Assembly: GCA_009692345.1 (NCBI GenBank)
Contig: SHZI01000007.1
Location: forward strand, 1 to 51,166
DNA length: 51,166 nt
Source: Gammaproteobacteria bacterium
Lineage (GTDB): Bacteria; Pseudomonadota; Gammaproteobacteria; Steroidobacterales; GCA-2729495
Direction: 5' to 3'
Positions 1 through 51,166 of the stretch are shown in pieces. The number at the start of each line of letters is the position of its first letter. Positions within the stretch are counted from its first letter, which is position 1. The translations under genes and the position numbers were made by a program. The notes under the pieces are model-generated. The model worked only from the letters and a program-made list of their open reading frames with translations, was not told where the DNA came from and did no database searches.

Positions 1-104
1 GGAGGCAGGTCGGAGGTATTGGGGAGAACGCATGGCACACCCTCGAATCGTGTGCGCTTAGATTAATCTCCCGAATTTGGACTTAGTTGGCCCTCCTTGG
101 CGTA

Positions 105-737
105 TTAAGTATCAGCGTCCCTAGCGATACGCACTCTCTTTTTGAAGTTCTGGAGAGTTAGATCCTCGGGCAACGTCAGCCCGGCCACAGCGGATGGACC
201 GCCTTTCTTCAGGAGGTCGAATACGGCCTTATGAGTGGGCTTGATGCCGTTGAGGGATAGCCGGCGCTCGGCGAGATTAACCATATGGAGCAGCACGGTG
301 TAGTGGACATCGGTCAACCGCCACGGCTTCTTCTCACTAGGCGTTGCTTCGCGCCTGAATCCATGGACCTTATCCAGCCCGAGGACGACGAGTACCGACC
401 GGTAGAACCATGCCCGCCGTCGCCACTCCACAGCCACCGGATCGTGGGCAGAATCGTCATCAACTAGTAGGGGCCAGTGCCGCTCCAGTGCGTTTTGCTC
501 CGGGGAGTTCACTTCGGGTTCGAGCGGACTCCCTTGGAACGTCGCTAGAGCCAGAATCGCAGCCTCGTCGTCTTCCCAATCCAGATCTTGCCTAGCGAGA
601 AGGGCGCTAGCCGTTGCCGGCTTTGGCATTGGCGCGAACGGTGGCCGCCGCTCGTCTAGGATCTTCACGCGGTAGTGCTTGATGCCCCGTGGCGAGTCCT
701 TGGCCTTGCGGTGTCGAGACTTTTTACGCCGCAGCAT
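105..737 (-). CDS. uncharacterised protein of the integrated element (210 aa)
   Basis: Complete ORF with a basic N-terminus, divergent from the RHH/integrase pair; no family recognised. Confidence 0.55.
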   Translation of the reverse strand: MLRRKKSRHRKAKDSPRGIKHYRVKILDERRPPFAPMPKPATASALLARQDLDWEDDEAAILALATFQGSPLEPEVNSPEQNALERHWPLLVDDDSAHDPVAVEWRRRAWFYRSVLVVLGLDKVHGFRREATPSEKKPWRLTDVHYTVLLHMVNLAERRLSLNGIKPTHKAVFDLLKKGGPSAVAGLTLPEDLTLQNFKKRVRIARDADT

Positions 738-797
738 GGGTAATACCTCTCACCTAACGCTATTGACCTTGCGAAAGTATAAGCTCATATTAGCCAC

Positions 798-992
798 ATG
801 GGCAAGTCAATAAAACACCAGCAACCTCTCTATCTCGACCACGAGAAGGCGGACTTACTCGCCAAACTGGCAGAGGAAACCCGCGTTCCTAGGCAGGTTC
901 TATTGCGGGAAGCCGTGGACGACCTGCTTATCAAGCACGGGGCCATGAAGCCCCCCCGATCCGTTCGCGCCAAGCCCAAAGCACCGAAGTAG
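798..992 (+). CDS. small ribbon-helix-helix-like DNA-binding protein
   Basis: 64 aa; QPLYLDHEKADLLAKLAEETRVPRQVLLREAVDDLL resembles an RHH/CopG fold; stops 9 bp before the integrase start. Confidence 0.6.
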   Translation: MGKSIKHQQPLYLDHEKADLLAKLAEETRVPRQVLLREAVDDLLIKHGAMKPPRSVRAKPKAPK

Positions 993-1001
993 GAGCATCA
1001 G

Positions 1002-2330
1002 ATGGCTGTCAGGAAACGCGGAAAAACATTCGTCGCCGATTATCGGGACGGCCAACGGGTGCGACGCTGGAAGAGCTTCCGAACAGAGAAGGAAGCCAAG
1101 GCCTTTGAGAGAACGGCGCTTGACGAACTCGGCAAGGGCGAACATGTCCCAGAGTCCCAGCAGCCGACCTTTGAGGAACTCGCGGCCCGCTACCTTGAGT
1201 CCAAGGTCGGCGTAATTCGTGATACGACGCTGGGCGGTTACGAGGAGGTCGTTAATTGCTACCTCGTGCCGTACTTCGGTCGGCGCAAAGTGCGGGACAT
1301 CACCGTTGACCTGATCGAACGGTTCAGGGCCGAACTGACCGTTGGCCTACCGGCAGCCGTACTCTTAAGCCGCGCCGAGCGACTCGTCAGCCTGTCGAAG
1401 GATCGAGCCGCGAAGCGATGTAACCCAAAGGTTGCTCATACCGTCGAGTACTACCGCCGCAAGCTGGAAGGGAAGACCCTTAAGGCGCGGTCCATCAATG
1501 ACGTGCTTTCTATCCTGGTGAGCGTCTTCAACTACGGGGCGAAGCACCGGCTACTCACGTTCAACCCTGCTGAACACGTCGATAAGCTCCCGATGCCTCA
1601 CAGCGAAGAGCATCTCGTCGATCAGAACGTACTGAACCCCACCGAAGTCCGGTTGCTGCTGGAGTCTGCACTTCCGCCCTGGCGTCTGTTGCTGGAGGCC
1701 GCGATCACACTCGGACTACGCCAGAGCGAACTGCTAGGCCTCCAGTGGGGTGACATCGACTGGGCCGGGCAACGGCTGCACATTCGCCGATCCTACCGTC
1801 TTGGGAAGTTCTACGATCCAAAGACGAAGCACTCACGCCGCGTCGTCGAAGTTCCCACCGGGCTGCTGGGCCGACTCAAGCCCTGGCGACTGGCCTGCCC
1901 GAAGGGCGAGCACGACCTGGTATTCCCCAATCAGGACGGGAAGCCGCAGCGGGCCGATGTCCTCATCAAGCGTGGATTTGAACCGGCACTGCGTCGCGCA
2001 GGATTGCGGAAGATCCGCTTCCACGACCTCCGACACAGCTGCGCGAGTCTTCTGCTGAGTCAGGGTGTGGACGTTGTAGCGGTCAGTCGCCTACTCGGGC
2101 ACTCGTCTCCAGTGGTCACGCTCAACATCTACTCACACGCGATCCCGAAGGAGCGGGGCGGTGCCACCGATACCCTCGCAAAACTGTTTAGCGAAGCGCC
2201 TGGTAGCAAAGTGGTAGCAGATGGCGAGAATTTGCTTGAAGAAAGTTCAGAAGCGATTGATTTGATTGGCTCCCCGGGCCGGATTCGAACCAGCGACCAA
2301 CCGGTTAACAGCCGGTTGCTCTACCACTGA
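1002..2330 (+). CDS. tyrosine recombinase / phage-type integrase
   Basis: Catalytic motifs ITLGLRQSELLGLQWGDID, FHDLRHSCASLLLSQG, LLGHSSPVVTLNIYSHA; 3' end overlaps tRNA-Asn antisense. Confidence 0.93.
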   Translation: MAVRKRGKTFVADYRDGQRVRRWKSFRTEKEAKAFERTALDELGKGEHVPESQQPTFEELAARYLESKVGVIRDTTLGGYEEVVNCYLVPYFGRRKVRDITVDLIERFRAELTVGLPAAVLLSRAERLVSLSKDRAAKRCNPKVAHTVEYYRRKLEGKTLKARSINDVLSILVSVFNYGAKHRLLTFNPAEHVDKLPMPHSEEHLVDQNVLNPTEVRLLLESALPPWRLLLEAAITLGLRQSELLGLQWGDIDWAGQRLHIRRSYRLGKFYDPKTKHSRRVVEVPTGLLGRLKPWRLACPKGEHDLVFPNQDGKPQRADVLIKRGFEPALRRAGLRKIRFHDLRHSCASLLLSQGVDVVAVSRLLGHSSPVVTLNIYSHAIPKERGGATDTLAKLFSEAPGSKVVADGENLLEESSEAIDLIGSPGRIRTSDQPVNSRLLYH

Positions 2331-2341
2331 GCTACCGGGGA
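2267..2341 (-). tRNA. tRNA-Asn (GTT)
   Basis: Reverse complement TCCCCGGTAGCTCAGTGGTAGAGCAACCGGCTGTTAACCGGTTGGTCGCTGGTTCGAATCCGGCCCGGGGAGCCA folds as a tRNA; anticodon GTT; CCA encoded. Confidence 0.95.
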
Positions 2342-2412
2342 AGCGAGAGATAGCCGTGAAGGCCGCGAATTCTCAGCGATCGCGGCGGGGCAAGTCAAGA
2401 ACGCCCGGCACG

Positions 2413-3594
2413 TTAGCCGATAACGCGGGTGATTCTTCGAATCGCTTCCTTAAGGGTGTCCAGACTGCAGGCAAAGGAGAGCCGCAGATAGCCTGGGGCT
2501 CCAAAGGCTGAACCTGGCACGACCGCCACATCGCCACTGTTCAGCAACAGCTCGGAGAGCGCCAGGTCGTCCCTTAGCCCCTTCGCCCGGATGGCGTCGC
2601 TGGCGTCCGGAAAGGCATAGAAGGTACCTGCGGACTGGAGGCACTTGAACCCTGGAATGCCATTGAGAGCTGCTACGACGTAGTCGTGCCGCTGCCTGAA
2701 GGCCCTGGTCATTTCGCGAACGCAGGCCTGATCGCCGGAGAGGGCCGCAATGCTTGCAGCCTGGGAAATGCTGGACGGGTTCGACGTGCTCTGGCTCTGA
2801 ATCTTCTTCATGGCCCCGATGATTGCCTGTGGGCCACCGGCGTAGCCTATGCGCCACCCTGTCATCGCGTAGGCCTTCGAGACACCATTGATAGTAACGG
2901 TCCTGTCGTAAAGTCCCGGGCACACCTCGGCGAAGCTGACGAAGGGTTCCGTCGCCCAGTAGATATGCTCGTACATATCATCGGCTGCGATGACTATGTC
3001 GGGGTGTTTCTCCAGCACCGTGCCGAGCGCCTGAAGTTCTGCGCGCGTATAGGCGGCGCCGGTGGGGTTCGATGGACTGTTCAGGAAGATAAGGCGGGTC
3101 TTCGGCGTGATCGCTGCCTCAAGAAGGCGAGGACTGATCTTGAAGCCGTCCTGCATCATGGCCCCGACAATGACAGGCTCCGCATCACACAGCTTGATCA
3201 TGTCGGGATACGAGACCCAGTAGGGCGCCGGGACGATGGCCTCGTCGCCGGGATTCAGAACGGCACCGCAGACGTTGTAGCAGGTCTGCTTGGCGCCGCA
3301 GGACACAACGATCTGGTCCATGCCGTAGGTCAGATGGTTCTCGCGACTGAACTTTTCGATGACGGCCCGCTTTAGTGCTGCAGTGCCCTCAACGGGGGTG
3401 TACTTGGTCTGGCCACTGCGTATGGCCTCGATGCCCGCCGCCTTGATGTGCTCAGGGGTGTCGAAATCCGGCTCGCCAGCCCCAAGATCGATGACATCGC
3501 GCCCCTTGGCCCGGAGTTCCGCCGCCATGGCCGTGACGGCCATCGTTGGAGAGGGCTTGACTCGTTGGCAACGCTGCGAAACTGCTAGACTCAC
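2413..3594 (-). CDS. pyridoxal phosphate-dependent aspartate aminotransferase (class I)
   Basis: DLGAGEPDFDTPEHIK, NSPSNPTGAAYT, SKAYAMTGWRIGYAGG; GTG start (VSLAVSQRCQRVKPSPT) preferred over the longer ORF. Confidence 0.9.
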   Translation of the reverse strand: MSLAVSQRCQRVKPSPTMAVTAMAAELRAKGRDVIDLGAGEPDFDTPEHIKAAGIEAIRSGQTKYTPVEGTAALKRAVIEKFSRENHLTYGMDQIVVSCGAKQTCYNVCGAVLNPGDEAIVPAPYWVSYPDMIKLCDAEPVIVGAMMQDGFKISPRLLEAAITPKTRLIFLNSPSNPTGAAYTRAELQALGTVLEKHPDIVIAADDMYEHIYWATEPFVSFAEVCPGLYDRTVTINGVSKAYAMTGWRIGYAGGPQAIIGAMKKIQSQSTSNPSSISQAASIAALSGDQACVREMTRAFRQRHDYVVAALNGIPGFKCLQSAGTFYAFPDASDAIRAKGLRDDLALSELLLNSGDVAVVPGSAFGAPGYLRLSFACSLDTLKEAIRRITRVIG

Positions 3595-3694
3595 GTGACT
3601 TCCTCGCTGGACTCGTGGCTCAAGAGGGCCGCAAATTCTAAGGGATTCGGGTCCCGCATCCAACTGCCCAGCAAGACCAGTCGATTCCAGCCCG

Positions 3695-5707
3695 ATGGAC
3701 CGAATTGAGCTTAGTTCCAGTTTCAGACCGGCTGGCGATCAACCTGCAGCCATTCAGGCCCTGAATGACGGTCTGACCAGTGGCCTCGCCCGGCAGACAC
3801 TGCTTGGGGTTACGGGCTCGGGGAAGACCTTTACGATTGCCAGCGTCATCGAGGCGCAGCAGCGTCCCGCCCTGATCCTTGCCCCCAACAAGACCCTGGC
3901 CGGTCAGCTTTACGGGGAAATGCGCGAATTCTTTCCGCGCAATCGGGTGGAGTACTTCGTTTCCTACTACGACTACTACCAGCCTGAGGCCTATGTTCCG
4001 TCGTCCGACACGTACATAGAGAAAGACGCAGCCATCAACGCGCACATCGAGCAGATGCGCCTGTCTGCAACCAAGGCTCTGCTCGAGCGGCGCGACTGCA
4101 TCATCGTGGCTACGGTCTCGGCTATTTATGGCCTTGGCAACCCCCAGTCCTATCTGAGTATGGTGCTCCATCTTTCCCGTGGACATCGCTTGCCTGAACG
4201 CGACCTGCTCCGACGACTGGCCGAGATGCAGTACACGCGTAACGATGTGCAGCTTGGGAATGGCAACTACAGGGCACGCGGAGAGACGATTGATATCTTT
4301 CCGGCAGACTCAGAGCGCGAGGCAATTCGTGTCACTCTGTTCGACGATGAGATCGAAAACCTTTCCTGGTTTGACCCACTTACAGGAGAGATCCTCCGGA
4401 GCGTGCCGCGGCTGACTATTTTCCCCAAGAGCCACTATGTGACGCCCCGAGATACCGTGCTGCGGGCGCTTGAACAGATAAAGAGTGACCTCGTCCAGCG
4501 CCTCGCAGAACTGCGCAATGCCAGCAAGCTGGTCGAAGCCCAGCGGCTTGAGCAGCGAACTCGCTATGACATCGAAATGATGGCCGAACTTGGCTATTGC
4601 AACGGGATCGAGAATTACAGCCGTTACCTGTCGGGGAATCTGCCCGGAGAACCGCCACCCTGCCTTTTTGATTATCTCCCTGAAGACGCGCTACTGGTAG
4701 TCGACGAGAGTCACGTCACTATTCCCCAGCTCGGGGGCATGTATCGCGGCGATCGTTCCCGGAAGGAAACGCTGGTGGAGTACGGCTTCCGCCTGCCGTC
4801 CGCACTCGATAACCGCCCACTGCGTTTTGATGAGTTCGAGGGACGTTCGCCCCAGACGATCTACGTATCAGCCACGCCAGGCCCTTATGAGCGTGCGCAT
4901 TCCGATGCAGTAGTTGAACAGGTCGTCCGCCCGACCGGACTTGTCGACCCGCCGATCGAGATCCGGCCGGCTTCGACGCAGGTGGATGACCTACTGTCCG
5001 AGATCCGGATACGGGTCGGACGGCACGAAAGGGTTCTGGTCACGACGCTGACCAAGCGGATGGCCGAAGACCTGACGGAGTATCTGCAGGACCACGATAT
5101 CCGTGTCCGGTATCTGCACTCGGACATCGAGACTGTCGAGCGTATGGAGATCATCAGGGACTTGCGCCTTGGTGGCTTCGATGTATTGGTAGGGATCAAT
5201 CTTTTGCGCGAGGGTCTCGACCTTCCAGAGGTTTCCCTGGTCGCCATCCTGGATGCCGACAGGGAGGGCTTTCTCCGGTCGGAGGGCTCTTTGATCCAGA
5301 CAGTCGGGCGGGCCGCACGCAATCTGAACGGCACGGCAATCATGTACGCCGATAAGGTGACCGGATCCATGCAGCGGGCGATTGCGGAGACTGACCGGCG
5401 ACGGACCAAGCAGCTGGAATTCAACCTCCAGCATGGCATCGAGCCTCGCAGCATCGTCAAAGGCGTGCGTGACATCATGGATGGGGCCCGGGATTCCGCG
5501 CCCGGCAGGGGGCGCCGGGTGGCGGAGCCTCCCCAGGACTACCGGCAGTTGACCCCGGAACAGGCTGCCCGGCGCATTGCCAAACTGGAGCGGGAGATGT
5601 TCGAGCATGCCCGGAATCTGGAGTTTGAGGAGGCGGCGAGGCTCCGGGACCAGTTGCAGAGCCTCCGGCGCGTCGAATTGGGCCTGCCAGCCAGCCTTGC
5701 CCGGTAG
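3695..5707 (+). CDS. uvrB: excinuclease ABC subunit B
   Basis: [12 protein letters not shown] Walker [28 protein letters not shown]-terminal UvrB/UvrC motif. Confidence 0.98.
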
Positions 5708-5740
5708 TCTGTGCCCGGTAGTCTGTGCCCGGTAGTCTGG
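5700..5740. repeat. 14-bp tandem repeat (cccggtagtctgtg, about 2.9 copies) spanning the uvrB stop codon
   Basis: Read directly: cccggtagtctgtg cccggtagtctgtg cccggtagtctgg. Confidence 0.95.
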
Positions 5741-5813
5741 CCCGGGCCACTCTGTGGCCGCTGATCTTGCTAAGGGCGTCCCCAGTTCTGTATCGTTCGG
5801 CCCGGCCCCCAGC

Positions 5814-5889
5814 AGGCGCGTAGCTCAGTGGTTAGAGCACTTCCTTGACATGGAAGGGGTCGGTGGTTCGACTCCACTCGCGCCTACCA
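5814..5889 (+). tRNA. tRNA-Val (GAC)
   Basis: AGGCGCG...CGCGCCTACCA acceptor stem; anticodon loop ttGACat; CCA encoded. Confidence 0.95.
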
Positions 5890-5905
5890 TTAACGTACAG
5901 CACCC

Positions 5906-7834
5906 ATGCCCATCATCACTCTGCCAGATGGCAGCCAGAGAGCATTTGACCGCCCGGTTTCTGTGGGAGAGGTCGCGGCCGCTATTGGCGCGGGCCTGGC
6001 CCGGGCGGCTCTGGCGGGCAGGGTCAATGATCAGCTGGTCGACACGAGCTACCTGATCGAGCAGGACGCCCAGCTCGCCATCATCACCTCCAAGGACCCG
6101 GCTGGCCTGGAAGTGCTCCGGCATTCCACCGCCCACCTGCTGGCCCAGGCTGTCCAGTCTCTGTTTCCTGAGGCCCAGGTGACCATCGGGCCCGTGATTG
6201 AGAATGGCTTCTACTATGACTTCGCCTTCAAGAGGCCCTTCACCCCGGAAGACCTGGTGGCCATCGAGGCCCGGATGAAGGAGCTCGTCGCGGCCGATCT
6301 GCCCGTAGAACGCCGGATCATGTCCCGTGATGCTGCCGTGACCTTCTTTACCGATCTTGGCGAACGCTATAAGGCCGAAATCATTGCGGCGATTCCGGCA
6401 GACCAGGACATCAGCCTTTACGGTCAAGGGGGCTGGGTAGATCTCTGCCGGGGCCCCCATGTGCCCTCAACCGGCAAGCTCAAGGCCTTCAAGCTCACCA
6501 AGCTCGCGGGCGCCTACTGGCGCGGTGATTCCCGCAACGAAATGCTCCAGCGCATCTACGGAACTGCCTGGCCCGATGAAGCCGCACTGAGGGCTTACCT
6601 GAACCGGCTGGAAGAAGCGGAGAAGCGGGACCATCGCAAGCTTGGGCGCGAACTTGACCTGTTTCACTTCCAGGAGCAGGCGCCTGGGGCCGTCTTCTGG
6701 CATCCCAGGGGCTGGACCCTTTTTCTGCAGCTGATCAGCTATATGCGGGACCAGCAGCTGGCTGCGGGATACCAGGAAGTAAATACGCCGGAGGTCATGG
6801 ATCGCGATCTTTGGGTGCAGTCCGGCCACATCGAAAAATTTGGCGACAACATGTTTCTGACCCAGACCCCCGATGAGAGGGTCTTTGCCATCAAGCCAAT
6901 GAACTGTCCGGGACACGTGCAGGTCTTTAACCAGGGTCTCAAGAGCTATCGGGAACTGCCCCTGCGTCTGTGCGAGTTCGGCAAGGTGCATCGTTACGAG
7001 CCGTCCGGGGCCCTGCACGGTCTGATGCGGGTCCGGGCTTTCACCCAGGATGACGCCCATATCTTTTGTACCGAGGACCAGATCACGGCCGAGTCCGTTG
7101 CAGTGACCGATCTCATTCTGGGCATCTACCGGGACTTCGGGTTCGACGATATCCGGGTGAAGTTCTCCGATCGGCCCGCCAAGCGGGTGGGTACCGACGC
7201 AATCTGGGACAAGGCGGAGGCCGCGCTGCGGTCAGCCGCCGAGGAGGGTGGCCTTGAGCTGGAGTACAACCCGGGGGAGGGTGCTTTCTACGGCCCCAAG
7301 CTCGAGTTCGTCCTGCGGGACGCCATCGGCCGGGACTGGCAGTGCGGGACCCTTCAGGTGGATTTCAACCTCCCGGAGCGCCTGGGCGCCTCCTTCATCG
7401 GGGACGACAGCCAGCGCCGGGTGCCAGTCATGCTCCACCGGGCCATGTTTGGCTCCCTGGAGCGCTTCTGCGGGATTCTGCTGGAACACCACGCCGGTCG
7501 GCTGCCCACGTGGCTGGCCCCCGTCCAGGTAACCATCCTGAATATTACGGACCGACAGGCCGAGCTGGCCAAACAGGTACAGGAAAGCCTGAAAAATCAG
7601 GGCTTTCGGGCAGAGGTGGATTTGCGCAACGAGACGATTGGCTTTAAGATTCGCGAGCACACTCTTCAGCGGGTCCCCTATCTCGTCGTAGTGGGGGACC
7701 GGGAAGCACAAAATCAAGTGGTGGCCGTGCGCACGCGCGGTGGCAAGGATCTTGGCGCGATGCCGCTCGAGCGGCTAGTGCAGGGCCTGGCCGCTGAGAT
7801 CGCGAGCCGCGGCCGCACTGTTATGGAGGGATAA
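5906..7834 (+). CDS. thrS: threonyl-tRNA synthetase
   Basis: TGS domain start [36 protein letters not shown]; full length. Confidence 0.98.
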
Positions 7835-7837
7835 CGT

Positions 7838-8356
7838 ATCGCTGCGAATAAACGAGTCCGCCGGAACGACGAGATCGATGCGCGGGAGATCCGTGTGATC
7901 GGGGCCGGTGGCGAGCAGGCCGGGATCCTTGGTCGGGAGGCCGCCCTTCAGTTGGCCAAAGATGTCGGTATGGACCTGGTGGAGATTTCTCCAACAGCAG
8001 TACCCCCAGTCTGCCGAATCATGGACTTCGGGAAGTTCCTGTTCGAGACGAACAAGAAGGCCCACTCGGCGAAACGCAAACAGAAGCAGATCCAGGTCAA
8101 GGAAGTTAAGTTCCGCCCTGGTACTGAAGAAGGCGACTACCAGATCAAATTGCGTAATCTGCTCAGGTTTATTGAAACAGGCGATAAGGCCAAGGTCACG
8201 CTGCGCTTCCGGGGCCGGGAGATGGCCCACCAGGAAATCGGCGTACGGCTGCTGCAGAGGGTCCGGCAGGACCTTGAGGCTGTGGGGATCGTCGAGCAGT
8301 TTCCCCGGCTCGAAGGCCGGCAGATGGTCATGGTAATCGCGCCGAAGAAGAAGTGA
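7838..8356 (+). CDS. infC: translation initiation factor IF-3, ATC start codon
   Basis: In-frame [22 protein letters not shown] upstream of the ORF-track start; ATC at 7838-7840 preceded by GGAGG; body matches IF-3. Confidence 0.93.
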
Positions 8357-8493
8357 GTGCCTAAAAGAAAGTGAGTGACGGTTGATCGCCTGGGCAATAC
8401 CGCCCCGGGGGTTACCAGAACCCGCCTGCGATGGCTCAAGACTGGACCCCAATGGAGTCCAGCCCGGTTCGGACCAGGCTCAAGGAGATATCA

Positions 8494-8688
8494 GTGCCCA
8501 AGATGAAGACCAAACGGGGCGCCGCCAAGCGCTTCCGGAGGACTGCCAATGGCTTCAAGGCCGCGCAGTCGCATCTCAATCACATCCTGACGAAGAAGAG
8601 CTCGAAGCGAAAGCGCCAACTGGGAGCAATGAACCAGGTGGCCGAGTGCGACGTGCCTGGCGTCAAGAAGATGTTGCCGTACTCATAG
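8494..8688 (+). CDS. rpmI: 50S ribosomal protein L35 (GTG start)
   Basis: [22 protein letters not shown]... pattern; AAGGAG just upstream of GTG at 8494. Confidence 0.95.
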
Positions 8689-8700
8689 GAGGACCGATTC

Positions 8701-9075
8701 ATGGCACGAGTTAAACGTGGTGTGACGGTCAAAGCCCGTCACAAGAAGATGCTCAAGAAGGCCAAGGGAATGTCCCAGGCCCGGAGCAAGTTGTACAAGA
8801 CGGCCAAACAGGCTGTCATCAAGGCCGGCCAGTATGCTTTTCGCGATCGTCGGGTGCGCAAGCGCGAATTCCGTGCCCTTTGGATCACGCGGATCAATGC
8901 GGCAGCACACCTGCATGGCTTGTCCTACAGCCGCTTCATGAATGGCCTCCTGAAGGCTGGCATTGAAGTCGACCGCAAGATGCTCGCCGACCTCGCAGTG
9001 CACGATGCCGCTGCGTTTGGCGCGCTCGCCGAGAAGGCCAAAGCCAGTCTCAAGAACAGCGTCGCTGCTGCCTGA
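8701..9075 (+). CDS. rplT: 50S ribosomal protein L20
   Basis: [58 protein letters not shown]. Confidence 0.97.
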
Positions 9076-9099
9076 GATTTGTCGCCGTGCTGAACTGGA

Positions 9100-9132
9100 G
9101 GGATCATCGGCCGCCCAGCGACCGATGATCCC
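9100..9132 (+). terminator. strong hairpin between rplT and pheS (terminator or attenuator-like)
   Basis: Perfect 11-bp arms GGGATCATCGG / CCGATGATCCC followed by a T-rich but interrupted tract. Confidence 0.6.
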
Positions 9133-9156
9133 TTACGTCCTTCCTTATTCCAATGA

Positions 9157-10149
<993 letters not shown>

Positions 10150-10170
10150 AGCTCCTGATCGGTAGTCGCC

Positions 10171-12558
10171 ATGAAGTTCAGTGAACGCTGGTTGCGCGAA
10201 CTTGTCGATCCGCCCGGAGACACCGGCGCCCTCGTGCACCAGCTGACCATGCAAGGTCTTGAGGTTGAAAGCGTAGAACAGGCCGGGCCGTCACTGGACA
10301 AGGTGGTTGTGGGACGGGTTACCGGGATGTCGCCCCACCCCAATGCGGATCGCCTGCGCGTCTGCCAGGTCGACGTTGGTGGCAGTACCCTGCAGATTGT
10401 GTGCGGGGCCGCCAACGTGCGCGTCGGTGGTACTTACCCGGTGGCGCTGCCTGGGGCCACACTGCCCGGAGCCCTCGTCATCCGCAGTGCAGCCCTGCGC
10501 GGAGTCGATTCCGGGGGCATGCTGTGTTCAAGGGCTGAACTGGGACTGCTGGGCGATATGGGTTCGGCTGGAGGCGGCGAGGGCCTTCTCGAGCTCGATG
10601 ACTCTGCGTTCCCCGGTATGCCGGCAGTCGCGGCCCTCGGACTCGATGATCAGGTCCTCGACCTCAAGATTACGCCAAACCGGGCCGACTGCTTTTCGCT
10701 GCTTGGTATTGCCCGGGATCTGGCCGCCACTACCGGGCTGCACTTCGCAGAGCCCACGCCGTTCCCCGTAGCTACCCAGGCCGCTACCTCCATAGTTGTG
10801 AGCATTGAGGACTCCGTCGCTTGTCCCGTGTTCGTCGTCCGGACCATCCGTGGCATTCGCCCAGACGCAAGATCACCGGTCTGGCTCCAGGAGCGTCTCC
10901 GTCGAAGCGGGATCCGGTCCATCCATCCCGTGGTTGATGTCACCAGCCTCGTCATGCTGGAGCTGGGACAGCCGCTGCATGCCTATGACCTGGATAAGGT
11001 CGACGGTGGTCTGACGGTACGTCGCGCCCTGGATAAGGAACCGCTCAAATTGCTGACGGGTGCTGACGTCAGTCTCGATGCCGGGGTCCTCGTGATTGCT
11101 GACCGGGCCGGACCCGCAGGTATCGCGGGGATCATGGGTGGCGCCCGTACGGCGGTGTCTGCCACCACCACCAGTGTTCTGCTTGAGTCCGCATTCTTCA
11201 GTCCCGCAGTGATGGCAGGTCGAGCCCGCCGGCTAGGGCTGCAGACAGACGCGGCAACCCGTTTCGAGCGCGGTGTTGATCCCACGGGTCAGGCGCGTGC
11301 TCTCGAGCGCGCAGCCGAACTCTTGCTCGCCATCACGGGCGGGGTGGCCAGTGCTTGTCAGTCCTCAGGGACTGGGGTCTTGCCCCCCCTGCCGGTCAAT
11401 CTGCGCCGGGCCAGGCTGGCCCGGGTGCTGGGCGACGCAGTGCCGGATACCGCCGTGGAGAAGATTCTCCGTGGCCTGGGCATGGCGGTGGTCGCCTCGG
11501 TCGAGGGCTGGCAGGTTCAGCCCCCCGCCTTTCGGTTCGATATCGGCGTCGAGGTCGACCTGATCGAGGAGATCGCCCGGGTCCACGGATATGACCGGAT
11601 CGCCACCCATCCGGGAATGCAGGCCACCCGGCTCGGAGCGGCTCCAGCCGCTCATGTCACCACGGACTTGCTGCGCGCGGCCCTGGTACAGAGGGGCTAT
11701 CAGGAGGCTATGACCTACAGCTTCATTGAGCGGGAGCAGGATCGCCTCTTCGCGGGTGGCCAGGACGGCGTACCCCTGGTCAATCCGCTCTCCGCTGAGC
11801 TGGCTGTAATGCGCCAGGGCCTATGGCCCGGACTGGTCCAGGCCCTCAAGCACAACCTGGCCCGTCAGCAGCGTCGTGTAAGGCTGTTTGAGGCCGGTAT
11901 CCGCTTCCTGCCTGGGCCTGACGGGCTTATGGAGGAGGAGGTCCTTGCCGGCCTGGCTGCCGGAGCCGTAATGCCGGAGCAGTGGGACTCTGCCGCGAGA
12001 CCGGTGGATTTCTTCGATGCCAAGTCAGACATGGAGGCGGTCCTGGCTCTGCTCGGCGAGCCTCAGCAGTTCGAGTGGGTCGCGGACCTGCATCCCGCGC
12101 TGCATCCGGGGCGGTCAGCCCGCCTGAGGCGGCGTGGACAGCATCTTGGCTGGCTGGGAGCCATGCACCCGGTGCTTGCCAAGCGCTGTGGCCTGGACGA
12201 AGCACCAATAATGTTCGAACTTGCCATTGCTGGCCTAAGCATGGCCTCACTCGCTCCCTACGCGGGCGTATCCCGCTTTCCGGCGATTCGACGCGACCTG
12301 GCTGTACTGGTCTCCCGGGAGACGCCGGTGGCCAGCCTTGTGGCAGCCGTCCGGGCCGCAGCGGGACCCGCTCTGCGGGACGTCACTGTATTTGACATTT
12401 TCGCCGGCGACCACATCGACGCCGCACAAAAAAGCGTCGCTTTGGGCTTGATTTTGCAGGAAACATCCCGCACCCTTACTGATGCCGACGGGGACAGTAT
12501 CGTCGGTGCCGTTGTCCGCCGACTGGGGCTGGATTTCGGTGCGAAGATCAGAGAATAA
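10171..12558 (+). CDS. pheT: phenylalanyl-tRNA synthetase beta subunit
   Basis: MKFSERWLRELVDP; tRNA-binding domain; B5 and FDX-ACB-type C-terminus. Confidence 0.97.
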   Translation: MKFSERWLRELVDPPGDTGALVHQLTMQGLEVESVEQAGPSLDKVVVGRVTGMSPHPNADRLRVCQVDVGGSTLQIVCGAANVRVGGTYPVALPGATLPGALVIRSAALRGVDSGGMLCSRAELGLLGDMGSAGGGEGLLELDDSAFPGMPAVAALGLDDQVLDLKITPNRADCFSLLGIARDLAATTGLHFAEPTPFPVATQAATSIVVSIEDSVACPVFVVRTIRGIRPDARSPVWLQERLRRSGIRSIHPVVDVTSLVMLELGQPLHAYDLDKVDGGLTVRRALDKEPLKLLTGADVSLDAGVLVIADRAGPAGIAGIMGGARTAVSATTTSVLLESAFFSPAVMAGRARRLGLQTDAATRFERGVDPTGQARALERAAELLLAITGGVASACQSSGTGVLPPLPVNLRRARLARVLGDAVPDTAVEKILRGLGMAVVASVEGWQVQPPAFRFDIGVEVDLIEEIARVHGYDRIATHPGMQATRLGAAPAAHVTTDLLRAALVQRGYQEAMTYSFIEREQDRLFAGGQDGVPLVNPLSAELAVMRQGLWPGLVQALKHNLARQQRRVRLFEAGIRFLPGPDGLMEEEVLAGLAAGAVMPEQWDSAARPVDFFDAKSDMEAVLALLGEPQQFEWVADLHPALHPGRSARLRRRGQHLGWLGAMHPVLAKRCGLDEAPIMFELAIAGLSMASLAPYAGVSRFPAIRRDLAVLVSRETPVASLVAAVRAAAGPALRDVTVFDIFAGDHIDAAQKSVALGLILQETSRTLTDADGDSIVGAVVRRLGLDFGAKIRE

Positions 12559-12566
12559 GAAAATAA

Positions 12567-12872
12567 ATGAGTATGGCTCTCACCAAAGCGGATATGGCAG
12601 AGTCCCTGTTTAATGAACTGGGGCTCAACAAGCGCGAGGCGAGGGAACTCGTGGAGTTGTTCTTCGAGGATCTTCGTGCAGCGCTTGCCAGTGGGGAGCA
12701 GATTAAGCTCTCCGGATTCGGTAACTTCGACCTGCGGGACAAGAACCAGCGGCCGGGCCGAAATCCAAAAACGGGCAAGGAAATCCCAATCACCGCGAGG
12801 CGTGTAGTCACGTTTCGTCCCGGACAAAAACTGAAAGCCCGAGTAGAAGCTTATGCTGGAGCCGGGAAATAA
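12567..12872 (+). CDS. ihfA: integration host factor alpha subunit
   Basis: [35 protein letters not shown]...[47 protein letters not shown]; pheT-ihfA order. Confidence 0.96.
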
Positions 12873-13209
12873 CGACGACCTGCCCCCAATCCCGGGGAAA
12901 CGCTACTTTACGATCGGTGAAGTGAGTGAACTGTGCGCTGTAAAGCCGCACGTTCTGCGCTACTGGGAGCAGGAGTTTCCGCAACTGAAGCCGGTCAAGC
13001 GGCGGGGTAATCGCCGCTATTATCAGCGGCAGGATGTCCTGATCATTCGCCAGATCCGCAGCCTGCTGTACAGCGAGGGCTTTACCATCGGTGGCGCCCG
13101 CCAGAAGCTGACCGGGCAGGAAGCCCGCTCAGATCTGAGCCAGAGCCAGCAGATCATCAGGCAGCTGCGGCTGGAACTCGAAGAAGTACTGCGCCTGTTA
13201 CGGCGTTGA
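12853..13209 (+). CDS. MerR family transcriptional regulator
   Basis: [46 protein letters not shown]; start overlaps the ihfA end. Confidence 0.93.
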
Positions 13210-13310
13210 GGCCCCGCGAGGCACCCTTAGGTCTCGTCGGCGCAGTGATTTCGGGTATCATCCCCGGCGCAGTTCGAGCGGTCTTGGACTGATCGATGAC
13301 CATTCAAGGA

Positions 13311-13387
13311 CGGGGCGTGGCGCAGCCTGGTAGCGCACCTGCATGGGGTGCAGGGGGTCGCAGGTTCAAATCCTGTCGCCCCGACCA
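13311..13387 (+). tRNA. tRNA-Pro (GGG)
   Basis: CGGGGCG...CGCCCCGACCA; anticodon loop aTGGGGt. Confidence 0.94.
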
Positions 13388-13406
13388 AATGGTGGTCTCA
13401 ATCAGC

Positions 13407-14032
13407 ATGGCGCGTCTGAAGTTCGCCATAACGGCCGCCTGCCTGCTGCTGGCAACGGTGGCCGCATTTGCCGAAAGCCCGGACGACGCTTCGGCCCTGA
13501 CGTCCCGCGCCAGCGCCGGCTGATGCATCAGCTCTTCGTTCCTCTCACGGTGGACGTTCCGGCGATACCCGGTTACCTGGTCTTTCAGCAGTCCTCAGTA
13601 GATGGATCAGATGATCCCGAGGCGATTTTCCGGGTCGGCCTTCTCCAGTTTTTCGTGGATGAAACGGGTCAGTTCCGTTAGCGCGAGCTGAACTTCAAGG
13701 AGCCTGGGCCTTTCAAGAATGCTTTTCTGGACCCGCCGCGCCTGCGGCAGCTGACGCTTGATCTGTTTAACGTCGACTCCGGCTGCGACTTTCTGCTTAC
13801 CCTTGAGTCGGCTGGAAAGCAGGTGGGGGGTCCGATGCGAGCCGGAGCCTGCCGGTTCTTCAGTAAGGGGCTGAAGAAGGAACTGACTGCTGACGATGCA
13901 GTCACGATTCAGGCCGCCGAGTACTGGTTCCTTGGACGTTTTGTCGACGAGACCGGCAAGGTCATGTGGGGCAATACCAGTGCCGAGCCGGTCAAATTGG
14001 TGCGTCGACAGGGAACTGGGAAGCCCGAATGA
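13407..14032 (+). pseudogene. broken secreted-protein gene, possibly CpcT/CpeT-like
   Basis: Signal peptide [22 protein letters not shown] in one frame; the body continues in another frame ([29 protein letters not shown]...) and crosses an in-frame TAG at 13679. Confidence 0.65.
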
Positions 14033-15245
14033 GTTGGGCAGTGGCCAGCGTGCTGCCCTGGGCCTCGCGAAGCATACGGTCCTCGATCCCCAGCAGGATA
14101 GGTTCTGCTCCCCGGCGGTGAATGTTGACCTTGGCATTGAACGCAGTGCGCCGCAGACCGTGCTTATCCTCAATGGCCAGCTTGCGGATTGAGAATGTTC
14201 CATCCGCGCAGGCCTCGCCCGTGAGGTAGCACTTTATGGACTCAACTTCTTCTCCAGAAAGTTCCAGGCCGTTGAGCTGAGACAGACTTGCCTGAGCCTG
14301 TTCCATGAAGCGTATCGCGTCGAAATCAGTACCGTCGTCCGTGTTCGGCTGATGGCCCGACTGGAACATAGGTACACAGAACTCGCCAACGAGAATCTGG
14401 CCGGGTAGTGCGTGCTCGATCAGGCGCGCAAGACCAATGGTTACTTCGCCCACGACATCACAGTAGACGGTTGGGTTCAGCCCCTCTGCATGATTGAACT
14501 CATAGCAGCTACCCACATGGAAGCTCGTGCGCAGGAGAGGTACACCCCGCCCGTGGCCTTTTTGCCGGGCAATGGCATTGTCTGCCAGTACCAGATGCAT
14601 GAAATGGTACAGGTTGGTGTTTGCTTCAAGGCCCACATCCCGGTTCCAGATGTAGAAGCCATCCCCGGTGCTCGAGCGTGCAAAGTTAACCAGCATGCGT
14701 CGGGCCAGAAGTCGGCTGTGGGCTGCGTTAAGTGAGCAGGAAAGACTGTTCAGCTGAGTCATCTGCTCAAACGGAGTGAGCAGACCGAAGCCAACGATGT
14801 CGAAGAGTGCTACGGCACGATTGCGGACATAGCTCACGCTGTAGCGCTTGACGAGTCGCTCGATTGCTGCCGATTCCTCCGGGGTTCCCGTGAGTGGCTG
14901 ACGCAGGACGACTCGGGCCGGTTCAACTGACAGAAGACGTGTAGCGTTGTGCATCTGCCGTTCCGAGAACTGTCGAACCCCCGACAGCAGGTGCATGATG
15001 AACTGATGAGCTGGCGTCTCGCTCCTGAGAGGCCCGGCTGGCTCCGGGATCTCTCCGCCGTAGGCAGCTACGGCATAGTGCGGCACAACCAGCAAAAGGA
15101 CTCCGTCCCGCGTCGGCGACCAGGCAAGAACGAGGTTCTGCCCCAGGCTCCAGTGTTCGTAGAACTGCCGATCGAGATCCAGCAGGTTGCCGCGCTGCCG
15201 GAGATCGAGAGAGAGGGAAGCGGGTTGCAATGGGTCCGTGAGCAT
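13992..15245 (-). CDS. uncharacterised protein with a divergent class III nucleotide-cyclase-like domain
   Basis: NRAVALFDIVGFGLLTP, SSTGDGFYIW, DVVGEVTIGLARLIEHALPGQILVGE resemble cyclase homology-domain motifs. Confidence 0.6.
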   Translation of the reverse strand: MLTDPLQPASLSLDLRQRGNLLDLDRQFYEHWSLGQNLVLAWSPTRDGVLLLVVPHYAVAAYGGEIPEPAGPLRSETPAHQFIMHLLSGVRQFSERQMHNATRLLSVEPARVVLRQPLTGTPEESAAIERLVKRYSVSYVRNRAVALFDIVGFGLLTPFEQMTQLNSLSCSLNAAHSRLLARRMLVNFARSSTGDGFYIWNRDVGLEANTNLYHFMHLVLADNAIARQKGHGRGVPLLRTSFHVGSCYEFNHAEGLNPTVYCDVVGEVTIGLARLIEHALPGQILVGEFCVPMFQSGHQPNTDDGTDFDAIRFMEQAQASLSQLNGLELSGEEVESIKCYLTGEACADGTFSIRKLAIEDKHGLRRTAFNAKVNIHRRGAEPILLGIEDRMLREAQGSTLATAQLIRASQFPVDAPI

Positions 15246-15260
15246 CTGTGCGGGCTGCAG

Positions 15261-15336
15261 GCCTCAGGTTCCTTCCGTGGCCAGAGGGTGGGCTGAGGGC
15301 CTCAGGTTCCTTCCGTGGCCAGAGGGTGGGCTGAGG
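15261..15336. repeat. 38-bp perfect tandem duplication
   Basis: gcctcaggttccttccgtggccagagggtgggctgagg occurs twice in tandem. Confidence 0.97.
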
Positions 15337-15376
15337 GCGCCGGCGGATTTTGCCAGCAGGCGCTTAGTCACTTAGG

Positions 15377-16861
15377 ATGCATGAGCTGTCCGCGACATTG
15401 CAATGGCTCGACCACAGGCCCCCGGAATTGACCCCATTATCCCCTGAGCTTGCCGCCGACCTGCAGTCGATTGTGGGGCCAGGGGGCTATCTGACTACCC
15501 AGGAGGACCTCAGGGGCTATTTGACAGAGTGGCGTGGCCTCTACTCCGGGACGACACCCTGCGTGTTGCTGCCTTCGACCACGGGCCAGGTAGCGGACAT
15601 CCTTCGACTCTGCGCGCGGCACTGCATCGGTGTCGTACCCCAGGGGGGCAATACGGGACTCGTTGGCGGGGCGATCCCCCACTCAACTGACGGGCGGCCG
15701 CAGGTGCTGGTGTCTGCCCGGCGACTGGATCGTATCCGGTCGATCGATGCTGAGGACTTCAGTATTACCGCAGAAGCCGGCTGCTTGCTGGCAACCTTGC
15801 AGGCAGCTGCCAGTGAAGCGGGCCGGCTCTTTCCCCTTAGCCTGGCAGCGGAGGGCAGCTGCCAGCTGGGTGGGAATATCTCGACCAATGCCGGAGGAAC
15901 TGCCGTACTGCGGTTTGGAACGATGCGGGACCTTGTTCTTGGTCTCGAGGTCGTGCTCCCCGATGGCCGTATCCTCGACGGCCTGCGTAGTTTGCGCAAA
16001 GACAACACTGGCTACGACCTCAAGCAGTTGTTCATTGGGGCCGAGGGCACCCTCGGTTTCGTTACCGCAGCGACCTGCAAGTTGTTTCCACAGCCAAGGA
16101 GTGTCGTTACCGCCTGGGTGACCCTGCCCAGCGTCGCAGCGGCCATCAGCCTGTACGGCGCCGCGCGGGACCACTTGGGTGACGATCTGACGGCGTTTGA
16201 GTTTGCCAGTCAGTTCACCGTTGAATTGGTACTGAAGAATATTCCAGGCACACGGGCACCAATGGACAACCCGGGGCCCTGGAATCTCCTGATGGAAGTG
16301 AGTACGCCACGGACTGACTCGGGTCTGGAGGCTCGTGTTCAGGACTTCCTGGCGGCCATGCAGGACGGGAACAGGATCATTGACGGTGTCGTAGCCATTA
16401 ACCGCGCGCAACGCGCCGCTCTCTGGCGCCTGCGGCACAGTATGTCTGAGGCGCAGAAGCCAGAGGGCGCCAGCATCCAGCATGACGTGTCTGTGCCGGT
16501 GGCCCGCATGGAAGATTTCCTCGCCGACGCCACAGCTGCCGTTGGATCGATGGTCACGGGGGTTCGGGTTGTCGCCTTCGGCCACCTGGGTGATGGGAAC
16601 GTGCACTTCAACCTCAGTCAGCCCCAGGACTCAGATGGCGCCGCCTTCCTGGCCCGCTGGGCCGAGATCAGCCACCGGGTCCACGAGGTTGCCGTCAGCT
16701 TTGGCGGCAGCTTCAGTGCCGAGCACGGCATCGGCGCGCTCAAGGTTGCCGAGCTGGCCCATTGGCGCGGCGGGTTGCCCCTGGAACTCATGCGGGCGAT
16801 CAAATTCGCCCTTGATCCGCTTGGCATCATGAACCCTGGGAAGTTGTTCCGGGCTGAGTGA
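15377..16861 (+). CDS. FAD-binding oxidoreductase (GlcD/D-2-hydroxyacid dehydrogenase type)
   Basis: [56 protein letters not shown]. Confidence 0.9.
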
Positions 16862-16888
16862 CCCGGGGCGTCTCTTGCAGCCCCGGGT
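16861..16888 (+). terminator. inverted repeat downstream of the FAD oxidase (possible terminator)
   Basis: ACCCGGGGC / GCCCCGGGT, perfect 9-bp arms; no T-run. Confidence 0.5.
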
Positions 16889-16958
16889 CTGCGTCCCTGG
16901 TGCTAAACTTGAAAGTTATTCGGACCGGGGCGCGGTGCCTCGAGACAGTGTGAGTAGC

Positions 16959-18665
16959 ATGAGCACCCCAAAGAAGGGCACCGGCGATAACGCCGGCAGC
17001 GGCGAACGCCGTTATTCAAGCGTCGTGGTTGACGGTCCGCAGCAGGCGCCCAGCCGCGCGATGCTGCGAGCTGTCGGTTTTACCGACGCCGATTTTCGCA
17101 AGAGCCAGATCGGGATCGCCTCGACCTGGAGCATGGTCACTCCGTGCAATATGCACATCGACGGCCTGGCCCGGGCCGCAGCTGCCGGCGCCGACGGCGC
17201 GGGTGGCAAGGCCATCCTCTTCAATACCATTACGGTTTCTGATGGCATCTCCATGGGTACACCGGGCATGCGTTACTCGCTGGTATCCCGGGAAGTGATC
17301 GCGGACTCCATCGAAACGGTGGTCGCGGCCGAGGGCTTTGATGGCTTCGTGGCCATCGGTGGCTGCGACAAGAACATGCCCGGTTGTGTCATGGCCATGG
17401 CCCGGCTCAATCGACCGTCGGTCTTCGTCTACGGCGGCACGATCCAGCCCGGTGCAGAACGCCGGGATATCGTCTCGGTTTTTGAGGCAGTGGGCGCGGT
17501 CGCCGGCGGCAAAATGTCGGCGCTGCAACTCCTGGAAGTGGAGCGGACTGCAATCCCGGGCCCGGGCTCCTGCGGTGGCATGTACACCGCCAACACCATG
17601 GCCTCGGCCATTGAGGCCATGGGCCTCAGTTTGCCCAACAGCTCCGGGCAGGAGGCAGTCTCCAGCCAGAAGCACGAGGACGCCCTGAGGGCAGGGGCTG
17701 CAGTGGTCGAACTGGTGAAACGCGGAATACGGCCTTCCGAGATACTGTCGAAGGAGGCCTTCGAGAACGCCATTACGGTGGTAATCGCCGTGGGAGGCTC
17801 CACCAATGCGGTACTGCACCTGCCTGCCATGGCTCACGAAGCAGGCATTGCGCTGACGCTGGACGACTTCACCCGCATCGGTCAGCGTGTGCCAGTGCTG
17901 GCCGATCTCAGACCGAGCGGCAAGTACTCCATGTCGGAACTGGTCGCGATCGGTGGTATTCAGCCACTCATGAAGCTGTTGCTGGATGCCGGGCTTCTGC
18001 ACGGTCAGTGCCTGACGGTTAGCGGCCGGACACTGGCCGAGAATCTGGCGAGCGTGGCTCCTTATCCGGCCGGTCAGACCATCATTCGTCCTCTGGAAAA
18101 TCCTCTTAAGAAGGACAGTCATCTCGTTGTTCTATATGGAAATCTTGCGCCTGAAGGTGCCGTCGCCAAGATCAGCGGCAAGGAGGGCCTGCGCTTTCAG
18201 GGGTCAGCACGCGTCTTCGGCTCAGAGGAACAGGCCCAGGCGGCCATACTCGACGGCACCGTCGTAGCCGGCGATGTGGTGGTCATTCGTTACGAGGGCC
18301 CTCGGGGAGGCCCGGGTATGCGGGAGATGCTCAGCCCCACCAGCGCGATCGTCGGCAAAGGTCTGGGCGACAAGGTTGCCCTGATCACTGACGGACGTTT
18401 TTCAGGTGGCAGTCACGGTTTTGTCGTGGGTCATGTGTCTCCGGAGGCTGCGGTTGGTGGTCCGATAGCGCTGCTACGGGATGGCGACCGGATCACGATA
18501 GATGCCGAACGCCGTACTATCGATGTTGACCTGCCCCCCGCCGAACTCGACCGGCGCCGGAACGGCTGGCGCCCGCCAGCCAGCACGGCACCGATGGGCG
18601 TGCTGAGCAAATACGCGCAGCTGGTTGGCTCAGCCTCGCTTGGCGCCGTCACGACCCGTCGGTAG
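16959..18665 (+). CDS. ilvD: dihydroxy-acid dehydratase
   Basis: [82 protein letters not shown]. Confidence 0.96.
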
Positions 18666-18675
18666 GACATTTATC

Positions 18676-21297
18676 GTGGGAACCCAGCGCACAGGTGCCA
18701 AGCGCCAGAAGCCCTCCGACCCGCCGACGAACTGGGTAGTCCTCAAGTTTGGTGGCACGAGCGTGTCCACGGCGGCCCGGTGGGCGACAATTCTCCGTCT
18801 CGTCAAGCAGCGCGAGTCCGAGGGCCTGCGACCCGTGGTTGTGCACTCGGCGCTTGCCACCGTCTCCAACCGGCTCGATGAACTCCTCCGGACAGCCGCA
18901 GACTCGCCTGTTTGCCCCTCGATTGAGGACCTAAGAACTCTGCACTTCAATCTCGCAGCCGAACTGGGTGTCGATGGCCCTTTGGAGCTTGCTGAGTACT
19001 TCGCCGAACTGGAGCAGCTGATGGCTGGCATCCACCTCATTCGTGAGGTCAGCCCCCGCGTCCACGCCAGGGTTATGGGCATGGGAGAGCTGCTGGCAAC
19101 ACGCCTGGGCTCCGCCTACCTAAGAAGCCAGGGAGTCAGGGTCACCTGGCTGGACGCCCGGGATCTGCTGCAGAGCCTGCCAGTCACGGGGACTAACGAG
19201 CGCAGCGCCTATCTTGCTGCAAGTTGTGATTTCGATGCGGATCCAGCCTTGCAGAAGCGCTTCTCTGCCATCGATGGTGTGGTGCTGACCCAGGGATTCA
19301 TCGCCAGTAACTCCCGGGGTGAAGGCGTGCTGCTCGGTCGTGGCGGCTCCGACACGTCAGCCGCTTACTTCGCCGCCAAACTGCAGGCACAGACGCTCGA
19401 GATCTGGACCGACGTTCCAGGTATGTTCAGCGCCAATCCCAAGATCGTGCCCGGTGCACGGCTGTTGCGGACCCTCAGTTACGCGGAGGCCCAGGAGATT
19501 GCGTCCACCGGCGGGTCTGTTCTGCACCCCCGGAGCATCAGCCCCTGTCGGCGCCACGGGATCCCCCTGAAGGTCCTGTGCACAACGCAGCCCGAGTTGC
19601 CTGGAACCCTCGTGACCGTCCGAGCCGGAAGCGATGCCCCCCGGGTCAAGGCGATCTCTGGCCGCAGCAGAATCACCCTCGTGTCCATGGAAACACTCGG
19701 CATGTGGCATGAGGTTGGCTTCCTGGCTGATGCCTTCCGCACCTTTTCCGATCTCGGTCTTTCCATTGATCTGGTTTCAACCTCGGAGAGCAATGTCACG
19801 GTCACGCTGGACCCGGGCGTGAACCCCATCGATGCAACTATCCTCGCCGAGCTCCAGGGACGCCTTGAGCGGTTGTGCAAGGTAACGGTCATCCAGGGTG
19901 TGGAGGTCGTGAGCCTTGTGGGGCAGAAGATCCGCGCGGCGCTCCACGAGATTGGACCCGCCCTGGAAGCCTTTGAAGAACACAGGATCCATCTGGTCAG
20001 CCAGTCGGCGACCGACCTGAATCTGTCCTTTGTGGTGGAGGAGGGGCAGGCAGTCCGACTTATACAGAAGCTCCACGGCACACTCGTCCACCCGGGACCG
20101 GACGACGAGGTCTTTGGCAGTACCTGGGAGGAACTCCAGCGCGGGAGCGACCAGGCGGCAGAGCATCACGACCCCTGGTGGGTGCGGCGCCGAACCGAGC
20201 TGATGGCCATAGGCAGGGAGAAGGGTTCAGCCTATGTCTACGATCTGGAAACCGTCAGAGGCGCAGCCGGCCGCCTCAAGGGCCTGAAGTCGGTGAACCG
20301 GGTCTTCTTTGCAATGAAGGCGAACAACTCCAGCGCCATCCTCCGGGTTCTCCATGATGAGAAGCTCAGTTTCGAATGCGTGTCGCCGAGCGAGATTGGG
20401 CGTGTTCTGGAACTCTTTCCTGAAATAGACCGCCAGCGCATCCTGTACACGCCGAATTTCGCCCCCCGCAGTGATTATGCGTATGGGCTGGAACGAGGCG
20501 TGTGGCTGACGCTGGATAACCTGCACCCGCTGCGTAACTGGGGCGACCTGTTCCGGGGCCGGGAGCTTTTCCTGAGGATCGACACCGGTCATGGGCGTGG
20601 CCACCACCAGCACGTCAAGACAGCGGGTTCACACTCCAAGTTTGGCATTCCGCTGTTTGAGCTGGAGGAGGCCAGGGAGTTGCTCGCTGAGTGCGGCGCT
20701 ACCGTTGTTGGTCTCCATGCCCATGTCGGCAGCGGCATTCTGACCCCCGAGAACTGGCAGGAGGTCGGTCGGGAGCTGGTCACTGTGGCCAAAGATTTTC
20801 CCCAGTTGCGTTACCTGGACCTGGGTGGTGGCCTTGGGGTTCCCGAGAAGGTCAGCCAGGCCCCACTGGACATGGCAGCGGTGGATGCGGGAATTGCCGA
20901 GATCCGGGCGGCCCGGCCCGGTCTTGAGATCTGGCTTGAGCCTGGCCGTTACCTGGTAGCCGAAGCAGGCGTACTGGTGGCAACTGTCACCCAGACAAAA
21001 GGTAAAGGTCAGGTCCAGTACGTGGGCGTCAGCACGGGGATGAACAGCCTGATCCGTCCGGCGCTATATGGCGCGTATCACGAAATTGCCAATCTGACCC
21101 GCTGGGGCGAACCCGCCACACAGATCGTGACGATCGTCGGACCCATCTGCGAGAGCGGTGACCGTCTCGGAACGGACCGTTTGCTGCCCCAGTGCGAGGA
21201 GGGCGACGTGCTGGCAATTGCCAATGCGGGCGCCTACGGCTACGTCATGAGCTCGCGGTACAACCTGCGGGAGCCTGCTGTAGAGATTGCCATCTAG
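18676..21297 (+). CDS. bifunctional aspartate kinase / diaminopimelate decarboxylase
   Basis: N-terminal VVLKFGGTSVSTAARW aspartokinase; C-terminal AMKANNSSAILRVL...HAHVGSGI...DLGGGLGVPE...ANAGAYGYVMSS DAP decarboxylase in one ORF. Confidence 0.95.
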   Translation: MGTQRTGAKRQKPSDPPTNWVVLKFGGTSVSTAARWATILRLVKQRESEGLRPVVVHSALATVSNRLDELLRTAADSPVCPSIEDLRTLHFNLAAELGVDGPLELAEYFAELEQLMAGIHLIREVSPRVHARVMGMGELLATRLGSAYLRSQGVRVTWLDARDLLQSLPVTGTNERSAYLAASCDFDADPALQKRFSAIDGVVLTQGFIASNSRGEGVLLGRGGSDTSAAYFAAKLQAQTLEIWTDVPGMFSANPKIVPGARLLRTLSYAEAQEIASTGGSVLHPRSISPCRRHGIPLKVLCTTQPELPGTLVTVRAGSDAPRVKAISGRSRITLVSMETLGMWHEVGFLADAFRTFSDLGLSIDLVSTSESNVTVTLDPGVNPIDATILAELQGRLERLCKVTVIQGVEVVSLVGQKIRAALHEIGPALEAFEEHRIHLVSQSATDLNLSFVVEEGQAVRLIQKLHGTLVHPGPDDEVFGSTWEELQRGSDQAAEHHDPWWVRRRTELMAIGREKGSAYVYDLETVRGAAGRLKGLKSVNRVFFAMKANNSSAILRVLHDEKLSFECVSPSEIGRVLELFPEIDRQRILYTPNFAPRSDYAYGLERGVWLTLDNLHPLRNWGDLFRGRELFLRIDTGHGRGHHQHVKTAGSHSKFGIPLFELEEARELLAECGATVVGLHAHVGSGILTPENWQEVGRELVTVAKDFPQLRYLDLGGGLGVPEKVSQAPLDMAAVDAGIAEIRAARPGLEIWLEPGRYLVAEAGVLVATVTQTKGKGQVQYVGVSTGMNSLIRPALYGAYHEIANLTRWGEPATQIVTIVGPICESGDRLGTDRLLPQCEEGDVLAIANAGAYGYVMSSRYNLREPAVEIAI

Positions 21298-21587
21298 ACC
21301 TGGTGACGCCGCTTAAGCTCCTCTACCACTTCCTGAAGGCCGATTTTGTGGGCCGCCAGAAGCACCAGCACGTGGTAGAAGAGATCCGCAGTTTCGGCCA
21401 CCACTCGTGAACTGTCGGTGCCCACCCCCGCCAGCGCCAGTTCGACGCCTTCCTCACCCACTTTCTGAGCGATTCTCTGTGGCCCGGACGCGAGCAGCAA
21501 GGCGGTATAGCTGGTATCCGTCGGCGCATTCCGTCGCTGGGCAATCACCTGCTCCAGTTGTCCAAGAAACGAGAAATCAATAGTCAT
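21294..21587 (-). CDS. hisE: phosphoribosyl-ATP pyrophosphatase, standalone
   Basis: [23 protein letters not shown]...[16 protein letters not shown]; no cyclohydrolase domain; overlaps the hisF stop (ATGA). Confidence 0.95.
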
Positions 21588-22351
21588 GACCGTACCTCAA
21601 CGCCTGCTACCCGCAGGAAGTCCTTTAGTGACCCGATATTGATCAGCCCCCGATGAAACACGCTGGCAGCCAGCGCACCGTCTACGCCTGCGTCCGAGAA
21701 CACCGCTGCAAAGTCCTCCATTTTCCCGGCACCCCCGGAGGCAATCAGGGGCACCGACGTGACAGCCCGGATCTTCCGGAGCTGGTGAAGGTCATAGCCG
21801 CCGCGAACGCCATCCTGATTCATACAGTTCAGGACGATCTCACCGGCGCCGCGCTCCTGGGCTTCCGCGACCCACGCGTCGGTCGCCAGGCCAGCATAGG
21901 CTGTCTTGGCCGGGTCACCGGTGTTGCGATAGACCTTATAGGTGCCATCTTCCTCCCGGCTGTCAACCCCAACTACCACGCACTGGGATCCAAAGCGGCG
22001 AGCCAGGTCCGTTATCAGACCTGGATCAGCCAGCGCCGGGCTATTGATGGAGATCTTGTCAGCACCATTGCGCAGGACCTCCTCGGCATCGGCGACACTG
22101 CGAATTCCGCCAGCCACGCAGAAGGGAATATCAAGCACCTCTGCCACGCGGTTTATCCAGCGCCGATCTACCGATCTCTGCTCTGGACTGGCAGTGATAT
22201 CGTAAAAGACGAGCTCGTCCGCACCTTCGTCACGGTAGCGGGTCGCCAGTTCCACGATGCCCCCAACGACCTCGTGATTACGAAACTGGATGCCCTTGAC
22301 GACCTGGCCATCCCGGACATCGAGACACGGAATTATGCGGCGCGCGAGAAT
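21584..22351 (-). CDS. hisF: imidazole glycerol phosphate synthase cyclase subunit, apparent ATT start
   Basis: (I)[22 protein letters not shown]; no ATG/GTG/TTG at the expected N-terminus; ATT at 22351-22349 behind GAGGAG. Confidence 0.9.
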
Positions 22352-23085
22352 GCCCTGATCTCCTCGAGGGTGAGTCGCCCGTCCAGCAGGGCCTTCCCCG
22401 TAACCACCGCCGCCGCCCCGGTGAGGGCTAACTGCTGGAGGTCTGCCAGCGAGCCAACGCCGCCAGAAGCGATGACAGCCGCGGTGGGGAAACGTCGGCT
22501 GCACGCGCGATACAAGTCGAGGTTGGGCCCCGCGAGAGTGCCATCCTGGGCAATATCCGTGCAGAGGAAGTGTCGGGCGCCCCGCGCACAGAACCTTTCC
22601 AGAAGTGACCAGAGGCTGCTCCCGCTGTCCTTGACCCAGCCCCGCGTCAGCACGGCGGGATCCTCGTTCTCGATGACCCGAACATCGAAAGCCAGCACCA
22701 GGTGCTCCGGACCCAGCCGGTCGAGCCATTCCAGAGCCGTGTCAGGTGCCTCGGCAGCTACGGAGCCCACTACCACCCGGTCCGCGCCGGCAGCGCGCAG
22801 AGCCAGGGCCCGGTCGATATCTCTGAGGCCGCCACCAGCCTGAACCGCGACTCCAACCTGGCTGGCCATGGCCGTGATGAGTTCCATATTCTGAGGACTG
22901 CCCGTGCGGGCCCCGTCCAGGTCTACAACATGCAGGCGATGAAGCCCCGCATCCCTGTAACGGCGGGCGAGTTCGAGCGGGTCTGTCGAGTACACCGTCA
23001 CCCGGGAAAAGTCCCCCTGATACAGACGAACACACTGCCGGTTCAACAAATCGATTGCCGGTATGACTTCCATCGTCAGTGGCAC
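22333..23085 (-). CDS. hisA: ProFAR isomerase
   Basis: [22 protein letters not shown]...[10 protein letters not shown]...QAGGGLRD. Confidence 0.96.
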
Positions 23086-23684
23086 GCCAGGAAGTTGCCC
23101 AGGACCCTGGCGCCGAGCGGACCTGAGCGCTCCGGGTGAAACTGGGTGGCAAGGAAATTCCGGGATTCCACAACCGCAGAAAACTGCCAGCCGTAGTCTG
23201 CGCTGCCTGTCGTCACTGGAGAAATCCCGGCCGCATAACTGTGCACAAAGTAGAAGTAACTGTTGGCCGGTACGTTGGCCAGTAACGGACTACTCCTCAC
23301 TGGCATTACCTGGTTCCAGCCCATGTGGGGGACAGGGCGTCCTGGAGCAGGGACAAAGCGCCGGACCCCACCCGCCAGAACTCCCAGACAATCGACGTCA
23401 TCTTCTTCGGATGTTTCATAGAGCAGCTGCAGACCCAGGCAGATGCCGAGCACCGGCTGGGTCAACTGTGGAATGAGGCTTGCAAGCCCCTTCTGGCGCA
23501 AGCGCGCCATTGCAGACCTCGCTGCGCCTACTCCCGGCAGGATGACGTGGGTTGCCGAGCTAATCACCGCAGGGTCGACCGTGAGTTCACCAGCGGCCCC
23601 GAGGCGGGCCAGAGCAAACTGCAGGGACGCGATATTGGCACCGCCACCATCGATAATGGCGACTCTTGCCTGCCTTTGTGTCAC
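23076..23684 (-). CDS. hisH: imidazole glycerol phosphate synthase glutamine amidotransferase subunit
   Basis: VAIIDGGGANIASLQFAL; PVLGICLGLQLLYETSEE; ATQFHPERSG. Confidence 0.96.
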   Translation of the reverse strand: MTQRQARVAIIDGGGANIASLQFALARLGAAGELTVDPAVISSATHVILPGVGAARSAMARLRQKGLASLIPQLTQPVLGICLGLQLLYETSEEDDVDCLGVLAGGVRRFVPAPGRPVPHMGWNQVMPVRSSPLLANVPANSYFYFVHSYAAGISPVTTGSADYGWQFSAVVESRNFLATQFHPERSGPLGARVLGNFLACH

Positions 23685-24754
23685 AGGGTGCCTTTGGTGC
23701 TGGGCATGGAACTCCCGGTCCTCGTGATGGCCTGGCGGAGCGTGCGTCCGAAGCCCTTAAAGCAGGCCTCGACCATGTGATGGGTATTCTCGCCCCGCAC
23801 AGTGATGTGCAGGTTGGCACCAAGGCTGTCGGCCACCGAGCGGAAGAAGTGGGGCACGAGCTCGGTCGGCAACTGGCCGACTTCCGCGCGTGGAAATGTC
23901 CCGCTGAAGACCAGGTAGGCTCGACCGGACAAGTCCAGACTGATCTGCGCCTCGGTTTCGTCCATGGGCAGGAGGAAGCCAAAGCGGTTGATCCCGCGCT
24001 TGTCACCCAGTGCGGTGCGCAGAGCTTCACCCAGAGCCAGAGCGACGTCTTCAACCGTGTGGTGCTCATCCACCTGCAGATCGCCAGCACAGTCTATGTC
24101 CAGGGAGAAACCGCCATGCTTCGCAATCTGCTCAAGCATGTGATCGAAGAAGCCAATTCCGGTCCGAATACGGACTGGGAGCTCTGTATCCAGGTCCACC
24201 GCTACTGAAATACTCGTCTCACGGGTTCGACGCTTAACCTCAGCTGTTCGGGGCTGATCAACAACCGCATGCGCAATCCGGTCCCAGGACCCGGGCTTGC
24301 CAGGCTCCACCAGAAATCCCTGCAGACCGATGTTGCGCGCGAATTCCAGATCTGTAGGCCGATCACCTGCGACAAAGCTCTTGTCCCGGTCGAGGGCTGC
24401 GCTGCGGAGGAAGTCCCCCAGATGACCTGGACTTGGCTTGCGGCAGGAGCAGCCATCCTCAGGCCGGTGTGGACAAATGAAGACCCGGGAAAACACGATG
24501 CCCTGGGACTGAAACAGAGTCGTAACGAAGTCCTGGACCCGCTGAAACTCCTCGGTGGGGAATGACGCCGTACCGAGCCCGTCCTGATTGGTCACCATCA
24601 CGAACTCATAGCCTGAATCGCGTAGCCGCAGAAGCGCGGGGATAACCCCTGGAACGAGGGCGACCTTGTCGAGACGGTCAACCTGCTCATCATCCGGCTC
24701 GAGAATCAGGGTCCCGTCCCGGTCGAGAAAGGCGATTTTGCGGGTGATGTTCAT
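23681..24754 (-). CDS. hisB: bifunctional histidinol-phosphatase / imidazoleglycerol-phosphate dehydratase
   Basis: FLDRDGTLI HAD motif at the N-terminus; TGIGFFDHMLEQIAKHGGF...DEHHTVEDVALALG at the C-terminus. Confidence 0.96.
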   Translation of the reverse strand: MNITRKIAFLDRDGTLILEPDDEQVDRLDKVALVPGVIPALLRLRDSGYEFVMVTNQDGLGTASFPTEEFQRVQDFVTTLFQSQGIVFSRVFICPHRPEDGCSCRKPSPGHLGDFLRSAALDRDKSFVAGDRPTDLEFARNIGLQGFLVEPGKPGSWDRIAHAVVDQPRTAEVKRRTRETSISVAVDLDTELPVRIRTGIGFFDHMLEQIAKHGGFSLDIDCAGDLQVDEHHTVEDVALALGEALRTALGDKRGINRFGFLLPMDETEAQISLDLSGRAYLVFSGTFPRAEVGQLPTELVPHFFRSVADSLGANLHITVRGENTHHMVEACFKGFGRTLRQAITRTGSSMPSTKGTL

Positions 24755-25812
24755 CAGGTCCTCAGCGCTTCAAGAAGCTGGTCGTTCTCATCGGGGGAGC
24801 CCACGGTGATCCTTACGCAGCCCGGGAGCAGGGGGTCCCAGCTGAAATCCCGCAGAAGTATGCGGGCTGAGCGTGCCCGGGCCACTAGTGCCGGAGCGTC
24901 TGCCGACTCGATAAGGATAAAGTTTGCGGCGCTGGGCCACACTCGCTGGATGCCCGGGATTCCGGGGAGTTCAGCCATCAGTCGCTCACGCTCGGTGATA
25001 ATCCGGGCGCGACGGTTGGCCAGTTCCTGCCGGGCCTCCGGGACCAGAGAACGCAGGACAGCGTCCTGGCTGGTGGTCGGGAAGAAGTAGGGAGGCAGAA
25101 CCCGGCCCAGCAGGTCGACAAGTTCATTTCGTCCGATGAGCACTCCACAACGGACTCCAGCCAGGCTGAGTGCCTTCGACAGCGTACGCAACACGACGAG
25201 ATTGTCATGCCTCGCCAGTAGTTCGCGCAGGGGATCCGTCTCAGCAAACTCCTGGTAGGCAGCGTCGAGCACCACCACACCACGACCAGAAATGCCGGCA
25301 CACAGGCGATCCACATCAGTATCCGGAATCCGATTGCCTGTGGGGTTATTCGGCGAGCAGACAAACACGAGCTTTGTGGTTGGCAGCGACTCGCGCAGGA
25401 TGGTCTCGACAGGCAGGCTGTAGCCGGCCGGCCGGTCCAGTGGGACTTGCTGAACGTCGGCTCCCTGAATCCGCGCGTAGACTTCGTACATGCCGAAGGT
25501 CGGTGGGCAGATGACTATGCTGTCCTGTCCTGCGCGACAGAAACTCCGGATCAGCACATCAATCGCTTCGCTGGAACCACGCGTCACCAGCAGTTGTCCC
25601 TGGGTCACACCATAGAAATCTGTCAATCGTTGCGTTAGTTCTGCAGGGCGGGGCTCCGGGTAGCGGTTCAGGCCGTCACGGCTGTCGTCGCCCGGTGGCC
25701 GCCAGGGCGTCTCGTTGGCGTTCAAGCGGATCAGCCCACCCACGTAGTCAGCGGCCTTGTAGGGCTTGAGTTCACGGATTTCCCGACGGAGAAGGTCCAC
25801 AGCACTGCTCAC
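24754..25812 (-). CDS. hisC: histidinol-phosphate aminotransferase
   Basis: LNANETPW, CSPNNPTGNRIP, RTLSKALSLAGVRCGVLIG. Confidence 0.95.
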   Translation of the reverse strand: MSSAVDLLRREIRELKPYKAADYVGGLIRLNANETPWRPPGDDSRDGLNRYPEPRPAELTQRLTDFYGVTQGQLLVTRGSSEAIDVLIRSFCRAGQDSIVICPPTFGMYEVYARIQGADVQQVPLDRPAGYSLPVETILRESLPTTKLVFVCSPNNPTGNRIPDTDVDRLCAGISGRGVVVLDAAYQEFAETDPLRELLARHDNLVVLRTLSKALSLAGVRCGVLIGRNELVDLLGRVLPPYFFPTTSQDAVLRSLVPEARQELANRRARIITERERLMAELPGIPGIQRVWPSAANFILIESADAPALVARARSARILLRDFSWDPLLPGCVRITVGSPDENDQLLEALRT

Positions 25813-27122
25813 GGCTTGGTGTCCGCTGCCTCAAGACGGATCGTTACCGCCCGGGCATGGGCATCGAGCCCTTCGAGGCCTGCCAGGGTCAGTACGGTCG
25901 GCGCAAGCCCCCGGAGCCCTGACAGGGTCACTTCCTGCAGGGTCATGCGGCGTTGAAAGTCAGCGACCGACAACCCGCTGTAAGCCCTGGCATACCCGTA
26001 GGTTGGCAGCACATGGTTCGTACCGCTGCAATAGTCTCCAACCGACTCCGGCGTCCACCGGCCAAGAAAGACTGAACCAGCAGTGGTCACTGTGGCCGCC
26101 AGGTTGCGGGGTTCCACCACCTGAAGAATGAGGTGCTCCGGAGCATATTCGTTAGCGATGGCGATCGCTTCACTGAGGTCGGAGACAATGACTGCGACAC
26201 TGTGGCGCAATGCTGCCTCCATGATCGCCCGCCGGGGGAGGGTCTGCAGTGCCGCCTCCATCTCCGCTTCTACTCTGGCCACCAGCGCCTCGTCCGGCGT
26301 TACGAGAACAACGTGGGAGTCAGGCCCGTGTTCGGCTTGCGCGAGGAGATCGAGAGCGACGAACCGGGCATCAGCCAGGCGATCCGCGACTACCATGACT
26401 TCCGAGGGTCCTGCCGGCATGTCCAGCGCGGCGCCGGCCGGATCGCCTGCGACCATGGTCTTGGCTTTCGTGACCCAGGCATTTCCCGGTCCGAAGATCT
26501 TGGCAACCCTGGGGATGGATGCCGTGCCATAAGCCATGGCTGCAATCGCCTGGGCGCCACCAACCTTGAAGATATCGCGCACGCCACAGGCCCGGGCCGC
26601 GACGACGACCGCTGGATCTGCCCGCCCATCCGGGCGCGGCGGAGTGCAGAGGACACGGACAGGACAGCCCGCAATCGCGGACGGCACGCCCAGCATGATG
26701 GCCGTCGACGGCAGTGGCGCCGTTCCCGCCGGTACATACAGACCCACCGCATCCAGCGGCTTGCTGATGCGCTCGCAGACGACCCCGGGCGCGGTCTCAA
26801 CCCGCAGTGGTGGCGTGGACTGCGCCTCATGAAATCGGCGGATGTTGGTGATCGCGACTTCAATGGCTGTACGAGCCTCAGCCGGCAACGCCTTTTCAGC
26901 CAATTCAGCCTCATCCTCAGATACGCGCAGGGCCGTAAGTTCCGCCCCATCAAGTTCCCTGGTGAGGCGGATGAGTGCCGCATCACCATCGCGCCTTACG
27001 GCGGCAATGATGTCCCGGACTTTCTGGTCCATATCCAGATTCAGGCCGAGGGCTGGGCGCAGCAGCACAGCTCGACGGGTGGAAGCGTCAAGGCTGGACG
27101 AAATGCAGAGTCGCATGCGCAT
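25809..27122 (-). CDS. hisD: histidinol dehydrogenase
   Basis: GLYVPAGTAPLPSTAIMLGVPSAIAG, FGPGNAWVTKAK, GPSEVMVVAD, AEHGPDSHVVLV. Confidence 0.96.
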   Translation of the reverse strand: MRMRLCISSSLDASTRRAVLLRPALGLNLDMDQKVRDIIAAVRRDGDAALIRLTRELDGAELTALRVSEDEAELAEKALPAEARTAIEVAITNIRRFHEAQSTPPLRVETAPGVVCERISKPLDAVGLYVPAGTAPLPSTAIMLGVPSAIAGCPVRVLCTPPRPDGRADPAVVVAARACGVRDIFKVGGAQAIAAMAYGTASIPRVAKIFGPGNAWVTKAKTMVAGDPAGAALDMPAGPSEVMVVADRLADARFVALDLLAQAEHGPDSHVVLVTPDEALVARVEAEMEAALQTLPRRAIMEAALRHSVAVIVSDLSEAIAIANEYAPEHLILQVVEPRNLAATVTTAGSVFLGRWTPESVGDYCSGTNHVLPTYGYARAYSGLSVADFQRRMTLQEVTLSGLRGLAPTVLTLAGLEGLDAHARAVTIRLEAADTKP

Positions 27123-28024
27123 CAGGCGAGCATCTTTTCCACTGGCAAGACCAGCAGGGACGTGGCGCCAGCTGCTTTGAGGCTCTCAAGCGTTTCCCAG
27201 AATACGTTCTCGCGGCAGACGACGTGCACGGCGACCAGGTCGTCCCGTCCATCAAGGGGCAGTACGGTGGGAGCTTCGGAGCCCGGCAGCAGGGCCGCGA
27301 TCTTCGCCAGAGCAGCCTTTGGCGCATGCATCATGATGTACTTGCTTTCCCGAACCTGCATCACACCTTCTACTCGCTGCAGAAGCCTGTTGATCCAGTC
27401 GGCTTTCTCTGGTGGAACTTCCACGGGGGTCTGCAGAATTACGGCCCGGCTTTCCAGGATGGTTTCACCCTCGCGGAGCTTGTTGGCCACCAGCGTGGCA
27501 CCAGTGGATACCAGATCGCAGATAGCGTCGGCCCGGCCGAGGCTGGGCGCAATCTCGACGGCCCCAGAGAACTCGACGACAGTGGCGCTGAGGTTCTGGC
27601 GGCGCAGATAGTCCCGCACTATCGAGGGATAGCTCGTGGCAATCCGGCGTCCAGCGAGGTCGGCTACTGTACGAAGTGGACTGCCATCCGGGTACGCAAA
27701 GGCCAGGCGACACTGGCCATAGTCGAGGGCGCGGATGATGCGAAAGGGTTCAGCCGGTTCCTGCTCGAGAAAATGCAGGCGCTTCTCCTCAACAATGTTA
27801 AGGCCCGCAATCCCAAGATCGCAGACGTCGTCACGAACCAGGCCGGGAATGTCGTCATCTCGAACGAGAAGGACATCCACAGGCATGTTCTCACCAAAGG
27901 CGATGAGTTGGTCTGGTCCTTTCGTGTACTTCAGGCCACAACGCTGCAAGAGATCCAGCGATTGCTCGGTCAGCCTCCCGGACTTCTGGATGGCAACCTT
28001 GATTCGGGCGGTCTTGTCGCTCAT
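27122..28024 (-). CDS. hisG: ATP phosphoribosyltransferase (long form)
   Basis: KVAIQKSGRLTEQSLDLLQRCGLKY; GLNIVEEK; C-terminal regulatory domain. Confidence 0.95.
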   Translation of the reverse strand: MSDKTARIKVAIQKSGRLTEQSLDLLQRCGLKYTKGPDQLIAFGENMPVDVLLVRDDDIPGLVRDDVCDLGIAGLNIVEEKRLHFLEQEPAEPFRIIRALDYGQCRLAFAYPDGSPLRTVADLAGRRIATSYPSIVRDYLRRQNLSATVVEFSGAVEIAPSLGRADAICDLVSTGATLVANKLREGETILESRAVILQTPVEVPPEKADWINRLLQRVEGVMQVRESKYIMMHAPKAALAKIAALLPGSEAPTVLPLDGRDDLVAVHVVCRENVFWETLESLKAAGATSLLVLPVEKMLA

Positions 28025-28030
28025 GTCGGC

Positions 28031-28336
28031 CTACTTTCGCCGGCGCTGCAGCGCTTTGCTGTAGCCACCGGAGCCACTGTTCAGGTAACGGGCCACGCGT
28101 CCGATGGTGGTCACGCTGACACCAGTCCGGTCGTGGATTTGTCGATAGGGCAGGTCCCGGTCGAGGAGTTCGGCAACCAGCCATCGGTCTTTTAGTGCCT
28201 GCAATTCCGCAGGGGTGCAGAGATCAACCAGGAAAGCCCGGACTTCGCCCAGATCGCGCAGGCTGAGAATCGCCTGGAACAGGGATTGTTCCGCAGCTTC
28301 CTCATCGTGCTGGTCAAGGACCCGGTGCTCTTTCAT
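28031..28336 (-). CDS. TrpR-like protein (YerC/YecD type)
   Basis: FLVDLCTPAELQALKDRWLVAELLDRDLPYRQIHDRTGVSVTTIGRVARYLNSGSGGY; ATG at 28336. Confidence 0.9.
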   Translation of the reverse strand: MKEHRVLDQHDEEAAEQSLFQAILSLRDLGEVRAFLVDLCTPAELQALKDRWLVAELLDRDLPYRQIHDRTGVSVTTIGRVARYLNSGSGGYSKALQRRRK

Positions 28337-28360
28337 CGCTGTTCTGGTGTACCAATGTGC

Positions 28361-28373
28361 TATTACATTAATA
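28361..28373. promoter_or_regulatory. palindrome TATTA-CAT-TAATA in the TrpR-like gene promoter region
   Basis: Perfect 5-bp arms, 24 bp upstream of the start codon. Confidence 0.45.
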
Positions 28374-28420
28374 CAAGGAGGGAGAGAAGGCAAGCCCGTG
28401 GCAAGGCCGCTCAGGTCGGG

Positions 28421-28450
28421 CGAGCAGAGGCGAGCAGAGGCGAGCAGAGG
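28421..28450. repeat. 10-bp tandem repeat cgagcagagg x3
   Basis: Read directly; sits between leuB and the TrpR-like gene. Confidence 0.96.
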
Positions 28451-28467
28451 CGATCAGGTGGCCGCTG

Positions 28468-29535
28468 CTAGCCGGTTGCAATGCGACTGAGGATTGCGTC
28501 ACCCATCGCCCGCGTACTTACGGGGGCATGCCCTGGAACAGCGATATCAGCCGTCCGCTGGCCACCTTCAATGGCGGCCAGCACCGCAGTCTCAATCCGC
28601 TGCGCTTCCGCCTCGAGGCCCAGGGAATGGCGAAGGAGCATGGCGGCGCTGAGAATGGTCCCACAGGGATTCGCCTTGCCCTGACCGGCAATATCGGGCG
28701 CGGAGCCATGGATAGGCTCATACAGACCCTGCTTGCCGTCGCCCAGCGCCGCCGAGGGCAGCATTCCCAGGGATCCGGTAAGCATGGAAGCCTCGTCCGT
28801 CAGAATGTCGCCGAACATGTTCTCAGTGACTATGACGTCAAAGTCGGACGCACGGGACAGGAGGTGCATGGCAGCGGCGTCGACCAGCAGATGCTCGACC
28901 TGCAGTCCGGGAAACTCCCGGGCATACAGTTCCACAGCAACAGAGCGCCAGAGTCTGGAGGTCTCAAGAACATTGGCTTTATCCACAGAAGTCACCTTTC
29001 GCCGACGCTGCATTGCCAGTCGCCCGGCCATGCGCAGTACCCTCTCGATCTCTGGCCGGGAGTAGGTGCAGACGTCAGTGGCGGAGGTGTCGGTTCGTTC
29101 CTTACGACCAAAGTAGATTCCACCGGTAAGCTCACGAATTACAAGGATATCTACGCCGGCCAGGCGCTCGGGTTTTAGCGGTGAGGAGGCGTACAGCGAG
29201 GGGTGAGTAACCACGGGCCGGAGATTTGCGTAAACGGCCATGGCGGCCCGCATGTCCAGTAATCCCTGCTCCGGCCGCACAGGCGCGTCCGGACTGCTCC
29301 ACTTCGGACCACCCACCGCCCCGAGCAAGACGGCATCTGCTGCCGCGCAAAGTTGGCGGGTGTCCGCCGGAAACGCAGAGCCTGTTGCATCGATGGCAGC
29401 GCCGCCGATCAGCCCCTCGCGAAACTCAAACTTGTGTGAGTGCCTGGTCCCGATCGCTTGCAGGACCCGGACCGCTTCCGCCGTGACTTCAGGTCCGATG
29501 CCATCGCCAGCCAGTATCCCGATCAGGGCTGCCAC
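28468..29535 (-). CDS. leuB: 3-isopropylmalate dehydrogenase
   Basis: [48 protein letters not shown]. Confidence 0.96.
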
Positions 29536-30107
29536 GAGCGCGCACCCTCGAAACGCGTGATGGCATCTGCGTGGTCGAGCAGGTAACCCAACTGGTCCAC
29601 ACCATTTATCAGGCAGTAACGGGAGAAGCCATCGATGGGAAAGGTGACGGTCCGCCCCTCTGGGAGTCGCAGCTCGCAGGCGGCGACGTCCACTGTGACA
29701 TCGGCGCCTGGATTCTCGATCAGCCAGCCGTGGGTCGTCTTATCGACGATGACCGGCACAAGGCCATTCTTCAGGGAGTTACCGCGGAAGATATCTGCGA
29801 TCTCGGTGCTGATCACGGCGCGGATACCGAAATCGAGTAGTGCCCAGGGGGCGTGTTCCCGGGACGAACCGCAGCCAAAGTTGTTCCCTGCCACCAGGAT
29901 TCCGCAGCCGTCTGCTTCCGGGCGATTCAACAGGAAGTCTGGTTTTGGTTTGCCGGCGGAGTCATAGCGCCAGTCCGCAAAAAGGGCTTTACCCAGGCCC
30001 TTGCGGGTGGTTGTCGTCAGAAAGCGGGCGGGAATGATCTGGTCGGTATCGATGTCCGACTGGGGAATGACCAGCGTCCGCGACTGCACAAGATTTACTT
30101 TGTCCAT
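29523..30107 (-). CDS. leuD: 3-isopropylmalate dehydratase small subunit
   Basis: [30 protein letters not shown]. Confidence 0.96.
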
Positions 30108-30118
30108 GGAACTCTTTC

Positions 30119-31525
30119 TTAATGGGCAATGAGGGGCCGGGGATCAGCAATCCGGCCTGCGACGGCGGACGCAGCGGCGGTCAGTGGACTGGCCAGCACG
30201 GTCCGGGCTCCGATGCCCTGGCGACCCTCGAAGTTTCGGTTACTTGTGCTGACACACAGCTGACCGCTTGCGGTCAGATCGCCGTTCATGCCGATGCACA
30301 TGGAGCACCCGGCTTCGCGCCACTCAGCGCCAGCGGCGGTAAAGACTTCGTGAAGTCCCTCGGCTTCGGCTGCGCGCTTGACCTGTTCAGAGCCGGGGAC
30401 CACAAGCATACGCACCGACTTGGCTACCTTTCGGCCCCGCATGACGCTGGCAGCTTCACGCAGATCGGACAGGCGCGAGTTGGTGCAACTGCCGATGAAA
30501 ACCACATCCACCGGCATCCCGAGCATGGGCTTGTTCTCTACAACGCGCATGTACTCCAGCGCCTTACGGAAGCTGGCGTCCGTTGCGGTGGGGACCGGAT
30601 CCCCGATGGGTATGACCATTCCCGGGTTGGTCCCGAAAGTGACCATGGGAGTCAGCAGATTGGCGTCAAGGGTGACCTCCCGATCAAAAGTAGCATCCGG
30701 GTCTGACGGTAGTCGCCGCCAGCGGGCCACGGCGGCATCCCACGCGGAACCCTTGGGAGCCTTGGGACGATTTCTCAGGTACTCGATAGTCGTGTCGTCT
30801 GGAGCAATCATGCCCGCCCTTGCGCCACCTTCTATCGACATATTGCAGACGGTCATGCGCTGTTCCATGTTCAGGTTCTGAATGGCACTGCCGCGATACT
30901 CGATGACGTGGCCCGTACCGCCGCCAACGCCGATTCTGCCGATGATGGCGAGGATGATGTCCTTGGCGGTTACGCCTGCACCGATCTTTCCATCGACAGT
31001 GATGGCCAGGGTTTTCGGCCGGCGCTGCAGCAGGCACTGGGAAGCCATTACGTGGCCGACTTCGGTGGTGCCGATGCCAAACGCGAGAGTCCCGAATGCA
31101 CCGTGTGTGCTCGTATGACTGTCGCCGCAGACAATGGTTTTTCCAGGCTGGGTTATTCCGAGTTCCGGGCCGATCACATGCACGATGCCGCGCGCGTCGC
31201 TGTCAAAGCCAAACAGTTCAACCCCGTACTCCCGGCAGTTTTCGATCATCAGGCGAATCTGTGCGGCCGCCGCCGGCTCGGCGACAATGTCCAGGTCCTT
31301 CAGTGATGCAACCGGGACGGTTGGAGTCGAGTGATCGAGCGTTGCCAGCGTGAGGTCGGGGCGCCTCAGCTTCAGCCCCCTGGATCTGAGCACCGAGAAC
31401 GCCTGGGGAGACGTCACTTCGTGGGTGAGATGCAGGTCGATGTAGAGCACCGCCGGCGTATCGGCGGTCTCTGGTACAACGATGTGGTCATCCCAGATCT
31501 TCTGGAAAAGCGACTTGCCGGTCAT
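30119..31525 (-). CDS. leuC: 3-isopropylmalate dehydratase large subunit
   Basis: [65 protein letters not shown]. Confidence 0.96.
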
Positions 31526-31572
31526 TTTATCAGTTCCTGACAAAGCAGTTGATGAGAGTGGATGGGTCACAG

Positions 31573-32532
31573 TCACTGGCGACTGGCTGTCTGTCCCTGG
31601 GCCGGTATATCCAGGGGTTCCAGCCAGCTCCATTTGTCGACTGTTTTGCCGCTGAACAGGCCAAAAAAGGCGTCCTGCAGCAGCTTGGTGATTGGCCCTC
31701 GGGAGCCGGCGCCAACCGTCAGTCTGTCCACGGAACGGACCGGCGTGATTTCTGCTGCTGTTCCAGTGAGGAATATCTCGTCCGCGATGTACATCAGTTC
31801 CCGTGGCAAGACCTGTTCCCGGACTTCTATGCCCAGTTCACGAGCCAAGATGATGACACTGTCCCGGGTGATACCGAGGAGAATTGACGCCGCAGCCGGC
31901 GGTGTAATGAGCACCCCATCCCGGACTAGGAACAGGTTCTCTCCCGCACCCTCGCTGACTGTACCGTCCGTTCCAAGCGCGATGCCTTCAGCAAAGCCCC
32001 GGTCCCTTGCCTCCCAGCCGACGAGCGTGCTCGACAGATAGTTGCCCCCCGCCTTGGCCAGGGCAGGTATCGTATTGGGCGCGATCCGTTGCCATGACGA
32101 GACGCAGACATCGACACCCTTCTCGAGGGCCTCCGGTCCGAGGTATGCACCCCATTCCCAGGCGGCAATGGCCAGTTCCACTGGGTGGCCAGGTTTTGGC
32201 ACGACGCCGACTTCGCCAAAGCCCCGGTACGCGAGTGGGCGAATGTAGGCGCTCTTCAGGCCATTACGCAGGACGACCTCTTTGCAGGCTGCGTTGATTT
32301 CCACGGCCGTCCAGGGGATCTCGATGCGATGGATCTTGGCTGAATCGAGCAGCCTTCGCGTGTGTGCCTGCAACCGGAATACCATGGTGCCGGACGGCGT
32401 CGCGTAGGCCCTCACCCCCTCGAAAACCGAGGATCCATAGTGCAGGGCATGACTCAAGACGTGCACCGTGGCGTTGTGCCAGGGCACCAGTTTTCCGTTA
32501 TGCCAGATCCATTCTGTGGTTTTGATGGCCAT
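31573..32532 (-). CDS. ilvE: branched-chain amino acid aminotransferase
   Basis: [50 protein letters not shown]. Confidence 0.96.
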
Positions 32533-32543
32533 TGGTAGTCCTC

Positions 32544-32931
32544 TTACAGGCGTACGACCTTATCGCCGGGAGAGCCGGCAACGGCACGGCCAGCCGACCG
32601 ACCGACTGGCCGACTGGCCGACTTGTGGCAGACACGACTAAGCACATCCAGACAGGCGAGGGCGCCGGCTTCGACTATGTCGGTGCTGACACGGGGGCCC
32701 CGATGAGTTGGCCCATTATAGTCCACGGTTACCGCGACCTCTCCCTGGGCGTCTTCGTCCATGGTCACACTGCGGACTTCAAGATTCTCCAGATCTCGGT
32801 CGCACGCTCAAGCGCGAAGCAACGCTCAGCTTTTCACCCAGGGTGATCCTGCCGCCTGGGGCCTCCTCGCCGTCCCGAAGAGTGGTATCGACGATCAGTA
32901 CCGGGCCCTGCTGCGGAATGCTAACGGCCAT
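32544..32931 (-). pseudogene. leuA: 2-isopropylmalate synthase remnant (N- and C-terminal ends only, frameshifted)
   Basis: MAVSIPQQGPVLIVDTTLRDGEEAPGGRITLGEKLSVASRL, then out of frame LENLEVRSVTMDEDAQGEVAVTVDYNGPTHRGPRVSTDIVEAGALACLDVLSR; catalytic barrel missing. Confidence 0.75.
32602..32622. repeat. 8-bp tandem repeat ccgactgg (2.6 copies)
   Basis: Read directly within the tail of the leuA remnant. Confidence 0.9.
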
Positions 32932-32997
32932 ATTCCTGGAGGAAAAATGCTGGTGTGACACGCTCTCTGCCTGGTCGGGGCAACTGCCTCTCAGCCC

Positions 32998-33034
32998 AAA
33001 AAAAAGACCCCGTCACCTTGCCGATGCGTGGTCT
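32998..33034 (-). terminator. intrinsic terminator upstream of the leuA remnant (candidate attenuator terminator)
   Basis: Minus strand AGACCACGCATC-GGCAA-GGTGACGGGGTCT followed by a T-run (8 A on + strand, 32998-33005). Confidence 0.8.
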
Positions 33035-33060
33035 CGTTGACTCGTTGGATAATCAGCCGG

Positions 33061-33153
33061 TCAGGGGCCCGCATCCCGGACCGGTACCCGATAATCCGGT
33101 GCCAGATCGATTCCCACGGACAGGCTGACTCCCACGGACAGGCGAAAAACCAC
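33061..33153 (-). promoter_or_regulatory. candidate branched-chain amino acid leader peptide ORF
   Basis: GTG-initiated MVFRLSVGVSLSVGIDLAPDYRVPVRDAGP-stop behind GGAAGG; 10 of 30 residues are L/V/I, concentrated in codons 2-17. Confidence 0.55.
33112..33143. repeat. 18-bp tandem duplication (tcccacggacaggctgac, about 1.8 copies) inside the candidate leader ORF
   Basis: Read directly: tcccacggacaggctgac tcccacggacaggc. Confidence 0.93.
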
Positions 33154-33323
33154 CGGAGTGCCTTCCGAGTTGGCCTGTCAGCGTGCTTTTGGGGAGGCGA
33201 TTTCCGTGGCAAATGATAGTCAGGTACCCCGTCGGGGTTGTCAACCGCCTCCCCACGTCCCCATGCTATTCTGGCCACGCGTTGCGGCACCTGCGGCGCG
33301 GCGCTGATCTTCACTGGAAACGC

Positions 33324-33644
33324 ATGCCCCGAGTTATTTTTCATGATGTTGACGGTCGACGGATCGAGGCTGATGTGAGCGCTGGCAATACAGTGATGGA
33401 GGGTGCTCTGGACAACGGCGTAGCCGGCATCCTGGCAGAGTGCGGGGGCGCGTGTGCCTGTGCCACCTGCCACGCTTACGTCGCAGAGGCCTGGCTGCCC
33501 CGACTCAAGCCCCTTGAAGACATGGAGGACGCCATGCTCGATTCGACTCTGGAGCGTCGTCCCGCCAGTCGCCTGATGTGCCAGATTGAGCTGAATGCGG
33601 AACTCGACGGGCTTGAGGTCTTCATCGCGCGAAACGAGTCCTGA
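33324..33644 (+). CDS. 2Fe-2S ferredoxin (adrenodoxin/P450-partner type)
   Basis: MPRVIFHDVDGRRIEADVSAGNTVMEGALDNGVAGILAECGGACACATCHAYV...RLMCQIEL cysteine pattern. Confidence 0.93.
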   Translation: MPRVIFHDVDGRRIEADVSAGNTVMEGALDNGVAGILAECGGACACATCHAYVAEAWLPRLKPLEDMEDAMLDSTLERRPASRLMCQIELNAELDGLEVFIARNES

Positions 33645-33653
33645 GGCGCGGCC

Positions 33654-34523
33654 GTGCGACTGGTAACCATCGATAGTCGTGAAGTAGGGGGGCGACCCGG
33701 TATCGGTCTGCCTTCTGGCGAAATCCTTGATCTGGCGGCCTCGCCGGCGGGACTGACTGCAGCCCAGTGGCGACCCCAGTCTGTCGTCAGTGTGCTGGCA
33801 GAAGGTGCGGAAGGCGCTGCGCGAGTGGCCCTGCTGATCGGTGAATGCGCAGCGGCCTCAGACACACAGCGCCAGCAGTGGAGGTCGACCGGCCGGTTAC
33901 TGCCGGCAGCGGGCACTCGACTGATGGCACCGATCCGCAGGCCTGGTCTGCTGCTCATGGTGACCGATAGCGCTGCCGGCCCTTCGGCCTGCTACGTGAA
34001 GAACCCGAATTCCGCGACGGGACCTGACGCCGTTCTGGCAATGCCGGAGGGCGAACATCCCCACTTGTATCTCCTCGGGATGCTGGGGATGGTGATTGGC
34101 CGCCCGCTGTTTCGGGTCACGGCTGGCCAGGCAGTCCGCGGAATCGCCGCGCTGACCCTTGTCGCAGACCTGGGTACCGAGCGACTGGGCAGTGGCCCTA
34201 ACGGCGGCCGTACGGACGCCCGGCAGTTTCCCGGCGCCTGTGTGGTCGGTCCTGCTCTTGTCACCATTGACGAGTTTTCCCCCGGCGCAAACTGGGCGCT
34301 AACGGTGCGGGTCAACGGCCGCGCTGTAAGCACTGGCCCGTCGGCCTTGAATCTTGAGCAGGCGGCGACCCTCGTTGCAGGGCTGTCCAGTCGCTACGCC
34401 TTTCGACCCGGCGATATCGTCGGCTTCCCGGGTGGCGCCCCCGAAATTGAATTGCCTGCAAGCAGCCGCGTCTCTCTGAGTCTCAACGCAGCGCTGGAGC
34501 TCGGGTTCGCGACCGGGGCCTGA
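33654..34523 (+). CDS. fumarylacetoacetate hydrolase family protein
   Basis: N-terminal MRLVTIDSREVGGRPGIGLPSGEILDL; GTG start; FAH-like overall pattern. Confidence 0.65.
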   Translation: MRLVTIDSREVGGRPGIGLPSGEILDLAASPAGLTAAQWRPQSVVSVLAEGAEGAARVALLIGECAAASDTQRQQWRSTGRLLPAAGTRLMAPIRRPGLLLMVTDSAAGPSACYVKNPNSATGPDAVLAMPEGEHPHLYLLGMLGMVIGRPLFRVTAGQAVRGIAALTLVADLGTERLGSGPNGGRTDARQFPGACVVGPALVTIDEFSPGANWALTVRVNGRAVSTGPSALNLEQAATLVAGLSSRYAFRPGDIVGFPGGAPEIELPASSRVSLSLNAALELGFATGA

Positions 34524-34528
34524 GCACC

Positions 34529-35197
34529 GTGTCCAGTCGCACACTTAATCTCGACGACCGCCTCTACGAGTACCTCCAGAAAAATTCCCTCCGCGAAGCG
34601 GAGGTCCTCGCACGCCTGCGGGCAGAAACCATGCGCCTGCCCATGGCGATCATGCAGATCTCACCCGAACAGGGCCAGTTTATGGCGCTGCTCGTTCAGC
34701 TCCTCGGTGCCAGGCGTTGTCTGGAGGTTGGCACTTTCACCGGCTATAGCGCGCTGGCCTGCGCACTCGCCTTGCCCCCAGATGGCGAGTTAGTGGCCCT
34801 CGACATCAGTCAGGAGTGGACCGCTATCGGCAGGCGCTACTGGGCTGAAGCGGGCGTCGGGGAACGGATACACCTGAAATTGGGCCCTGCCAGGGAATCG
34901 TTGCGGCAGCTTCGGCGGGATCGGGGCGACGAGACCTTCGACTTCATGTTCATTGACGCGGACAAGACCAGCTATGCGGACTATGTCGAACAGGGCTTCC
35001 ACCTGGTTCGCTCCGGGGGGCTGATCGCCATCGATAATGTCTTGTTTCGCGGACTGGTAGCTGACCCGGCGGTAGCTGATGCAGATACAGCAGCCCTTCG
35101 GTCACTTAACGAACAACTGCACCGTGATCCCCGCTTTGACCTCTCCATGGTTCCAATCGGGGACGGTCTCACGCTGCTGCGGAAGCGGTCCGCGTAG
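34529..35197 (+). CDS. class I SAM-dependent O-methyltransferase
   Basis: CLEVGTFTGYSALACALALPPDGELVALDIS; FDFMFIDADKTSYADYVE. Confidence 0.93.
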   Translation: MSSRTLNLDDRLYEYLQKNSLREAEVLARLRAETMRLPMAIMQISPEQGQFMALLVQLLGARRCLEVGTFTGYSALACALALPPDGELVALDISQEWTAIGRRYWAEAGVGERIHLKLGPARESLRQLRRDRGDETFDFMFIDADKTSYADYVEQGFHLVRSGGLIAIDNVLFRGLVADPAVADADTAALRSLNEQLHRDPRFDLSMVPIGDGLTLLRKRSA

Positions 35198-35202
35198 AAG
35201 GG

Positions 35203-36072
35203 TCAGGGCTGTTCGATGAGTTCCAGTAACTCGCCGGCGGCACCTCGGACACAGCGAACGCCGCGGGCACCAGCATAAGGCGGATCATCGTTGGGCCGGT
35301 CTGCCTTTCCGGACAGGGAAACGCTACCCGCACCGTCTCGGGTAATAAAGCTGACCATGGCAATGCCTGCGGGAAGTTCCGTTTGGATCGCTGGCAGCGG
35401 TAGTGCCTGCTCAGGCATCTCATCCGCCTCGATGTAACACCGATCCCGCAGGGGCAGGGCTGCGATCCGGAAGCGATGTTCCCGGGACAGGCCAAACTCC
35501 AGAGCCATGGTCTGCACCCGTGATTCCATCGCCGGCACTCTGGGCACGTTAAAGCTCTCGTAGAAGTAGTTCTGCATGCCGTCCAGCGATCGGCCGCCCA
35601 CGATGACGATAAACGTGCGATCCACTGGGCACCGGGCCGGCGGGGAATCCAGCCCGGGCACCGGTTTCTTGAACTCGGTCAGATAGAGTATTTCCCCCCC
35701 AGGGCCGCGAAGCTGCATGGCGCGGATATCCGGACAGAAAGACAGGTCGAGGGGCGGAGCGACAATCTGGAAGGGTGAGTCCCGCAGTGTTTCAGCCAGC
35801 GGATCGACGCGATCGACGATGAGCTCCGCGGCCTGCCAGCCGTGGCGCCTGAAGGCGCGGTACCCTGGCTCGGTTGGTCGTTCGACGAAGCGAAAAACGA
35901 AGTCGGTGGCCGATTCCGGCGCCATGAGTAGCGCCGGGGTGCCCGCCAGGCCGGGCATTCCCCAGAGCTCGGCCTGGGCTTGGGAAACAGGCTTCCGTCC
36001 AACGACCCGGTAGCCGAGAAACCGGCTGTAAGCGGCCTCGGTAGCCACCAGGGACGGCGTACGAACCGTCAC
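35203..36072 (-). CDS. VOC/glyoxalase-like protein
   Basis: AMQLRGPGGEILYLTEFKKP; two-domain VOC-like layout. Confidence 0.55.
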   Translation of the reverse strand: MTVRTPSLVATEAAYSRFLGYRVVGRKPVSQAQAELWGMPGLAGTPALLMAPESATDFVFRFVERPTEPGYRAFRRHGWQAAELIVDRVDPLAETLRDSPFQIVAPPLDLSFCPDIRAMQLRGPGGEILYLTEFKKPVPGLDSPPARCPVDRTFIVIVGGRSLDGMQNYFYESFNVPRVPAMESRVQTMALEFGLSREHRFRIAALPLRDRCYIEADEMPEQALPLPAIQTELPAGIAMVSFITRDGAGSVSLSGKADRPNDDPPYAGARGVRCVRGAAGELLELIEQP

Positions 36073-36107
36073 GCAGGCTATCTGGCCAAGCCGGTTGGCG
36101 TCCGCCT

Positions 36108-37322
36108 TCAGATAATGCCCCGGGCCCGCAGATCGGCGATGCGCGCTGAGTCGAAATTGAGCAGGCTGCGGTAAATTTCCTCCGAATGCTGCCCCAGCTC
36201 CGGGGCGGGTGAATGAATACCACCCGGGGTTGCAGACAGTTTCGGGGCGACATTCTGCATCCGCAGTTCGCCGAACTTTGGATGCATCGTTTTCACGATG
36301 GCGTCCCGGGCACGAAAGTGCGCGTCCTCCAGCATCTCCGGAGTCCGGTAGATCTTTCCTGACGGGATACCGAACTTGTCCATTAACTGCTCCAGGGGCG
36401 CGGCATCTATGGTCCGGGTCCAGTCCGCAATCAGGTCGTCCAGTTCCTGTTGCCGCATACCGCGCGCCGTATGGGTCGCATAGCGCTCGTCCTTGGCCAG
36501 TTCCGGGCGGCGCATGGCTTCTGCGAGTCTGCCGAAAACCGTGTCCTGATTGGCAGCAATGAGGATCATGCCGCCGTCACGGGTCGGATAGACGTTGGAC
36601 GGGGCCACATTCGGCAGGATGGCGCCGGTTCTTTCCCGGACATAACCAGTCTTGTCGTACTCGGTAATCAGCGATTCCATCATATTAAGGACCGCCTCAT
36701 AGATCGCCGAGTCGACCACCTGGCCTTGCCCTGTGCGCTCCCGGTAGTACAGGGCGGAGAGGGCGCCGACACAGGCAAAGGTTGCGGCCAGGGAATCACC
36801 GATGCTGATCCCCATTCGACTGGGCGGCGTTGCCGGGTCGCCGCAGACATAGCGCAGCCCGCCCATGGCCTCGCCGACAGCGCCGAACCCGGCCCGTTTG
36901 GCGTAGGGACCTGTCTGGCCGAAGCCGGAGACGCGGATCATAATCAGGCGTGGATTGATCTTTTGCAGCTCAGGGTAAGAGAGATTCCAGCGTTCCAGGG
37001 TGCCGGGCCGGAAGTTCTCCAGGAGGAAGTCGGCTTTGGCGATGAGGTCCCGGGCAATGGCCTGTCCTTCGGCCTCCCGGAGGTTCAGGGTCACTGACTT
37101 CTTGTTGCGGGCCACCACCGGCCACCAGAGCGACATGCCGTGGGACTTTTCCCGGCCCCACTCCCGCATGGGATCGCCCTGGCCAGGGGGTTCAACCTTT
37201 AGGACTTCTGCCCCAAAGTCGCCCATCAGCTGGCCACAGAACGGCCCAGCCAGAAGGGTGCCCATTTCGATGAGGCGGAGCCCAGCTAGTGGCCCAGTGC
37301 CCGTTTTCGGTTCGTTTGCCAT
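36108..37322 (-). CDS. CaiB/BaiF (family III) CoA transferase
   Basis: GLRLIEMGTLLAGPFCGQLMGDFGAEVLKVEPPGQGDPMR; FRPGTLERW. Confidence 0.95.
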   Translation of the reverse strand: MANEPKTGTGPLAGLRLIEMGTLLAGPFCGQLMGDFGAEVLKVEPPGQGDPMREWGREKSHGMSLWWPVVARNKKSVTLNLREAEGQAIARDLIAKADFLLENFRPGTLERWNLSYPELQKINPRLIMIRVSGFGQTGPYAKRAGFGAVGEAMGGLRYVCGDPATPPSRMGISIGDSLAATFACVGALSALYYRERTGQGQVVDSAIYEAVLNMMESLITEYDKTGYVRERTGAILPNVAPSNVYPTRDGGMILIAANQDTVFGRLAEAMRRPELAKDERYATHTARGMRQQELDDLIADWTRTIDAAPLEQLMDKFGIPSGKIYRTPEMLEDAHFRARDAIVKTMHPKFGELRMQNVAPKLSATPGGIHSPAPELGQHSEEIYRSLLNFDSARIADLRARGII

Positions 37323-37462
37323 CCCAAAGTCCTGTCAGAGGATTCAGCCTATTGCGCTGCACGGTGCTGCAAGGAGGTCCCCTGACGGACACCGGGCCAG
37401 GCGTCTGGTGTAACGCTGAGCGCGCCGTATAGAATAACGTTTTTCCGCCGCCCTGTAAGGCT

Positions 37463-38401
37463 ATGAGCCAGTTACCGCAACGCGTTTCGATAATCGAAGT
37501 CGGACCCCGCGACGGGTTGCAGGGCGAGCCTGAGATCCTGCCGACGGCCACCAAGATCGAGTTCATTCGCCGGGCGGTCGACGCGGGCATCCAGCGGCTG
37601 GAGGTCACCAGCTTCGTGCACCCGAAGCGAGTCCCCCAGATGGCTGATGCGGAGGACGTGATTCGGGGTCTCCCGCGCAAGGATGGGGTGATCTATATCG
37701 GCCTGGTCCTGAATCGCAAGGGCTTCGATCGTGCTCAGGCGACCGGCATTGACGAGATCGGCATGGCCGTCGTGGCCACCGACACTTACAACCAGCGCAA
37801 CCAGGGCGTGCCGACGGCCGATTCCGTAAAGGCCTGGCTGGAGATCGCCAGAGCGGCAAAGGCAGCCGGAATTCGGGCCAATGTGATGATCTCGTCGGCC
37901 TTCGGTTGTCCCTTCGAGGGCGAGGTGCCAGTCCGACGGGTCCTCGATCTGGTTGAGCAGGTGATGGAGGGCGACCCGGTGGATCTGGGTATTGCCGACA
38001 GCATTGGCGTAGCGGTGCCCTCTCAAGTCCGAGACCTGATTGGTGCCGTACGTCTCAAGGCCCCCGGCGTCCCCATCCGTTGCCACTTCCACAACACGCG
38101 CAATACTGGCATAGCCAATGCGCAGGCGGCTCTCGAAGCCGGTGTGGCGTCCCTGGACGCCAGTATCGGCGGCATTGGCGGCTGCCCCTTTGCACCGGCG
38201 GCAACGGGCAACATCCCGACCGACGATCTGCTCTACCTGCTCGATCGGTCGGGGGTACACACGGGCGTTTCACTGGAGCGGGTCATTGCCACCAGTCAGT
38301 GGCTGGCCCAGCAGCTGGGGCGGAGCACGCCCGCAATGTTGCCAAAGGCTGGGAATTTTCCTCAGATTGCTGCAATCAATCGCGCCCGACTGGCCAGCTG
38401 A
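37463..38401 (+). CDS. hydroxymethylglutaryl-CoA lyase
   Basis: VSIIEVGPRDGLQGEP; CHFHNTRNTGIANAQAALEAG; GGIGGCPFAPAATGNIPTDDL. Confidence 0.95.
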   Translation: MSQLPQRVSIIEVGPRDGLQGEPEILPTATKIEFIRRAVDAGIQRLEVTSFVHPKRVPQMADAEDVIRGLPRKDGVIYIGLVLNRKGFDRAQATGIDEIGMAVVATDTYNQRNQGVPTADSVKAWLEIARAAKAAGIRANVMISSAFGCPFEGEVPVRRVLDLVEQVMEGDPVDLGIADSIGVAVPSQVRDLIGAVRLKAPGVPIRCHFHNTRNTGIANAQAALEAGVASLDASIGGIGGCPFAPAATGNIPTDDLLYLLDRSGVHTGVSLERVIATSQWLAQQLGRSTPAMLPKAGNFPQIAAINRARLAS

Positions 38402-38561
38402 CGGCCGCGGAAGAGTCACTGGTCAGCTGGACACAGAAGCGCGAGAATCAACGACTAGGCCCGCACCGACTTTGAGACGGGACGGAAAGAACAGAATATT
38501 TTTCGTGGCACGCTCTGCCGCGGTCCCCAGCAAGCAGTAATGGCACATCTGAGAGGCTCGT

Positions 38562-40619
38562 ATGAGTTATCGACTAGGGGTTGACGTTGGCGGCACGTTC
38601 ACGGATCTGCTTCTCATCGACGAGAAGAATGGCGACGTTTTCACGGCCAAGGTGCCGAGTACGCCCCATGACTCGTCTGTGGGCGTATTGAGCGGTATCG
38701 AGAAGGTGTGCAAGAACGCCGGAATCGATCCCAAGAACATTACCCACTTCATGCACGGCACTACCGTGGCCACCAACACGGTACTTACTGGTTCCGGAGC
38801 CAAAGTCGGCCTGGTGACCACGAAGGGTTACAGGCAGGTTCTGCAGATCGCCCGCTCCTTTGTCCCCGGTGGGCTCGGCGGCTGGGTGATTTACAACAAG
38901 AGCCTCCCGCTGGCGCCGCTGGCCCTGACGATCGAGGCTGACGAGCGTATTGGCGCTCGCGGCGAAGTGGTCAGGAAGCTTGATGAAGCGAAGCTGCGCC
39001 GGGACCTCAAGGCCCTCGGCAAGAAGGGGATCGAGGCTCTGACGATTTCGCTGATCAACTCCTTCGCCAATGGCGATCACGAGGTTCAGGTCGCGAAGAT
39101 CGCCAAGGAAGTAATGCCAAACATCCCGATCTCCCTGTCGTCAGAGATTGTTCCCGAGATGCAGGAATACGAGCGGACACTCACTACGGTTGCCAACTCC
39201 TACGTGCGGCCGAAGGTGGAAACCTATGTCCGCAACCTGCATCGCCAGTTACAGAAGACGATGAGCAAGGTCCAGCTGCACATCCTTCGTTCGGACGGTG
39301 GGCTGGCGTCGGCCAAGGCTGCCGAAGCCTTCCCTGTCAACCTCCTGATGAGCGGCCCGGCCGGCGGCGTGTCCGGGGCGGTGTGGGTTGCCGAACAGGC
39401 GGGCTTCAAGAATCTGCTCACCTTTGACATGGGCGGGACGTCAACTGACGTTTGCCTGGTCCAGGATGGCAAGGCCCAGTTGCGGCGCGAGACGACCGTT
39501 GGCGACGTGGTCGTGCGCGCTTCCTCCCTTGACGTCCGGACAGTGGGCGCTGGTGGTGGTTCGATTGCCAAGGTGCCAGAACTGACGAAGGCACTGCGCG
39601 TAGGTCCGGAAAGCGCCGGTGCAGTTCCCGGTCCGGCAACCTACAACCGCGGCGGCGAGAAGCCGACGGTTACGGATGCCAACGTGGTCCTTGGCTACCT
39701 GCCCAGCGGCGAAGTTCGCCTCGGTGGCGACATGAAGCTGCGGCGTGACCTGGCCGAGAAGGCAGTGCAGTCCACGGCGGACGCACTGAAGATCAGCCTC
39801 AAGCAGGCGGCCGCCGGCATCATCGATATCGTCAATGAGAATATGTACGGGGCCCTGCGGCTGGTCTCGGTGGAAAAGGGTTACGACGCCCGGGACTTCG
39901 CTCTCATTGCGTTTGGTGGTGCCGGTCCTTTGCACGCCAATGCGCTGGGCAAGCTGATGGGCTCCTGGCCCGTGATCATTCCGCCGGGACCTGGCGTACT
40001 GTGTGCCTACGGCGATGCCACCACGCGGGTCCGCGACGAGGCCTCCCGGACCTTCATCCGGCGCTTCAGTGAGACCACCGGCAAGGAAATCTCCAAGATC
40101 TTCCGTTCGCTGGCCAATGACGCATCCAAGACCCTGGATAACGAGGGCATTCCCAAGGCTGACCAGTCAGCCAGCTACCAGGTGGATATCCGTTACCACG
40201 GGCAGGGTCTGCTCCTCACTGTGGATCTCGAGATCGAGGAGTTTGAGCAACGGGGGCTCGATGGCATCGGCGAGCGCTTCGACGAGATGCATCGCCAGTT
40301 GTTTACCTTTGCGCTGCCGCTGGAGAAGGAACTGGTCAATCTTCGGGCGGTAGCCCAGGGCAAGCCCACCAACGTACGGGCGTCCCGGGTGGAGAAGGGG
40401 GGCGAAAGCCCCTCGGCAGCAGCGACTGCCAAGCTATCGGTCTACGTTGATGGCAAGGATCAGGACGCTACGCTGTACAACCGCGCCAAGCTGAAGTCAG
40501 GCAATGCGATCAAGGGCCCGGCGATCGTCCTCGAGATGGATTCGACTACTTTGATCCTTCCGGGGCACGTTGGCACTGTGGACGACTGGGGCAATATCCT
40601 CATTAACCCTTCCGTCTGA
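38562..40619 (+). CDS. hydantoinase/oxoprolinase family protein, HyuA-like subunit
   Basis: RLGVDVGGTFTDLLLID; HGTTVATNTVL; FDMGGTSTDVCLV; FGGAGPLHANALG. Confidence 0.93.
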   Translation: MSYRLGVDVGGTFTDLLLIDEKNGDVFTAKVPSTPHDSSVGVLSGIEKVCKNAGIDPKNITHFMHGTTVATNTVLTGSGAKVGLVTTKGYRQVLQIARSFVPGGLGGWVIYNKSLPLAPLALTIEADERIGARGEVVRKLDEAKLRRDLKALGKKGIEALTISLINSFANGDHEVQVAKIAKEVMPNIPISLSSEIVPEMQEYERTLTTVANSYVRPKVETYVRNLHRQLQKTMSKVQLHILRSDGGLASAKAAEAFPVNLLMSGPAGGVSGAVWVAEQAGFKNLLTFDMGGTSTDVCLVQDGKAQLRRETTVGDVVVRASSLDVRTVGAGGGSIAKVPELTKALRVGPESAGAVPGPATYNRGGEKPTVTDANVVLGYLPSGEVRLGGDMKLRRDLAEKAVQSTADALKISLKQAAAGIIDIVNENMYGALRLVSVEKGYDARDFALIAFGGAGPLHANALGKLMGSWPVIIPPGPGVLCAYGDATTRVRDEASRTFIRRFSETTGKEISKIFRSLANDASKTLDNEGIPKADQSASYQVDIRYHGQGLLLTVDLEIEEFEQRGLDGIGERFDEMHRQLFTFALPLEKELVNLRAVAQGKPTNVRASRVEKGGESPSAAATAKLSVYVDGKDQDATLYNRAKLKSGNAIKGPAIVLEMDSTTLILPGHVGTVDDWGNILINPSV

Positions 40620-40667
40620 CGCGCACGCTGCCCGGTCAAGCCAGCTACAGAATTCAGGAGTAGAGAA

Positions 40668-42590
40668 ATGCCAGCCAGGATTATTGAGACACGCCCGCGC
40701 CCCTTCAGTCGCGTCACCATTGACCCCATCACGCTGGACATCATCGAAAACGCGATGATGAATGCCCGGTTCGAGATGGACACGGTGCTGTTCCGCACTG
40801 CGATGTCGCCGGGTATTCGCGAACAGCACGACGAGTTCCCGATGATTGCCAATCTGGACGGCAAAATGGTGGTCGGCCAGTTCGGGAGCTTCATCTACGG
40901 CTTTAAAGCCGCTTACCACGGGACTATCGAAGAAGGCGATATGTTCCTCACCACTGATCCCTACACCTGTAATGGAGCGGTGAGTCACTCCAACGACTGG
41001 TTGCTGCTCCGCCCGATCTTCAAGGATGGTCGTCTGATCTCTTACGCAGCCATGTTCGGTCACATGACCGATATCGGCGGCAAGGTTCCTGGCAGTCTGC
41101 CCACCGACGCGCAGTCGATCTTTGAGGAGGGGATCCGGGTGCCCCCCACCAAGATCTTCAAGAAAGACGTACTGCAGGAAGATGTCCTTGAACTGATTCT
41201 GCACAACTGCCGCATGCCGCAGTGGAACCGCAGCGACTTCTACGCCATCGTCGCCGCGATCCGCACCGCTGAGAAGCGGGTTATCGAGATGTCCAATCGC
41301 TTTGGCGACGACACCCTGTATTCCGCCCTGGAGGATCTCCTGGACCGCAACAAGCGGGCCATGAGCAAGCTGATCAAGGCGGCTATCCCGGCCAAGAAGC
41401 AGTACTTCGAGGACTACCTGTGCGATGACGGCATGGGCATGGGCCCCTACAAGATAAAGTGCGCCATGTGGCGGGAGGGTGAGAAAGTCATCTTCGACTT
41501 TGAGGGGACTGATCCCCAATCGTCGGGCTCCGTGAACTTCTACCTCAATGAGGAGATGTTCAAGATGTTCTGCGGCGTTTACATGATCATGGTTTTCGAC
41601 CCGCAGATCATGTTCAACGACGGGTTCTACGATCTGATGGAGGTACGCATCCCCGACGGCTCGCTGCTGAAGCCCCGGTTTCCAGCGGCACTGTCCTGCC
41701 GGACGCACGCCCTGGGACGGATTTTTGACATCCTTGGTGGACTGCTTGGTCAGGGCAATCCGGATTTCCTGTGCGCCGCGGGCTTCTCCGACAGCCCCCA
41801 CTTCATGTACTCCGGCTATCGCAAGACGGGCGAGTGGTATCAGCTCTACAGCATCGGCTTCGGCGGCGTCCCGGGTAAGCCCTTTGGCGATGGACCGGAC
41901 GGTCATTCGCTGTGGCCCAGCTTTACCAACGTGCCGAACGAGTTCCTTGAGAGCTATTTCCCGCTCCGGATCGAGACTTACGAGACCCTGTCAGACAGCG
42001 GCGGAGCCGGCGTTCACCGGGGCGGTAACGCCCTGCGGGTCGGGTATCGGTTCCTTGAGCCTGGCCAGATCTCCATCCACGATGACCGCTGGTTGACCTA
42101 TCCCTGGGGCGTCAATGGCGGTCTGCCCGGTGCCCGCAGCCGGAAGATCCTCATGCGCAAGAACGGCAAGAAGGAGTTGCTGCCGTCCAAGTGCGACCGC
42201 GTTGTAGTGGCTGAGGGCGACTTGCTGTACTTCGATACCTGGGGTGGCGGAGGCTGGGGCGATCCTTTCAAGCGGCCCACCGAGAAAGTGGCCTTCGATG
42301 TGGAGGCAGGACTGGTCTCCCGGGAAGGCGCCAAGCGTTATGGCGTAGTCATCAAGCCGAATGGCACGGTCGACGACAAGGCGACCCTGGCTCTCAGGGC
42401 CAAGATGGCCAAGAAGCGTGGGAAGACCAAGCTGTTTGACTTTGGTGGGACGATTCCCGAACTCAAGAAAGCCTGCAAGAAGGAGACCGGGCTTGAACCG
42501 CCGAAGACCCCGGTATTCCAGACCTGGATCAAGGCACCTCAGCCAGCCAAAGCCAGCAACGGCAAGAAGGCCGCGCGCAAAGTTGCTTGA
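40668..42590 (+). CDS. hydantoinase B/oxoprolinase family protein, HyuB-like subunit
   Basis: DPITLDIIENAMMNARFEMDTVLFRTAMSPGIREQHDEF; DPYTCNGAVSHSND; SDSGGAGVHRGGNALRVGYRF. Confidence 0.93.
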   Translation: MPARIIETRPRPFSRVTIDPITLDIIENAMMNARFEMDTVLFRTAMSPGIREQHDEFPMIANLDGKMVVGQFGSFIYGFKAAYHGTIEEGDMFLTTDPYTCNGAVSHSNDWLLLRPIFKDGRLISYAAMFGHMTDIGGKVPGSLPTDAQSIFEEGIRVPPTKIFKKDVLQEDVLELILHNCRMPQWNRSDFYAIVAAIRTAEKRVIEMSNRFGDDTLYSALEDLLDRNKRAMSKLIKAAIPAKKQYFEDYLCDDGMGMGPYKIKCAMWREGEKVIFDFEGTDPQSSGSVNFYLNEEMFKMFCGVYMIMVFDPQIMFNDGFYDLMEVRIPDGSLLKPRFPAALSCRTHALGRIFDILGGLLGQGNPDFLCAAGFSDSPHFMYSGYRKTGEWYQLYSIGFGGVPGKPFGDGPDGHSLWPSFTNVPNEFLESYFPLRIETYETLSDSGGAGVHRGGNALRVGYRFLEPGQISIHDDRWLTYPWGVNGGLPGARSRKILMRKNGKKELLPSKCDRVVVAEGDLLYFDTWGGGGWGDPFKRPTEKVAFDVEAGLVSREGAKRYGVVIKPNGTVDDKATLALRAKMAKKRGKTKLFDFGGTIPELKKACKKETGLEPPKTPVFQTWIKAPQPAKASNGKKAARKVA

Positions 42591-42632
42591 TTCATCGCGG
42601 CACTAACTGAGCAAGGGTTGGCTGGAAAAAAG

Positions 42633-42665
42633 AGGCCCTGGCGTACCTCCGGTACGCCAGGGCCT
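42633..42665. terminator. bidirectional intrinsic terminator between HyuB-like gene and IclR gene
   Basis: AGGCCCTGGCGTACC-tcc-GGTACGCCAGGGCCT perfect 15-bp stem; A-rich 5' flank and T-rich 3' flank. Confidence 0.93.
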
Positions 42666-42696
42666 TTAACTTTTTGCCCATGAAAAGAGTGGTGGG

Positions 42697-43524
42697 TCAG
42701 GCGTCAGGCGAGGACGCCGGATTGTCTGTCGCTATGGCCAGCGCCTGCTGCTCGCTCTGGGAGACAAAGTCTTCGGCAATGCGCTGGGTTACGGCCCGGA
42801 GCCTGGGGACGAACCGTGCGATGGCCTCCGCTTCCGGGACGGCAGTGCTGGAACAGCGGATGGTGAGTGCGGCGAGCAGGCGCTCGCCGGCAAGAATAGG
42901 GACTGAGAGGCTGAGTTCGTCCGAGACCCGCCGGGGGCGGCGCCACGCGGCATAGCCACGTTTGCGCGTCTCGAGCAGCAGGTCGAGGACCTTCATGCGG
43001 TTTGCGGCCGGCTGGTCTTCCGGTCGCTTGGTCTTGGCCAGCAGGTCCAGCAATGCGTCCCTTTGTTCGGGTGGGCACCAGGTCAGGTAGGCGATGCCTG
43101 AGGCAGAACCAAGGATTGCCACCCGGAATCCCGGACCGCGCTTTTCCACTGCCAGAGGACTGCGGTGATCGGTCGTCTGCCTGATGAGCATGGTAGAGCC
43201 GGAGAGTGTCGCGATGGCCACGGGCCACACGAGCTCGGCGCAAAGTTCATACATGTACGGCCGTGCAATCTGGGTGACCCAGGCTTCGTCGTCGAAGCCA
43301 TCCGACAGGCCACGCACCAGAATGGTCATGCGGTATCGTTCGTCGCTGGCAGCGCGATAGGCGTAGCCTGCGTGGCACAGGGTCTCCAGGATCCGGTAGG
43401 TTGTCGTCCGGGGCAGATCAATGGCAGTGGCGACCTCGGAAACGGTTGCTCCGTTGTGCTGGTTCAGCACATGCAGTACTTCAAGGCCGCGGAGCAGGGC
43501 TCGGATGGGGCGGGTGGAAGTCAT
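42697..43524 (-). CDS. IclR family transcriptional regulator
   Basis: RGLEVLHVLNQHNGATVSEVATAIDLPRTTTYRILETLCHAGY wHTH and IclR effector domain. Confidence 0.94.
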   Translation of the reverse strand: MTSTRPIRALLRGLEVLHVLNQHNGATVSEVATAIDLPRTTTYRILETLCHAGYAYRAASDERYRMTILVRGLSDGFDDEAWVTQIARPYMYELCAELVWPVAIATLSGSTMLIRQTTDHRSPLAVEKRGPGFRVAILGSASGIAYLTWCPPEQRDALLDLLAKTKRPEDQPAANRMKVLDLLLETRKRGYAAWRRPRRVSDELSLSVPILAGERLLAALTIRCSSTAVPEAEAIARFVPRLRAVTQRIAEDFVSQSEQQALAIATDNPASSPDA

Positions 43525-43623
43525 CGCGTTTCAGGGTTCCAGGGTTCCAGGGTGACCGACAGGCGGTCGATCTTAGTGAGTCCCGCCAGGAAAGCCAATA
43601 CCGCTGCTGATTTTTTACCTACC

Positions 43624-43644
43624 GTTACGCTTGGCTGGCGTAAC
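43624..43644. promoter_or_regulatory. candidate operator GTTACGC-N7-GCGTAAC
   Basis: Perfect inverted repeat between divergent IclR and SDR genes; related GCGTTACG at 43661. Confidence 0.5.
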
Positions 43645-43736
43645 GCAATCGGCGGCACACGCGTTACGGAGCGCGCGTGTCGCTGCGGGCATGCGGCGTT
43701 GTGCCGCGGTGGATAACTCTCCTGGGGAGCTCGGCA

Positions 43737-44468
43737 ATGACAGACCATCCAGCGCCTGCACGTACCGTACTCGTTACCGGAGCCAATCGGGGCCTGGGCC
43801 TTAAGTACTGTCGCCAACTGGTAGCGGAGGGGTGGCTGGTTCTCGCTGCCACCCGGGATCCGGAGCGAGCCCACGATCTTCAGGCCCTGGCCAGGGAGTA
43901 TCCGCAGCGCGTTCGCCTGGTGCAGCTTGACGTCGTGAAGGAGAGCGATGTGCAGGCGCTGGCAGAGGAACTGCGCGGGGTGCCGCTGGACATGCTGATC
44001 AACAACGCCGGAACCTTCGGTCCTGAGGGCTGGCCGGGCGGGATGCGGTATCAGAGTCTTGCCCACATGGACTATGAGATCTGGCGGAACATTCTTGAGG
44101 TCAACCTGCTCGCGCCGTTTCGACTGACCGTCGCGCTCGCCCCGAGTCTTCGTCTGGCGTCCCGCGCCGTGGTGGTCATGTTGTCCAGTGACCTCGGTTC
44201 CATAGGCAACAATCGACTGGGTCAGTCCCACGCCTATCGCACGAGCAAGGCAGGGCTGAACATGCTGACCCGGAGCATTGCCAACGAGTGGCCTGATCTG
44301 ATCACCATCGCCATGGCTCCTGGCTGGTGCAAGACCGAACTCGGCGGGGAGGGCGCGCAGATAGACCCGGCGGACAGCGTCCGTGCTCAGGTGCGGACGT
44401 TTGCCGCGCTAAACCCCAGCCACAACGGCCAGTTCATCGACCGGTTTGGCGCAACTGTCGCCTGGTAA
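43737..44468 (+). CDS. short-chain dehydrogenase/reductase
   Basis: TVLVTGANRGLGLKYCRQL; NNAG; YRTSKAGLNMLTRS. Confidence 0.93.
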   Translation: MTDHPAPARTVLVTGANRGLGLKYCRQLVAEGWLVLAATRDPERAHDLQALAREYPQRVRLVQLDVVKESDVQALAEELRGVPLDMLINNAGTFGPEGWPGGMRYQSLAHMDYEIWRNILEVNLLAPFRLTVALAPSLRLASRAVVVMLSSDLGSIGNNRLGQSHAYRTSKAGLNMLTRSIANEWPDLITIAMAPGWCKTELGGEGAQIDPADSVRAQVRTFAALNPSHNGQFIDRFGATVAW

Positions 44469-44476
44469 GGCGGGAA

Positions 44477-45985
44477 TCAGTAGACGACCGTCGTCGCCTT
44501 GGTCTTGAGGTAGGGATCCAGACCCTCACGCCCGAACTCCCGCCCCCAGCCTGACTGCTTGTTGCCACCAAACGGTATGGCAGGATCGACAGCCGCATGG
44601 CAGTTAATGCTGACCTGTCCGGCGTCGATCATGGCCGCCATCCTGTGCGCCACCGAGATGTCCCGGGTCCAGACGCTGCCCGACAGGCCGTAGATGCCCT
44701 TGTTGGCCTCGTCAGCCACGGCCTGGAGCTCGCCATCGCCGAAGGACTGGGCGCAGAGGACCGGGCCAAAGATCTCCTCCCGCGCAATCTGCATGTCCAT
44801 GTTGGTCTTGCTGAAGAGGGTCGGCTTCACGAAGAAGCCACGGCCTGGAAGCACCTCACCGCCACACACCAGTTCAGCGCCTGATTGCTTGCCTGACGCG
44901 ACATAGCCCATGACCCGGTCGCGCTGCTCAGCAGAGATCAGTGGTCCAAGGTCGCTGTCGGGACTCATTCCCGGGCCGATGCGAAACTTGCCCGCCAGGT
45001 CGCCAACCTGGGCCACGACCTTGTCAAAGATGTCCTGGTGCACGAAGAGGCGCGTGCCCGCCATGCAATTCTGTCCCTGCAGGAAAAAGGCCCCCCGGGT
45101 AACACCTGGAATGACGCGGCTGAGGTCGGCGTCCGGAAAAACGACCATTGGCGACTTGCCCCCGAGCTCCAGGGTGACCCGCTTGAGGTTGCCCATCGCT
45201 GCGGCGACGATTTTCTTCCCGACTTCCGTTGAGCCCGTGAAGGCGATCTTGTCGACGTCCGGATGAGCAGCGAGGGCCGCACCTGCCGTCTCGCCGTAGC
45301 CCGGAACAATATTGATAACGCCGTCCGGAAAGCCGACGCGCTTGATGAGTTCGCCGAGAAAAAGGGCCGTAAGGGGCGTCTGCTCTGCCGGCTTCAGCAC
45401 TACTGTACAGCCCGCAGCCAGGGCGGGACCCAGCTTCAGCGTGGCCATGATCAGTGGGGCATTCCACGGAATGATGGCACCGACCACCCCGATCGGCTCA
45501 CGGCGCGTGTAGGTCAGGGATTCCCCGTTACGCACGCCCGTAGGTGATACCGGGATCGTGTCACCGGTGATCTTGGTTGCCCAGCCGGCGTAATAGCGCA
45601 GGAACTCGCAGCCGAATGACGCAATGGAGTACTGGGCAAGCATGAGAGGCATGCCGTTATCCAGAACCTCCAGTTCGCTGGCCAGTGCCAGGTTGGCCTC
45701 GAGCTCGTCGGCCAGTTTCCAGATCAGTCGCGTCCGCTCGTAGGCGGTCAACTTTGACCACTCGCCGCGAAATGCCTTGCGGGCGGCGCTCACGGCCCGA
45801 TCGATATCGTCCTTGCCACCAGCTGCCACTTTGGCCAGGTGGCCTTCGGTGGCAGGGTTGAACACGTCAATGGACTCCCGCGAGGCTGACGTTACCCACT
45901 GGCCCCCGATCAACAGGCGGTGCTCCCGGTTGAGAAAGGACTGCGCGTCCGGACTTGGTGTAATGTTCTGGGCAGCGGCGCTCAT
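44477..45985 (-). CDS. aldehyde dehydrogenase
   Basis: IPWNAPLIMATLKLGPALAAGCTVVLKPAEQTP; VTLELGGKSPMVVF; GQNCMAGTRLFVH. Confidence 0.95.
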   Translation of the reverse strand: MSAAAQNITPSPDAQSFLNREHRLLIGGQWVTSASRESIDVFNPATEGHLAKVAAGGKDDIDRAVSAARKAFRGEWSKLTAYERTRLIWKLADELEANLALASELEVLDNGMPLMLAQYSIASFGCEFLRYYAGWATKITGDTIPVSPTGVRNGESLTYTRREPIGVVGAIIPWNAPLIMATLKLGPALAAGCTVVLKPAEQTPLTALFLGELIKRVGFPDGVINIVPGYGETAGAALAAHPDVDKIAFTGSTEVGKKIVAAAMGNLKRVTLELGGKSPMVVFPDADLSRVIPGVTRGAFFLQGQNCMAGTRLFVHQDIFDKVVAQVGDLAGKFRIGPGMSPDSDLGPLISAEQRDRVMGYVASGKQSGAELVCGGEVLPGRGFFVKPTLFSKTNMDMQIAREEIFGPVLCAQSFGDGELQAVADEANKGIYGLSGSVWTRDISVAHRMAAMIDAGQVSINCHAAVDPAIPFGGNKQSGWGREFGREGLDPYLKTKATTVVY

Positions 45986-46133
45986 GGATCTTCTCCCGGT
46001 GTAGGCCCGGCAGCATAATTGCCGGGCCCGGCCTCAAGCAAGGCATTTGGTGCTGCTGCTGACTGCAGTGCCCTGGCCTGTACAATGCACGGCTACAACC
46101 CCTTTAACACTCAATAACCATCGCTCAGAGGAC

Positions 46134-46622
46134 ATGTCTATGGCTATCAAGGTTGGAGACCGGCTCCCCGCAGGCAAGTTCAGCATCATGACCAAGGACG
46201 GCCCCGGTGCCCTCACCACTGAGGACCTGTTTGGTGGCAAGAAGGTTGTGTTCTTTTCGGTTCCTGGTGCATTCACACCCACTTGCTCCAACATTCACCT
46301 CCCGGGTTACGTCAAGCACGCCGGGGAGATCAAGGCGAAAGGCGTGGATACGATTGCCTGCATGTCCGTTAATGACGTCTTCGTGATGGATGCCTGGGGC
46401 AAGGACCGGGCCGTCGGCGACAAGGTGCTGATGCTGGCTGACGGCAATGGTGACTTCACGAAGGCGCTGGGACTCGAGTTGGACGCCAGCGGCTTCGGCA
46501 TGGGTCACCGCAGTCAGCGCTTCTCCATGGTCGTGGACAATGGGGTGGTCAAGGAACTCAACGTGGAGGCCCCGAAGGAGTTCAAGGTCAGCACCGCCGA
46601 GTGCGTGATGAATCAGCTCTGA
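46134..46622 (+). CDS. peroxiredoxin (Prx5-like)
   Basis: KVVFFSVPGAFTPTCSNIHLPGYVKHAGEIKAKGVDTIACMSVNDVFVMDAW. Confidence 0.95.
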   Translation: MSMAIKVGDRLPAGKFSIMTKDGPGALTTEDLFGGKKVVFFSVPGAFTPTCSNIHLPGYVKHAGEIKAKGVDTIACMSVNDVFVMDAWGKDRAVGDKVLMLADGNGDFTKALGLELDASGFGMGHRSQRFSMVVDNGVVKELNVEAPKEFKVSTAECVMNQL

Positions 46623-46673
46623 AGCGCCAGTCCACCCACCAGCCCCAGATCCAGAGCCACGCAGGAAAGTCCC

Positions 46674-47369
46674 ATGGAAGAGACGCAGGTCGTCACCACG
46701 CTGCCCTTCATCTACGCAGCATTCAAGTACCTCCACATACTACTGTTCGTTTACTGGCTTGGTGGCGACGCGGGCGTGTACTACTCCAGTACGTTCGTGA
46801 TCAACAACAAGCTGTCAAAGGACGCGCGGCTGACGGCCTTCAAGATCTTTCTCAACCTGGACATGCTGCCGCGCTACTGCCTTGCCCTGATGCTGACGGT
46901 GGGTGGGATACTGGCGGAGTTTATCGGGTACACGCACCCCACCTGGCAGATGATAGGGATCGTGGCGCTGGGCCCGATCTGGGTCTGGGTCGTGCACATG
47001 GTCCATGCCAAGGAGGGCACGGACTTCGGCAGGATGCTGGCCAAAGGGGACTACTGGTTTCGCTTCTTCATGATTTTTGCCCTGCCCACATCAGTCGTGT
47101 ACCACTGGATTACGGGCCCCCTGAAGCCATTTCCCTGGCTCGCCGCGAAGTTGCTTATTTTCTCCTTTCTGATCTTCTGCGGCTTCGTTCTGCGCCGGAA
47201 GTTGCCGCCATTCATCGAGGGTTTCCGGATGATGGCAGGGCAGGGTGTAACGCCAGAAAGCGACAGCAAGATGTACAACGGTCTGATGGCCTGTCGGCCT
47301 TACGTCTGGGCCATCTGGGCCGGCGTCGCGCTGTCGGCGTTCCTCGGGGTCTGGAAGCCGGGAGCCTGA
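46674..47369 (+). CDS. uncharacterised integral membrane protein
   Basis: Several hydrophobic segments; FKYLHILLFVYWLGGDAGVYYSS. Confidence 0.7.
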   Translation: MEETQVVTTLPFIYAAFKYLHILLFVYWLGGDAGVYYSSTFVINNKLSKDARLTAFKIFLNLDMLPRYCLALMLTVGGILAEFIGYTHPTWQMIGIVALGPIWVWVVHMVHAKEGTDFGRMLAKGDYWFRFFMIFALPTSVVYHWITGPLKPFPWLAAKLLIFSFLIFCGFVLRRKLPPFIEGFRMMAGQGVTPESDSKMYNGLMACRPYVWAIWAGVALSAFLGVWKPGA

Positions 47370-47389
47370 CCTGCAGCCAGGCGATTCGG

Positions 47390-48565
47390 TCACTCAGCCT
47401 GGCGAGTCATCCGGTAGGTAATCCCGACCAGTGCTGCAGAGGTCGCAATCAGGGCGGCTACGGGCAGGAAATCCCCGGTGTACAGATAGCCTGCGGCGAT
47501 GCTGAAGCTGCCGCTGAGCACCAGGGCGAGGGAACTCGATAACCCCGCAGCGGTTCCTGCCATGTCCTGCCGGTGGTTAACGGCACCTGCCACCGATAGC
47601 GGCGTCTGTACACCCGCAGCGAACATCAGCAGGGTCAGTGGCACCAGCAAGCCACTCATCGTGACGCCCCATATCAGGGTCCCGGTCAGCAGACCGGCGC
47701 CGGCCCCCAGAATCATGCTTGTGCTCACGAGCAACAACCGGCGGCTACCCAGTTGCGTCGTCAGGCGGGCACCAATCCAGGCGCCCGCCACATAGGTCAG
47801 GCCCATCGCGCCCCAGATCGCCCCGAAAGTTGCCTCGTTGACGGCAAGGTGATCGGCGAACACGACGGCCGCCACGGCCAGGAAGGCGAAGAAGCAGCCC
47901 TGCAGGAACGCGTACATCAGCGTGTAGCCGACGAAAACCCGGGACCCGAGCAGATCCCGGTAGCTGGTGAGCCAGTGCTGACGCTCTTGCAGCAGGCCGG
48001 TGACCTGGCGTGTCTCAGCCAGGCGCAATGCCATCGCAACCGTGACGAGCAGACCCAGGCCTGCACTCACGAAGAATACCGACTGGGGTCCCAACCAGGT
48101 GGTGAGTGCGCCGCCGATGAGGGGCCCCAGCACCGGTGCAATACCCATAGCCGCGCCGATAAAGCCAAGAGCGCGGACTGTCCCCAGGGCATCGTGGGTG
48201 TCCCTGACGATGGCCCGGGAGCCAACGGTGCCCACACTGACGCCGAGTGCCTGGAGCAGGCGACACAGGAGGAGCGCGGTAAAGCCAGTTGCCAGGGCAC
48301 AAGCGACGCTGGCAGCAGTGAACAGACCAAAGCCAGCAAGGATTACCGGACGCCGGCCATAGCGGTCACTCAGTGCGCCGACCACGGGCTGACCAACCCC
48401 GAGACCGAACAGATAGGCAGCAATAAGAAACTGCGCCCGGCCCTGGCCGACGCCGTAGCGGTCCGCCACCGCCGCCAGAGTGGGCACGACCACGATCATG
48501 CCAAAAGGTGACAGGGAGCTGGCCACGCTCAGCAGCCATAACGAAGGCGCTGGCCGTGGCGTCAC
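47390..48565 (-). CDS. MFS transporter, Bcr/CflA-type drug resistance
   Basis: 12-TM-like pattern; [21 protein letters not shown]. Confidence 0.92.
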
Positions 48566-49503
48566 CGCAAGCGCTTCTCGATCTCCGGAACGATCTCGAA
48601 AAGATCACCAACGAGGCCGATGTCTGCGATCTCAAAAATCGGCGCTTCCCCGTCCTTGTTGACCGCAACAATCGTTCCGGCATCCTTGATGCCGGTGAGG
48701 TGCTGGATGGCACCGGAGATGCCAAAGGCCATGTAGAGCTCGGGGGCGATAATCTTGCCGGTCTGGCCTACCTGCATGTCATTGGGGACGAAGCCCGCGT
48801 CCACCGCCGCTCGGGAAGCGCCCACCGCGGCGCCGATCCGCTCCGCCAACTTGTAGAGCAGCGCGAAATTCTCCGCGCTGCCTACGCCCCGGCCCCCGGA
48901 AACCACGAGCCGGGCGGTTTGCAGGTCCGGACGGTCGGTCTTTCCTGAGCGCAGCTCGACGAAGCGCGTGTGGGTGGGTAGTGGTGCAGAGAGTTCCACC
49001 GGGCGGATGGGGGCGCCAGCGCCAGTGCCAACGGGCTTGAATGAGGCTCCGCGGACAGTGGCCACCACTTTTATGCCGGTGGGGACCTCGATGGTCACCA
49101 GTGCGTTGCCGGCGTAGATGGGACGCTGAAAGGTGCGTGGACCCAGCACGCTCATCACGTCACTCAGCTGAGGTACCCCGAGCAGCGCGGCGACGCGGGG
49201 CAGAAGGTCCTTGCCGAAGGTCGTCGAAGGCGCCAGAACGTAGTCGTACCCGGCCGCCAGCGCTGCGATCTGCGGCGCGAGGACAGCCGCCAGTGCCGGG
49301 CTGTCAGCAGCGGTCCTGACCGTCAGTACTCCCGTCACGCCAGCAAGTGCAGCCGCCGCACTGGCTACGTCGTTGGAACTGGCACCGAGAACAACGATCT
49401 CAATGCTGGCTGAGTTGATGGCTGCGGCGCAGGCGACGCAGCGGGCAGTGCTCTGGTTTAGCTGGCGGCCGTCATGCTCGCCGATGATCAGAATACGGCT
49501 CAT
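48562..49503 (-). CDS. etfA: electron transfer flavoprotein alpha subunit
   Basis: [102 protein letters not shown]. Confidence 0.96.
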
Positions 49504-50252
49504 GCCAGCAAACCCCTGTCCCGTAGCGCAGTAACGAGTTCATCGACCGTCTTGACCATTCCACCCTTGGAGCGGACTGGCGGTGTGTCGTAGCGCGTTA
49601 CCCGCAGCACAGGGGCGACGTCTACGCCCAGTGAGTCGATGGCCACCACATCAATGGTCTTTTTCTTGGCCTTCATGATATCCGGCAGCTTCACGTAGCG
49701 GGGTTCATTGAGACGCAGGTCGCTGGTCACCACCGCGGGCAGATCGACCTCGATGACTTCGAGGCCGGCATCGACCTCCCGGGTCACTGTGGCCACGGTG
49801 CCATTCAGTTCCAGCTTCGACGCGAAGGTGGCCTGGGGCCTGTCCCACAGCGCTGCCAGCATCTGACCGGTCTGATTGCAGTCATCGTCGATGGCCTGTT
49901 TGCCCAGCAGCACAAGGCCAGGCTGCTCCCGAATGACAATCTGATGGAGGATGCGGGCCGCGGCGAGCGGCTCAAGCTCCGCGCTGGTCTGCACCAGAAT
50001 GGCCCGGTCCGCCCCCATAGCCAGCGCCGTGCGGAGTTGCTGCTGGGCATCCTCCGGGCCAATGGAGACCGCCACGACCTCCTGGGCCTGCCCCTTCTCC
50101 CGCAGCCGCAGGGCTTCTTCGAGAGCGATCTCATCGAAGGGATTAATGCTCATCTTCAGGCCCTCGGTGACGACCCCGGAGCCATCCGGCTTGACCCGAA
50201 TGCGGACGTTGTAGTCAACGACCCGCTTCAGGCATACGATAATCTTCTGCAT
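49500..50252 (-). CDS. etfB: electron transfer flavoprotein beta subunit
   Basis: MQKIIVCLKRVVDYNVRIRVK; SINPFDEIALEEALRL; LLGKQAIDDDCNQTGQMLA. Confidence 0.96.
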   Translation of the reverse strand: MQKIIVCLKRVVDYNVRIRVKPDGSGVVTEGLKMSINPFDEIALEEALRLREKGQAQEVVAVSIGPEDAQQQLRTALAMGADRAILVQTSAELEPLAAARILHQIVIREQPGLVLLGKQAIDDDCNQTGQMLAALWDRPQATFASKLELNGTVATVTREVDAGLEVIEVDLPAVVTSDLRLNEPRYVKLPDIMKAKKKTIDVVAIDSLGVDVAPVLRVTRYDTPPVRSKGGMVKTVDELVTALRDRGLLA

Positions 50253-50327
50253 GTCAGGATCCTTGCATCCAGGCGGGATTAATCGGCAGCCCTTTATTTT
50301 CAACGACCCGGTAAAGATGAACAAGTC

Positions 50328-51166
50328 GTGTCGAGCCTGAACCACGCTGTGCCGCGCAATTCACTGCTGGTGTCCGTTCAGGAACTGGCGGCCGCGAGCC
50401 GCCCTTCCTGGGTCCTGGTGGACTGCCGTTTCAACCTTCTCAAGCCTGAGGCGGGCCGGGCGGCCTACCTGGCCGGACATATCCCGGGAGCCTGGTATGC
50501 GGATCTGGACCAGGACCTGTCCGGTCCGCGGGGTCCGGGCACGGGACGTCACCCCTTGCCCGATCCGCAGCGGCTCCGGGCGCTGTTTGGCAGTTTCGGC
50601 ATCACTCCAGGCACGCGGGTGGTGGCCTACGATGAGGGGGGTGGTGGCCTCGCGGCCCGGCTCTGGTGGTTGCTGCACTGGATGGGCCACCGGGACGTCC
50701 TGCTGCTGGACGGCGGGCTGGCGGCCTGGCAAAGCGCCGGCTTGCCGGTCTCCCAGGTTAGTCCGGTGCCGCGGCAAGACGTCTTTGAGGGCGCAGAGGG
50801 CTCCATGCCGGTCCTGGGTGCCAGCGAGCTCTGGGCGGCGCTGCGCTCGGGGTCGATCCGGTTGCTGGATGTGCGGGCGGAGGAGCGCTTTCTGGGGCGC
50901 ACCGAGCCCATCGATCCCGTCGCCGGCCACGTACCCGGCGCCATCAACGTGCCTTTCACGGGCAACCTGACCACCGGGCAGACGTTCCTTAGCCAGGCAG
51001 AGCTTGCCCTGCGCTACACGCCCCACGTCGCCGGGTGGGACCCGGCAGACGTGGTCTGCATGTGCGGGTCCGGCGTCACGGCCTGTCAGGGCATCTTTGC
51101 CCTGGCGCTGGCTGGCGCTCCCGGCGTCGCTCTCTACCCGGGTTCCTGGAGCGAATGGATCCGGTC
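50328..51166 (+). CDS. thiosulfate/3-mercaptopyruvate sulfurtransferase (runs off window end)
   Basis: GTG-initiated open frame with rhodanese motifs VLVDCRFNLL...GHIPGAWYADLD and VVCMCGSGVTACQ; absent from the ORF track because no stop lies in the window. Confidence 0.9.
   Translation, partial: MSSLNHAVPRNSLLVSVQELAAASRPSWVLVDCRFNLLKPEAGRAAYLAGHIPGAWYADLDQDLSGPRGPGTGRHPLPDPQRLRALFGSFGITPGTRVVAYDEGGGGLAARLWWLLHWMGHRDVLLLDGGLAAWQSAGLPVSQVSPVPRQDVFEGAEGSMPVLGASELWAALRSGSIRLLDVRAEERFLGRTEPIDPVAGHVPGAINVPFTGNLTTGQTFLSQAELALRYTPHVAGWDPADVVCMCGSGVTACQGIFALALAGAPGVALYPGSWSEWIR

Follow-up and report, generated by a model that had tools for sequence, protein, structure and literature searches.

A degenerate, probably decaying copy of a family-wide leucine attenuator upstream of ilvE-leuCDB in a gammaproteobacterium with a leuA pseudogene

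The leader upstream of ilvE-leuCDB in the window (the whole stretch of 51,166 nucleotides of gammaproteobacterial DNA analyzed here) is, in our judgment, probably a degenerate and decaying copy of a leucine attenuator that occurs throughout the organism's family. A first-pass annotation had described it as a branched-chain amino acid (BCAA) attenuator, which is the right kind of element in the wrong working state: the leader is homologous to the leucine attenuators predicted in relatives, including the positions of its stop codon and antiterminator, but the window's copy does not appear to be in working order. The evidence throughout is sequence, from a sample of draft genomes that are mostly metagenome assembled. 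The leader and its border consist of the following elements.

33327-33644, plus strand: divergent 2Fe-2S ferredoxin-like gene bordering the leader (fdx_isc match below its cut-off)
33239-33244, minus strand: TTGACA, −35 element of the leader promoter P1
33216-33221, minus strand: GACTAT, −10-like element, after a 17-nt spacer
33205-33207, minus strand: site of the ancestral leader-peptide start codon, now ACG (ATG in sister genome G002)
33178-33180, minus strand: in-frame TGA stop at codon 10 of the ancestral leader frame (nonsense codon)
33061-33153, minus strand: GTG open reading frame (ORF) of 30 codons, peptide MVFRLSVGVSLSVGIDLAPDYRVPVRDAGP, with its stop codon TGA (33063-33061) inside CCCCTGACCGGCTGAT
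33109-33143, minus strand: tandem repeat of two 17-nt copies at a spacing of 18 (33109-33125 and 33127-33143), doubling V/L codons of the GTG ORF
33002-33091, minus strand: full-length match to R1, the leader model of the family (positions 1-94 of 94 in the model; 58.2 bits; E value, 5.3e-14)
33052-33076, minus strand: homologue of the antiterminator 5′ strand with the stop region (GATGCGGGCCCCTGACCGGCTGA), placed by the R1 alignment
32998-33035, minus strand: intrinsic terminator (stem, 33035-33004) with a T8 tail (33005-32998)

The covariance model R1 was built from 14 relatives with the window left out, and the alignment behind it also leaves out three short-loop sequences and G005. A search with this model retrieved the leader from most genomes of the same family and gave weaker hits in a further five families of the order; sister genome G002 gave no R1 match and has neither the terminator nor a GTG start. 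The window's leader is also orthologous in place, with the same promoter and the same divergent ferredoxin gene adjoining, and on these alignments it shares ancestry with leaders found throughout its gammaproteobacterial family. Both promoter elements named by the first-pass annotation are present, the TTGACA at 33244-33239 rather than near 33241. Of the 22 leaders compared, 21 have TTGAC at the homologous place (the exception is G025), the −10-like site reads GACCAT, GAACAT or GAATAT in relatives, and P1 transcription is predicted to start near 33209. A generic consensus promoter and terminator scan listed neither the leader promoter nor the terminator and was set aside as evidence. Folding of the whole leader gave only ordinary stability (z = −0.90), and Rfam, at gathering and relaxed thresholds, reported only tRNAs in the window and no leader family in the relatives. 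Unremarkable folding and the missing Rfam match would suit an arrangement that arose by chance, without descent from an attenuator, but an R1 match with an E value of 5e-14 at an orthologous place, behind the same promoter and beside the same ferredoxin gene, refutes that explanation, to which we give practically no credence.

In the relatives, the leaders look like classic ribosome-mediated leucine attenuators upstream of leuA-ilvE-leuCDB, with a leucine-run peptide, an antiterminator and a terminator all present before leuA. Comparative alignment of the leaders upstream of leuA/ilvE, as the first-pass annotation had envisaged, recovered this family-wide element: the leader ORFs contain a leucine run (e.g., those ending in ILVLLLLLASREKRWCGHQTG, MRLFTISASSFGLPLVLRSLGAGV or MSYTTVFQTIADRAPGVGRILVLLLLLASREKRWCGHQTG before the stop codon), and they share the TTGACA promoter, the antiterminator strand GGTGCGG and a terminator of the form CCCCGCACC...GGTxGCGGGGTTTTTT. 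The antiterminator helix, GGTGCGG:CCGCACC, beats shuffles in most leaders (z from −1.1 to −5.8), and two of its pairs are changed on both sides (AAGCGG:CCGCTT in G020), with none in the terminator, which among 14 related sequences is modest support. In most same-family genomes leuA precedes ilvE; the leader is found ahead of leuA or, in operons that open with ilvC, at a site still further upstream. In most leaders of family f1, and in f2 and f7, the leader ATG lies 35 to 38 nt from the start of TTGACA; since this is the predicted transcription start, these leader peptides are predicted to be leaderless or nearly so. The distance is about 55 to 59 nt in most f6 and f16 leaders. Loci L119, L123, L124, L136, L158-L183, L198-L200 and L202 thus present the same attenuator with leaderless (predicted) and with led initiation. 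In the R1-matching leaders L190, L201 and L203, which belong to f16 and f12, the runs mix Leu, Ile and Val, as in ALLSIVLLSLVLVLLIRNWSGII.

In these relatives, RNA polymerase would begin transcription on the ATG of the leucine-run peptide or no more than a few bases away. A ribosome stalled in the leucine run would leave GGTGCGG free to pair with CCGCACC, so that leuA-ilvE-leuCDB is read, and one that runs on to the stop codon would cover the GGTGCGG segment, so that the CCCCGC/GCGGGG terminator forms and transcription ends. The enterobacterial leucine operon attenuator (leuL type) has a leucine-rich leader peptide and an antiterminator/terminator switch upstream of the leu genes, and attenuators in proteobacteria were reportedly predicted by Vitreschak et al. 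in 2004 (as cited in PMC1262725). The relatives' leaders share with the leuL type the leucine-rich peptide, the switch and the position upstream of leuA and leuCDB, but ilvE lies within their operon, their ATG is predicted at the 5′ end, and they match no Rfam model; the window's copy differs further in lacking the leader start and leucine run and in its broken leuA.

Leaderless or nearly leaderless leader peptides are already known, and the leucine leaders predicted here would add to them. In the ilvBNC attenuator of Corynebacterium glutamicum, the leader-peptide start lies one nucleotide from the transcription start (PMC11857589, PMC4046766). The relatives resemble it in having a start predicted at or near the 5′ end, BCAA control codons and a terminator/antiterminator pair, but organism and operon are unrelated, its control codons are mixed V/L/I in contrast to the relatives' leucine runs, and the 5′-end start has been lost in the window. 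In Sinorhizobium meliloti, the first bases of the trpL leader transcript (rnTrpL) are the ATG of its peptide (PMC7298713), as predicted for the relatives here, although that leader responds to tryptophan, belongs to an alphaproteobacterium and also gives rise to a trans-acting RNA and peptide.

In the window, the leader peptide has lost both its start and its leucine run. The ACG and the ATG of G002 both stand 18 codons before the GTG (GTC in G002), with no indel, and at the family position (33 to 45 nt from TTGACA) the window leader, locus L184, has no usable start with an ORF of more than 8 codons. Reading in frame from the ACG gives TEIASPKAR, the nonsense codon and then QANSEGTPVVFRLS, that is, QANSEGTP up to the GTG followed by VVFRLSVGVSLSVGIDLAPDYRVPVRDAGP and the stop. 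The nonsense changes are separate in the two sister genomes, G002 having TAG at codon 11. The GTG ORF is what is left of the 3′ part of the ancestral leader ORF, lengthened by a tandem repeat of 18 nt; its frame and stop are those of the MRLFTISASSFGLPLVLRSLGAGV ORFs of same-genus relatives. It retains 3 Leu in 30 codons, none adjacent, compared with up to 6 in a row in relatives.

The first-pass annotation had taken this GTG ORF for the sensing peptide. Its limits and its stop inside CCCCTGACCGGCTGAT are as described, and its V/L/I richness exceeds chance, being found in 0.2% of 2000 dinucleotide shuffles (a post hoc figure), partly because of the tandem repeat. Since a GGAAGG also lies upstream of this unusually V/L/I-rich frame, translation is possible, which counts against decay. 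A working BCAA attenuator that starts at the GTG at 33153, with V/L/I codons that sense Val, Leu and Ile jointly so that ilvE-leuCDB answers to all three, would account for this richness, and it would also fit the frame and stop kept from the ancestral leader, a terminator conserved beyond neutral expectation (see below), the mixed V/L/I runs seen elsewhere in the order, in f12 and f16, and the precedent of mixed codons in the C. glutamicum ilvBNC leader, MTIIRLVVVTARRLP (PMC11857589). On this reading, the attenuator would have been re-tuned instead of lost: an unlinked second 2-isopropylmalate synthase (IPMS) gene, leuA2, next to an Lrp-type gene, displaced leuA, after which a new internal GTG and the tandem repeat turned the leucine-run leader into a mixed Val/Leu/Ile one. 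It has to contend with the loss of the relatives' start and the nonsense codon in between, with the contribution of the repeat to the V/L/I content, with an antiterminator no stronger than chance, and with a sister genome that has neither GTG start nor terminator. We regard a re-tuned attenuator as possible but rather unlikely, and clearly less likely than a decaying leucine attenuator. The proposal that this leader works in the enterobacterial way with interspersed control codons is at odds with an ATG that is now ACG, a nonsense codon at position 10, a vanished leucine run and a leuA pseudogene; the interspersed codons are what is left of the ancestral peptide plus the tandem repeat, and in the nearest relative the terminator is missing and a separate nonsense codon interrupts the frame.

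The window's antiterminator pairing, GATGCG:CGCATC, lies at the homologous place, as had been proposed, and looks like a matched change, which runs counter to simple decay. Its duplex energy of −13.4 kcal/mol, however, is at chance level when the upstream piece is shuffled (z = +0.49); these energies are for trimmed arms with a shuffle control, untrimmed arms having given inflated values. Similarly, the terminator with its T8 tail is real, but the clean 12-bp stem once assigned to it is interrupted by an A·G mismatch and a bulge. Two changes, C to A (the A·G mismatch) and C to U (a wobble), have weakened it to −14.2 kcal/mol, the second weakest of 22 leaders compared, with relatives at −17.4 to −23.3 kcal/mol except G025 at −13.0. 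Even so, it carries only 3 window-specific changes in 38 nt versus the roughly 11 that the 4-fold rate of this branch would give (P between about 0.001 and 0.05 for the different rates assumed), suggesting that selection acted until recently or still acts, and that relaxation is recent or incomplete.

A T8 terminator kept beyond neutral expectation behind a lost leader-peptide start could alternatively mean that the element has settled as a constitutive partial terminator, with no role for a leader peptide, a fixed read-through under selection and the rest supplied by a candidate internal promoter, P2. The genome G007, in which a terminator stands directly before ilvE without a leucine leader, offers a parallel state. 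Such an arrangement is hard to tell apart from decay by sequence, but a terminator weaker than in relatives and deleted in the sister genome speaks against it, and we hold it to be improbable, somewhat more so than the re-tuned attenuator. Decay of a leucine attenuator remains our preferred reading, and the state of the operon itself bears on it.

32567-32931 (outer limits approximate), minus strand: leuA pseudogene (leuA_bact type), codons ~2-32 joined to ~431-493, frameshifted and with stops
32715-32720, minus strand: TATAAT in the leuA 3′ remnant, candidate P2 for ilvE-leuCDB (nucleotide-level conservation in intact leuA)
31573-32532, minus strand: ilvE, intact branched-chain aminotransferase (NF005146, 429 bits; TIGR01122, 420 bits; both over cut-off)
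30119-31633, minus strand: leuC (TIGR00170, 649 bits)
29523-30107, minus strand: leuD (TIGR00171, 188 bits)
28468-29535, minus strand: leuB (TIGR00169, 461 bits)

The leu/ilvE/his cluster of the first-pass annotation is borne out for ilvE, leuC, leuD, leuB, hisG and hisD, which together with a YerC/TrpR-like gene are intact, on the same strand and all over curated cut-offs, but leuA is a remnant only. By TIGR00973, its pieces match model positions 2-32 at 32901-32809 and 431-493 at 32828-32640 in different frames, leaving about 31 and 63 codons with some 400 missing, and the window's genome holds no other leuA_bact copy over cut-off. The 3′ remnant (32627-32780, minus strand) reads as a piece of the C-terminal regulatory domain of LeuA, with about 78% DNA identity to the gene of G003; at this level, either leuA was lost recently or this part of it is under constraint. 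With leuA destroyed and the sensor peptide broken, the switch looks mid-decay rather than new.

In the window's genome, G000, a second-type IPMS gene, leuA2, is found unlinked to ilvE-leuCDB, at G000:C35 (NF002991, 804 bits, over cut-off; TIGR00970, 695.4 bits, just under its cut-off of 697.4). An assignment of this second LeuA-like gene as citramalate synthase (TIGR00977) was rejected, as no genome scored over that cut-off, and it is an IPMS of the TIGR00970/NF002991 type. An Lrp/AsnC-type gene, assigned by reading the frame by eye, lies divergent to leuA2, and no attenuator was seen upstream of leuA2. The leuA2 loci recorded are L154 (1920-3617, minus strand) and L155-L157, with an Lrp/AsnC-type gene beside it where looked at. 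All 7 of the 7 genomes without leuA before ilvE carry leuA2, the window's genome among them. Within the window's genus, G001 and G003-G006 hold both genes, and in genus g4 the leuA-keeping G017, G023 and G036 have no leuA2. The IlvE tree, in which the intact G003 is sister to G000 plus G002, requires at least three changes, pointing to independent leuA losses on at least three occasions; leuA would thus have been displaced at least three times by an unlinked and perhaps differently regulated leuA2. In G007 (L134), leuA has been cleanly removed, and the leader promoter and a strong terminator lie directly before ilvE. This leader lacks both a leucine run and an ATG at the leaderless position, making it, as far as the alignment goes, a second, independent instance of a terminator kept after the leucine leader peptide has gone.

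The TATAAT corresponds to leuA codons 487-488, Tyr-Asn in the numbering of the G003 query, and is seen, e.g., in L133 and L119. Asn488 is AAT in 25/28 sequences, the highest T-ending fraction among 79 two-codon columns, and Tyr487 is TAT in 17/24 intact leuA genes, the highest of the tyrosine columns, the sequences being related and thus non-independent in both counts. The hexamer is kept in 6/7 leuA-loss genomes, 49 to 188 nt before ilvE, the exception being G007, whose leader promoter is next to ilvE. No good −35 element was seen for P2. Conservation of this TATAAT at the nucleotide level, beyond that of the amino acids, suggests an internal promoter close to the 3′ end of leuA that would bypass the attenuator.

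We propose that, in the window's lineage, leuA2, a second IPMS gene elsewhere in the genome and beside an Lrp/AsnC-type regulator, probably made leuA dispensable. On this order of events, leuA would then have been internally deleted, and the leader peptide would have decayed through the ATG-to-ACG change, the nonsense codon and the loss of the leucine run. The weakened terminator remains, and some P1 transcripts probably end at it irrespective of leucine; ilvE-leuCDB is probably also transcribed from P2. With the sensor broken and the terminator retained, the leucine response has probably been lost, leaving partial termination and a P2 bypass.

The window and its relatives amount to a natural experiment, in which the same attenuator stands before an intact, a deleted and a cleanly removed leuA, and all of the at least three independent leuA losses occurred in genomes holding a second IPMS. 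The comparison also brings to light a group of leucine leaders predicted to be leaderless, together with a conserved candidate internal promoter. The replacement of leuA in this family shows how a sensing leader may decay once the enzyme that it governed has been replaced.
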